Shown here in pieces: positions 1 through 35,133 of a stretch of DNA of 35,133 nt (position 1 is its first letter; the number at the start of each line of letters is the position of its first letter). Location: contig JACDED010000032.1 in the NCBI GenBank assembly GCA_013816615.1, positions 1 through 35,133 of the forward strand. Reading direction: 5' to 3'. The position numbers and the translations under genes were made by a program. This DNA is from Bacteroidota bacterium (GTDB lineage Bacteria; Bacteroidota; Bacteroidia; B-17B0; Aurantibacillaceae). The notes under the pieces were generated by a model. The model had not been told where the DNA came from. It searched no databases and saw nothing but the letters and a program-made list of their open reading frames with translations.

Positions 1-69
1 ACTTTGCTGCGATCAAGTGGGGGCTCTTTCAAGCGGTCAAGTGGGGGCTGTTACAGTGGAATCTCCACA
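1..69. mobile_element. Probable terminal end of an IS21-like insertion sequence (partial)
   Basis: Two near-identical 17-bp direct repeats, GCG(A/G)TCAAGTGGGGGCT, lie at 9-25 and 33-49 with a 24-bp period. They are followed by a short unique tip ending in CTCCACA at 63-69. Read from the outside the end starts TGTGGAG. Repeated internal sites next to a TG...CA tip are characteristic of IS21-family ends, which carry several transposase-binding repeats; this is family knowledge. The istA/istB genes would lie left of the window and are not seen. The high local G content contrasts with the AT-rich neighbourhood. The exact boundary is inferred, because the other end and any target duplication are outside the window. 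Confidence 0.5.
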
Positions 70-71
70 TT

Positions 72-1265
72 GTGCTCATCTTGTTTTTTCTTTTTTCTAT
101 CATGGGTAGAGCTCAGATTGCCAATTATGTAAATAATGGGGGCTTTGAGAATTGCCTGAATTGTAATCAGTCATCTCAGTTATTAATAGCAAAGTATTGG
201 AGTGGTTTAGACACCAATAAATTCTTTGGTTTTAATTTAACTTCTTTGCCACCAACCGGGCAAATTCCATTGAGTAGTTATACATATCAGTGGCCACGCA
301 ATGGTAGTAACTACTTTATAAGCGAGTTGTTTTTTAAACCAAATACATTACAAACAACGCGGGCTTATCCAAGAAATAGATTAAAACAAAACCTTCAATC
401 TGGAAAAACCTACTGTGTTAAGCTCTATTATAGCATAACTAACCAATCCACTTATGGTGTTGATGGCTTAGGAGCGTATTTTGGAGATGTAAGTTTAGAT
501 ACTATTACACAAAGTGATAAACCAATTGCATTTTTAACCCCACAAATTCAAAATCCGACAAATAATATTCTCAGTGACACTTTAAACTGGTCTTTACTAA
601 CAGGAACTTTTACGGCAAGCGGGACAGAAAAATATATGATAATTGGGAATTTTAAAAGCGATGCGGCAACAAATTCTTTAATGATAAATCCGACCAACTT
701 ACCAACTATTGGTTGTGATATTCTTATTGACGATGTAAGCGTAATTGACACGGATCTTCCTGCCTATGCAGGCCCTGATATTTGGGGAATACCGTTTAAT
801 ACTGTTTATTTAGGCAGACCACAAGATGTTGGTATTGACGAAGCCTGTATATGGTATCATTTACCAAATATAACAACAGCAATAGATACAGCGGCAGGCA
901 TTAATGTTATAGTTGCAACAACAACACAAACCTATATGGTAAAACAAGATATTTGTGGTATTATTAAATATGATACTGTAATTGTTTATGCAAGTGCAAC
1001 CGGTTTAAGTGAACCGGAAAATATTTTTAATGGCATTAGTATATACCCTAATCCAGCAAATGATGAAATAAATATTTTATGTAATGCTCAAATCAATATT
1101 GATCTTAATCGGATTTTGATCTACAATTCTATTGGTCAATTAATAAGAGAAGAAGAAATTACTTATAAAAATAATCAAGCAATAATAAATACTGCAAATT
1201 TACCAAGTGGTGTTTATTACCTTACAATAAATGGGGTAAATAAACGTTTCGTTATTGCGAAATGA
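72..1265 (+). CDS. T9SS type A sorting-domain protein, N-terminus apparently clipped by the IS end
   Basis: A 397-residue secreted protein of unknown function. Reading starts at a GTG two bases after the presumed IS tip. The first residues (LILFFLFSIMGRAQ) are the hydrophobic core and cleavage region of a signal peptide, but the usual Met-Lys-Lys n-region is missing, so the original start was probably removed by the insertion. The body (about 15-230) begins NNGGFENC, resembling the beta-sandwich domains that open many Bacteroidota surface proteins. The last ~75 residues form a type A T9SS sorting domain (SIYPNPANDEI, GQLIREE, LPSGVYYLTI). If the GTG is not used, this is a pseudogene. No ligand or enzymatic motif is visible. 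Confidence 0.75.
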   Translation: MLILFFLFSIMGRAQIANYVNNGGFENCLNCNQSSQLLIAKYWSGLDTNKFFGFNLTSLPPTGQIPLSSYTYQWPRNGSNYFISELFFKPNTLQTTRAYPRNRLKQNLQSGKTYCVKLYYSITNQSTYGVDGLGAYFGDVSLDTITQSDKPIAFLTPQIQNPTNNILSDTLNWSLLTGTFTASGTEKYMIIGNFKSDAATNSLMINPTNLPTIGCDILIDDVSVIDTDLPAYAGPDIWGIPFNTVYLGRPQDVGIDEACIWYHLPNITTAIDTAAGINVIVATTTQTYMVKQDICGIIKYDTVIVYASATGLSEPENIFNGISIYPNPANDEINILCNAQINIDLNRILIYNSIGQLIREEEITYKNNQAIINTANLPSGVYYLTINGVNKRFVIAK

Positions 1266-1270
1266 TATAA

Positions 1271-1357
1271 TTAGGAACTTATTTTGGTGATGTAACTTAA
1301 ACAAGAACTAATTATCTTTTAACTGGCTCCCAAACTTTGATAATTGGTCGTAGGTTT
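1271..1357 (+). pseudogene. Decayed duplicate fragment of the preceding T9SS gene
   Basis: One reading frame just after the upstream stop gives LGTYFGDVT, a stop, then TNYLLTGSQTLIIG. The upstream protein contains LGAYFGDVS, and further on LLTGTF...MIIGNF, in the same order. At DNA level, 1271-1300 matches 468-497 at 25 of 30 positions by hand alignment. This looks like the remnant of a tandem paralogue that has lost its ends, its internal linker and its reading frame. The rest of the 162-base gap before the next gene shows nothing recognisable. Confidence 0.45.
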
Positions 1358-1427
1358 TAAAGATCGTTTAATAACTTAGTATCAGAAATTAGATATTCGT
1401 TTAAGCAACCTAATTTAAACTAATAAT

Positions 1428-4046
1428 ATGAAAAAATATATACAGTTTTATATCTTCTTGATTTGTTTGCAAAGCACAATGGCTCAAAATTTTGAGCGTG
1501 CCTATTTAGGTGGAATTGTTCCGAATCTGCAATTTGCTAACCATAGTATTGATGATAACGGTAAATCATTTCATTTTCTGAATAACAATGATAATAACAA
1601 CAGCACACCTGACAAATATTCAATATTTGTAACCAATAGCAATGGCGATTCTTTATGGGAAAAAATTATTGCTGTTCCAAGTGAAAGTATAACACAGCTT
1701 GATCCTACTGGGGCTATTGAATTTAATAATAAGTACATTTTCACTACAAAAGTCCCAATAATGTCGCAATGGCCATCTGGCAAACAAATTCTAGTGGAAA
1801 CCGATTTAAGCGGAAGTGTTACTGGTGTTGACTCTTATACAACAATGATGACAGGTCAGAATTCTGCTATCTATAAATCACATTCAGGTAATTTCTTTTA
1901 TACTTTACATAAAAATCAAGCTAATTATATGCTTCCTTTTCCAGCCATGGGATATATATATAACGAATATCTTTTTATCAAAAAATATCAGTCAATTAAC
2001 AACCCCGTATGGACAAATACAAAGTTATTCAGCCATTCAAGCAACGATAATTATTATTCGTACATCAGCACATTTAAACCCACGCTCGATGATGGATATG
2101 CAATGACTTATATCATTATGAATAAATTTGATTCGAATTACGTAGAAAAATATAATGCAAATGGAAATTTACAATGGCAAAAGAAAATCAGCACTTTAAT
2201 TAATACACCTTTTCCGGTTAATACGAATGTCTGGGATATGTTCTGCGGAAGCGATACTACCTATTACTTAACCATCGGGTTAATGGACAGTTTAAATACT
2301 AGTACGGGAAGCATACAAGTAGTTCAGTTGGACAAAAACGGAAATCTTTTAAACTCCATACAGTTGCCACAAAATGTCCAGTTTTATAAAGGTGGCGTTG
2401 AAACTTCAAATCATAAATTAATTTTTAGTTATTATACAATGACACCGCAGCCCAACGTTTCAATGAACTCATTTGGTTTGGTTTCTTGCGATAAAAATCT
2501 TGGGAATATGATATATCATCCTGCTGTTTTAAATAACAACACTTTTATTTATTCTGATTTGAAAAAGAATAATTGCGGCGGCGCTTTTATGACATTTAAA
2601 AACCTTAATCCTCCAAATTATTATAATTTGGCTGGCTTTACAACATTAAGTTTTGATAGTTTGTTTAATACCTATCCATTTAAAGTAATAGCAAAAACAG
2701 TTTTAGATGACAACAAAAACTGTATACTTGATGGGCAGGATATTAAAATGGTGAATGCGTCGGTCGTTTTGCAAGATTCCTTAAATAATAATTATTACGC
2801 TTTTTCAGATACAGCAGGAAATTACAAGATCAATATTCCTTACGGTACTTATACGATCTCGAATTATCCCAGTGGTTATAAAGCGTATGAATGTCCTCCA
2901 ACAGGAAAGATCAATTTTGCTGCCGCATCCTCAACGCCTAGTTTAAATTGTATGTTTTTCGATACTATAATTCCGAACGTGGAGGATTTTAATTTAATGC
3001 TCTCCGGCAGTTGGTTTGCTCAAAATGACACTTCCTATGCGTATGCTTTGGTTAAAAATGAAGGCACTATGCAGTCGAGTTGCTTGGTTAGCATTCAACT
3101 TGATTCTTGTTTGCAACTTATAAGTACCTACCCGCCCTACTTTAGCAATGTAAATAATCTCGTTACATTCTCTGTCACCAATTTAACGCCTGATAGTATA
3201 GCTATGTTGACCTTTTATTTTAATACTGGCATAAATAGTCCAATAGGATCCCCGGTCAATATTTTTGGATCTGTTGCTTGTTCGGGAGATATAAATTTAT
3301 CTAACAATAATGATACGATTTCCGGCTTCATAATCGCTGGTTCAAATAAAAGTATGATTCAGTCTTTCGATCCAAATAATAGTATAAATGTAGCTCAACC
3401 ATCATATGTTAATGATAATAAGGAATTGATATATAGGGTAAAATTTCAGAATACCTTACCATCCGTTGCAAAGAGCTTTTCTATTATTGATACAATTGAT
3501 AACAATTTGGATATTTCTACACTCAAAGTAATTCACACATCGCATGATAAATATAGTTTAAAACAGAAAAAGGGCAACTGTCTTATGTTTAGATTTGATA
3601 ATATTAATTTAGCAAACAAGCAAGTTAACGATTCGTTAAGCCATGGCGAAATAATTTATTCGATTAAATTTAAACCAAACGTTACCCCGAATTCCGTAGT
3701 AAAAAGTCAGGCAACACTATTTTTTGACTATGATATGGTAATAACTAATCAAACTCAAAATTTCCTTAGAGCAAATGTAACATCGTTAATCAAAAACAAA
3801 ATCTCTGATAAAAAAGAGAAAATAAGTGTTTATCCAAATCCAACGAACGGTTTAATCTACATACAAAACTTGAAAAATGAGAACACACTTTTTACGATAA
3901 CTGATATGCAGGGTATCATTATCAAAGAAAAAGAAAAACTTATTAATCGACAAGTGGATTTATCTGGTCTAAAAACCGGTATTTATTTTTTAACCTTATC
4001 TTCTGATATGGAAATATCAAACTTTAAAGTAATTGTGTTTAGATGA
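1428..4046 (+). CDS. Large secreted adhesin-like protein with T9SS sorting domain
   Basis: An 872-residue exported protein with an N-terminal signal peptide (MKKYIQFYIFLICLQSTMAQ). Residues ~20-430 resemble the Bacteroidota WD/Kelch-like propeller family with repeated phrases of the NGNLQWQKKI and NGDSLWEKI type. A carboxypeptidase-regulatory/SdrB-like segment follows at ~430-500 (VIAKTVLDDNKNCILDG, GNYKINIPYGTYTI). Residues ~650-790 match the DUF11-like conserved domain that begins DPNN and contains YRVKFQN and IDTIDNNLD. The last ~75 residues are a type A T9SS sorting domain (ISVYPNPTNGLIYI...LKTGIYFLTL). A role at the cell surface or as a secreted adhesin is inferred; no catalytic motif is visible. 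It lies between two other T9SS cargo genes and has its own upstream gap, so it may be transcribed alone. Confidence 0.85.
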   Translation: MKKYIQFYIFLICLQSTMAQNFERAYLGGIVPNLQFANHSIDDNGKSFHFLNNNDNNNSTPDKYSIFVTNSNGDSLWEKIIAVPSESITQLDPTGAIEFNNKYIFTTKVPIMSQWPSGKQILVETDLSGSVTGVDSYTTMMTGQNSAIYKSHSGNFFYTLHKNQANYMLPFPAMGYIYNEYLFIKKYQSINNPVWTNTKLFSHSSNDNYYSYISTFKPTLDDGYAMTYIIMNKFDSNYVEKYNANGNLQWQKKISTLINTPFPVNTNVWDMFCGSDTTYYLTIGLMDSLNTSTGSIQVVQLDKNGNLLNSIQLPQNVQFYKGGVETSNHKLIFSYYTMTPQPNVSMNSFGLVSCDKNLGNMIYHPAVLNNNTFIYSDLKKNNCGGAFMTFKNLNPPNYYNLAGFTTLSFDSLFNTYPFKVIAKTVLDDNKNCILDGQDIKMVNASVVLQDSLNNNYYAFSDTAGNYKINIPYGTYTISNYPSGYKAYECPPTGKINFAAASSTPSLNCMFFDTIIPNVEDFNLMLSGSWFAQNDTSYAYALVKNEGTMQSSCLVSIQLDSCLQLISTYPPYFSNVNNLVTFSVTNLTPDSIAMLTFYFNTGINSPIGSPVNIFGSVACSGDINLSNNNDTISGFIIAGSNKSMIQSFDPNNSINVAQPSYVNDNKELIYRVKFQNTLPSVAKSFSIIDTIDNNLDISTLKVIHTSHDKYSLKQKKGNCLMFRFDNINLANKQVNDSLSHGEIIYSIKFKPNVTPNSVVKSQATLFFDYDMVITNQTQNFLRANVTSLIKNKISDKKEKISVYPNPTNGLIYIQNLKNENTLFTITDMQGIIIKEKEKLINRQVDLSGLKTGIYFLTLSSDMEISNFKVIVFR

Positions 4047-4236
4047 TTTTTAACTTATGAGTATAAAAATATTTGAATACTAAATAAAAATTTAGCTACT
4101 ATACTAATAGTATGTATTAATAATGTTAAATTGAGATACCAATTAATCCTAAAACAGAACCACCTATCAAACTATGTTATGTTTAATAACACTTTTTGAA
4201 TATTATGTCTAACTTGGTTACAGAAAAACTAATTTC

Positions 4237-6291
4237 ATGAAAAAATATTATTTTAAGTTGTGTTTATTAGCAATAGCTAACATTTTTCTCGCTCAAACCC
4301 CTGCTTGGCAATGGCAAAATCCTTTACCACAGGGTAATTTAGTGAATTCAGTTTACTTTACTTCGCAAAATGTTGGTTATTTGGCTGGGAATGGAGTTAT
4401 ATTAAAAACGATAGATGCCGGACTGACATGGTCACAATATCAACTTACGAATAATTATGGTTTTAATTCTGTTTTTTTTGCAGACCAAAATAATGGCTTT
4501 GCAGTAGGAAGCGGTGGCGTCATTTTAAAAACTGTTAATGCAGGATCAAGTTGGTCAAATCAAAATAGTGGCACAACAGATCAATTGTTTTGTGTTCACT
4601 TTGTTAATACCTCCATAGGTTTTGCGGTTGGATGGAATGGTACGATTTTAAAAACAACAAATGGAGGTAATACATGGGTTACACAAAATAGTAGCACATC
4701 AAGCCCACTATACTCAGTATATTTTACTGATGCTAATAATGGAATTGTTGTGGGAAATCTTGGTCTTGTTCTTAGAACTACTGATGGTGGAAATACGTGG
4801 TTAACCCAAAATAGTAATACAACAAGTTCATTGTTTTCTGTTGTATTTACGAGTGCAATGAATGGTATGGCTGTTGGTGCAGGAGGTGGGACGATTAAGA
4901 CAAATGATGGTGGTGTAACGTGGACTTTTCAATACAGTGGTCAAAGTTCTACATTATATAATCTTAAATTTTTTAATTCAAATGACGCTGTTGTTGTAGG
5001 GGATAATGGAACCATTTTAACTACAAACAATGGAGGTTTAAATTGGACTAGCCAAATTAGTGGTACGAATACTTATTTAAAAGGTGTTTTTTTTACAAGT
5101 TTAAATACTGCATACGCTGTGGGTAACTATGGTATTATTTTAAAAACCGTTGATAATGGAATAACGTGGGGTGGAATATCAAACATAACAGCTTCATTAA
5201 AATCTGTTTTTTTTACAAATAACTCAACTGGTTACACTGTTGGCGATTATGGAAAAATATATAAAACAACTGATGGTGGTATGAATTGGATACCCAAATC
5301 GAGCGGAACTACAACTCATTTGTCGGGCGTTAAATTTGTCGACAATAATACTGGCTATATAATCGGGTCTTTTGGTAAAATGCTAAGAACGGTAAATGCA
5401 GGAAATAACTGGACAACTTTAATTACTAATACCAGCGCTAACCTTAATTCTCTGGATTTTTTAAATGCTGATACGGGATATGTGGTAGGTAATGCAGGAA
5501 TCATATTAAAAACGACTAATGGTGGCTTAAATTGGATAACCCAGGTCACCCCCACAGGTACTAATACTTCTTATAGCAGTGTAGATTTTGTAAATTCTAA
5601 TATAGGATATCTTGTTGGCGGGGGACAAAAAATATACAAGACTATTGATGGAGGTCAAAATTGGATAATTTTATTGACAGGGCCGGTGAGCTTTTCAACG
5701 ATACAATTTCTTGATGCAAATACAGGTTATGTTTCCGGGACAAACGGAACTATTTTAAAAACAACTGATGGTGGTTCAACATGGATATCTCAAAATACGG
5801 GTACTGGAGAAAATTTAGGTCCAATGCATTTTTCTGATGCAAATAACGGTTCTGCCGTTGGACTTTATGGAACAATTGTTAAAACTAATAATGCCGGACA
5901 AACATGGAGTGCATATTTTAGTGGTGTTAATGGTATTATTAGTTCAATATTCTTTCCTGATTCAACAACTGGTTATATGGTGGGTTGGTTTGGCTTTATT
6001 TTAAAAACTGATAATCAGTCAATAATAACTGAAGTAAAGCCGCAATTCTTTTCTTTTAATAAAACGATAATTTATCCAAATCCTGCAAGCAATTTGATTC
6101 ATCTTGAATTTAACGAACAAGACCAAACTTCTAAAGAAGTTCGAGTGTTTAATTCAAACGGCACAATTATCTATAAGGAAATAATATTTAGCAATAAAAT
6201 AGATTTGGATATTCATTCTTATATTTCAGGATTATACTTTGTTGAAATTAATAGTAATAAAAAAGAGGTGTATAAAATAATTAAAGAATAA
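4237..6291 (+). CDS. Ycf48-like repeat beta-propeller protein with T9SS sorting domain
   Basis: A 684-residue exported protein with signal peptide MKKYYFKLCLLAIANIFLAQ. Most of it (~30-600) consists of about 13 tandem ~42-residue repeats of the pattern VxFxDxNxGxxVGxxGxIxKTTDGGxTW. This is the BNR/Ycf48-like propeller blade also found in sialidase-type and photosystem II assembly proteins. Here the sialidase catalytic residues are not evident, so it is most likely a binding or structural surface protein. Residues ~610-684 form a type A T9SS sorting domain (TIIYPNPASNLIHLEF...YISGLYFVEI). The preceding 190-base gap shows no convincing promoter. Internal repeats make this gene prone to recombination and misassembly. 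Confidence 0.88.
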   Translation: MKKYYFKLCLLAIANIFLAQTPAWQWQNPLPQGNLVNSVYFTSQNVGYLAGNGVILKTIDAGLTWSQYQLTNNYGFNSVFFADQNNGFAVGSGGVILKTVNAGSSWSNQNSGTTDQLFCVHFVNTSIGFAVGWNGTILKTTNGGNTWVTQNSSTSSPLYSVYFTDANNGIVVGNLGLVLRTTDGGNTWLTQNSNTTSSLFSVVFTSAMNGMAVGAGGGTIKTNDGGVTWTFQYSGQSSTLYNLKFFNSNDAVVVGDNGTILTTNNGGLNWTSQISGTNTYLKGVFFTSLNTAYAVGNYGIILKTVDNGITWGGISNITASLKSVFFTNNSTGYTVGDYGKIYKTTDGGMNWIPKSSGTTTHLSGVKFVDNNTGYIIGSFGKMLRTVNAGNNWTTLITNTSANLNSLDFLNADTGYVVGNAGIILKTTNGGLNWITQVTPTGTNTSYSSVDFVNSNIGYLVGGGQKIYKTIDGGQNWIILLTGPVSFSTIQFLDANTGYVSGTNGTILKTTDGGSTWISQNTGTGENLGPMHFSDANNGSAVGLYGTIVKTNNAGQTWSAYFSGVNGIISSIFFPDSTTGYMVGWFGFILKTDNQSIITEVKPQFFSFNKTIIYPNPASNLIHLEFNEQDQTSKEVRVFNSNGTIIYKEIIFSNKIDLDIHSYISGLYFVEINSNKKEVYKIIKE

Positions 6292-6340
6292 CATTTAAAA
6301 TCTGTTTAGCTAAATATTAGAGAATAGAAGACTTTCAAAT

Positions 6341-6790
6341 TTAAGCTTGTGGGCTTACTTCATATTTATATCCACCACCAATAGCTTTTTCACTTCTTTT
6401 AATAAAACCTAAACTATATGTATTATACACGTAGTTTGAAATAGTTCTTACTTTATCTTTATAAATTTCATTTAAGCTTGGCTCAATTTTTAGGAGTTCA
6501 TTTACTATTTCAATTGTCCTCATTGATAATTTATTTCTTTTTAAGATAAAAACTATTTTTTCAGTCATAATCCATTCAGTTTTATATCCCTCATAATTAG
6601 CGATTCGATCTTTTTTAGACTTCTTGCTTTCTCGTTTTTTTTCATATTCTAGTATTAAATTTTCGAGAGCATGAACCTTATTAGTTAGTTTTTGATTATC
6701 ATAATAAAGATCTTTCACTTTTTCAAAAAGCTCCGCTTTCTCTAATTTTTTTAAATCCTTTAATAGGAAATTTAAACTGAAATTTTCCAT
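6341..6790 (-). CDS. Small coiled-coil / winged-helix-like protein of an integrative element
   Basis: A 149-residue protein of unknown family. The first ~75 residues are Lys/Glu/Leu-rich and predicted helical, likely coiled-coil (KDLKKLEKAELFEKV... ALENLILEYEKK). A basic stretch, RESKKSKKDR, follows. The last ~75 residues (ILKRNKLSMRTIEIVNELLK ... LGFIKRSEKAIGGGYKYEV) read like a winged-helix DNA-binding fold with a beta-wing at the end. It lies 153 bases downstream of the integrase on the same strand, so it may be an accessory protein such as an excisionase or regulator. That role is inferred only from position and fold impression. It starts at ATG and ends close to the convergent T9SS gene. 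Confidence 0.65.
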   Translation of the reverse strand: MENFSLNFLLKDLKKLEKAELFEKVKDLYYDNQKLTNKVHALENLILEYEKKRESKKSKKDRIANYEGYKTEWIMTEKIVFILKRNKLSMRTIEIVNELLKIEPSLNEIYKDKVRTISNYVYNTYSLGFIKRSEKAIGGGYKYEVSPQA

Positions 6791-6818
6791 ATTTATAACT
6801 TTTAAGTATTAAACAAGA

Positions 6819-6834
6819 GAGTGTTTTAGCACTC
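6819..6834 (-). terminator. Possible weak hairpin terminator behind the integrase
   Basis: On the minus strand, GAGTG-CTAAAA-CACTC forms a short 5-bp stem followed by TCTTGTTTAA, a partly T-rich tail. It is placed between the integrase and the small downstream ORF. The stem is short, so this may not act as a terminator. Confidence 0.25.
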
Positions 6835-6859
6835 CCTTGTGTTTTCGTTGGCGAAACCT

Positions 6860-6943
6860 TGGATTTCCGCTGAGCGATCTATGGATTAATCTTGGCCTTA
6901 TTATGGATTCCCATTGATTTAACCCTGATTATTCCCTTGGCTA
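6860..6943. repeat. Degenerate 22-bp periodic repeat behind the integrase
   Basis: TGGATT occurs at 6860, 6882 and 6904, exactly 22 bp apart. A fourth, diverged unit begins TGATTA at 6926, again 22 bp on. Units 2 and 4 are the most alike (TGGATTAATCTTGGC... versus TGATTATTCCCTTGGC..., both ending TATTA). The array fills the gap between the integrase stop and the small ORF and ends at the integrase stop codon. Possible meanings are protein-binding iterons or decayed coding repeat; the sequence does not decide. Confidence 0.45.
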
Positions 6944-8377
6944 TTATGCTGCTTTTCCATCAATTAATTTAATTAAACCTTTAATTTGTTCTAGTTTTTC
7001 GGGGCTTAGATTTTGAAGCATAGGCATAATTTCTTTCATATCAGTTTTTTTATCATCTGTTTCATCAACTAATAGTTCATAATTGCTTAAACCTCTATTT
7101 AACTTATCCATTTCGTAAAACAATTTATTTTGAGACAGGTGTGTGTATATTTCAGTAAATTTTCTGTTTTTATGTCCTAAAAGTTTTTGCCCAACTTTTT
7201 CCGGTATTCCGTATAAAAAACAGATTGTGGCAAAGCTATGTCTGGAAACGTGAAAAGAAAGCTTCTTGTTTAGTTTGGCTTTTGTATTAATGTTTTTAAG
7301 GTGTTTATTTATTTTTTGATTTGATATTGTGTCGAATATCTTATCATCTTTAGCTTCATTAATCAAGTCCAAAGCTTTATCAATAAGTGGTATGAAAACT
7401 GGTTGGTCTGTTTTCCCCATCCTTAATTCAATGTAATGCTTATAAAGCGATTCTTTCGTTTGTGGATTATGAACCCATTTTGCAAAAATATGTTTACTTC
7501 TAAATAGGTTATTTACATCAGAAAATCTTAATCCAGTATAACACCCAAATAAAAACCGCTTTACAGCTTTTATTTCACCTATTGTCAGCTCTGATATTCT
7601 TTCAGGTGAAAGCAAGTCTTCAATTTTTGTTAGATCTTCAGGCTCCAAGTAGTCCCTAGAAGTTAATAAGGGATCAACATGCTTTATTCTATAATCAATA
7701 AAGGGGTAGGCTTCTTTTGGAAAATCATTATTCTTAATAGCAATTTGAATTAAGGCTCTAACAGACTTCATGGTTTTTGAAACTGTACTTGGAATGTTTC
7801 CAAGACCCTTTTCAATAATCGGTTTAAGCATGTGATTTTCAAACAGAGTTAAAAACCGGTAATCAATATTTCCAATTGTAACATTTGGTTTGAAATTATC
7901 TACTTTAGTTATAACAGATTTATATCCTTTATAGGTTTCTTTAGAGATCAAATGTTTTCTTTGCTCTAGTTGTACTGTGAAGTATTCTTTAAAATTATCC
8001 GTTGCACTTATTTTAGAGAAGGCATTTTTAAATAATTCAAGAGTTAAGTGTCTACCTCTGTCTTCAAATTTTGATACTATATCATTGGCTCTTACCTTTT
8101 CCTTATCTAAATGATTGTTTAAATTTTCCCAGCTAGAAAAACCTTTTGTTGCTCTTTCTTTTTGAAAATCCCAATAATACATTTCTTCTCTTTTTTCAAT
8201 AGGGATTTTTTCTATTTCTTGAATAGTAAGTTTGCTATATTCTTTCCGAAGAGGGATAAGTTTACCTGTGCTGATTTTAAGTCTTTGTGTTCGGTTTAAT
8301 GAAAACATTAAACAAACAGTTACCGAGCCGTCCTTTATTGGTCGGTCAAATCTGGGATAAAAATGAATTGTTGCCAT
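6944..8377 (-). CDS. Tyrosine recombinase / site-specific integrase
   Basis: A 477-residue integrase, within the usual length for Bacteroidota element integrases. An N-terminal arm-binding beta domain (~1-50; IHFYPRFDRPIKDGS, LKISTGKLIP) is followed by a SAM-like core-binding domain (~125-235) and a catalytic domain (~245-430). The catalytic set is visible: R284 in YTGLRFSDV, a likely K322 in the beta-hairpin, H376 and R379 in FHVSRHSFAT, H402 in LLGHKNRK, and the nucleophile Y411 in EIYTHLS. It would integrate and excise a mobile element by strand exchange at a short att site. Its position beside tRNA-Phe, with the tRNA 3' end facing it, fits a tRNA-targeted element. ATG start; no consensus Bacteroidetes promoter was found upstream. 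Confidence 0.93.
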   Translation of the reverse strand: MATIHFYPRFDRPIKDGSVTVCLMFSLNRTQRLKISTGKLIPLRKEYSKLTIQEIEKIPIEKREEMYYWDFQKERATKGFSSWENLNNHLDKEKVRANDIVSKFEDRGRHLTLELFKNAFSKISATDNFKEYFTVQLEQRKHLISKETYKGYKSVITKVDNFKPNVTIGNIDYRFLTLFENHMLKPIIEKGLGNIPSTVSKTMKSVRALIQIAIKNNDFPKEAYPFIDYRIKHVDPLLTSRDYLEPEDLTKIEDLLSPERISELTIGEIKAVKRFLFGCYTGLRFSDVNNLFRSKHIFAKWVHNPQTKESLYKHYIELRMGKTDQPVFIPLIDKALDLINEAKDDKIFDTISNQKINKHLKNINTKAKLNKKLSFHVSRHSFATICFLYGIPEKVGQKLLGHKNRKFTEIYTHLSQNKLFYEMDKLNRGLSNYELLVDETDDKKTDMKEIMPMLQNLSPEKLEQIKGLIKLIDGKAA

Positions 8378-8479
8378 AGATTTCTATATATTATAACGGT
8401 GAAAAATGATTTTAAGTTTGGTTATTTTTGATTTTTTAATAAGTGGTTAAAGCGCGAGTATAACTGGCGGAGATCTACC

Positions 8480-8517
8480 ACCCCTAAAAAAAGAAGGGGT
8501 ACACAATGGGTACACAA
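8480..8517. repeat. Direct and inverted repeats upstream of the integrase (candidate integrase arm sites)
   Basis: GGGTACACAA occurs twice, at 8497-8506 and 8508-8517, with an 11-bp period. A 6-bp inverted repeat ACCCCT/AGGGGT (8480-8485 and 8495-8500) overlaps the first copy. Closely spaced direct repeats between an integrase gene and its tRNA target are typical of arm-type integrase binding sites; that role is inferred. The rest of the 8378-8639 gap holds only the terminator below and a small palindrome CCTGTA-AA-TACAGG (8575-8588). Confidence 0.4.
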
Positions 8518-8597
8518 ATGTGCAAAAACAGAGTGTTTTAAGGGGGTCTAATTTTTTTGCTGAATGCTGGAAATGCCTGTAAATACAGGTAAAGACA

Positions 8598-8627
8598 AAG
8601 CCCAACAAACATTTGTTTGTTGGGCTT
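8598..8627 (-). terminator. Terminator hairpin of tRNA-Phe
   Basis: A perfect 14-bp inverted repeat (AAGCCCAACAAACA / TGTTTGTTGGGCTT) with a 2-base centre lies 12 bases beyond the tRNA 3' end on the minus strand. The sequence after it is only moderately T-rich (TGTCTTT). It is best explained as the tRNA transcription terminator, and being nearly symmetric it could act in both directions. Confidence 0.7.
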
Positions 8628-8639
8628 ATGGCATATCTG

Positions 8640-8712
8640 TGGTGCCTCCAGGAATCGAACCAGGGACACAAGGATTTTCAGTCCTTTGCTCTACCGACTG
8701 AGCTAAGGCACC
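8640..8712 (-). tRNA. tRNA-Phe (anticodon GAA)
   Basis: The minus strand folds as a standard tRNA: a 7-bp acceptor stem GGTGCCT/AGGCACC, a D arm with GCTC...GAGC, an anticodon stem AAGGA/TCCTT around the loop CTGAAAA (anticodon GAA), and a T arm with GGTTCGATTCC. The discriminator base is A. The CCA end is not encoded, as the next bases are CAG. A good promoter lies upstream and a hairpin terminator downstream. The adjoining integrase suggests this gene serves as an integration site. Confidence 0.97.
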
Positions 8713-8734
8713 GCTCACTCTTTATTCGAGGGTG

Positions 8735-8764
8735 CAAAAATACATATTTTATTTAGCCTACAAA
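8735..8764 (-). promoter_or_regulatory. Promoter of tRNA-Phe, Bacteroidetes type
   Basis: On the minus strand TTTG (8764-8761), 18 bases, then TATTTTTG (8742-8735) match the Bacteroidetes sigma-ABfr consensus TTTG-N19-TAnnTTTG. Transcription would begin near 8729, about 17 bases before the mature tRNA. Confidence 0.8.
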
Positions 8765-8825
8765 ATATTTCTAAAAAAATCTTAATTAAAATCTCACTTT
8801 ATATTTTAAATCTATCTTTACAATA

Positions 8826-9551
8826 ATGAATTTTGTTGTAGATTTTGGAAATACACGCATAAAAGCTGCCTTATTCGATGGTGCTGAGTTACAGCACTCT
8901 TACGTATATAATTCAGTACAAGGTCTTATTGAAGGATTAAAGGAGATGCCTGATTTTCAGAACTGTTTGGTAGGTTCTGTAACAGGTATGCACACCGAAT
9001 TTATTAAAGCCATTAAAAAAGGTAAAAATGTGATACTTTTTACTGCAACAACGCCCATTCCACTTAAAAATTTATATAAAAGCGCGCTAACATTGGGTTC
9101 TGATAGAATTGCAGGTTCGGTAGGGGCCTTTAGGTTTTATCCCAACCAAAACGTTTTAACGATCGATGCCGGTACCTGCATAAAATATAATTTTGTAAAC
9201 GCTGATAATGAATACCTTGGCGGCGCCATATCACCGGGCTTGCCCATGCGTTTAAAAGCTATGAATGAGTTTACACACGCTTTACCTTTGATTGAAACAG
9301 ACAAAACCTTTACTGATCTCATAGGTGCTAATACCAAAGATTCGATGCTAAGTGGCGCATTAACAGGTGCTGTTGCCGAAGTGGATGGCATGATAGATAA
9401 ATACCTCTTAAATTATGCTAATTTACAGGTAGTATTAACCGGTGGCGACTCTGATTATTTGGGCAAACAACTTAAAAACCGTTTATTTGCCAACCAAAAC
9501 TTATTGCTTTACGGTTTAAATACCATTTTAAATTATAACCTTGAAAAATAG
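8826..9551 (+). CDS. coaX: Type III pantothenate kinase
   Basis: CoaX phosphorylates pantothenate with ATP, the first step of coenzyme A synthesis, in the cytoplasm. At 241 residues it has normal length for the ASKHA-fold type III enzymes. Visible motifs are DFGNTRIK (6-13, phosphate 1), GSDRIAG (91-97, pantothenate/dimer region), TIDAGTC (112-118, phosphate 2 with the conserved Asp) and GGAISPG (132-138). It opens a tightly packed operon: its last 11 bases overlap the next gene's TTG start. TATCTTTA at 8813-8820 resembles a -7 element ending in A rather than G; if used, the transcript would be nearly leaderless. No anomaly in the sequence. Confidence 0.97.
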   Translation: MNFVVDFGNTRIKAALFDGAELQHSYVYNSVQGLIEGLKEMPDFQNCLVGSVTGMHTEFIKAIKKGKNVILFTATTPIPLKNLYKSALTLGSDRIAGSVGAFRFYPNQNVLTIDAGTCIKYNFVNADNEYLGGAISPGLPMRLKAMNEFTHALPLIETDKTFTDLIGANTKDSMLSGALTGAVAEVDGMIDKYLLNYANLQVVLTGGDSDYLGKQLKNRLFANQNLLLYGLNTILNYNLEK

Positions 9552-11088
9552 ACTAGCTTTCTTTCTTTTTCTTTTTATTTTAAAGTCTTCTTTTTATAAG
9601 GCTCAGAATAACACTTTCAGCCCATATTCACGTTTTGGATTAGGCGAAATGAATACTACCACTTTTGCCCATAACGCAGGCATGGGTGGGGCATATGTGG
9701 CTTTAAAACCCGATTCTTTAATGCCTATATTTATTAATGCCGGTAATCCCGCGGCCTATTCATTAATAAAATTAACTTGTCTTGAAGTGGGTGGAACCTT
9801 TGTTAACTCCGTGTTTTCAGGCAATAATTCTTCTTTAAATAAATGGTCAACTAGTTTTTCTTATGGCGCACTTGGTTTTCCTATAAAAAATAATGGTGGC
9901 GCCTGTTTTGGTATTATGCCTTATAGCAGTACGGGTTACGATCTTAAAAATACGGTTATAGAAGATGGAATTGGTTCTGTAAATTATTTGTACAGTGGTA
10001 GTGGAGGGTTAAATAAAGTTTTTGCAGGTTATGGGATAATGCCTTTTCAAAATGCTTTAGTCAGTTTCAGAACAAATAACCTTTACATCAATGATTCATT
10101 AAAAAAATTAAGTAGAAGTGCTTACAAAGCAAAAGAATTTGGTAATAAGTTATTGAGCGATTTTTCTATTGGCTTTAATGCCAACTATATTTTTGGTAGT
10201 ATGGAGCAAACAGCAAGAGTTGTTTATCCAAGCTCGATCTTTTTTAATAATACGTATCGCAGACGTTCATTAAATCTTGGTGATTTTACAGGAAATTTTG
10301 GAATTCAAACCGCCATTACAATTGATAGTATATCAAATGAGAAAGAAAGACTTAAAAGGATAGATAGGGAAATTGAAAAACTGAGCGCTCTTGGTATTTA
10401 TTCAAACAATGAATTAAAACAGGTAAAAGATAGTTTAAACCGGACTATGGGTTTTCACAAGAGACGTCTTAGCGAGAAAGTGAAGATCACATTTGGTTAT
10501 TTTATGGCTTTAAACAATGCGCTTAAAGTAAATTACGATGCCGAAGTACTTAATTATATTTTAGATGGCGGCGGTGCTGAAACGATAAGAGATACGGTTT
10601 TATATACTGCAAATCAAAAAGGCACTATTACTTTACCGCTTGAACAAGGCTTTGGTATTGGCTTTAAAAAAGGCGAGCGCATAAATATTGTGGCGGATTT
10701 TGCTATTACTAATTGGTCGCAATTTAAGTATCTTGATAATATAAGTGATCTTAAAGATAATTACCGCATTGCTTTAGGCCTTAATTATGTACCTGAAAAA
10801 TACGCGGCAGGAAGCGGCGCTTTTTTCAGAAAATTAAATTACCGTTTTGGTATTAACTATCAAACAGGATACATTAATATTAAAAATACCCTGATCTCAT
10901 CTTACGGTATTACTGCCGGTCTGGGTATTCCTGTTGGTATTGGCCGTTTATCATCAATGGTAAATGTAAGTGTGCAATACGGACAAACCGGTACTACAAG
11001 CAGTAATCTTACAAAAGAGAATTACTGGAAAGTAAATTTTGGTTTCAATTTTTCTGATAGGTGGTTTCAAAAATTCAGACATGATTAA
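9541..11088 (+). CDS. Putative outer-membrane beta-barrel protein
   Basis: A 515-residue protein with a TTG start that overlaps coaX by 11 bases. The start is supported because the reading begins directly with a signal peptide (KNRLAFFLFLFILKSSFYKAQ). The mature part opens NTFSPYSRFGLGE and AHNAGMGGAYVAL, the form seen in Bacteroidota FadL/PorV-like outer-membrane proteins. It continues with alternating amphipathic strands and many aromatic girdle residues, and ends in a C-terminal strand (WKVNFGFNFSDRWFQKF). A charged helical insert lies at ~265-310 (EKERLKRIDREIEKLSALG). The coaX-barrel-lptC order suggests a link to envelope assembly. This is inference: no enzyme motif is visible and the exact family is not recognised. 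Confidence 0.8.
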   Translation: MKNRLAFFLFLFILKSSFYKAQNNTFSPYSRFGLGEMNTTTFAHNAGMGGAYVALKPDSLMPIFINAGNPAAYSLIKLTCLEVGGTFVNSVFSGNNSSLNKWSTSFSYGALGFPIKNNGGACFGIMPYSSTGYDLKNTVIEDGIGSVNYLYSGSGGLNKVFAGYGIMPFQNALVSFRTNNLYINDSLKKLSRSAYKAKEFGNKLLSDFSIGFNANYIFGSMEQTARVVYPSSIFFNNTYRRRSLNLGDFTGNFGIQTAITIDSISNEKERLKRIDREIEKLSALGIYSNNELKQVKDSLNRTMGFHKRRLSEKVKITFGYFMALNNALKVNYDAEVLNYILDGGGAETIRDTVLYTANQKGTITLPLEQGFGIGFKKGERINIVADFAITNWSQFKYLDNISDLKDNYRIALGLNYVPEKYAAGSGAFFRKLNYRFGINYQTGYINIKNTLISSYGITAGLGIPVGIGRLSSMVNVSVQYGQTGTTSSNLTKENYWKVNFGFNFSDRWFQKFRHD

Positions 11089-11091
11089 CGC

Positions 11092-11649
11092 GTGTTAAAA
11101 CTTAAGCTGATAGTTTTTATTACAGCCATTATTTATTTTTTTGGCTCCTGCACAAACGATCTAAAAGATGTAATGGCATTGCCAGGTAATAAAAAAAGCC
11201 CTTCGCAGGTAGGCGATAGCGTTACTTTACTTTTTACAGATAGTGCGCAGCTTAAAATTGTTTTAAAAGCTAACAGAATGCTTATTTTTACAAAAAATGT
11301 AACTGAGCCCTTTACTATTTTGCCTAAAGGCGTTTTTGTTACTTTTTTTGATAGCGAAGAAAAAATATCAAGCACTTTAAAAGCAGAATACGGGATCCGT
11401 TACGATCAGTCAAAAAAAATGGAGGCCCGTTATAAGGTGGAGGTTTTAAATAAAAATGGCCAAAAATTAGAAACAGAAAAATTAACCTGGGATGAAAACA
11501 ATAAAACTATTTATACTGATGCCTTTGTAAAAATAACCACTGCCGATCAAATAATAATGGGTAAAGGTTTAAAAAGCAACCAGGATTTTACCAAATACGA
11601 TATTAAAGAAGTAACAGGAACAATAAAATTAAAGAACAATGAACTCTAA
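11092..11649 (+). CDS. lptC: LPS export component LptC (lipoprotein)
   Basis: LptC is the bitopic inner-membrane/periplasmic partner of LptBFG that passes lipopolysaccharide to LptA. The 185-residue protein starts at GTG, three bases after the barrel gene. It carries a lipobox FFGSC with the lipidated Cys at about residue 20, as Bacteroidota LptC proteins often do instead of a transmembrane anchor. The remainder has the beta-jellyroll character of the family (ADQIIMGKGLKSNQDFTKYDI near the C-terminus, a typical LptC/OstA phrase). It overlaps the next gene by 11 bases. The family call rests on motif and context; the lipoprotein form is seen directly. Confidence 0.85.
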   Translation: MLKLKLIVFITAIIYFFGSCTNDLKDVMALPGNKKSPSQVGDSVTLLFTDSAQLKIVLKANRMLIFTKNVTEPFTILPKGVFVTFFDSEEKISSTLKAEYGIRYDQSKKMEARYKVEVLNKNGQKLETEKLTWDENNKTIYTDAFVKITTADQIIMGKGLKSNQDFTKYDIKEVTGTIKLKNNEL

Positions 11650-11878
11650 AATTCAACACAAAACATTTATTTTTTTAGAACGCCTTTGGCTGGTTGGAGT
11701 AATATTGGGAATAGTGTTAGTGGTTTATTTTTTGATCATAAAAGATAACGACAGCGCTTTGTTCTTTTTTGGATTTTTTATTTTAGCATCGCTTATTTAT
11801 TTAATGCGTAAACGTCAACGCAAAAAGCACGAAGCTTTTCTTAAGCAAAAGGAAGAAGAAGAACAGAAAAAAAAGTAG
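11639..11878 (+). CDS. Small two-helix membrane protein
   Basis: A 79-residue protein starting at an ATG inside the end of lptC (11-base overlap), so translation is probably coupled. Two hydrophobic helices (~15-33 and ~41-55) are followed by a strongly charged tail, RKRQRKKHEAFLKQKEEEEQKKK. The family is not recognised. Position suggests a small partner of the LPS-transport cluster, but nothing in the sequence proves it. Confidence 0.7.
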   Translation: MNSKIQHKTFIFLERLWLVGVILGIVLVVYFLIIKDNDSALFFFGFFILASLIYLMRKRQRKKHEAFLKQKEEEEQKKK

Positions 11879-11947
11879 GCAGTTTTTAGTCTCCAGTTTG
11901 CGCGGCATTCAAATTCCTGAACACTGCTAACTGCTTTCTGCCTACTT
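11873..11947. repeat. REP-like imperfect hairpin between operons
   Basis: AAGTAGGCAG (11873-11882) and CTGCCTACTT (11938-11947) are perfect 10-bp inverted copies. Inside them GTTTTTAG / CTGCTAAC-type stretches can partly pair, giving one long imperfect hairpin. The left arm includes the TAG stop of the small membrane protein. AGTAGGCAGT/CTGCCTACT-type palindromes recur between genes in Bacteroidota genomes (recollection, not checked). It may also act as a transcription terminator or mRNA stabiliser. Confidence 0.45.
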
Positions 11948-12008
11948 CCATTGCCTTTCATACAAAAAACAATCGAGACAAACATTTTAATTGTACCTTT
12001 AAGTAAGA

Positions 12009-13250
12009 ATGCTATGGGTATTATTTAAAGAGAGTTTATTATTTGCCTGGCAATCGCTGGTGTCAAATAAATTGCGGTCTTTTTTAAGTCTGTTAGGCAT
12101 TACCATTGGCATTTTCGCGATCATTTTGGTATTTACGATCGTAGATGGTTTGGAAAGCAATATACGCGGTAGTATTCAGTCTCTTGGTAACAATGTTGTT
12201 TATATACAAAAGTGGCCCTGGGATTTTGGGCCTGATTATCCATGGTGGAAATATATTAACCGTCCGGTACCTCAATATTACGAATTAGATGAATTACAGA
12301 AGAGATGTAAAAGTACCGAGGCACTTGCATACCGTATGGGTAGAAGGCGTACAATAAAATACCGTTCTAATAGTATTCAAAATGCAGTTGTTGCAGGCAT
12401 CTCTCATGATTTTTATAAAATAAAGAATTTTGATCTTACCGCCGGAAGATATTTTACACAAAACGAAACGGATGCTGGTTATCATTTGGCCCTAATAGGT
12501 GCAAGTATTGCCGAAGGGCTTTTTCCAAATGAAGACCCTATAGGTAAAGAAATAAAAATTGCAGGAAACAAAGCTGTAATAATAGGTGTAATTAAAAAAG
12601 AAGGCGAAAGTTTGCTCGGTGTTAGTTTTGATTACCAGGTAATAACGCCATTTAATTTTGCACGTTATTTTTTAGATGTAAGGTCCGAAAATGCAGATCC
12701 TATGATCTATGCAAAAGCAAAACCAAATGTTTCTAATGCAGAAATGATAAGTGAGCTTACAGGCATTATGCGTGGTATACGCAAATTAAAGCCAATGGGC
12801 GAACCTAATTTTGCTTTGAACGAAACAAGTTTAATAAGCAAAGGGTTTGATGGCTTATTTGATATTATTGGCACAGCCGGATGGATCATTGGGGGCTTTT
12901 CTATTTTGGTGGGCGGTTTTGGTATTGCAAACATTATGTTTGTTTCAGTTAAAGAAAGAACCAATTTAATTGGTATTCAAAAAAGCTTAGGCGCTAAAAA
13001 TTTTTTTATTCTTGTTCAGTTTCTTGGTGAGAGTGTAATGCTAAGTACTATTGGTGGTTTTTTTGGATTACTGGTCACATACATAATAACGCTGCTTGGT
13101 AAAGATGCAATTGACATGGATATTAGTTTAACCAGTACCAACATTATTTTAGGATTTACTATTTCAATATTAATAGGTATCATCAGCGGGTTTATTCCTG
13201 CGTATAGTGCCTCACAATTAGATCCGGTAGAAGCCATACGCAGTAATTAA
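12009..13250 (+). CDS. ABC transporter permease, MacB/FtsX type
   Basis: A 413-residue inner-membrane permease of the MacB family, which couples to a separate cytoplasmic ATPase for mechanotransmission or export of peptides, drugs or lipoproteins. A first transmembrane helix at ~20-45 (LRSFLSLLGITIGIFAIILVFTI) is followed by the MacB periplasmic core domain (~48-250). Three C-terminal helices (~285-308, 335-360, 375-400) form the FtsX domain with the conserved EAIRSN ending. No ATPase gene lies beside it, so the partner must be encoded elsewhere. The stop is three bases before the next small membrane gene. TACCTTTA at 11994-12001 loosely resembles a -7 element. Confidence 0.92.
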   Translation: MLWVLFKESLLFAWQSLVSNKLRSFLSLLGITIGIFAIILVFTIVDGLESNIRGSIQSLGNNVVYIQKWPWDFGPDYPWWKYINRPVPQYYELDELQKRCKSTEALAYRMGRRRTIKYRSNSIQNAVVAGISHDFYKIKNFDLTAGRYFTQNETDAGYHLALIGASIAEGLFPNEDPIGKEIKIAGNKAVIIGVIKKEGESLLGVSFDYQVITPFNFARYFLDVRSENADPMIYAKAKPNVSNAEMISELTGIMRGIRKLKPMGEPNFALNETSLISKGFDGLFDIIGTAGWIIGGFSILVGGFGIANIMFVSVKERTNLIGIQKSLGAKNFFILVQFLGESVMLSTIGGFFGLLVTYIITLLGKDAIDMDISLTSTNIILGFTISILIGIISGFIPAYSASQLDPVEAIRSN

Positions 13251-13253
13251 AAA

Positions 13254-13592
13254 ATGATAAGGCCAAAGATCATATCTTTTATATGCATTATCGGTTATTT
13301 ATCGGTTGTGTTTACTTTTCCGCAGGTGTTCTCTCCACAAATAAAAAAACTGGGTGTATTAATGCCTGCCATTTACGGGATTTTAGTAGCCGCTAATTTT
13401 ATTGCCTGCGTTGGCCTTTGGTATTTTAAGCAATGGGGGGTGCAATTGTATATTATTTCTGTTTTTGCAAAAACACTTTTTTATATTCTTGCCAACCAGT
13501 TAGGCTTTGGTTTTTATTTTAATTGTTCAGTTTCTTTTATTTTTATAATTATCCTGTTGCGGTTTTATCCAAAAATGAACCCAAATCTGTAA
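13254..13592 (+). CDS. Small multi-helix membrane protein
   Basis: A 112-residue, very hydrophobic protein with about four predicted transmembrane helices (~6-22, 32-56, 62-80, 86-104) and no visible catalytic motif. Its ATG comes three bases after the permease stop, so the two are probably co-transcribed and perhaps translationally coupled. The family is not recognised; a connection to the permease is inferred from spacing only. Confidence 0.7.
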   Translation: MIRPKIISFICIIGYLSVVFTFPQVFSPQIKKLGVLMPAIYGILVAANFIACVGLWYFKQWGVQLYIISVFAKTLFYILANQLGFGFYFNCSVSFIFIIILLRFYPKMNPNL

Positions 13593-13628
13593 AAGCTAAA
13601 AACTTATATCTAAAAATTTGGCAACGTC

Positions 13629-13653
13629 ATCTATAAATTAGCCTTTTATAGAT
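13629..13653. promoter_or_regulatory. 9-bp inverted repeat upstream of recQ (possible operator)
   Basis: ATCTATAAA - TTAGCCT - TTTATAGAT is a perfect 9-bp inverted repeat with a 7-base centre, ending six bases before the presumed -33 element of recQ. No T-run follows directly, so a terminator is less likely than a protein-binding site. Confidence 0.35.
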
Positions 13654-13659
13654 AAAAGT

Positions 13660-13692
13660 TTTGTTTAATAGAAAAAAAATTGTATATCTTTA
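13660..13692 (+). promoter_or_regulatory. Likely recQ promoter
   Basis: TTTG (13660-13663), 21 bases, then TATCTTTA (13685-13692) fits the Bacteroidetes promoter form except for A in place of the final G. Transcription would start near 13698, about 40 bases before the ATG. Confidence 0.5.
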
Positions 13693-13737
13693 AAGTAGAA
13701 TTTAATTATTTACTCAGTAGAAGACACATTTTAATCA

Positions 13738-15960
13738 ATGAAAAGCATGGTTGGCGAGGTTGAAACAACAGAAGTTCTGGATGCATTAAAGAACTTTTTT
13801 GGATTTGACGGATTTAAAGGGACTCAGGAAAAGATCATAATGAACTTGCTTGCGGGTAAGGATACATTTGTAATAATGCCTACCGGTGGCGGTAAAAGCT
13901 TATGCTACCAGTTACCGGCAATAATATCAGAGGGAACTGCAATTGTGGTTTCTCCTTTAATTGCATTAATGAAGAACCAGGTAGATGCTATCCGTGGTTT
14001 TAGTAATGAGAATGGTATTGCGCATTTTTTAAATTCATCACTAAATAAAGCAGAAATTGCAACGGTAAAAAAAGATGTTCTTTCAGGCAAAACAAAATTA
14101 TTATATGTTGCACCCGAAACATTAACCAAAGAAGATAATATTGCCTTTTTTAAAGAATTTAAAATTTCTTTTTTTGCGATAGATGAAGCGCATTGTATCT
14201 CGGAATGGGGACACGATTTTCGCCCTGAATACAGAAAACTGCGCCCTATTATTGATGCTGTTGGTAACGTACCTGTAATGGCTTTAACAGCTACAGCAAC
14301 TCCAAAGGTACAACAGGATATTCAAAAAAATCTTGGCATGATGAGTGCCAGTTTATTTAAATCTTCTTTTAACCGGGGTAATTTATATTACGAAGTGCGC
14401 GCAAAGCAAAACGTAAATAAAGAGATCATTAAATATGTAAAACAAAATGCCGGTAAAAGCGGAATAATTTATTGTTTAAGTCGTAAAAAGGTAGAAGAAA
14501 TAGCTGACGCATTAAAGGTAAATGGTATAAAAGCTAAACCTTACCATGCAGGATTAGATGCAAAAGAACGTGCGAAAACACAAGATGATTTCTTAATGGA
14601 AGAATTAAATGTGATCGTGGCAACTATTGCATTTGGAATGGGTATTGATAAGCCGGATGTACGTTTTGTAATTCACCACGATATTCCAAAATCTTTAGAA
14701 GGATATTACCAGGAAACCGGCCGCGCAGGTCGTGACGGAGGAGAAGGAAATTGCGTTACATTTTACAGTCATGATGATATTCTTAAATTAGAAAAATTCA
14801 TGAAAGATAAACCTGTTGCAGAACAGGAAATTGGAAAACAAATGTTGGCCGAAACAGCTTCGTTTGCAGAAACAAGCAGCTGTCGTCGTAAATTTATATT
14901 ACATTATTTTGGTGAAGAGTTTGAAGAAGAAGGATGCAGTAAAATGTGTGACAACTGTCGCCATCCAAAACAAAAATTTGAAGCAAAAGAAGATCTTGAA
15001 TTAGCCATTGAAGCTGTTCTTGAAATTAAAGAGCGTCATAAATTAAAAGATGTGATCAATGTTTTAATGGGAACATTAACTGCTACCGCTAAAACTTACA
15101 AGCATAATAATTTAGAGACGTGGGGTAAAGGTGTTGATCACGATAAGGATGAAAAATTCTGGCAGGCAATTTTACGCCAGGCTATTGTAAACGGGTACTT
15201 TTCAAAAGACATTGAGAATTACGGCCTTTTACGTGTAACAGATAAAGGACATGCATTCTTAAAAAAACCACATTCAATTAAATTAACGCGCGATCACGAT
15301 TATAATAATACAGATAGAGATAGTGATGATGATATTATAGTTGGCGGTAAAGGTGGAAGTGGCGCTTCAGATGAAACATTATATGCTTTATTAAAAGATC
15401 TTGTTAAGAAAACTGCCAAAGTTAAAAACCTTCCTCCATACGTTATTTTCCAGGAATCATCATTAGAAGAAATGTCAATTCAATATCCTATCACTATGGA
15501 TGAAATGACTAAGATCAGTGGTGTTGGTGCGGGTAAGGCTGCTAAGTTTGGTAAACCTTTTATTGATCTTATTAAAAAATATGTGGATGATAATGAGATA
15601 GATCGTCCCGTTGATATGGTAATTAAATCAGTAGCAAATAAATCGTTGTTAAAGGTTTATATCATTCAAAATATAGATAGAAAGATCAGCTTAAGAGATA
15701 TGGCAAAAAGCAAAAGCCTAACACTGCCTAATTTATTAACCGAAATCGAAACTATTGTTGAATCGGGCACCAAAGTAAATATTAACTATTACATTGAAGA
15801 TATTGTTGATGAAGAAAAACAAGATGAGGTAATGGAATATTTTAAAGAAAGCAAAACGGATAGTGTTGCTGAAGCATTGAAAGAACTTGGCGAAAATGAT
15901 TATACAGAAGAAGAGATAAGAGTAATGCGAATTAAGTTCTTATCTGATTTCGGAAACTAA
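13738..15960 (+). CDS. recQ: ATP-dependent DNA helicase RecQ
   Basis: A 740-residue 3'-5' superfamily 2 DNA helicase acting in recombination and replication-fork repair. Domains in order are: helicase core 1 with motif I at 49-54 (TGGGKS), DEAH box 149-152 and TATATP ~184-189; helicase core 2 ending in [10 protein letters not shown] (325-334); a zinc-binding subdomain with C382, C400, C404 and C407; a winged-helix RQC domain (~415-525); an HRDC domain (~555-630); and a further C-terminal helical HTH region (~640-735) seen in Bacteroidota RecQ. It is longer than the ~610-residue E. coli enzyme because of that last region. It has its own promoter and a clear terminator after it. Confidence 0.97.
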
Positions 15961-15980
15961 TTTCTAATATAAAAACTCTT

Positions 15981-16020
15981 AAAATCCCGTTTAAAAAATA
16001 AGCGGGATTTTTTATTTTTA
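15981..16020 (+). terminator. Rho-independent terminator of recQ
   Basis: AAAATCCCG (15981-15989) pairs perfectly with CGGGATTTT (16003-16011), and a T-rich tail TTTATTTTTA follows. It lies 20 bases after the recQ stop. Confidence 0.85.
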
Positions 16021-16062
16021 AAGTAATATATTTTCTTTTTTTTCGTTTCTTTATGAACCTTC

Positions 16063-17637
16063 ATGTTCTCACCAAAGATCCATAGATATTTATTCTTGTT
16101 CGGGCTTTTTTCCCTTGCTTTTGGATTGATGGTAGGTTCGGTTCCTACAAGTGTGCCACAATTTATTTTACTTGGCAACTGGATAATAGAAGGCGATTAT
16201 AAAAGAAAACTAAGCCTTCTAAAAACAAATAAACTATTCTGGATCATTACCTCTATTTTTTTTCTGCACTTGGTCGGGATGTTGTATACGCAAAATATAA
16301 GTGATGGCTTAACAGATCTGCGCATAAAAGTGCCTTTGTTATTTTTACCAGGACTTTTGTTTAGTTCAAAACCTATTGATGCAAAAGAATTCAAAATTTT
16401 ATTATACTGTTTTATTGCAGGGTCAGTTGTAAATACTGCCTGGTGTCTTATTTATAATTATATACTTCATACTAATGATGTAGTAAGAAATGCGTCACGT
16501 TTTATGAGCCACATTCGTTTAGGTTTATACATAAATGTTGCTATTGCCTGTTGTTTTTATTTTATAATTAATGGTATTAAAGCAATTTATAAAGTTTTAT
16601 TCGCCATTATACTTGTTTATTTTGTTTTTACTTTATATGCACTTGGTTTAGCTTCAGGGCTTGTAAACATGTCTTTCCTCGCCATTTTTGCGCTCATTAT
16701 ATTCTTGTTCAAACAAAAATTATATATTAAGATCGGTTCTATTGTAATATTATTAATAAGTACATCTTATATAATATATTTTTTTATCTCGTTTTTAAAC
16801 TCGCAATTGGTAGTGCAAAAAAACGAAAGCAATACCCCCCGCATGTATAATGCCGCCGGTAATTTGTGTCTTAATTCAGACATCTCTACACAAAAAGAGA
16901 ACGGTAATTATGTTTATATGAATATTCAAACTATTGAATTGCAAAAAGAATGGAGCCGGAGATTTCCGGATGATAGTTTTACTTATGGAGCTGACAGTAA
17001 TAATTTACAACGCTATAATGTTTTAATAAGATATATGGCCAGTAAAGGCGTGTTTAAAGATTCAGCGGGCATGGCTTTACTAAGTGATCAGGATTTTAAG
17101 AACATTCAAAATAATGTTACCAACTATAAATATCCCGAATGGAGCTTTATGCAAAAACGTGCGTATGAATTTGTTTGGGAATATGATGAGTTTGTAAACG
17201 GCCGTGGTATTAACGGGCATTCATTAACCATGCGTTTATATTTTTGGAAAGCAGCAAGTGTGGTCATTAAAAATAATTTTTTGTTTGGCGTTGGCACCGG
17301 CGATGTACAGGATGAGTTAAACAAAACCTATATCGAAACGCATTCTCCATTGACAAAACAATGGTTTAAACGCCCGCACAATCAATTTATAACTATAACA
17401 GTTTCGTTAGGTATTTTGGGCTTGCTTGTTTTTATTTTTAGTTTTTTATACCCGGTAATTACATTAAGAAAACACCTGCATATTTTATTCTGGCCGTATT
17501 TTTTAATTCTTTGTGTATCCTTTATTTTGGAAGACACTCTCGAAACCCAGGCGGGCTTAAGCTTTTACGCTTTCTTTTATTTGATGTTTATTGTACTGGC
17601 ATACAATTCTAAAACGCAACAAAATCCTGTGGATTAA
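16063..17637 (+). CDS. O-antigen ligase / polymerase family membrane protein
   Basis: A 524-residue inner-membrane protein with about ten or more hydrophobic helices. A large extracytoplasmic segment (~265-410, soluble and polar) sits before the last helices and ends in RPHNQF with His439. That loop-plus-PHNQF arrangement is typical of WaaL/Wzy-type (Wzy_C) enzymes, which join lipid-linked glycans to lipid A core or to protein, or polymerise them. Which of these it does cannot be told from sequence, and the loop is long for the family. The reading frame begins at the ATG at 16063; an earlier ATG at 16053 is in another frame. Its 3' end overlaps the convergent M23 peptidase gene by 29 bases. 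Confidence 0.85.
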   Translation: MFSPKIHRYLFLFGLFSLAFGLMVGSVPTSVPQFILLGNWIIEGDYKRKLSLLKTNKLFWIITSIFFLHLVGMLYTQNISDGLTDLRIKVPLLFLPGLLFSSKPIDAKEFKILLYCFIAGSVVNTAWCLIYNYILHTNDVVRNASRFMSHIRLGLYINVAIACCFYFIINGIKAIYKVLFAIILVYFVFTLYALGLASGLVNMSFLAIFALIIFLFKQKLYIKIGSIVILLISTSYIIYFFISFLNSQLVVQKNESNTPRMYNAAGNLCLNSDISTQKENGNYVYMNIQTIELQKEWSRRFPDDSFTYGADSNNLQRYNVLIRYMASKGVFKDSAGMALLSDQDFKNIQNNVTNYKYPEWSFMQKRAYEFVWEYDEFVNGRGINGHSLTMRLYFWKAASVVIKNNFLFGVGTGDVQDELNKTYIETHSPLTKQWFKRPHNQFITITVSLGILGLLVFIFSFLYPVITLRKHLHILFWPYFLILCVSFILEDTLETQAGLSFYAFFYLMFIVLAYNSKTQQNPVD

Positions 17638-18475
17638 TTGGCTGCCCGTCAAACCACAATTCAAAATGTAAATGTGGGCCTTTACTTTTCTCCCCGGTAT
17701 TTCCCACAACCGAAATCGCTTCACCGGCTTTAATTCTATCACCGGTTTTCTTTAACAAAGCGGAGTTGTGTTTGTAAATGCTTGTAAGGTTATTACTGTG
17801 TTGCACTTGTATAATATTTCCATCTTCCGCAGAAAAGCCTGTAAATACAATCGTTCCATCTAAAGTTGATTTAACAGTTTCATCTGCTTTTGTTACAATA
17901 TCCAAACCGTAATGATTTTGTGATACATTAAAAGATTCTGTAATAAGTCCTTTTGCAGGTGTAAAAAACACAAGATCACTTAAGCCTTTGTATTTTGCTT
18001 TTGTTGCAATTGAATTGTTTTTATTCAATTCGTAATCATTTCTAAATTCAATATCATTGGTGCTGGCTTTGGTATCTACTTTTGCATATTTACCAGTTGT
18101 ATCTTTTTTTGGTTTTTCGGTTTTTGTTTCAAATTTTTCATTTAAAACATTTAAAATACTGTTCATATATGCGGCGCGGGCCTCTAAGGTCTGTTCCATA
18201 GAGTCTGCTTTTTGGGTCAGCTCAAGTATTTCTTTTCTTTCACTTACAGTTCCATAACCCGGAATGTACTCTCTTAAAGGGGTAAAGGCAACAAGGCTTA
18301 TTACAAGCGTTGTCATTACTATGGTTATGGCAAAAATTCCGGTAATTAACCCTAATGGCGATAGTCGCAGCGATATCTTCTCGCCAAAGGTACTGTCGTT
18401 CAAGATAACCAGGCGGTATTTACTGCGTAAAAACGCAGCAAATCTCTGTAAGCGGGTATTTTTCTTATCAATCAT
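17609..18475 (-). CDS. M23 family metallopeptidase, membrane-anchored
   Basis: A 288-residue protein predicted to cut peptidoglycan cross-links or to activate amidases. Order: a short cytoplasmic N-terminus, one transmembrane helix (~44-63), a coiled-coil stalk (~78-118, ERKEILELTQKADSMEQTLEAR), a linker, and a LytM/M23 domain at ~170-285. The zinc site is complete: H188 and D192 in HYGLD and H270 in HLHFELW, with H236 and H268 as the further catalytic histidines. A full metal site argues for an active enzyme rather than an EnvC/NlpD-like activator. It is divergent from tetR and converges on the O-antigen ligase gene. Confidence 0.93.
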   Translation of the reverse strand: MIDKKNTRLQRFAAFLRSKYRLVILNDSTFGEKISLRLSPLGLITGIFAITIVMTTLVISLVAFTPLREYIPGYGTVSERKEILELTQKADSMEQTLEARAAYMNSILNVLNEKFETKTEKPKKDTTGKYAKVDTKASTNDIEFRNDYELNKNNSIATKAKYKGLSDLVFFTPAKGLITESFNVSQNHYGLDIVTKADETVKSTLDGTIVFTGFSAEDGNIIQVQHSNNLTSIYKHNSALLKKTGDRIKAGEAISVVGNTGEKSKGPHLHFELWFDGQPINPQDFVAF

Positions 18476-18510
18476 TCAGACTGTAAAGATGCAAAAAAAT
18501 ATTTTTTCAC

Positions 18511-18538
18511 GGAAACTTGCGGGACAATAAAAGTTTCC
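18511..18538. promoter_or_regulatory. Probable TetR operator (8-bp inverted repeat)
   Basis: GGAAACTT (18511-18518) and AAGTTTCC (18531-18538) are perfect inverted copies with 12 bases between and centres 20 bp apart, a spacing suited to a TetR-family dimer. The left arm overlaps the -33 TTG and the right arm ends one base before the -7 element, so binding would block RNA polymerase. Confidence 0.6.
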
Positions 18539-18547
18539 TTAGTTTTG
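18517..18547 (+). promoter_or_regulatory. Promoter of the tetR-efflux operon
   Basis: TTG (18517-18519), 20 bases, then TAGTTTTG (18540-18547) matches the Bacteroidetes consensus TAnnTTTG exactly at -7. Transcription would start near 18553, which rules out the upstream TTG at 18517 as the tetR start codon and supports the ATG at 18565. Confidence 0.7.
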
Positions 18548-18564
18548 TACCCGAAATTAGAAAA

Positions 18565-19179
18565 ATGGAAGCACAAGAAAAGATCCAAAAAGCAGCTTTA
18601 ACCTTATTTTTTAAATATGGTATTAAGCGTGTAACTATGGATGATATTGCAAAGGAGTTGGGGATGTCGAAGAAAACCATTTACCAGTTTTATAAAGAAA
18701 AAGACGATCTGGTGAATCAATTATGCGATAATGTTTTGCTGTTAGAAGAGCATAATTTCAATAAAATGAACGAAGATGCGAAAGACCCGATCCATGAACT
18801 TATGTTAATTTCTATTAAAATGAGAGAAATGATGCAAAATATTAACCCAATATTTTTTCTCGACCTGCAAAAATTTTATCCAACAGCTTTAAAACGCTTT
18901 CAGAGTTTTAAAGAAGATTGTGCTTATAAAAACGTTTTGATAAATATTAAAAGAGGAAAAGAGATGGGTGTTTACCGTTCGGATTTAGATGTAGAATTTA
19001 CTGCACGTTACCGTATGGCACAAATTGATATGTTAATGTTTGGAAGTTATTTTTCTTTTGAAAAAATAAGCTTTACTAAAACATCAGAATTAATACTTGA
19101 CCTTTTTGCTTACGGAATTTGCACAATGAAGGGCCATAAGCTTATTAATAATTACAAAAAAATAAAAGAAGAAGAATAA
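18565..19179 (+). CDS. TetR/AcrR family transcriptional repressor
   Basis: A 204-residue regulator. The N-terminal helix-turn-helix is clear: IQKAALTLFFKYGIKRVTMD, then DIAKELGMSKKTIYQFYKEKDDL at ~27-49, with the family's KKTIYxFYxxKDDL recognition-helix ending. The C-terminal domain is a diverged ligand-binding helical bundle. The ATG at 18565 is chosen because an upstream in-frame TTG at 18517 would lie before the predicted transcript start. The gene is first in an operon with a TolC-like protein, an adaptor and an RND pump, so it most likely represses that pump and itself through the inverted repeat at 18511-18538. The inducer is unknown. Confidence 0.93.
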   Translation: MEAQEKIQKAALTLFFKYGIKRVTMDDIAKELGMSKKTIYQFYKEKDDLVNQLCDNVLLLEEHNFNKMNEDAKDPIHELMLISIKMREMMQNINPIFFLDLQKFYPTALKRFQSFKEDCAYKNVLINIKRGKEMGVYRSDLDVEFTARYRMAQIDMLMFGSYFSFEKISFTKTSELILDLFAYGICTMKGHKLINNYKKIKEEE

Positions 19180-19192
19180 AAATTATATATAT

Positions 19193-20551
19193 ATGATACA
19201 GTTAAAAAAATACACGTTACTTCTTGCTGTCATTATGTGTTCTGCAGCACAGGCACAAGAAGCCAATTCAGGAAATTTTAGTTTGCAGCAATCCATTGAG
19301 TATGCGATGAAGAACAGCCCAAACTATTTAAATGCTGAGCTGGACCTTAAAAACGCTGATTACAAGCGAAAAGAAATTATTGGTTTAGGACTACCCCAGG
19401 TAAATGGAAGTATTGACCTTAAGGATTACATAGATATTCCTACTTCATTATTACCAGGGCAGATTTTTGGTGGCCCCGAAGGTAGTTTCATACCTGTTAA
19501 ATTTGGCACAAAATACAACGCTACTGCTGGTTTAAGCGCATCGCAATTACTTTTTAGCAGCGATTATATTTTTGGATTAAAAGCACAGAAAGAGTTTATG
19601 AATTTATCCAAGATAAATGTTACCAGGAGTAAAGCCGACCTTGTTTCGCAAGTTACAAAAGCTTATTACACAGTTTTAATAAGCCGCGAAAGAATTAAAT
19701 CTTTAGAAAGTAATATAACAAAGCTTAAAAAAACTTTTGATGATACAAAAGCTGCTAACCAACAAGGTATAATAGAGTTAATTGATGTTGAAAGATTGGA
19801 AGTGCAATACAATAATCTTTTAACCGAAAAAGAAAAAACAGATCGCCTTATCGGTCTTTCTGAAATAGCACTTAAGTTTCAGATGGGATATAAAATAGAA
19901 GATAAAATTGTATTAACAGATAGTTTAATCGTAGATAATAATTTTCAAGAGCTTAATGCAAATAAACCGGATATTTCTCAACGACCGGATTACCAATTAG
20001 CGTTATCGCAAAAAAACTTAAGCGACCTTGATGTTAAAGCAAAAAAATATATTTTCCTTCCTACTTTATCGGCTTACGGGTCTTATCAGTATAATGCACA
20101 GCGCTCAGAATTTAGTTTTTTTGAAACAAATAGCAACGATCCTACAAAAAAATGGTTTAAAGTGTCATTGATCGGGGCTACTTTAAATTTAGGGATTTTT
20201 ACAGGCTGGCAACGTATGAACAGATTAGAACAAGCAAAAATCACATCGCTTAAAAATCAAAATTCTATTAAAATGCTTGAAATGGCTGCTCAGCTCGAAG
20301 CAAGTACGGCAAGTATAAATTATACAAATGCTTACTCAGGTTTTGTAAGACAAAAGAAAAATGTAGAATTAGCAGAGCATGTTGCTGATGTAGCACGCAA
20401 AAAATACTCAAGTGGTGTTGGTAGTAACATTGAAGTTGTAACTGCGGAAACAGCGCTTACAGAGGCGCAAACAAATTATTACAGCTCAATTTTTGATATA
20501 ATAGTTGCTAAAACAGATTACCTGAAAGCAACCGGAACTCTTGTAAAATAA
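19193..20551 (+). CDS. TolC family outer-membrane efflux channel
   Basis: A 452-residue outer-membrane factor forming the exit duct of a tripartite efflux pump. It has a signal peptide ending AAQAQ (~1-22) and two OEP repeats: the first opens SLQQSIEYAMKNSPNYLNAELDL, and the second holds RPDYQLALSQKNLSDLDVKAKK, the family's usual phrase. Long alpha-helical coiled-coil segments occur in both halves, and the C-terminal repeat ends EVVTAETALTEAQTNYYSSIFDIIVAKTDYLKATG-like. It starts 13 bases after tetR and precedes the adaptor gene. Confidence 0.94.
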   Translation: MIQLKKYTLLLAVIMCSAAQAQEANSGNFSLQQSIEYAMKNSPNYLNAELDLKNADYKRKEIIGLGLPQVNGSIDLKDYIDIPTSLLPGQIFGGPEGSFIPVKFGTKYNATAGLSASQLLFSSDYIFGLKAQKEFMNLSKINVTRSKADLVSQVTKAYYTVLISRERIKSLESNITKLKKTFDDTKAANQQGIIELIDVERLEVQYNNLLTEKEKTDRLIGLSEIALKFQMGYKIEDKIVLTDSLIVDNNFQELNANKPDISQRPDYQLALSQKNLSDLDVKAKKYIFLPTLSAYGSYQYNAQRSEFSFFETNSNDPTKKWFKVSLIGATLNLGIFTGWQRMNRLEQAKITSLKNQNSIKMLEMAAQLEASTASINYTNAYSGFVRQKKNVELAEHVADVARKKYSSGVGSNIEVVTAETALTEAQTNYYSSIFDIIVAKTDYLKATGTLVK

Positions 20552-20597
20552 AATAATAAATAAGATTTATATGATCACAAATTTAAATAACAACAAA

Positions 20598-21704
20598 ATG
20601 AAAAACTCAATCTTAATACTTGTAATGGTAGCTTTAATATCGGCTTGCGGTGGCGGAGATAAAAAAGCTGAATTAGAAAAGCTTAAAAAGCAGAAATCAG
20701 AGCTGGAAACTAAAATAGCTGCGATCGAAGATGAGATCGCTAAAACAGATACTACCAAAAAGGAAAAATTAATGGAAGTAGTTGCTCTGCCTGTAGAAAC
20801 TAAAATTTTTAAAACATATATAGAAATACAGGGAAGAATTGATGCCGATGAAAATGTGGCCTTATCTTCAGAAATTCCAGGTACTGTTACAAAAATAAAT
20901 GTAAAAGTAGGTGATGAGGTTAATAAAGGACAAGTTCTTGCAGAAACTGATGCACGTGCTGTATACCAACAAATTGCCGACCTGCAAACCAGTTTAGATC
21001 TTTCAAAACAGGTGTTTGAAAAACAAAAGAATCTTTGGGATCAAAAGATTGGAACCGAGATTCAATATCTTCAAGCTAAGAATACGAAAGAAGGCCTTGA
21101 GAATAAGATCGCTACTATGCACGAACAAGTTCGTATGAGCAAAATTATTTCTCCTATAAACGGAACGGTTGATAATTTAAATATTAAAATAGGACAGGCT
21201 GTTGCACCTGGCATGAACGCCATTAGTGTAATTAATTTCTCTAACCTTAAAGTTAAGGCAGATGTTGCAGAAGCTTATACTGCAAGAATTAAAACCGGTA
21301 ATGATGTACTAGTACTTTTTCCTGATATGAAAGATTCTATAACATCTAAAATACACTATGCTTCAAGAGGTATCAATAATTTAACGAGAACATTTGCTGT
21401 TGAGATTTTATTGGATGGTAAAAAAGAGTACCATCCCAATATGGTTGCAAGATTAAAAATTAACGATTATAAATCAGAAAAACCTGAAATAGTTGTACCG
21501 GTAAAATATATTCAAAAAGGTGCTGAAGAAAGTTTCGTAATGGTAGTTGAAAATGGCAAAGCTGTAAAAAAAGCAGTAAAGATTGGTCGCGAATATAATG
21601 GTATAGCTGAAATAACTGCTGGATTAAAAGAAGGAGATCTGCTTATAACAGAAGGATATGATCTTGTGATAGAAGGAACTGAAGTTAAAGCAACAAAAGG
21701 ATAG
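20598..21704 (+). CDS. RND efflux periplasmic adaptor, lipoprotein
   Basis: A 368-residue membrane-fusion protein linking the inner-membrane pump to the TolC-like channel. The ATG at 20598 is chosen over one nine codons upstream because it gives a clean lipoprotein signal (MKNSILILVMVALISAC), with the lipidated Cys at 17. After a Gly-rich and Lys/Glu coiled-coil linker (~22-52) come the barrel-sandwich/lipoyl hybrid halves (GTVTKINVKVGDEVNKGQVLAE and SPINGTVDNLNIKIGQAVAPG) flanking a helical hairpin. A beta-barrel and a membrane-proximal domain complete it. The lipid anchor and domain order are normal for the HlyD/AcrA family. Confidence 0.95.
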   Translation: MKNSILILVMVALISACGGGDKKAELEKLKKQKSELETKIAAIEDEIAKTDTTKKEKLMEVVALPVETKIFKTYIEIQGRIDADENVALSSEIPGTVTKINVKVGDEVNKGQVLAETDARAVYQQIADLQTSLDLSKQVFEKQKNLWDQKIGTEIQYLQAKNTKEGLENKIATMHEQVRMSKIISPINGTVDNLNIKIGQAVAPGMNAISVINFSNLKVKADVAEAYTARIKTGNDVLVLFPDMKDSITSKIHYASRGINNLTRTFAVEILLDGKKEYHPNMVARLKINDYKSEKPEIVVPVKYIQKGAEESFVMVVENGKAVKKAVKIGREYNGIAEITAGLKEGDLLITEGYDLVIEGTEVKATKG

Positions 21705-21743
21705 ATCAGTTTCACTTAAGTGTTAATATAAAAACTACAAATT

Positions 21744-24700
21744 ATGTTAGATAAAATAAAAGAATTTAAACCGTCCAGTTGGGCCATAGATAATAAAATG
21801 ACGGTGTATCTCATTACCATCTTCATTTGTATTATGGGAATTATGAGTTACAACTCTTTACCAAAAGAGAATTTTCCGGATATCACTGTGCCTACAATTT
21901 ATGTAAGTACAATTAACTGGGGTAACTCGCCAACAAATATTGAGAACACAATTACCAAACCAATTGAAAAACGTTTGAAAGGTATTTCTGGAATTAAAAA
22001 ATTCAATAGTACCTCATTACAAGACGTTTCAGTAATTATTGTTGAGTTTCGAACAGATGTAAGAGTTGATATAGCCAAGCAAAAGGTAAAAGATGCGGTA
22101 GATGAAGCCCGTGCCGATATGCCTGCAACGCTTACAAAAGAACCAATGATCAAGGAAATTGCATTCTCTGAAATTCCGATCATGTACATTAACCTTGCAG
22201 GTAATTATGACCTAAAGCAAATGAAAGAGTATGCCGAAGATCTTCAGGATGAGATCGAAGGCTTAAAACAGATCAACGAGGTGAAAATTGTTGGGGCTCT
22301 TGATCGTGAGATCCAGGTAAATGTTGATGCTTATAAAATGCAGGCCGCGCAAATTACGTTCCAGGATATTTCCGGAGCTATAGCCCGCGAAAATCTTTCT
22401 ATAACGGGTGGTAACTTGCCGCTTGAAGGAATGAAGCCTACATTAAGTATTAAAGGTGAATTTAAAGACCCAAAAGAAATTGAAAACATCATTATCACTT
22501 CTGCTGTTGGCGCTAAGCTTTTTTTGAAAGACATTGCCGAAGTAAAAGATGGCTTTAAAGAAAAAGAAAGTTATTCGAGCTCAAAAGGTAAAAATGTTAT
22601 TACACTAAACATTATTAAACGTTCTGGCGAGAATCTTATCGATGCCGCAGACAATATTAAAAAGAAAATTGCTGAAATGAAAAAAGGCAAATTGCCTGAA
22701 GGACTTGAAGTAAGCATAAGTGGCGACCAAAGTGCTAAAACAAAAACTACTTTGCAGGATCTTATCAATACAATTATTATTGGGTTTATACTTGTAACAA
22801 TTGTGTTAATGTTCTTTATGGGTGTTACCAATGCACTATTCGTAGCCTTATCTGTACCTTTGTCAATGTTCATTGCTTTTATGATAATGCCAAGTATTGG
22901 CTTCTCGTTTAATATGATCGTACTCTTTGCGTTTTTACTCGCACTCGGTATCGTAGTGGATGATGCCATTGTGGTGATCGAAAACACACATCGATTATTT
23001 GCAAATGGTAAACGCGATATTAAAACTGCAGCAAAAATGGCTGCCGGCGAAGTATTTATGCCAGTACTATCAGGTACTATTACAACACTTGCTCCGTTTA
23101 TTCCATTAGCATTCTGGACAGGTATTATTGGTAAGTTCATGTACTTTTTACCTATTACATTAATTATTTCCTTGCTGGCATCGCTCTTTGTAGCCTACAT
23201 TATTAATCCTGTTTTTGCCGTTGACTTTATGAAATCACATGAAGAAGAACAAAGTAATTATGGTAAAATAAATAAAAAGGCAAGAATGCAATTAGTACTT
23301 TATGCAGTAATTACTTTATTATGTTATTTAACCGGACACCCGGGAGTTGGTAATTTTGTTATTTTCCTTGCTTTCTTTTTAGTATTGCACAGGTTGTGGC
23401 TTTATAAAGCCATTGAAGCATGGCAGTTTAAGATCTGGCCTGCATTTATTAATGTTTATACAAAAGCATTAGTATGGTGTCTTCGTAAACCCTGGAGACC
23501 GTTAGTTGCAGTATTAGGATTATTGATTTTTTCTTTTATGTTCTTTGCTGCCCGTAGCCCAAAAGTGGTTTTCTTTCCGCAAGGCGATCCTAACAACGTA
23601 TATATTTATGTGAAGTTACCTGAAGGTACAAATCCATTAGTTACTAATGGAGTGATGAGAAAGGTAGAAAAGAAAATATACACTGTAATTGATCAGAACG
23701 ATCCGGTTATTGAATCTATGATCTCTAATGTAACTATTGGTGTAACCGATCCACGTGATGGCGATCAAAATTCTTATCCAAATAAAGGTAAGATCGCTAT
23801 TAACTTTGTTGAATTTGAAGCGCGTCATGGTAAATCTACCTCAGACTATCTTGCAAAATTACAAGGGCTTAATTGGGAATTACCCGGAGTTGAAATTACA
23901 GTAAACAAAGAGCAGGCTGGCCCGCCACAGGCAAAACCAATTACGATCGAAATAACAGGTGATGATTTTAAAGCACTTAATTTGAATGCAGAAGGTGTAA
24001 AAAAATTCCTTATCAATGCTAAGATAGAAGGTGTAGATAATTTAAAATCAGATTTCGTAAGTAATAAGCCGGAGATCGTTTTTGATATAGATCGCGAGCG
24101 TGCACAACGCGAAGGCTTGTCTACTCAACAATTGGCGTTCGAAATACGTAGTGCCGTTTTTGGAGTTGAAGCAACCAAGTTCAGAGATGTGGATGATGAG
24201 TATCCTGTTAATCTTCGTTTTAAATACGATCAACGTATTGATATTGAAACGATCCGTAACTTAAAGATCAATTACCGTGATATGAATATGAGCGGTGCGG
24301 TTCGCAGCGTGCCGTTATCTGCGGTAAGTAATATTCATTACGATTACACCTATGCAGGTATTAAGCGTAAAAATAATATGCGTATCATTACTTTATCAGG
24401 CGATGTTAAAGAAGGATATAACCCTAACGAGGTTGCCGGAAAAGTACAAAAAGCTATTAAAGATTATCAAGCTACAGGTGGTGTAACTGTAAAATTTGGT
24501 GGTCAGGCCGAAGATCAGGCAGAAACAATGGGGTTCCTTGGTCGCGCTATGATGATCGCCATTGGGCTAATGTTATTGGTGTTGGTAGGTTTATTCAACT
24601 CTTTAGGCAAACCATTAATTATTTTGTCGGAGATCTTATTCAGTATCATTGGTGTGTTAATTGGTGTTGCAGCCTTTAAAATGGATATGAGTATTATTAT

Positions 24701-25208
24701 GACCGGTGTTGGTATTATCGCACTTGGTGGTATAGTTGTAAGAAATGGTATTCTCCTTGTGGAGTTTGCCGAGTTTGCACGCGAAGGCGGCATGAGTTTA
24801 TACGATGCAACTGTTGAGGCAGGCAGAACGCGGATGACACCTGTAATTTTAACAGCTATTGCAGCTATACTTGGTTTAATTCCTTTAGCAGTTGGTTTAA
24901 ATATTAATTTTGAAACCTTGTTCACACACTTAAATCCGCACATTTTCTTTGGTGGAGATAGCGTTGTGTTCTGGGGTCCGTTAAGCTGGACAATGATCTT
25001 TGGTTTGATCTTTGCAACAATCTTAACTTTATTATTAATTCCATCGATGTATTTAATTACTGAAAGATTAAAACGTAAATCAATAATTATCTTAAAGCAT
25101 TTTGATTTACCAACTGTAGCAATGTACATTCCTTTCTTTATTTTGATCTTAAGATTAATCTTAAAAATAAAAGGACAAAAATTAGATTACGGTAACTTAG
25201 ATTATTGA
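21744..25208 (+). CDS. RND family efflux transporter permease
   Basis: A 1154-residue proton-driven inner-membrane pump (AcrB/HAE1-like). TM1 at ~17-36, the porter domain with KEPMIKEIAFSEIP, TM2-TM6 (~340-500) containing the proton-relay motif GIVVDDAIVVIEN, a second porter/docking region, and TM7-TM12 are all visible. Longer than the ~1040-residue enterobacterial pumps: between TM6 and TM7 (~515-590) two extra hydrophobic stretches occur, and the C-terminus has one more hydrophobic helix (~1122-1140) with a short tail ending DYGNLDY. The substrate cannot be told from sequence. Last gene of the operon, closed by a strong terminator. Confidence 0.95.
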   Translation: MLDKIKEFKPSSWAIDNKMTVYLITIFICIMGIMSYNSLPKENFPDITVPTIYVSTINWGNSPTNIENTITKPIEKRLKGISGIKKFNSTSLQDVSVIIVEFRTDVRVDIAKQKVKDAVDEARADMPATLTKEPMIKEIAFSEIPIMYINLAGNYDLKQMKEYAEDLQDEIEGLKQINEVKIVGALDREIQVNVDAYKMQAAQITFQDISGAIARENLSITGGNLPLEGMKPTLSIKGEFKDPKEIENIIITSAVGAKLFLKDIAEVKDGFKEKESYSSSKGKNVITLNIIKRSGENLIDAADNIKKKIAEMKKGKLPEGLEVSISGDQSAKTKTTLQDLINTIIIGFILVTIVLMFFMGVTNALFVALSVPLSMFIAFMIMPSIGFSFNMIVLFAFLLALGIVVDDAIVVIENTHRLFANGKRDIKTAAKMAAGEVFMPVLSGTITTLAPFIPLAFWTGIIGKFMYFLPITLIISLLASLFVAYIINPVFAVDFMKSHEEEQSNYGKINKKARMQLVLYAVITLLCYLTGHPGVGNFVIFLAFFLVLHRLWLYKAIEAWQFKIWPAFINVYTKALVWCLRKPWRPLVAVLGLLIFSFMFFAARSPKVVFFPQGDPNNVYIYVKLPEGTNPLVTNGVMRKVEKKIYTVIDQNDPVIESMISNVTIGVTDPRDGDQNSYPNKGKIAINFVEFEARHGKSTSDYLAKLQGLNWELPGVEITVNKEQAGPPQAKPITIEITGDDFKALNLNAEGVKKFLINAKIEGVDNLKSDFVSNKPEIVFDIDRERAQREGLSTQQLAFEIRSAVFGVEATKFRDVDDEYPVNLRFKYDQRIDIETIRNLKINYRDMNMSGAVRSVPLSAVSNIHYDYTYAGIKRKNNMRIITLSGDVKEGYNPNEVAGKVQKAIKDYQATGGVTVKFGGQAEDQAETMGFLGRAMMIAIGLMLLVLVGLFNSLGKPLIILSEILFSIIGVLIGVAAFKMDMSIIMTGVGIIALGGIVVRNGILLVEFAEFAREGGMSLYDATVEAGRTRMTPVILTAIAAILGLIPLAVGLNINFETLFTHLNPHIFFGGDSVVFWGPLSWTMIFGLIFATILTLLLIPSMYLITERLKRKSIIILKHFDLPTVAMYIPFFILILRLILKIKGQKLDYGNLDY

Positions 25209-25212
25209 TCTC

Positions 25213-25246
25213 AAAAAACCCTTTCATTTTTATGAAAGGGTTTTTT
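25213..25246 (+). terminator. Rho-independent terminator of the efflux operon
   Basis: AAAAAACCCTTTCAT (25213-25227) pairs perfectly over 15 bp with ATGAAAGGGTTTTTT (25232-25246) around a 4-base loop, four bases after the pump's stop. The run of T and of A on either side would allow action in both directions. Confidence 0.92.
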
Positions 25247-25287
25247 ATTAACGTTCACTTGTATTATTTAATTAAAAAATTAAAACC

Positions 25288-26298
25288 ATGAAAACATGTT
25301 TTACCGCGTTAGCTTTGTCCTTACTTTGCTTTAACACAACAGCATTTTCAAAAAACCAGTATTTATTTGAAAGTAAATATTTCTACTTTCAAAGCAGCAA
25401 ACAATTGAACGCTCATTTGTATTTATATAACAGGGCCCTGGGTTGTAAATTCACTAAAAAGCCCAACGATTCATTAGCTTATTATTCGTTTAAAGATACC
25501 TACGCCAGTCTTAATGCAAAGGAAGCCTTAGAATTAAATGGCATTATGTTGTATTACCGTGATTCGTTAACTTCTAAAGATCTTTTATTTGATAATAATA
25601 TGAGCGAGTTTTCGGATTATTTAAGTGATGAAGGAAGATCAAGGATCAAACTAAAATTAAAATGGCAGGCTGATGCTTTAGAAGCTTTAAAAAAATTTCA
25701 GCCCTATTTTACAAAATTGTATTGGACAGGAATTGACTCAGCAAATAAAGCCTGGTTAAATAACTATAAAAATCAATTGTTAAAATTAGAAACAAGTGCG
25801 ATTCCCGAATTAGAGAGGATCTATCAAACAAAAATGCCTTTGGAAAAAATTCGCGTTGATCTTTCTTGTTATGCAACATGGGCGGGAGCCTACAGTTTTA
25901 AGAACTCCTTTGAGCATATAATCTATTCATCGGTAAACAAAGGTAACCAGGGCGATCTTGCTACTGAAATTGTATTTCATGAAGCTTCTCATTTTTTAGT
26001 TGACAAATTAGTAAGCCGTATATCAGAATCTTTAAAAACTAAGAAAGTAAAGCAAGAGATCAACTTATGGCACAATATTTTATTTTACACTACAGGTTAT
26101 GTTTTAGAAAAAGAATATAAACAACAATGGAAAACATTTACGCCATATTATGTGGAAATGAAATTCGAAGAAAAAATGCCTGTCTTTAAAATTTCGGTTG
26201 AAGGCTGCAAGTTGTATTGGATCGATTATATAGAGGGAAAAATAACATTTGACGAAGCTGTAAAGAAATTAGTAGACCACCAATTAACAAAAGGCTAA
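25288..26298 (+). CDS. Secreted protein with HExxH zinc-protease-like motif
   Basis: A 336-residue protein with a signal peptide (MKTCFTALALSLLCFNTTAFS). No family is recognised with confidence. The centre contains EIVFHEASHFLVDKL with H231, E232 and H235, the zincin signature, followed ~35 residues on by an amphipathic helix with TGYVLEKEYKQQW that could supply a glutamate ligand as in gluzincins. The region before it (~190-225, DLSCYATWAGAYSF...IIYSS) is strand-rich, like the edge strand of such proteases. A metal-dependent hydrolase in the periplasm or outside is the best guess. No T9SS sorting domain and no lipobox. It follows the efflux terminator and is probably expressed on its own or with the GNAT gene. 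Confidence 0.75.
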   Translation: MKTCFTALALSLLCFNTTAFSKNQYLFESKYFYFQSSKQLNAHLYLYNRALGCKFTKKPNDSLAYYSFKDTYASLNAKEALELNGIMLYYRDSLTSKDLLFDNNMSEFSDYLSDEGRSRIKLKLKWQADALEALKKFQPYFTKLYWTGIDSANKAWLNNYKNQLLKLETSAIPELERIYQTKMPLEKIRVDLSCYATWAGAYSFKNSFEHIIYSSVNKGNQGDLATEIVFHEASHFLVDKLVSRISESLKTKKVKQEINLWHNILFYTTGYVLEKEYKQQWKTFTPYYVEMKFEEKMPVFKISVEGCKLYWIDYIEGKITFDEAVKKLVDHQLTKG

Positions 26299-26360
26299 TT
26301 GTTAAAATAAAAACCGTAATATTGACTACAAGAGTAAAAATAATTGTTAGTGCAAACGAA

Positions 26361-26846
26361 ATGTTGTTGATCCGTGAGTATAAAGCTTCAGACAGAAACG
26401 CGTGTATTGCTATTTTTAAAAGCAATATGCCTTTATATTTTGCTCCTGAAGAGTTTCCTTTATTAGAGAATTGGTTGGATTCAAAAGACAAAAATGAGAT
26501 TGCTTATAAAAACAACCACGCCGAACATTTTTACGTTGTAGAAAAAAACTCGAAGATAGTTGCTTGCGGTGGCTTTTATCTGACAAATGAAGATGATGCT
26601 AAAATGACCTGGGGAATGGTAGAGAATTCATTTCATAAAAAAGGCATTGGAAAAGAATTTTTATTGTACAGATTAGAGGAGATCAGGCAATTATATCCTG
26701 ATTGTATTATTTCTTTAGATACATCTCAGCATACTTATTCGTTTTTTGAAAAAATGGGCTTTAGCGTTACCAAAATAAGTAAAGATGCATACGGCGAAGG
26801 ATTGGATAGATACGATATGTTATTAAATAAAAAAGGAGCGATGTGA
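26361..26846 (+). CDS. GNAT family N-acetyltransferase
   Basis: A 161-residue acetyl-CoA-dependent acyltransferase. The GNAT core is visible: MLLIREYKASDRNACIAIF opening strand and helix, VVEKNSKIVACGGFYL for beta 3-4, then the acetyl-CoA loop around MVENSFHKKGIGKEFLLYRLEE (the R/QxxGxG/A-type loop reads KKGIGK), and SLDTSQHTYSFFEKMGF at the end. The ATG at 26361 is preferred to an in-frame TTG at 26322, because the family fold starts right at MLLIREY. Substrate unknown. Its stop codon lies in the loop of the terminator that follows. Confidence 0.9.
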   Translation: MLLIREYKASDRNACIAIFKSNMPLYFAPEEFPLLENWLDSKDKNEIAYKNNHAEHFYVVEKNSKIVACGGFYLTNEDDAKMTWGMVENSFHKKGIGKEFLLYRLEEIRQLYPDCIISLDTSQHTYSFFEKMGFSVTKISKDAYGEGLDRYDMLLNKKGAM

Positions 26847-26861
26847 TCATCGCTCCTTTTT
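26830..26861. terminator. Bidirectional terminator between convergent genes
   Basis: AAAAAGGAGCGATG (26830-26843) and CATCGCTCCTTTTT (26848-26861) form a perfect 14-bp stem with loop TGAT. The GNAT stop codon TGA is in the loop. The A-run and T-run sit at the outer ends, so it can serve both the GNAT gene and the opposite metzincin-like gene. Confidence 0.88.
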
Positions 26862-26873
26862 ACTATGTTATGT

Positions 26874-29552
26874 TTAATCTCTTATAATCCTAATCGATCT
26901 GGCTTTTCCATTCGCCGGAACCAGTTTTATCAGGTAAACTCCTTTAGGATATGTATTTAAATTTAGTTCCGCTTTCTCTACATCATTTATTTTTTGATCA
27001 GTTAATAATTGACCAAGGGAATTAAAAAGAGTTAGTTGTCCGCTAAATGTTTCACCAAAATTTAAAGTAACAAACCCTTGTGTTGGATTAGGAAATACTT
27101 TTAATCCTTCCAGGGCGCTTATTTTATTAATACCTGTACAAGATGAAACTGAAACTGCAACTGTGTTTGTACCTGAGCAACCATTTGTTTTTCCAATAAC
27201 GGTATAAGTTGTATTTGATGCTGGATTAACTGTAACAGGATTACCAATAATTGCACCAGGATTAAATGTGTAAGTTGTTGCACCATTTCCTGTTAATGTT
27301 ACTGAAAAACCATTACATATTACAGAGTTTGAAGCGCCTGCACCAACCGTTGGATTTGCTATAACAGTTAAAGTAAAACTTTTTGCGTTAGCACACGAAC
27401 CGTTAGCGCCTGTAACAGTGTATGTGGTTGTGGTGGCAGGGTTTAAATTTTGAGTAGCACCAACTAAAGTACCGGGATTAAATGTATAATTAGTTACACC
27501 GCTTGCTGTAACTGAAACCGGTGTTCCTGCACAAGTACTTGCATTAGAAACTGCAACAGTTGGTGTTGTTGTTACATTCACAGATCCTGTTGAACTGTTA
27601 GTACATGTTCCGTTACTTCCTATTATTGTATATACCTGCGTGGTTGCAGGGCTTAAGGTTTGATTAGCGCCCGTTAATCCACCAGGGTTCCATGTGAATG
27701 ATGTAGCGCCGGTTGCCGACATATTGGCCGAACCTCCTGAGCAAATATTAGAAGATGTTACAACTACACTTGGTATTGCTAATACAGAAATTGTTTTTGT
27801 TATGGAAGATGTGCCAATACCATTTGTTACCAGTAAGGTTACAGAGTAAATTCCCGGTGAGGCGTAACTTGTTGTCGTATTTTGCAAGGTAGATGTAGAT
27901 GTGCTTCCGCCGGTTGCTGTCCAGCTAAAATTTGTTGGACCACCTGTTGAATTACTTGTTAAAGAAACCGTTTGCGCAATACAAACAGGCGATATTAAAT
28001 TAAAAGTAGAAGTTGGCGCACTTACTGAGCAAAGACTTGCAGTAATGGCAACAAGATTTCCTTTACCGCAAATTGGTGCAGATACGTTACGTGTCATAAC
28101 ATCATTACCCGCATTAATATCAGCTGCAATTAATGTGCGCTTATTGACACCACCCCCAATTGAAAAATGCATCACATCACTGTTATTAATAACATGTGAT
28201 AGTTGATGGCCGTGCCCTAATTCATGCACGGCAACAGATTCAAAATCGTATTGACCACCGGTTGCTAATGCAGGACCAAAATTCCATGTAATAGCACTTG
28301 TTGCAGGATCGTCAAAACAAATATCCAATTCAGAAACATAAACAAAAATATTCGGGCCAAAGCTACAAACGCCGAAGTAAGTTGTACAACGACCTAAAAC
28401 ACCAACAGGTAATTCAGTGCCAATATCAAAACGTACAACATTAACACCATCAAATGCAATTGTATTTGTTGTTACTGCTGTACCTAATAACCAATTGATA
28501 TTAGTATTACAACGCCATGTTTGAAAGGCGCTTAAAAAAGCAGTTTTAGCAGCGCTGTTTGCATTAAAGCTGGTAAACATTTGCCATGTAATACCATTCA
28601 TAGTATTAAGATCAATATGGCGCGTATTAAAAACCTGTTGAGCTGTAAGTGTATTTGTAACAAGCGCGTTTAATTCACCATAACTTACTGTAAGTGTTTG
28701 TGCGCTTAAAGTTGATGCGCCAACAGTAACCTGTACTTGGCCGGTACCCGCAGTGCCATTGCCCGTTAAGGTAGAGCTAGAGCGTGTAGGAACCTGTACT
28801 TGTATTTGTGTATTGCTCCACGAAACATATTGTGATGAATGTGGTTGAATAAAAGTTGCTCCGCCATCATCGGCATTTTTAAATTCTACAATAGATGACC
28901 CTTGTGTGGCACCAAAACCAGAACCTGTAATGGTTAATACGCTTGCGGTTCCAGCAGTAATAACCAAGGGTGATATTCCTGTTATTGCGGCAACAGAACT
29001 TGAAGAAGAAAATTTATTTGCATTTAGGTTTACATAGTCAGGAAGATCAATCCCTAAAAGTATTTCAAATTCTTTATATACAGTATTAATATCATTGTAA
29101 TTTTTAAATGGAACAACTGCGATATTTTCTTTTACATTGAATTTATAAAAACCCTGCTGGTCAGCATATACCTGGAATACCGGGTGGCCAAATTGTGAAG
29201 GTTGATCAAATGAATTTAAAGTAAAGATCCCTTCGTCATTAATAACGAGTTGTAATGAAGGATCAACAACTTGTTTGTTCATGTCAACTTCACCACCTTC
29301 GGTTATTATTTCAATGAAAGAAAAGTTAATACTGCCTTTTATAACTTGCGTTACATTAATAACATTAGATGTACGAATGTAATTTCTTTCTGCATTCCAA
29401 AATGATCTTTGTGAAATTACTTTTCCTTCAACGATCAAAGCACTATTATTGATCTTTGATGCTAACGAAACAGGGTATAAAGAACATTGGCTAAATGAGT
29501 TATTGGATAATAAAATAACCAGTGTAATAATTACAAAGTAGATTTTTTTCAT
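26874..29552 (-). CDS. Metzincin-like T9SS-secreted protein with TIG and PKD/Ig-like domains
   Basis: An 892-residue exported protein with signal peptide MKKIYFVIITLVILLSNNSFSQ. An IPT/TIG domain lies at ~190-290 (ISPLVITAGTASVLTITGSGFG). A matrixin-like region follows at ~300-485, with H443, E444, H447 and H453 in HELGHGHQLSH and a likely Met-turn in NSDVMHFSI. The conserved Gly of HExxHxxGxxH is Gln here. A PKD-like domain (~515-590) precedes three ~75-residue Ig-like repeats, each with a TxNPG...NPATTTTYTV phrase. A type A T9SS sorting domain ends the protein (LKVFPNPTQGFVTLNFG...YPKGVYLIKLV). Likely a surface or released metalloprotease; activity with the Gln is uncertain. No convincing promoter in the 68 bases upstream. 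Confidence 0.87.
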   Translation of the reverse strand: MKKIYFVIITLVILLSNNSFSQCSLYPVSLASKINNSALIVEGKVISQRSFWNAERNYIRTSNVINVTQVIKGSINFSFIEIITEGGEVDMNKQVVDPSLQLVINDEGIFTLNSFDQPSQFGHPVFQVYADQQGFYKFNVKENIAVVPFKNYNDINTVYKEFEILLGIDLPDYVNLNANKFSSSSSVAAITGISPLVITAGTASVLTITGSGFGATQGSSIVEFKNADDGGATFIQPHSSQYVSWSNTQIQVQVPTRSSSTLTGNGTAGTGQVQVTVGASTLSAQTLTVSYGELNALVTNTLTAQQVFNTRHIDLNTMNGITWQMFTSFNANSAAKTAFLSAFQTWRCNTNINWLLGTAVTTNTIAFDGVNVVRFDIGTELPVGVLGRCTTYFGVCSFGPNIFVYVSELDICFDDPATSAITWNFGPALATGGQYDFESVAVHELGHGHQLSHVINNSDVMHFSIGGGVNKRTLIAADINAGNDVMTRNVSAPICGKGNLVAITASLCSVSAPTSTFNLISPVCIAQTVSLTSNSTGGPTNFSWTATGGSTSTSTLQNTTTSYASPGIYSVTLLVTNGIGTSSITKTISVLAIPSVVVTSSNICSGGSANMSATGATSFTWNPGGLTGANQTLSPATTQVYTIIGSNGTCTNSSTGSVNVTTTPTVAVSNASTCAGTPVSVTASGVTNYTFNPGTLVGATQNLNPATTTTYTVTGANGSCANAKSFTLTVIANPTVGAGASNSVICNGFSVTLTGNGATTYTFNPGAIIGNPVTVNPASNTTYTVIGKTNGCSGTNTVAVSVSSCTGINKISALEGLKVFPNPTQGFVTLNFGETFSGQLTLFNSLGQLLTDQKINDVEKAELNLNTYPKGVYLIKLVPANGKARSIRIIRD

Positions 29553-29620
29553 TTGATTAAATTTAAGATTATACTAATATATAAAAATTAATTTATAAAT
29601 CAAATGCGGTCAAAAACGAT

Positions 29621-30364
29621 CTAAAAAAACTGCAGTATCTTCCTGAAAGGCTTTAGGTAAGAGGTATAGAATCGGGCTTTCATGCCATTTACATGCCAGG
29701 CCTTTCTATCTTCAATATTTGCATTTACCCTGTTTTGAACCGAAGCATTGCTTTGTCCGCCCACGCGCATTTTAATGGTGAATTCGTGAAGGTAGTTTAT
29801 TTTTATTTTATGTTTATGAATAAAACGAAGCATCAATTCATAATCGGCAGAGTGTTTAAAGTCTAAATTAAATTTTCCGAATCTTTCGTAAATCTCTCGC
29901 TTTACAAAAAAAGTAGGGTGAGGTGGCATCCAACCATGTAAAAACGAATTGGGTTTATGATTGCCACTTTTCCATTTACGAATGATCTTATTTGTATCTT
30001 CTTTATTCACATAAAAAAGATCGCTGTATACTGCTTCTGAATTATTTTTAATAAATGTGTTAGCATATTTTCCAATAACTGTATTGTCAATATAAAAATC
30101 ATCCGAATGTAAAATGCCAACAACATCACCGCTAGCCATGCCAATGCCCTTATTTAACGCATCGTACAGGCCATTATCTTTTTCGGAAACAAATTTCGAG
30201 ATCTTGCTTTTGTATTTTTCAATTACCTCTAAAGTTTTATCTGTTGATCCGCCATCTACAATTATGTATTCAATATTTTCATACGATTGATCCAAAACCG
30301 AATTGATCGTTTGCTCTATAGTAGCAGCCGAATTAAAAGTGATGGTTATGATGGAGATCTTCAA
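29621..30364 (-). CDS. Family 2 glycosyltransferase
   Basis: A 247-residue GT-A fold enzyme that moves a sugar from a nucleotide donor onto a glycan or lipid acceptor on the cytoplasmic side. MKISIITITFNSAATIEQTI is the usual family opening; DGGSTD (37-42) binds the nucleotide and HSDD (86-89) gives the metal-binding DxD-type motif. A C-terminal part (HADYELMLRF, WxVNGMKAR) is typical of the LPS/colanic-type members. I chose the TTG at 30364, which gives the family's first residues; another in-frame TTG at 30385 would add seven residues and overlap gmhB by 17 bases. Last gene of the heptose operon. Confidence 0.9.
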   Translation of the reverse strand: MKISIITITFNSAATIEQTINSVLDQSYENIEYIIVDGGSTDKTLEVIEKYKSKISKFVSEKDNGLYDALNKGIGMASGDVVGILHSDDFYIDNTVIGKYANTFIKNNSEAVYSDLFYVNKEDTNKIIRKWKSGNHKPNSFLHGWMPPHPTFFVKREIYERFGKFNLDFKHSADYELMLRFIHKHKIKINYLHEFTIKMRVGGQSNASVQNRVNANIEDRKAWHVNGMKARFYTSYLKPFRKILQFF

Positions 30365-30368
30365 AGTA

Positions 30369-30911
30369 TTATAAATTATTTGCAAACTCTATTAAAGAAT
30401 TAAATTGTATATCAATACGTTCATCCTTCTTTTTTTCTTCTGAAATAAAAACTGTTTTCATACCGGCATTTCTTCCAAATTCCATATCGCTTAAACTATC
30501 ACCAACAATAATACTTTTAGTAAAGTCAATCTCAGGAAAATCTTTTTTTGCCTGTAAAGCCATGCCAATTCCCGGTTTACGGGTAGGATGATTCTCTGAA
30601 TTTAAATAAGGGGAAAAATAAACTTTATCAACTCTACCTTCTAAGTAGGTTATTTCATATAACATATTTTTATGGATGAGTTCAAGGTCTTCTATCCTGT
30701 ATAAATGTTTCCCTATACCTTGTTGATTGGTTACAACAACAATTTTTCCAAAAGTAGTATCGCATTTTTTTAAGGCTTCAAGTACGCCTTCTAAAAATTC
30801 AAATTCTATCCAATGCTTTACATAGTCGTTATCCAATTTTTTATTGATAACGCCATCCCTGTCTAAGAACAAGGTCCACTCTTTATTTATATTTAAATCC
30901 TTTAAAGTCAT
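30369..30911 (-). CDS. gmhB: HAD-IIIA phosphatase, GmhB-like (heptose bisphosphate phosphatase)
   Basis: A 180-residue HAD phosphatase expected to remove the C7 phosphate of D-glycero-D-manno-heptose 1,7-bisphosphate. Motif I FLDRDGVIN (15-23), motif II VVTNQQG (~59-65), and motif III/IV IVGDSLSDMEFG (~135-146) are present. The ATG at 30911 is chosen because it gives MTLKDLNINKEWTLFLDRDG, near the family's usual start; a longer reading from 30944 would lie deeper inside the upstream gene. It overlaps that gene by 29 bases. The zinc-loop Cys residues of the E. coli enzyme are absent (SPYLNSENHPTRKPG at ~100-114), as in some HAD-IIIA relatives. The symbol rests partly on neighbours. Confidence 0.78.
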   Translation of the reverse strand: MTLKDLNINKEWTLFLDRDGVINKKLDNDYVKHWIEFEFLEGVLEALKKCDTTFGKIVVVTNQQGIGKHLYRIEDLELIHKNMLYEITYLEGRVDKVYFSPYLNSENHPTRKPGIGMALQAKKDFPEIDFTKSIIVGDSLSDMEFGRNAGMKTVFISEEKKKDERIDIQFNSLIEFANNL

Positions 30912-31596
30912 GTTGTGCTTTAGCGTAATCTTCTGGAATACCAATATCTATAAAATAACCTTCAAATTCAAAGCCTTTTATTTGGATAGCTTGTAATTCT
31001 TTCTCAAAAAAATCTTTTTCAATCGAAAAATTTTTATTGGAAGGTGTTGACTCTAAATATACTTTTTTGTCTAAAATATATACTCCCCCATTTATTATAC
31101 CTTCTTTTAAAAAGCCTGATTTTTCTTTAAAAGAAGTTATTCTGTGCTCATTATTCTTTTCAATGGTACCGTACCTTTCGGCATTAGGTACTTTTCTTAA
31201 CGCTAACGAGATCTCAGAATTGTTATTTGAATGAAGCTTGTAAAATTCAGAAAGATCAACATCAAAAAAAGAATCACCGTTTAAAACAAATGCTTTTTCT
31301 TCTTTGCATATTTTTAAAGCTAAGCGAATACCACCGCCCGTACCTAAGGGTTCTTTTTCAATAACGTAATCAATCTCAATTCCGTTAAAATGGGCGCCAT
31401 AAAAATCTTTTATTTTTTCAGGTAAATAACCTAACGAAAGGATCACTTTTTTAATACCATAATGCTTTAAATAGTTTAACTGGTAATTTAAAAACGGTTG
31501 TCCGTCAACAGGTGCCATCGGTTTAGGCAGATCGCTCACTACCGTTTGCAAACGTGTACCAAAGCCCCCGGCCAGTATGATAGCAGTTGTTATCAT
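30883..31596 (-). CDS. Sugar nucleotidyltransferase, HddC-like
   Basis: A 237-residue nucleotidyltransferase that would activate a sugar 1-phosphate, most likely D-glycero-D-manno-heptose 1-phosphate with GTP as in HddC. It has the nucleotide-binding opening LAGGFGTRL (8-16) with the catalytic K25 region (DLPKPMAPV), a GTGGGIRLAL loop, and FVLNGDSFFDVD with the metal-binding Asp. The C-terminus is short, without a hexapeptide-repeat acyltransferase, as in HddC/RfbA-type enzymes. GTP versus CTP/UTP and heptose versus another sugar cannot be told from sequence; heptose is inferred from gmhA and gmhB beside it. Its ATG overlaps the preceding stop by one base (TAATG). Confidence 0.85.
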   Translation of the reverse strand: MITTAIILAGGFGTRLQTVVSDLPKPMAPVDGQPFLNYQLNYLKHYGIKKVILSLGYLPEKIKDFYGAHFNGIEIDYVIEKEPLGTGGGIRLALKICKEEKAFVLNGDSFFDVDLSEFYKLHSNNNSEISLALRKVPNAERYGTIEKNNEHRITSFKEKSGFLKEGIINGGVYILDKKVYLESTPSNKNFSIEKDFFEKELQAIQIKGFEFEGYFIDIGIPEDYAKAQHDFKGFKYK

Positions 31597-33587
31597 TAAA
31601 TTCCAAAACCAATTATGGTTACATCATCTATTTGTTCGAGGGTTCCTTTCCAGTTTACAAATGTTTCGCTTAATGTAAAACTTTGTTGTTCGAAAGGCAT
31701 ATCGTGTGTTCTTAAAAGCAGCTCTTCAAGTTGTTTTAGTTTGAATTTTTTTCCTTTTGGTCCACCAAACTGATCTGCAAAGCCATCGGTAAATAAAAAA
31801 TATTTTTCACCTGGTTTTGGTTCCAGTTCGTGATTTGTAAAAACAGTTTGCGCTTCTTCATTAGAGCCACTTACGCCCCAACGATCGGCATGGTATTCTT
31901 TTAATCCATCTTTATTGATCTGGATCATATTATTTTTAGCGCCAGAGTAATATAATTTTTGGGTGTCGGTATTTAAAATACAAATGCTCATATCCACGCC
32001 ATCGTTTATTTTAATCGCATGAGATTGCAAATTGGTTTTAAATTGTTTACACAACTCCGTTAAAACACCTGCTGGATTTGCTCTGTAGTTTCCTGTTGAA
32101 ATAATGTTTTTTATATTAGAGTAGGCAAATACACTTAATAAGGCGCCCGGCACGCCATGGCCTGTACAATCAATAACAGCAATGTAAATAGTGTTAGCTA
32201 CTTTTTCAACAAAATAAAAATCACCACTCACAATATCTTTTGGTCTGAAAAATATTAACGATTCGTTTAAAGTCGATTTTACTTTTACCGTAGAAGGAAT
32301 AATTGCCTGTTGAATGTGTTTTGAGTAATTGATGCTATCTGTAATATCTTTATTTTTTTCTTCAATGATCGATTTTTGTTTTTCTATTTCTTCATTCTTG
32401 TTGGTCAATAAAACATTCGCTTTTTTCTTTTCGCTGAATTGCTTATACACAAAGAATAATAGAATTAAAAAGATAACCATTGCGCCAGCAAAAACATAAA
32501 CAAGTTTGCCGCGTTGCGAAGATTGGATCTGTGATTTTTCTAATTCAAGATTTTTTAATTTAAGTTGTTGTTCTTTTTTCTCCGATTCGTATTTTGATTC
32601 TGCCTCTGTAAATGCCTTATTACGTTCGATATTTAAAACTGAGTCGTTATATTGTGTGTATGTTTTGTAATACTTAAGAGCTTCTGAGGGTTTATTTTGT
32701 AATTCCATTAACTCACTTAAAGCCCTTGCGTTGGTTAAAATATTAGCATAGGCATTGCGTTTAAAGTTTATGGCAATAGCTTCTTTATAATAATCAGTAG
32801 CACTTGCGTATTTTTTTCTTTGAAGATCAATAGCGCCCATATTTGCAAGAGCAGAGGCAAGGCCATAATCATCCTCTGTTTCTCTAAAAACAGGTATTAC
32901 ACTTAGGTAAGTTTTTTCAGCTTCTACATAATTAGAATCTCTAAAATAAGTTTCACCGATCATCGAAACGGCCATAGCCGCATAGTTTAGAATATTTTGT
33001 TTTCTAAAGCTTGCTTCTGCTTTTCTAAAATAACTTATGGCTTCTGTACTTTTACCTTGCTCTGTTAAAATACTGCCAATACCAAATGAAGTAACGGCCA
33101 CCATATTTTCATTTACCGGTTCTTGGTTGGCAATGTCGTACGCTTTTAAATAATATTCGTACGCTTTATCATTATTTTTTATTCCGAGATAAGCGTTGCC
33201 AATAGAGTTAAGTACATTAGAAAGGCCATATTTATTTTTTAATTTTTCAAAAAGCTCAGCGGCGCTAATAAAATTCTTTATCGCAATATCATATTTGCCA
33301 ATTGTGTTTTGTGCGCTGCCCATATTTGCATACGATTGCGCAAGGCCTTGTTCGTATTTAATGCGTTTAGCTATTTTAAAAGCGCTATCGGCAAGTATCA
33401 ATGCGCTGTCGGGACTATTGCCAACCATCATACGCGCAAGCTTACAAAGCGTTAATACTTTTAAGGTATCGTGTGAGCTGCGTATTTTTTTATTTATGCT
33501 ATCCCTTTTTCCTGCCGAAACCTGTGCAGGAGCAACAAACGCTGCGATAAGAAGAAAGAAAATAAAAAATTTTAAGCGGCTAAACAT
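31596..33587 (-). CDS. TPR-containing SpoIIE (PP2C-type) protein phosphatase
   Basis: A 663-residue membrane signalling protein. A signal peptide (~1-23, ending APAQ) leads to about seven TPR repeats (~40-310) that would lie in the periplasm. A coiled coil comes next, then one transmembrane helix (361-381) and another coiled coil (~385-415). The cytoplasmic PP2C/SpoIIE domain (~420-663) has metal-binding Asp in PKDIVSGDFYF (D451, D456), DCTGHGVPGA (D473), FTDGFADQ and DDVTIIGF. It likely dephosphorylates an anti-sigma-factor antagonist in response to an outside signal; the target is not in the window. Its start is three bases after gmhA and its stop overlaps the hddC-like start, so it is translated with the heptose genes. 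Confidence 0.93.
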   Translation of the reverse strand: MFSRLKFFIFFLLIAAFVAPAQVSAGKRDSINKKIRSSHDTLKVLTLCKLARMMVGNSPDSALILADSAFKIAKRIKYEQGLAQSYANMGSAQNTIGKYDIAIKNFISAAELFEKLKNKYGLSNVLNSIGNAYLGIKNNDKAYEYYLKAYDIANQEPVNENMVAVTSFGIGSILTEQGKSTEAISYFRKAEASFRKQNILNYAAMAVSMIGETYFRDSNYVEAEKTYLSVIPVFRETEDDYGLASALANMGAIDLQRKKYASATDYYKEAIAINFKRNAYANILTNARALSELMELQNKPSEALKYYKTYTQYNDSVLNIERNKAFTEAESKYESEKKEQQLKLKNLELEKSQIQSSQRGKLVYVFAGAMVIFLILLFFVYKQFSEKKKANVLLTNKNEEIEKQKSIIEEKNKDITDSINYSKHIQQAIIPSTVKVKSTLNESLIFFRPKDIVSGDFYFVEKVANTIYIAVIDCTGHGVPGALLSVFAYSNIKNIISTGNYRANPAGVLTELCKQFKTNLQSHAIKINDGVDMSICILNTDTQKLYYSGAKNNMIQINKDGLKEYHADRWGVSGSNEEAQTVFTNHELEPKPGEKYFLFTDGFADQFGGPKGKKFKLKQLEELLLRTHDMPFEQQSFTLSETFVNWKGTLEQIDDVTIIGFGI

Positions 33588-33590
33588 AAT

Positions 33591-34172
33591 TTATTTTTTC
33601 GGAAATAATTTCATTTCAACCAATTCGCAAATGGTATGGCATAAAAGCATATGACATTCCTGTATACGTGGTGTATCTGTACTGGGAATATTTATAAGGT
33701 ATTTGCTTAAACCTTTAATTTCCCCCCCGGTTTCCCCTGTAAATGCAATAGTGGTTATACCCATTTCATTGGCTTTTTCAATGGCTTTTATAACATTAGC
33801 ACTATTTCCACTTGTGCTTAGCCCTATAAGAACATCCCCTTTTTTGCCCATAGCTTCTACCAGTCGACTGTAAATAATATCATAGCTGTAATCATTGGCA
33901 ACCGCCGTTATATAGCTGGTGTTTACATGTAATGCTTCAGAGAATAAAGGTGGACGATCGTAATAAAAACGGCCACTTAATTCTGCCGCCATGTGTTGTG
34001 CATCGGCAGCACTACCGCCATTGCCACACCACAGCACTTTGCCGCCGTTCTTGTACGCGGAAACAATATCATTAACACTATTCTCGACAGAAGTTAAGAT
34101 TTCGGTATTTGATAATAAAGAGGATTTTAGAGCTATAGACCCTTCAATTTTAGATTTTATAAAATTTATCAT
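33591..34172 (-). CDS. gmhA: D-sedoheptulose 7-phosphate isomerase
   Basis: GmhA isomerises sedoheptulose 7-phosphate to D-glycero-D-manno-heptose 7-phosphate, the first step to LPS-core or glycan heptose. At 193 residues the SIS-domain protein has the family's normal length. CGNGGSAADAQHMAAEL (49-65) carries the substrate loop and catalytic E64; STSGNSANV (120-127) binds phosphate; and ECHMLLCHTICEL contains the catalytic His (about H179). First gene of the minus-strand operon; no consensus promoter was found in the 103 bases shared with the divergent comB-like gene. Confidence 0.93.
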   Translation of the reverse strand: MINFIKSKIEGSIALKSSLLSNTEILTSVENSVNDIVSAYKNGGKVLWCGNGGSAADAQHMAAELSGRFYYDRPPLFSEALHVNTSYITAVANDYSYDIIYSRLVEAMGKKGDVLIGLSTSGNSANVIKAIEKANEMGITTIAFTGETGGEIKGLSKYLINIPSTDTPRIQECHMLLCHTICELVEMKLFPKK

Positions 34173-34245
34173 GCCTTAAATTTATGTTTTTTATAGCTAT
34201 TTTAGGTTAATTAGTCGTAATTTTTTAATTGTAATTTTAAAATCT

Positions 34246-34253
34246 TAAGTTTG
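34246..34253 (+). promoter_or_regulatory. -7 promoter element of the comB-like gene
   Basis: TAAGTTTG matches TAnnTTTG exactly, 22 bases before the ATG. No clear TTTG was found at the usual distance upstream, so the -33 element is weak or absent. Confidence 0.45.
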
Positions 34254-34275
34254 TTAAAGAAATACTGTTTAAACG

Positions 34276-34983
34276 ATGATCATCGAAGTTTGTTTCAGCC
34301 CCCAGGCATACCCTCTCTTTCATAACCCAAATTCAGTTGTGGTGGTTATTGACGTGTTGAGAGCCACTTCTGCCATTACTACAGCCTTTTATAATGGTGT
34401 TACAAAAATGATACCTGTTGCTACTGTTGAAGAGGCATTAGAGTATAAAAACAATGGCTTTATGGTTGCGGCTGAACGAAACGGCGAGGTCGTAGAAGGT
34501 TTTGATCTTGGAAACAGCCCGTTTGGCTACATGAACTCAAAAGTAAAGGGAAAGACCATTGCCATAACTACCACTAACGGCACGCAGGCAATTGATGCCG
34601 CAAAAAAAGCATACAAAATTATTATTGCAAGTTTTTTAAATTTAGATGCGGTTATTGATTTTTTAAAAGAAGAAAAAAGAGATGTGTTGTTTCTTTGCGC
34701 AGGTTGGAAAAATAAATTTAATCTTGAAGATACTTTATTGGCTGGCGCTGTAGCAGATAAACTGATCTTTAAATATGGTTTTGATACCAATTGCGATTCA
34801 ACTTTAGCGGCAATTGATCTTTACAAATTAGCAAAGCACGATCTTGTAAAATATTTAGCAAACTCTTCTCACCGTAATCGATTAGCGAATTTAAATTTAG
34901 AAAGAGATATTAAGTATTGCTTAACGCCTAATCAATGCCCAGTAGTGCCAGTGATGCAAGGGAAGTTTTTGGTGAAGGCTTAA
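34276..34983 (+). CDS. comB: 2-phosphosulfolactate phosphatase family protein (ComB-like)
   Basis: A 235-residue member of the ComB family, Mg-dependent acid phosphatases that turn 2-phosphosulfolactate into sulfolactate, originally known from coenzyme M synthesis. VVVIDVLRATSAITTAF (~22-38) is the family signature; TTNGTQAI (~96-103) and LCAGWKNKFNLEDTLLAGA (~139-157) are further conserved blocks. Full length and intact. No phosphosulfolactate synthase (ComA) is beside it, so its role in a bacterium that probably lacks coenzyme M is uncertain; sulfonate or sulfonolipid metabolism is one possibility. It diverges from gmhA and has its own -7 element. Confidence 0.88.
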   Translation: MIIEVCFSPQAYPLFHNPNSVVVVIDVLRATSAITTAFYNGVTKMIPVATVEEALEYKNNGFMVAAERNGEVVEGFDLGNSPFGYMNSKVKGKTIAITTTNGTQAIDAAKKAYKIIIASFLNLDAVIDFLKEEKRDVLFLCAGWKNKFNLEDTLLAGAVADKLIFKYGFDTNCDSTLAAIDLYKLAKHDLVKYLANSSHRNRLANLNLERDIKYCLTPNQCPVVPVMQGKFLVKA

Positions 34984-35042
34984 GCGTAGGTTTTTTAACC
35001 ACATAGGCACATAGAATTTTCAGATCTTATACCAAATTCATA

Positions 35043-35101
35043 TATAATATAGTCCAATTTTGCTTATTTGATTTTATTTGCTATATTTGGACTATATTAT
35101 A
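35043..35101. promoter_or_regulatory. Perfect 15-bp inverted repeat flanking a promoter (likely operator)
   Basis: TATAATATAGTCCAA (35043-35057) and TTGGACTATATTATA (35087-35101) are exact inverted copies 29 bases apart. Between and over them lies a promoter: TTTG at 35059-35062, 19 bases, TATATTTG at 35082-35089. The right arm overlaps the end of the -7 element and the expected transcript start. This is the geometry of an autoregulated operator; a dimer or looping pair on the arms would shut the promoter. Confidence 0.7.
35059..35089 (+). promoter_or_regulatory. Consensus Bacteroidetes promoter for the gene at the right edge
   Basis: TTTG-N19-TATATTTG matches both boxes and the spacing of the Bacteroidetes vegetative promoter exactly. 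Transcription would begin near 35096, within the right arm of the inverted repeat and about seven bases before the first ATG. Confidence 0.75.
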
Positions 35102-35102
35102 A

Positions 35103-35133
35103 ATGGATATTATGGCTTTACCAAAAAAAATCT
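35103..35133 (+). CDS. Start of an unidentified gene, cut by the window edge
   Basis: An open frame begins ATG at 35103 and reads MDIMALPKKI before the window ends; a second in-frame ATG at 35112 would give MALPKKI. The perfect promoter just upstream supports a real start. Too little is present to identify it. The repeat-flanked promoter suggests an autoregulated gene such as a regulator or an antitoxin, which is conjecture. Confidence 0.5.
   Translation, partial: MDIMALPKKI

Follow-up and report, generated by a model that had tools for sequence, protein, structure and literature searches.

The P element of Drosophila has a transposase site that overlaps its promoter, internal inverted repeats and repression by its transposase, and IS10 and IS50 form hairpins in transcripts that read through into them. 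Target duplication in the IS630 family is a plain 2-bp TA. The nearest worked example for the locus described here is IS1. According to an excerpt of PMC12428005, IS1 has a promoter that overlaps its left repeat and is repressed by InsA, the DNA-binding part produced when no frameshift takes place; InsA also acts as a competitor of the transposase. Members of the IS630 family make use of frameshifting or slippage, as stated in a portion of PMC5009743.

We examined the right end of a stretch of 35,133 bases (the window), which is one whole contig with nothing to its right. A preliminary description had noted there an inverted repeat around a promoter and proposed that the gene behind it encodes an autoregulated regulator or a toxin-antitoxin module. 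Our analysis places at this position the left end of an insertion sequence. As in IS1, its promoter overlaps the left repeat, its first frame would encode the DNA-binding part and a poly-A run would serve a -1 shift to the full transposase; it differs from IS1 in transposase family and in having the promoter between the end and an extra internal copy, and repression is proposed here by analogy. With the P element it shares a site over the promoter, internal inverted repeats and (as we propose) repression, but the P element is eukaryotic and has another enzyme and another repeat layout. Incoming transcripts could, as in IS10 and IS50, fold a repeat close to the left end over the start of translation; in the present element, however, the second arm is copied from the terminal repeat itself and lies on the promoter. 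The likeness to the IS630 family extends to transposases of relatives that match NF033545 and DDE_3, to terminal inverted repeats and to probable frameshifting; the differences are the third, inverted and tipless repeat copy over the promoter and flanks that look like a 3-bp TWA duplication rather than 2-bp TA.

A multicopy insertion sequence at the end of the contig

The features of the locus are as follows.

35027..35029, no strand: TTA target triplet (TWA; present at 19/19 left ends, with flanks otherwise unrelated)
35030..35133, plus strand: left end of the IS630-family element, cut by the contig end (the common sequence of 19 copies begins TACCAAATTC)
35030..35057, plus strand: left terminal inverted repeat, with TACCAAATTC as tip and TAGTCCAA as inner core (its inner part forms the left arm)
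35059..35062, plus strand: -33 promoter element TTTG, adjoining the left core
35082..35089, plus strand: -7 promoter element TATATTTG, read in the window sequence
35087..35108, minus strand: third copy of the inner terminal repeat, inverted and tipless, a proposed operator (conserved in 36/43 distinct left ends)
35112..35133, plus strand: opening of the transposase frame, interrupted by the end of the window (other copies read on as MALPKKIYVKESIK)

The perfect 15-bp inverted repeat that had been described is present: its arms, TATAATATAGTCCAA (35043-35057) and TTGGACTATATTATA (35087-35101), are fully complementary with 29 nt between them, the distance of 44 bp between arm centres is correct, and the arms extend to 22 nt (35036-35057 and 35087-35108) at 91% complementarity. 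The reported consensus promoter was also confirmed as TTTG, N19 and TATATTTG, as was the overlap of the right arm with its end, since the TTG of the -7 box is common to both and the arm covers the probable transcript start. TAnnTTTG is a promoter motif of Bacteroidetes in an excerpt of PMC10309648. Among the 43 distinct left ends compared below, it occurs in 30 and the fuller TTG-N18..20-TAnnTTTG in 25. One other perfect 15-bp repeat with a spacer of up to 60 was found in the window, at 25213, and the 10-mer alone is not enriched there (4 matches when one mismatch is allowed, against an expectation of 3.2). The 59-nt unit, folded as RNA, reaches -19.0 kcal/mol (z -6.8), with 0/200 shuffles as good.

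A search of the host genome for pairs of the arms (gap of 15-40 nt), which the preliminary description had recommended, returned 19 identical occurrences of the 49-bp unit, each about 110 bases or less from a contig end. The 19 left flanks, located without use of TWA, are unrelated up to this triplet and identical from TWA followed by TACCAAATTC onward. A search with the element tip identified 21 further contig ends that read TWA followed by TACCAAATTCAGTTATTAAGTAGTCCAAATT inward, where TWA is present by construction because the search pattern contained it; these right ends bear the counterpart terminal repeat, TACCAAATTCAGTTATTAAGTAGTCCAA. The element has terminal inverted repeats at both ends, the 19 left and 21 right ends sharing TACCAAATTCA and TAGTCCAA. 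Because these left and right ends lie at contig ends, the contigs break at a repeated element, and the inner part of this element's terminal repeat forms the left arm. The arms do resemble binding sites, as had been suggested, but the left one belongs to the end of a mobile element. The element is multicopy, with about 20 copies in the host, and the recurrence of identical left ends in unrelated flanks marks it as mobile, a property read from sequence. Its identity explains why the window contig stops where it does. Since the break falls inside the element, the gene interrupted there belongs to the element itself; its frame, translated from the sequence of other copies, opens MALPKKIYVKESIK, and a second in-frame ATG lies at 35103. 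About 40 contig ends of the host's 246 contigs are explained by this one element.

The element is an IS630-family insertion sequence of Bacteroidota as identified through its relatives, whose transposases carry the family call because only the ends of the host's own element are assembled. The second frames of relatives L099 and L100 match NF033545 at 123 and 115 bits (cut-off 100) and DDE_3 at 78 and 68 bits (cut-off 28.6), and their first frames match NF033545 below the cut-off. A complete relative in genome G009 has two frames, the second with DDE_3 and NF033545 above their cut-offs and the first with a match to the N-terminal part of NF033545 below it. The host's right end encodes a 35-residue C-terminal stretch ending NNLIWTT, which by eye resembles the EEIWTI of the relative. 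The transposase interior (DDE_3 and first frame) was not found in the host's assembled contigs, and a high-copy internal contig was probably lost in assembly or binning. An exact-pattern scan of genome contigs gave 0 matches.

DNA matches occur in 5/40 genomes of the genus, the host being one of the five; G008 has 6 and G009 has 9, the longer ones at 75-79% identity. A phylum-wide scan of 395 genomes gave one with a match at 1e-30, and the searches at family and order level covered one and the same set of 87 genomes. When first frames were aligned and searched against the genome collection, 53 loci were recovered, which from their titles we take to be from Bacteroidota, except for one from Ignavibacteria and one from an unnamed bacterium; truncated or degenerate loci in the searches for relatives were left unparsed. 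No match was found in a DNA search of plasmids and no confirmed match in viral contigs, and tblastn against plasmids gave 10 records, all cyanobacterial and below 60% identity. The 3-bp flanks agree on both sides in 19 of the 25 relative loci with both ends and disagree in six, in a comparison in which two pairs are probably the same insertion seen twice.

The frame layout is known from the loci of relatives. Three complete copies that were examined closely show a -1 change of frame at TTTTAAAAAAA, and a script identified an A-run followed by an open -1 frame in 25/42 loci, some loci being broken or cut. This suggests that the first frame yields a DNA-binding protein and that the catalytic domain, in the -1 frame after the A-run, is reached by frameshifting. 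The predicted structure of the first-frame protein is all helical (mean pLDDT 80, pTM 0.51) and weakly matches paired domains and the parts of Tc3, Mos1 and Hsmar1 that bind DNA. These matches have Z 5-6, a level that unrelated rows also reach and that is too low to establish a shared fold. The best hit of a PDB sequence search had an E of 0.083, and Foldseek gave nothing at E 0.001 or better. Four Flavobacterium copies (L140, L143, L144 and L145) have AAAAAGA in place of A7 about 480 nt after the start codon, and their first frame still ends at 171 aa.

Conservation and placement of the third repeat copy

In the window's element the third copy overlies the -7 box, the probable transcript start and the leader. 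We parsed 49 left ends, of which 43 are distinct between the cores (L132, L141 and L159 were dropped because the left flank was too short); these are 43 distinct strings and not 43 independent cases, as L117, L119 and L122 come from one genome and L105, L107 and L112 from another, probably together with L151. An inverted third core with at least 6/7 positions matching and a gap of 28-31 bp from the left core is present in 36/43 left ends, exact in 31, and in 36/39 of the left ends recognisable by score; single-base shuffles reached this level in 105/7800 trials (1.3%). Conservation of the arms in relatives, on which the preliminary description had made its interpretation depend, is therefore widespread.

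The placement of the copy is equally regular. Of the 36 left ends that bear it, 35 have 14-20 nt between its end and the start codon, and 28 contain TAnnTTTG. Among the 22 elements with both ends readable, an exact inverted core lies in the left interior of 19 and in the right interior (60 nt) of none, and direct copies of the core were found in 0/22 at either end.

The third copy resembles both ends of the element in which it lies. For the three-site comparison, L133, L156, L158, L160, L161, L167, L176 and repeats were excluded and 36 elements kept, 21 of them with both ends. In these 21 the outer 12 nt of the third copy score 7.90 against the element's own left end and 6.32 against those of other elements, and 8.19 against its own right end and 6.99 against others, values reached in 0/2000 shuffles in either case, with the provisos that the shuffles ignore relatedness and that the cores were located by likeness to the consensus. 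For the inner 7 nt the likeness within an element does not stand out. The tip is absent from the third copy, which matches 2.06 of its 6 positions; the figure is 5.92 for the left end and 1.65 for neighbouring offsets. This pattern suggests that the third copy is the inner recognition part of the repeat without the outermost part, where cutting would occur.

Where the right end is well scored (20 elements), the third core is identical to the right core in 17 cases, to the left core in 16 and to both in 15. A difference between left and third cores is seen in 14/36 elements, among them L143 and L145, whose third core matches neither end. In a clade of 10 rows with the core AGACCAA, six have a well-scored right end, and in these the switched base is A at each of the three sites; the lower-scoring right end of another member, L152, reads AGGCCAA. 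Covariation of the three sites is suggestive only, because the core switch traces mostly to this one clade, which is essentially one clade-level event, and a test of independent pairs had only 2 pairs and no power. In a literature search that covered material outside subscription journals and ISfinder, no title or opening lines described this arrangement.

Possible functions of the third copy

The reading that we favour, and regard as probable on the pattern of sites and frames, is that the third copy is an operator through which the element's promoter is repressed by its own product, either the transposase or the DNA-binding first frame. The transposase and a more abundant DNA-binding protein, made when no frameshift occurs at the A-run, would bind the left end, the right end and the third copy. 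Protein on the third copy would block RNA polymerase, proteins on the left end and the third copy together would cover both the -33 and -7 promoter elements, and the missing tip would prevent cutting at the third copy. More product would then lead to less new product. Protein binding, repression and frameshifting are the steps that we infer in this scheme. Autoregulation by the product of the gene behind the promoter, as put forward in the preliminary description, is therefore still the best reading, but the gene encodes an IS630-family transposase and not a host regulator. Looping between proteins on one DNA face, which had also been proposed from the arm spacing, is not supported, as the gap between cores varies from 28 to 31 bp among relatives, which speaks against exact helical phasing; promoter geometry can account for the spacing instead.

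The main rival to the operator, with which it may coexist, is an RNA hairpin that acts against read-through. Incoming transcripts would contain both arms, and the long stem formed by these would conceal the start of translation; native transcripts would begin in the right arm without the left arm, so that only these are translated, and the inverted copy would be kept for pairing. A host gene of the PF04029 family (2-phosphosulpholactate phosphatase) on the same strand ends 46 bp upstream of the element, and a scan for a terminator-like site between the two found none, so read-through into the element is plausible and a hairpin could matter. The element end folds at -26.3 kcal/mol (z -4.7; 0/200 shuffles as good), 25/36 relatives have 8 or more left-to-third pairs in their best fold, the third copy is always inverted, and in the host's element it matches the left end at 11/12 outer positions and the right end at 8/12. 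However, any inverted copy folds, so that the fold alone is no independent evidence, and across the family the third copy is as like the right end, with which it could not pair in this way, as it is like the left. The differences between left and third cores in the 14 elements noted above also count against pairing, and in 10/36 the left core pairs with a nearer partner. We therefore consider the hairpin unlikely as the main function, while giving it more weight than any other rival to the operator.

An architectural role, in which the third copy would give the left end a second transposase site for assembling the complex or for distinguishing left from right, seems improbable to us. Extra internal sites occur in other transposons, and both the absence of the tip and the restriction to the left end would suit such a role, but the position of the copy is tied to the promoter, through TAnnTTTG and the short, narrow distance to the start codon. 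An operator of a host regulator or toxin-antitoxin operon, the original suggestion for this operator-like repeat on a promoter, is almost certainly wrong, as all 19 copies near contig ends precede a transposase frame start and no regulator gene is present.

With these results a previously unexplained operator becomes a recognisable part of a mobile element. If the operator reading is true, a compact transposon limits itself through a cut-proof copy of its own end placed on its own promoter. The design would be open to testing in Flavobacterium and to comparison with IS1, and a search for inverted, tipless end copies over transposase promoters could be applied to other insertion sequences.

Terminator-like hairpins in the promoter spacer of relatives

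Many relatives show a further pairing of the left core, with a short adjoining copy that is followed by a T-run, as in L143, where ACCAATT, a loop and AATTGGT precede the T-run. This hairpin sits between the left core and the -7 box in L143, L150, L142 and others, and it beats dinucleotide shuffles at 0.05 in 17/43 left ends, 14 of which have a T-run of at least 5. From its sequence it looks like an intrinsic terminator inside the promoter spacer. Lying between -33 and -7, it would stop incoming transcription and spare the native transcript. The pairing base has changed along with the left core in 5/10 rows of the AGACCAA clade. In Flavobacterium L143 and L144, the left core and its partner differ together from those of L140 and L150, and the third copy and right end keep the older base. 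We suggest, as a tentative proposal about which we are more doubtful than confident, that this IS630 lineage of Bacteroidota packs several controls into about 85 bp through reuse of its terminal repeat, namely a tipless operator copy and, in many members, a terminator-like hairpin in the spacer. The same stretch of the window's copy, from left core to T-run, folds at -0.8 kcal/mol (z +0.4), and the scan found no such hairpin there.

Elsewhere in the window, a minus-strand gene at 31596-33587 joins TPR repeats to a SpoIIE-type phosphatase domain, and beside it lie a SIS-domain gene and a nucleotidyltransferase gene.
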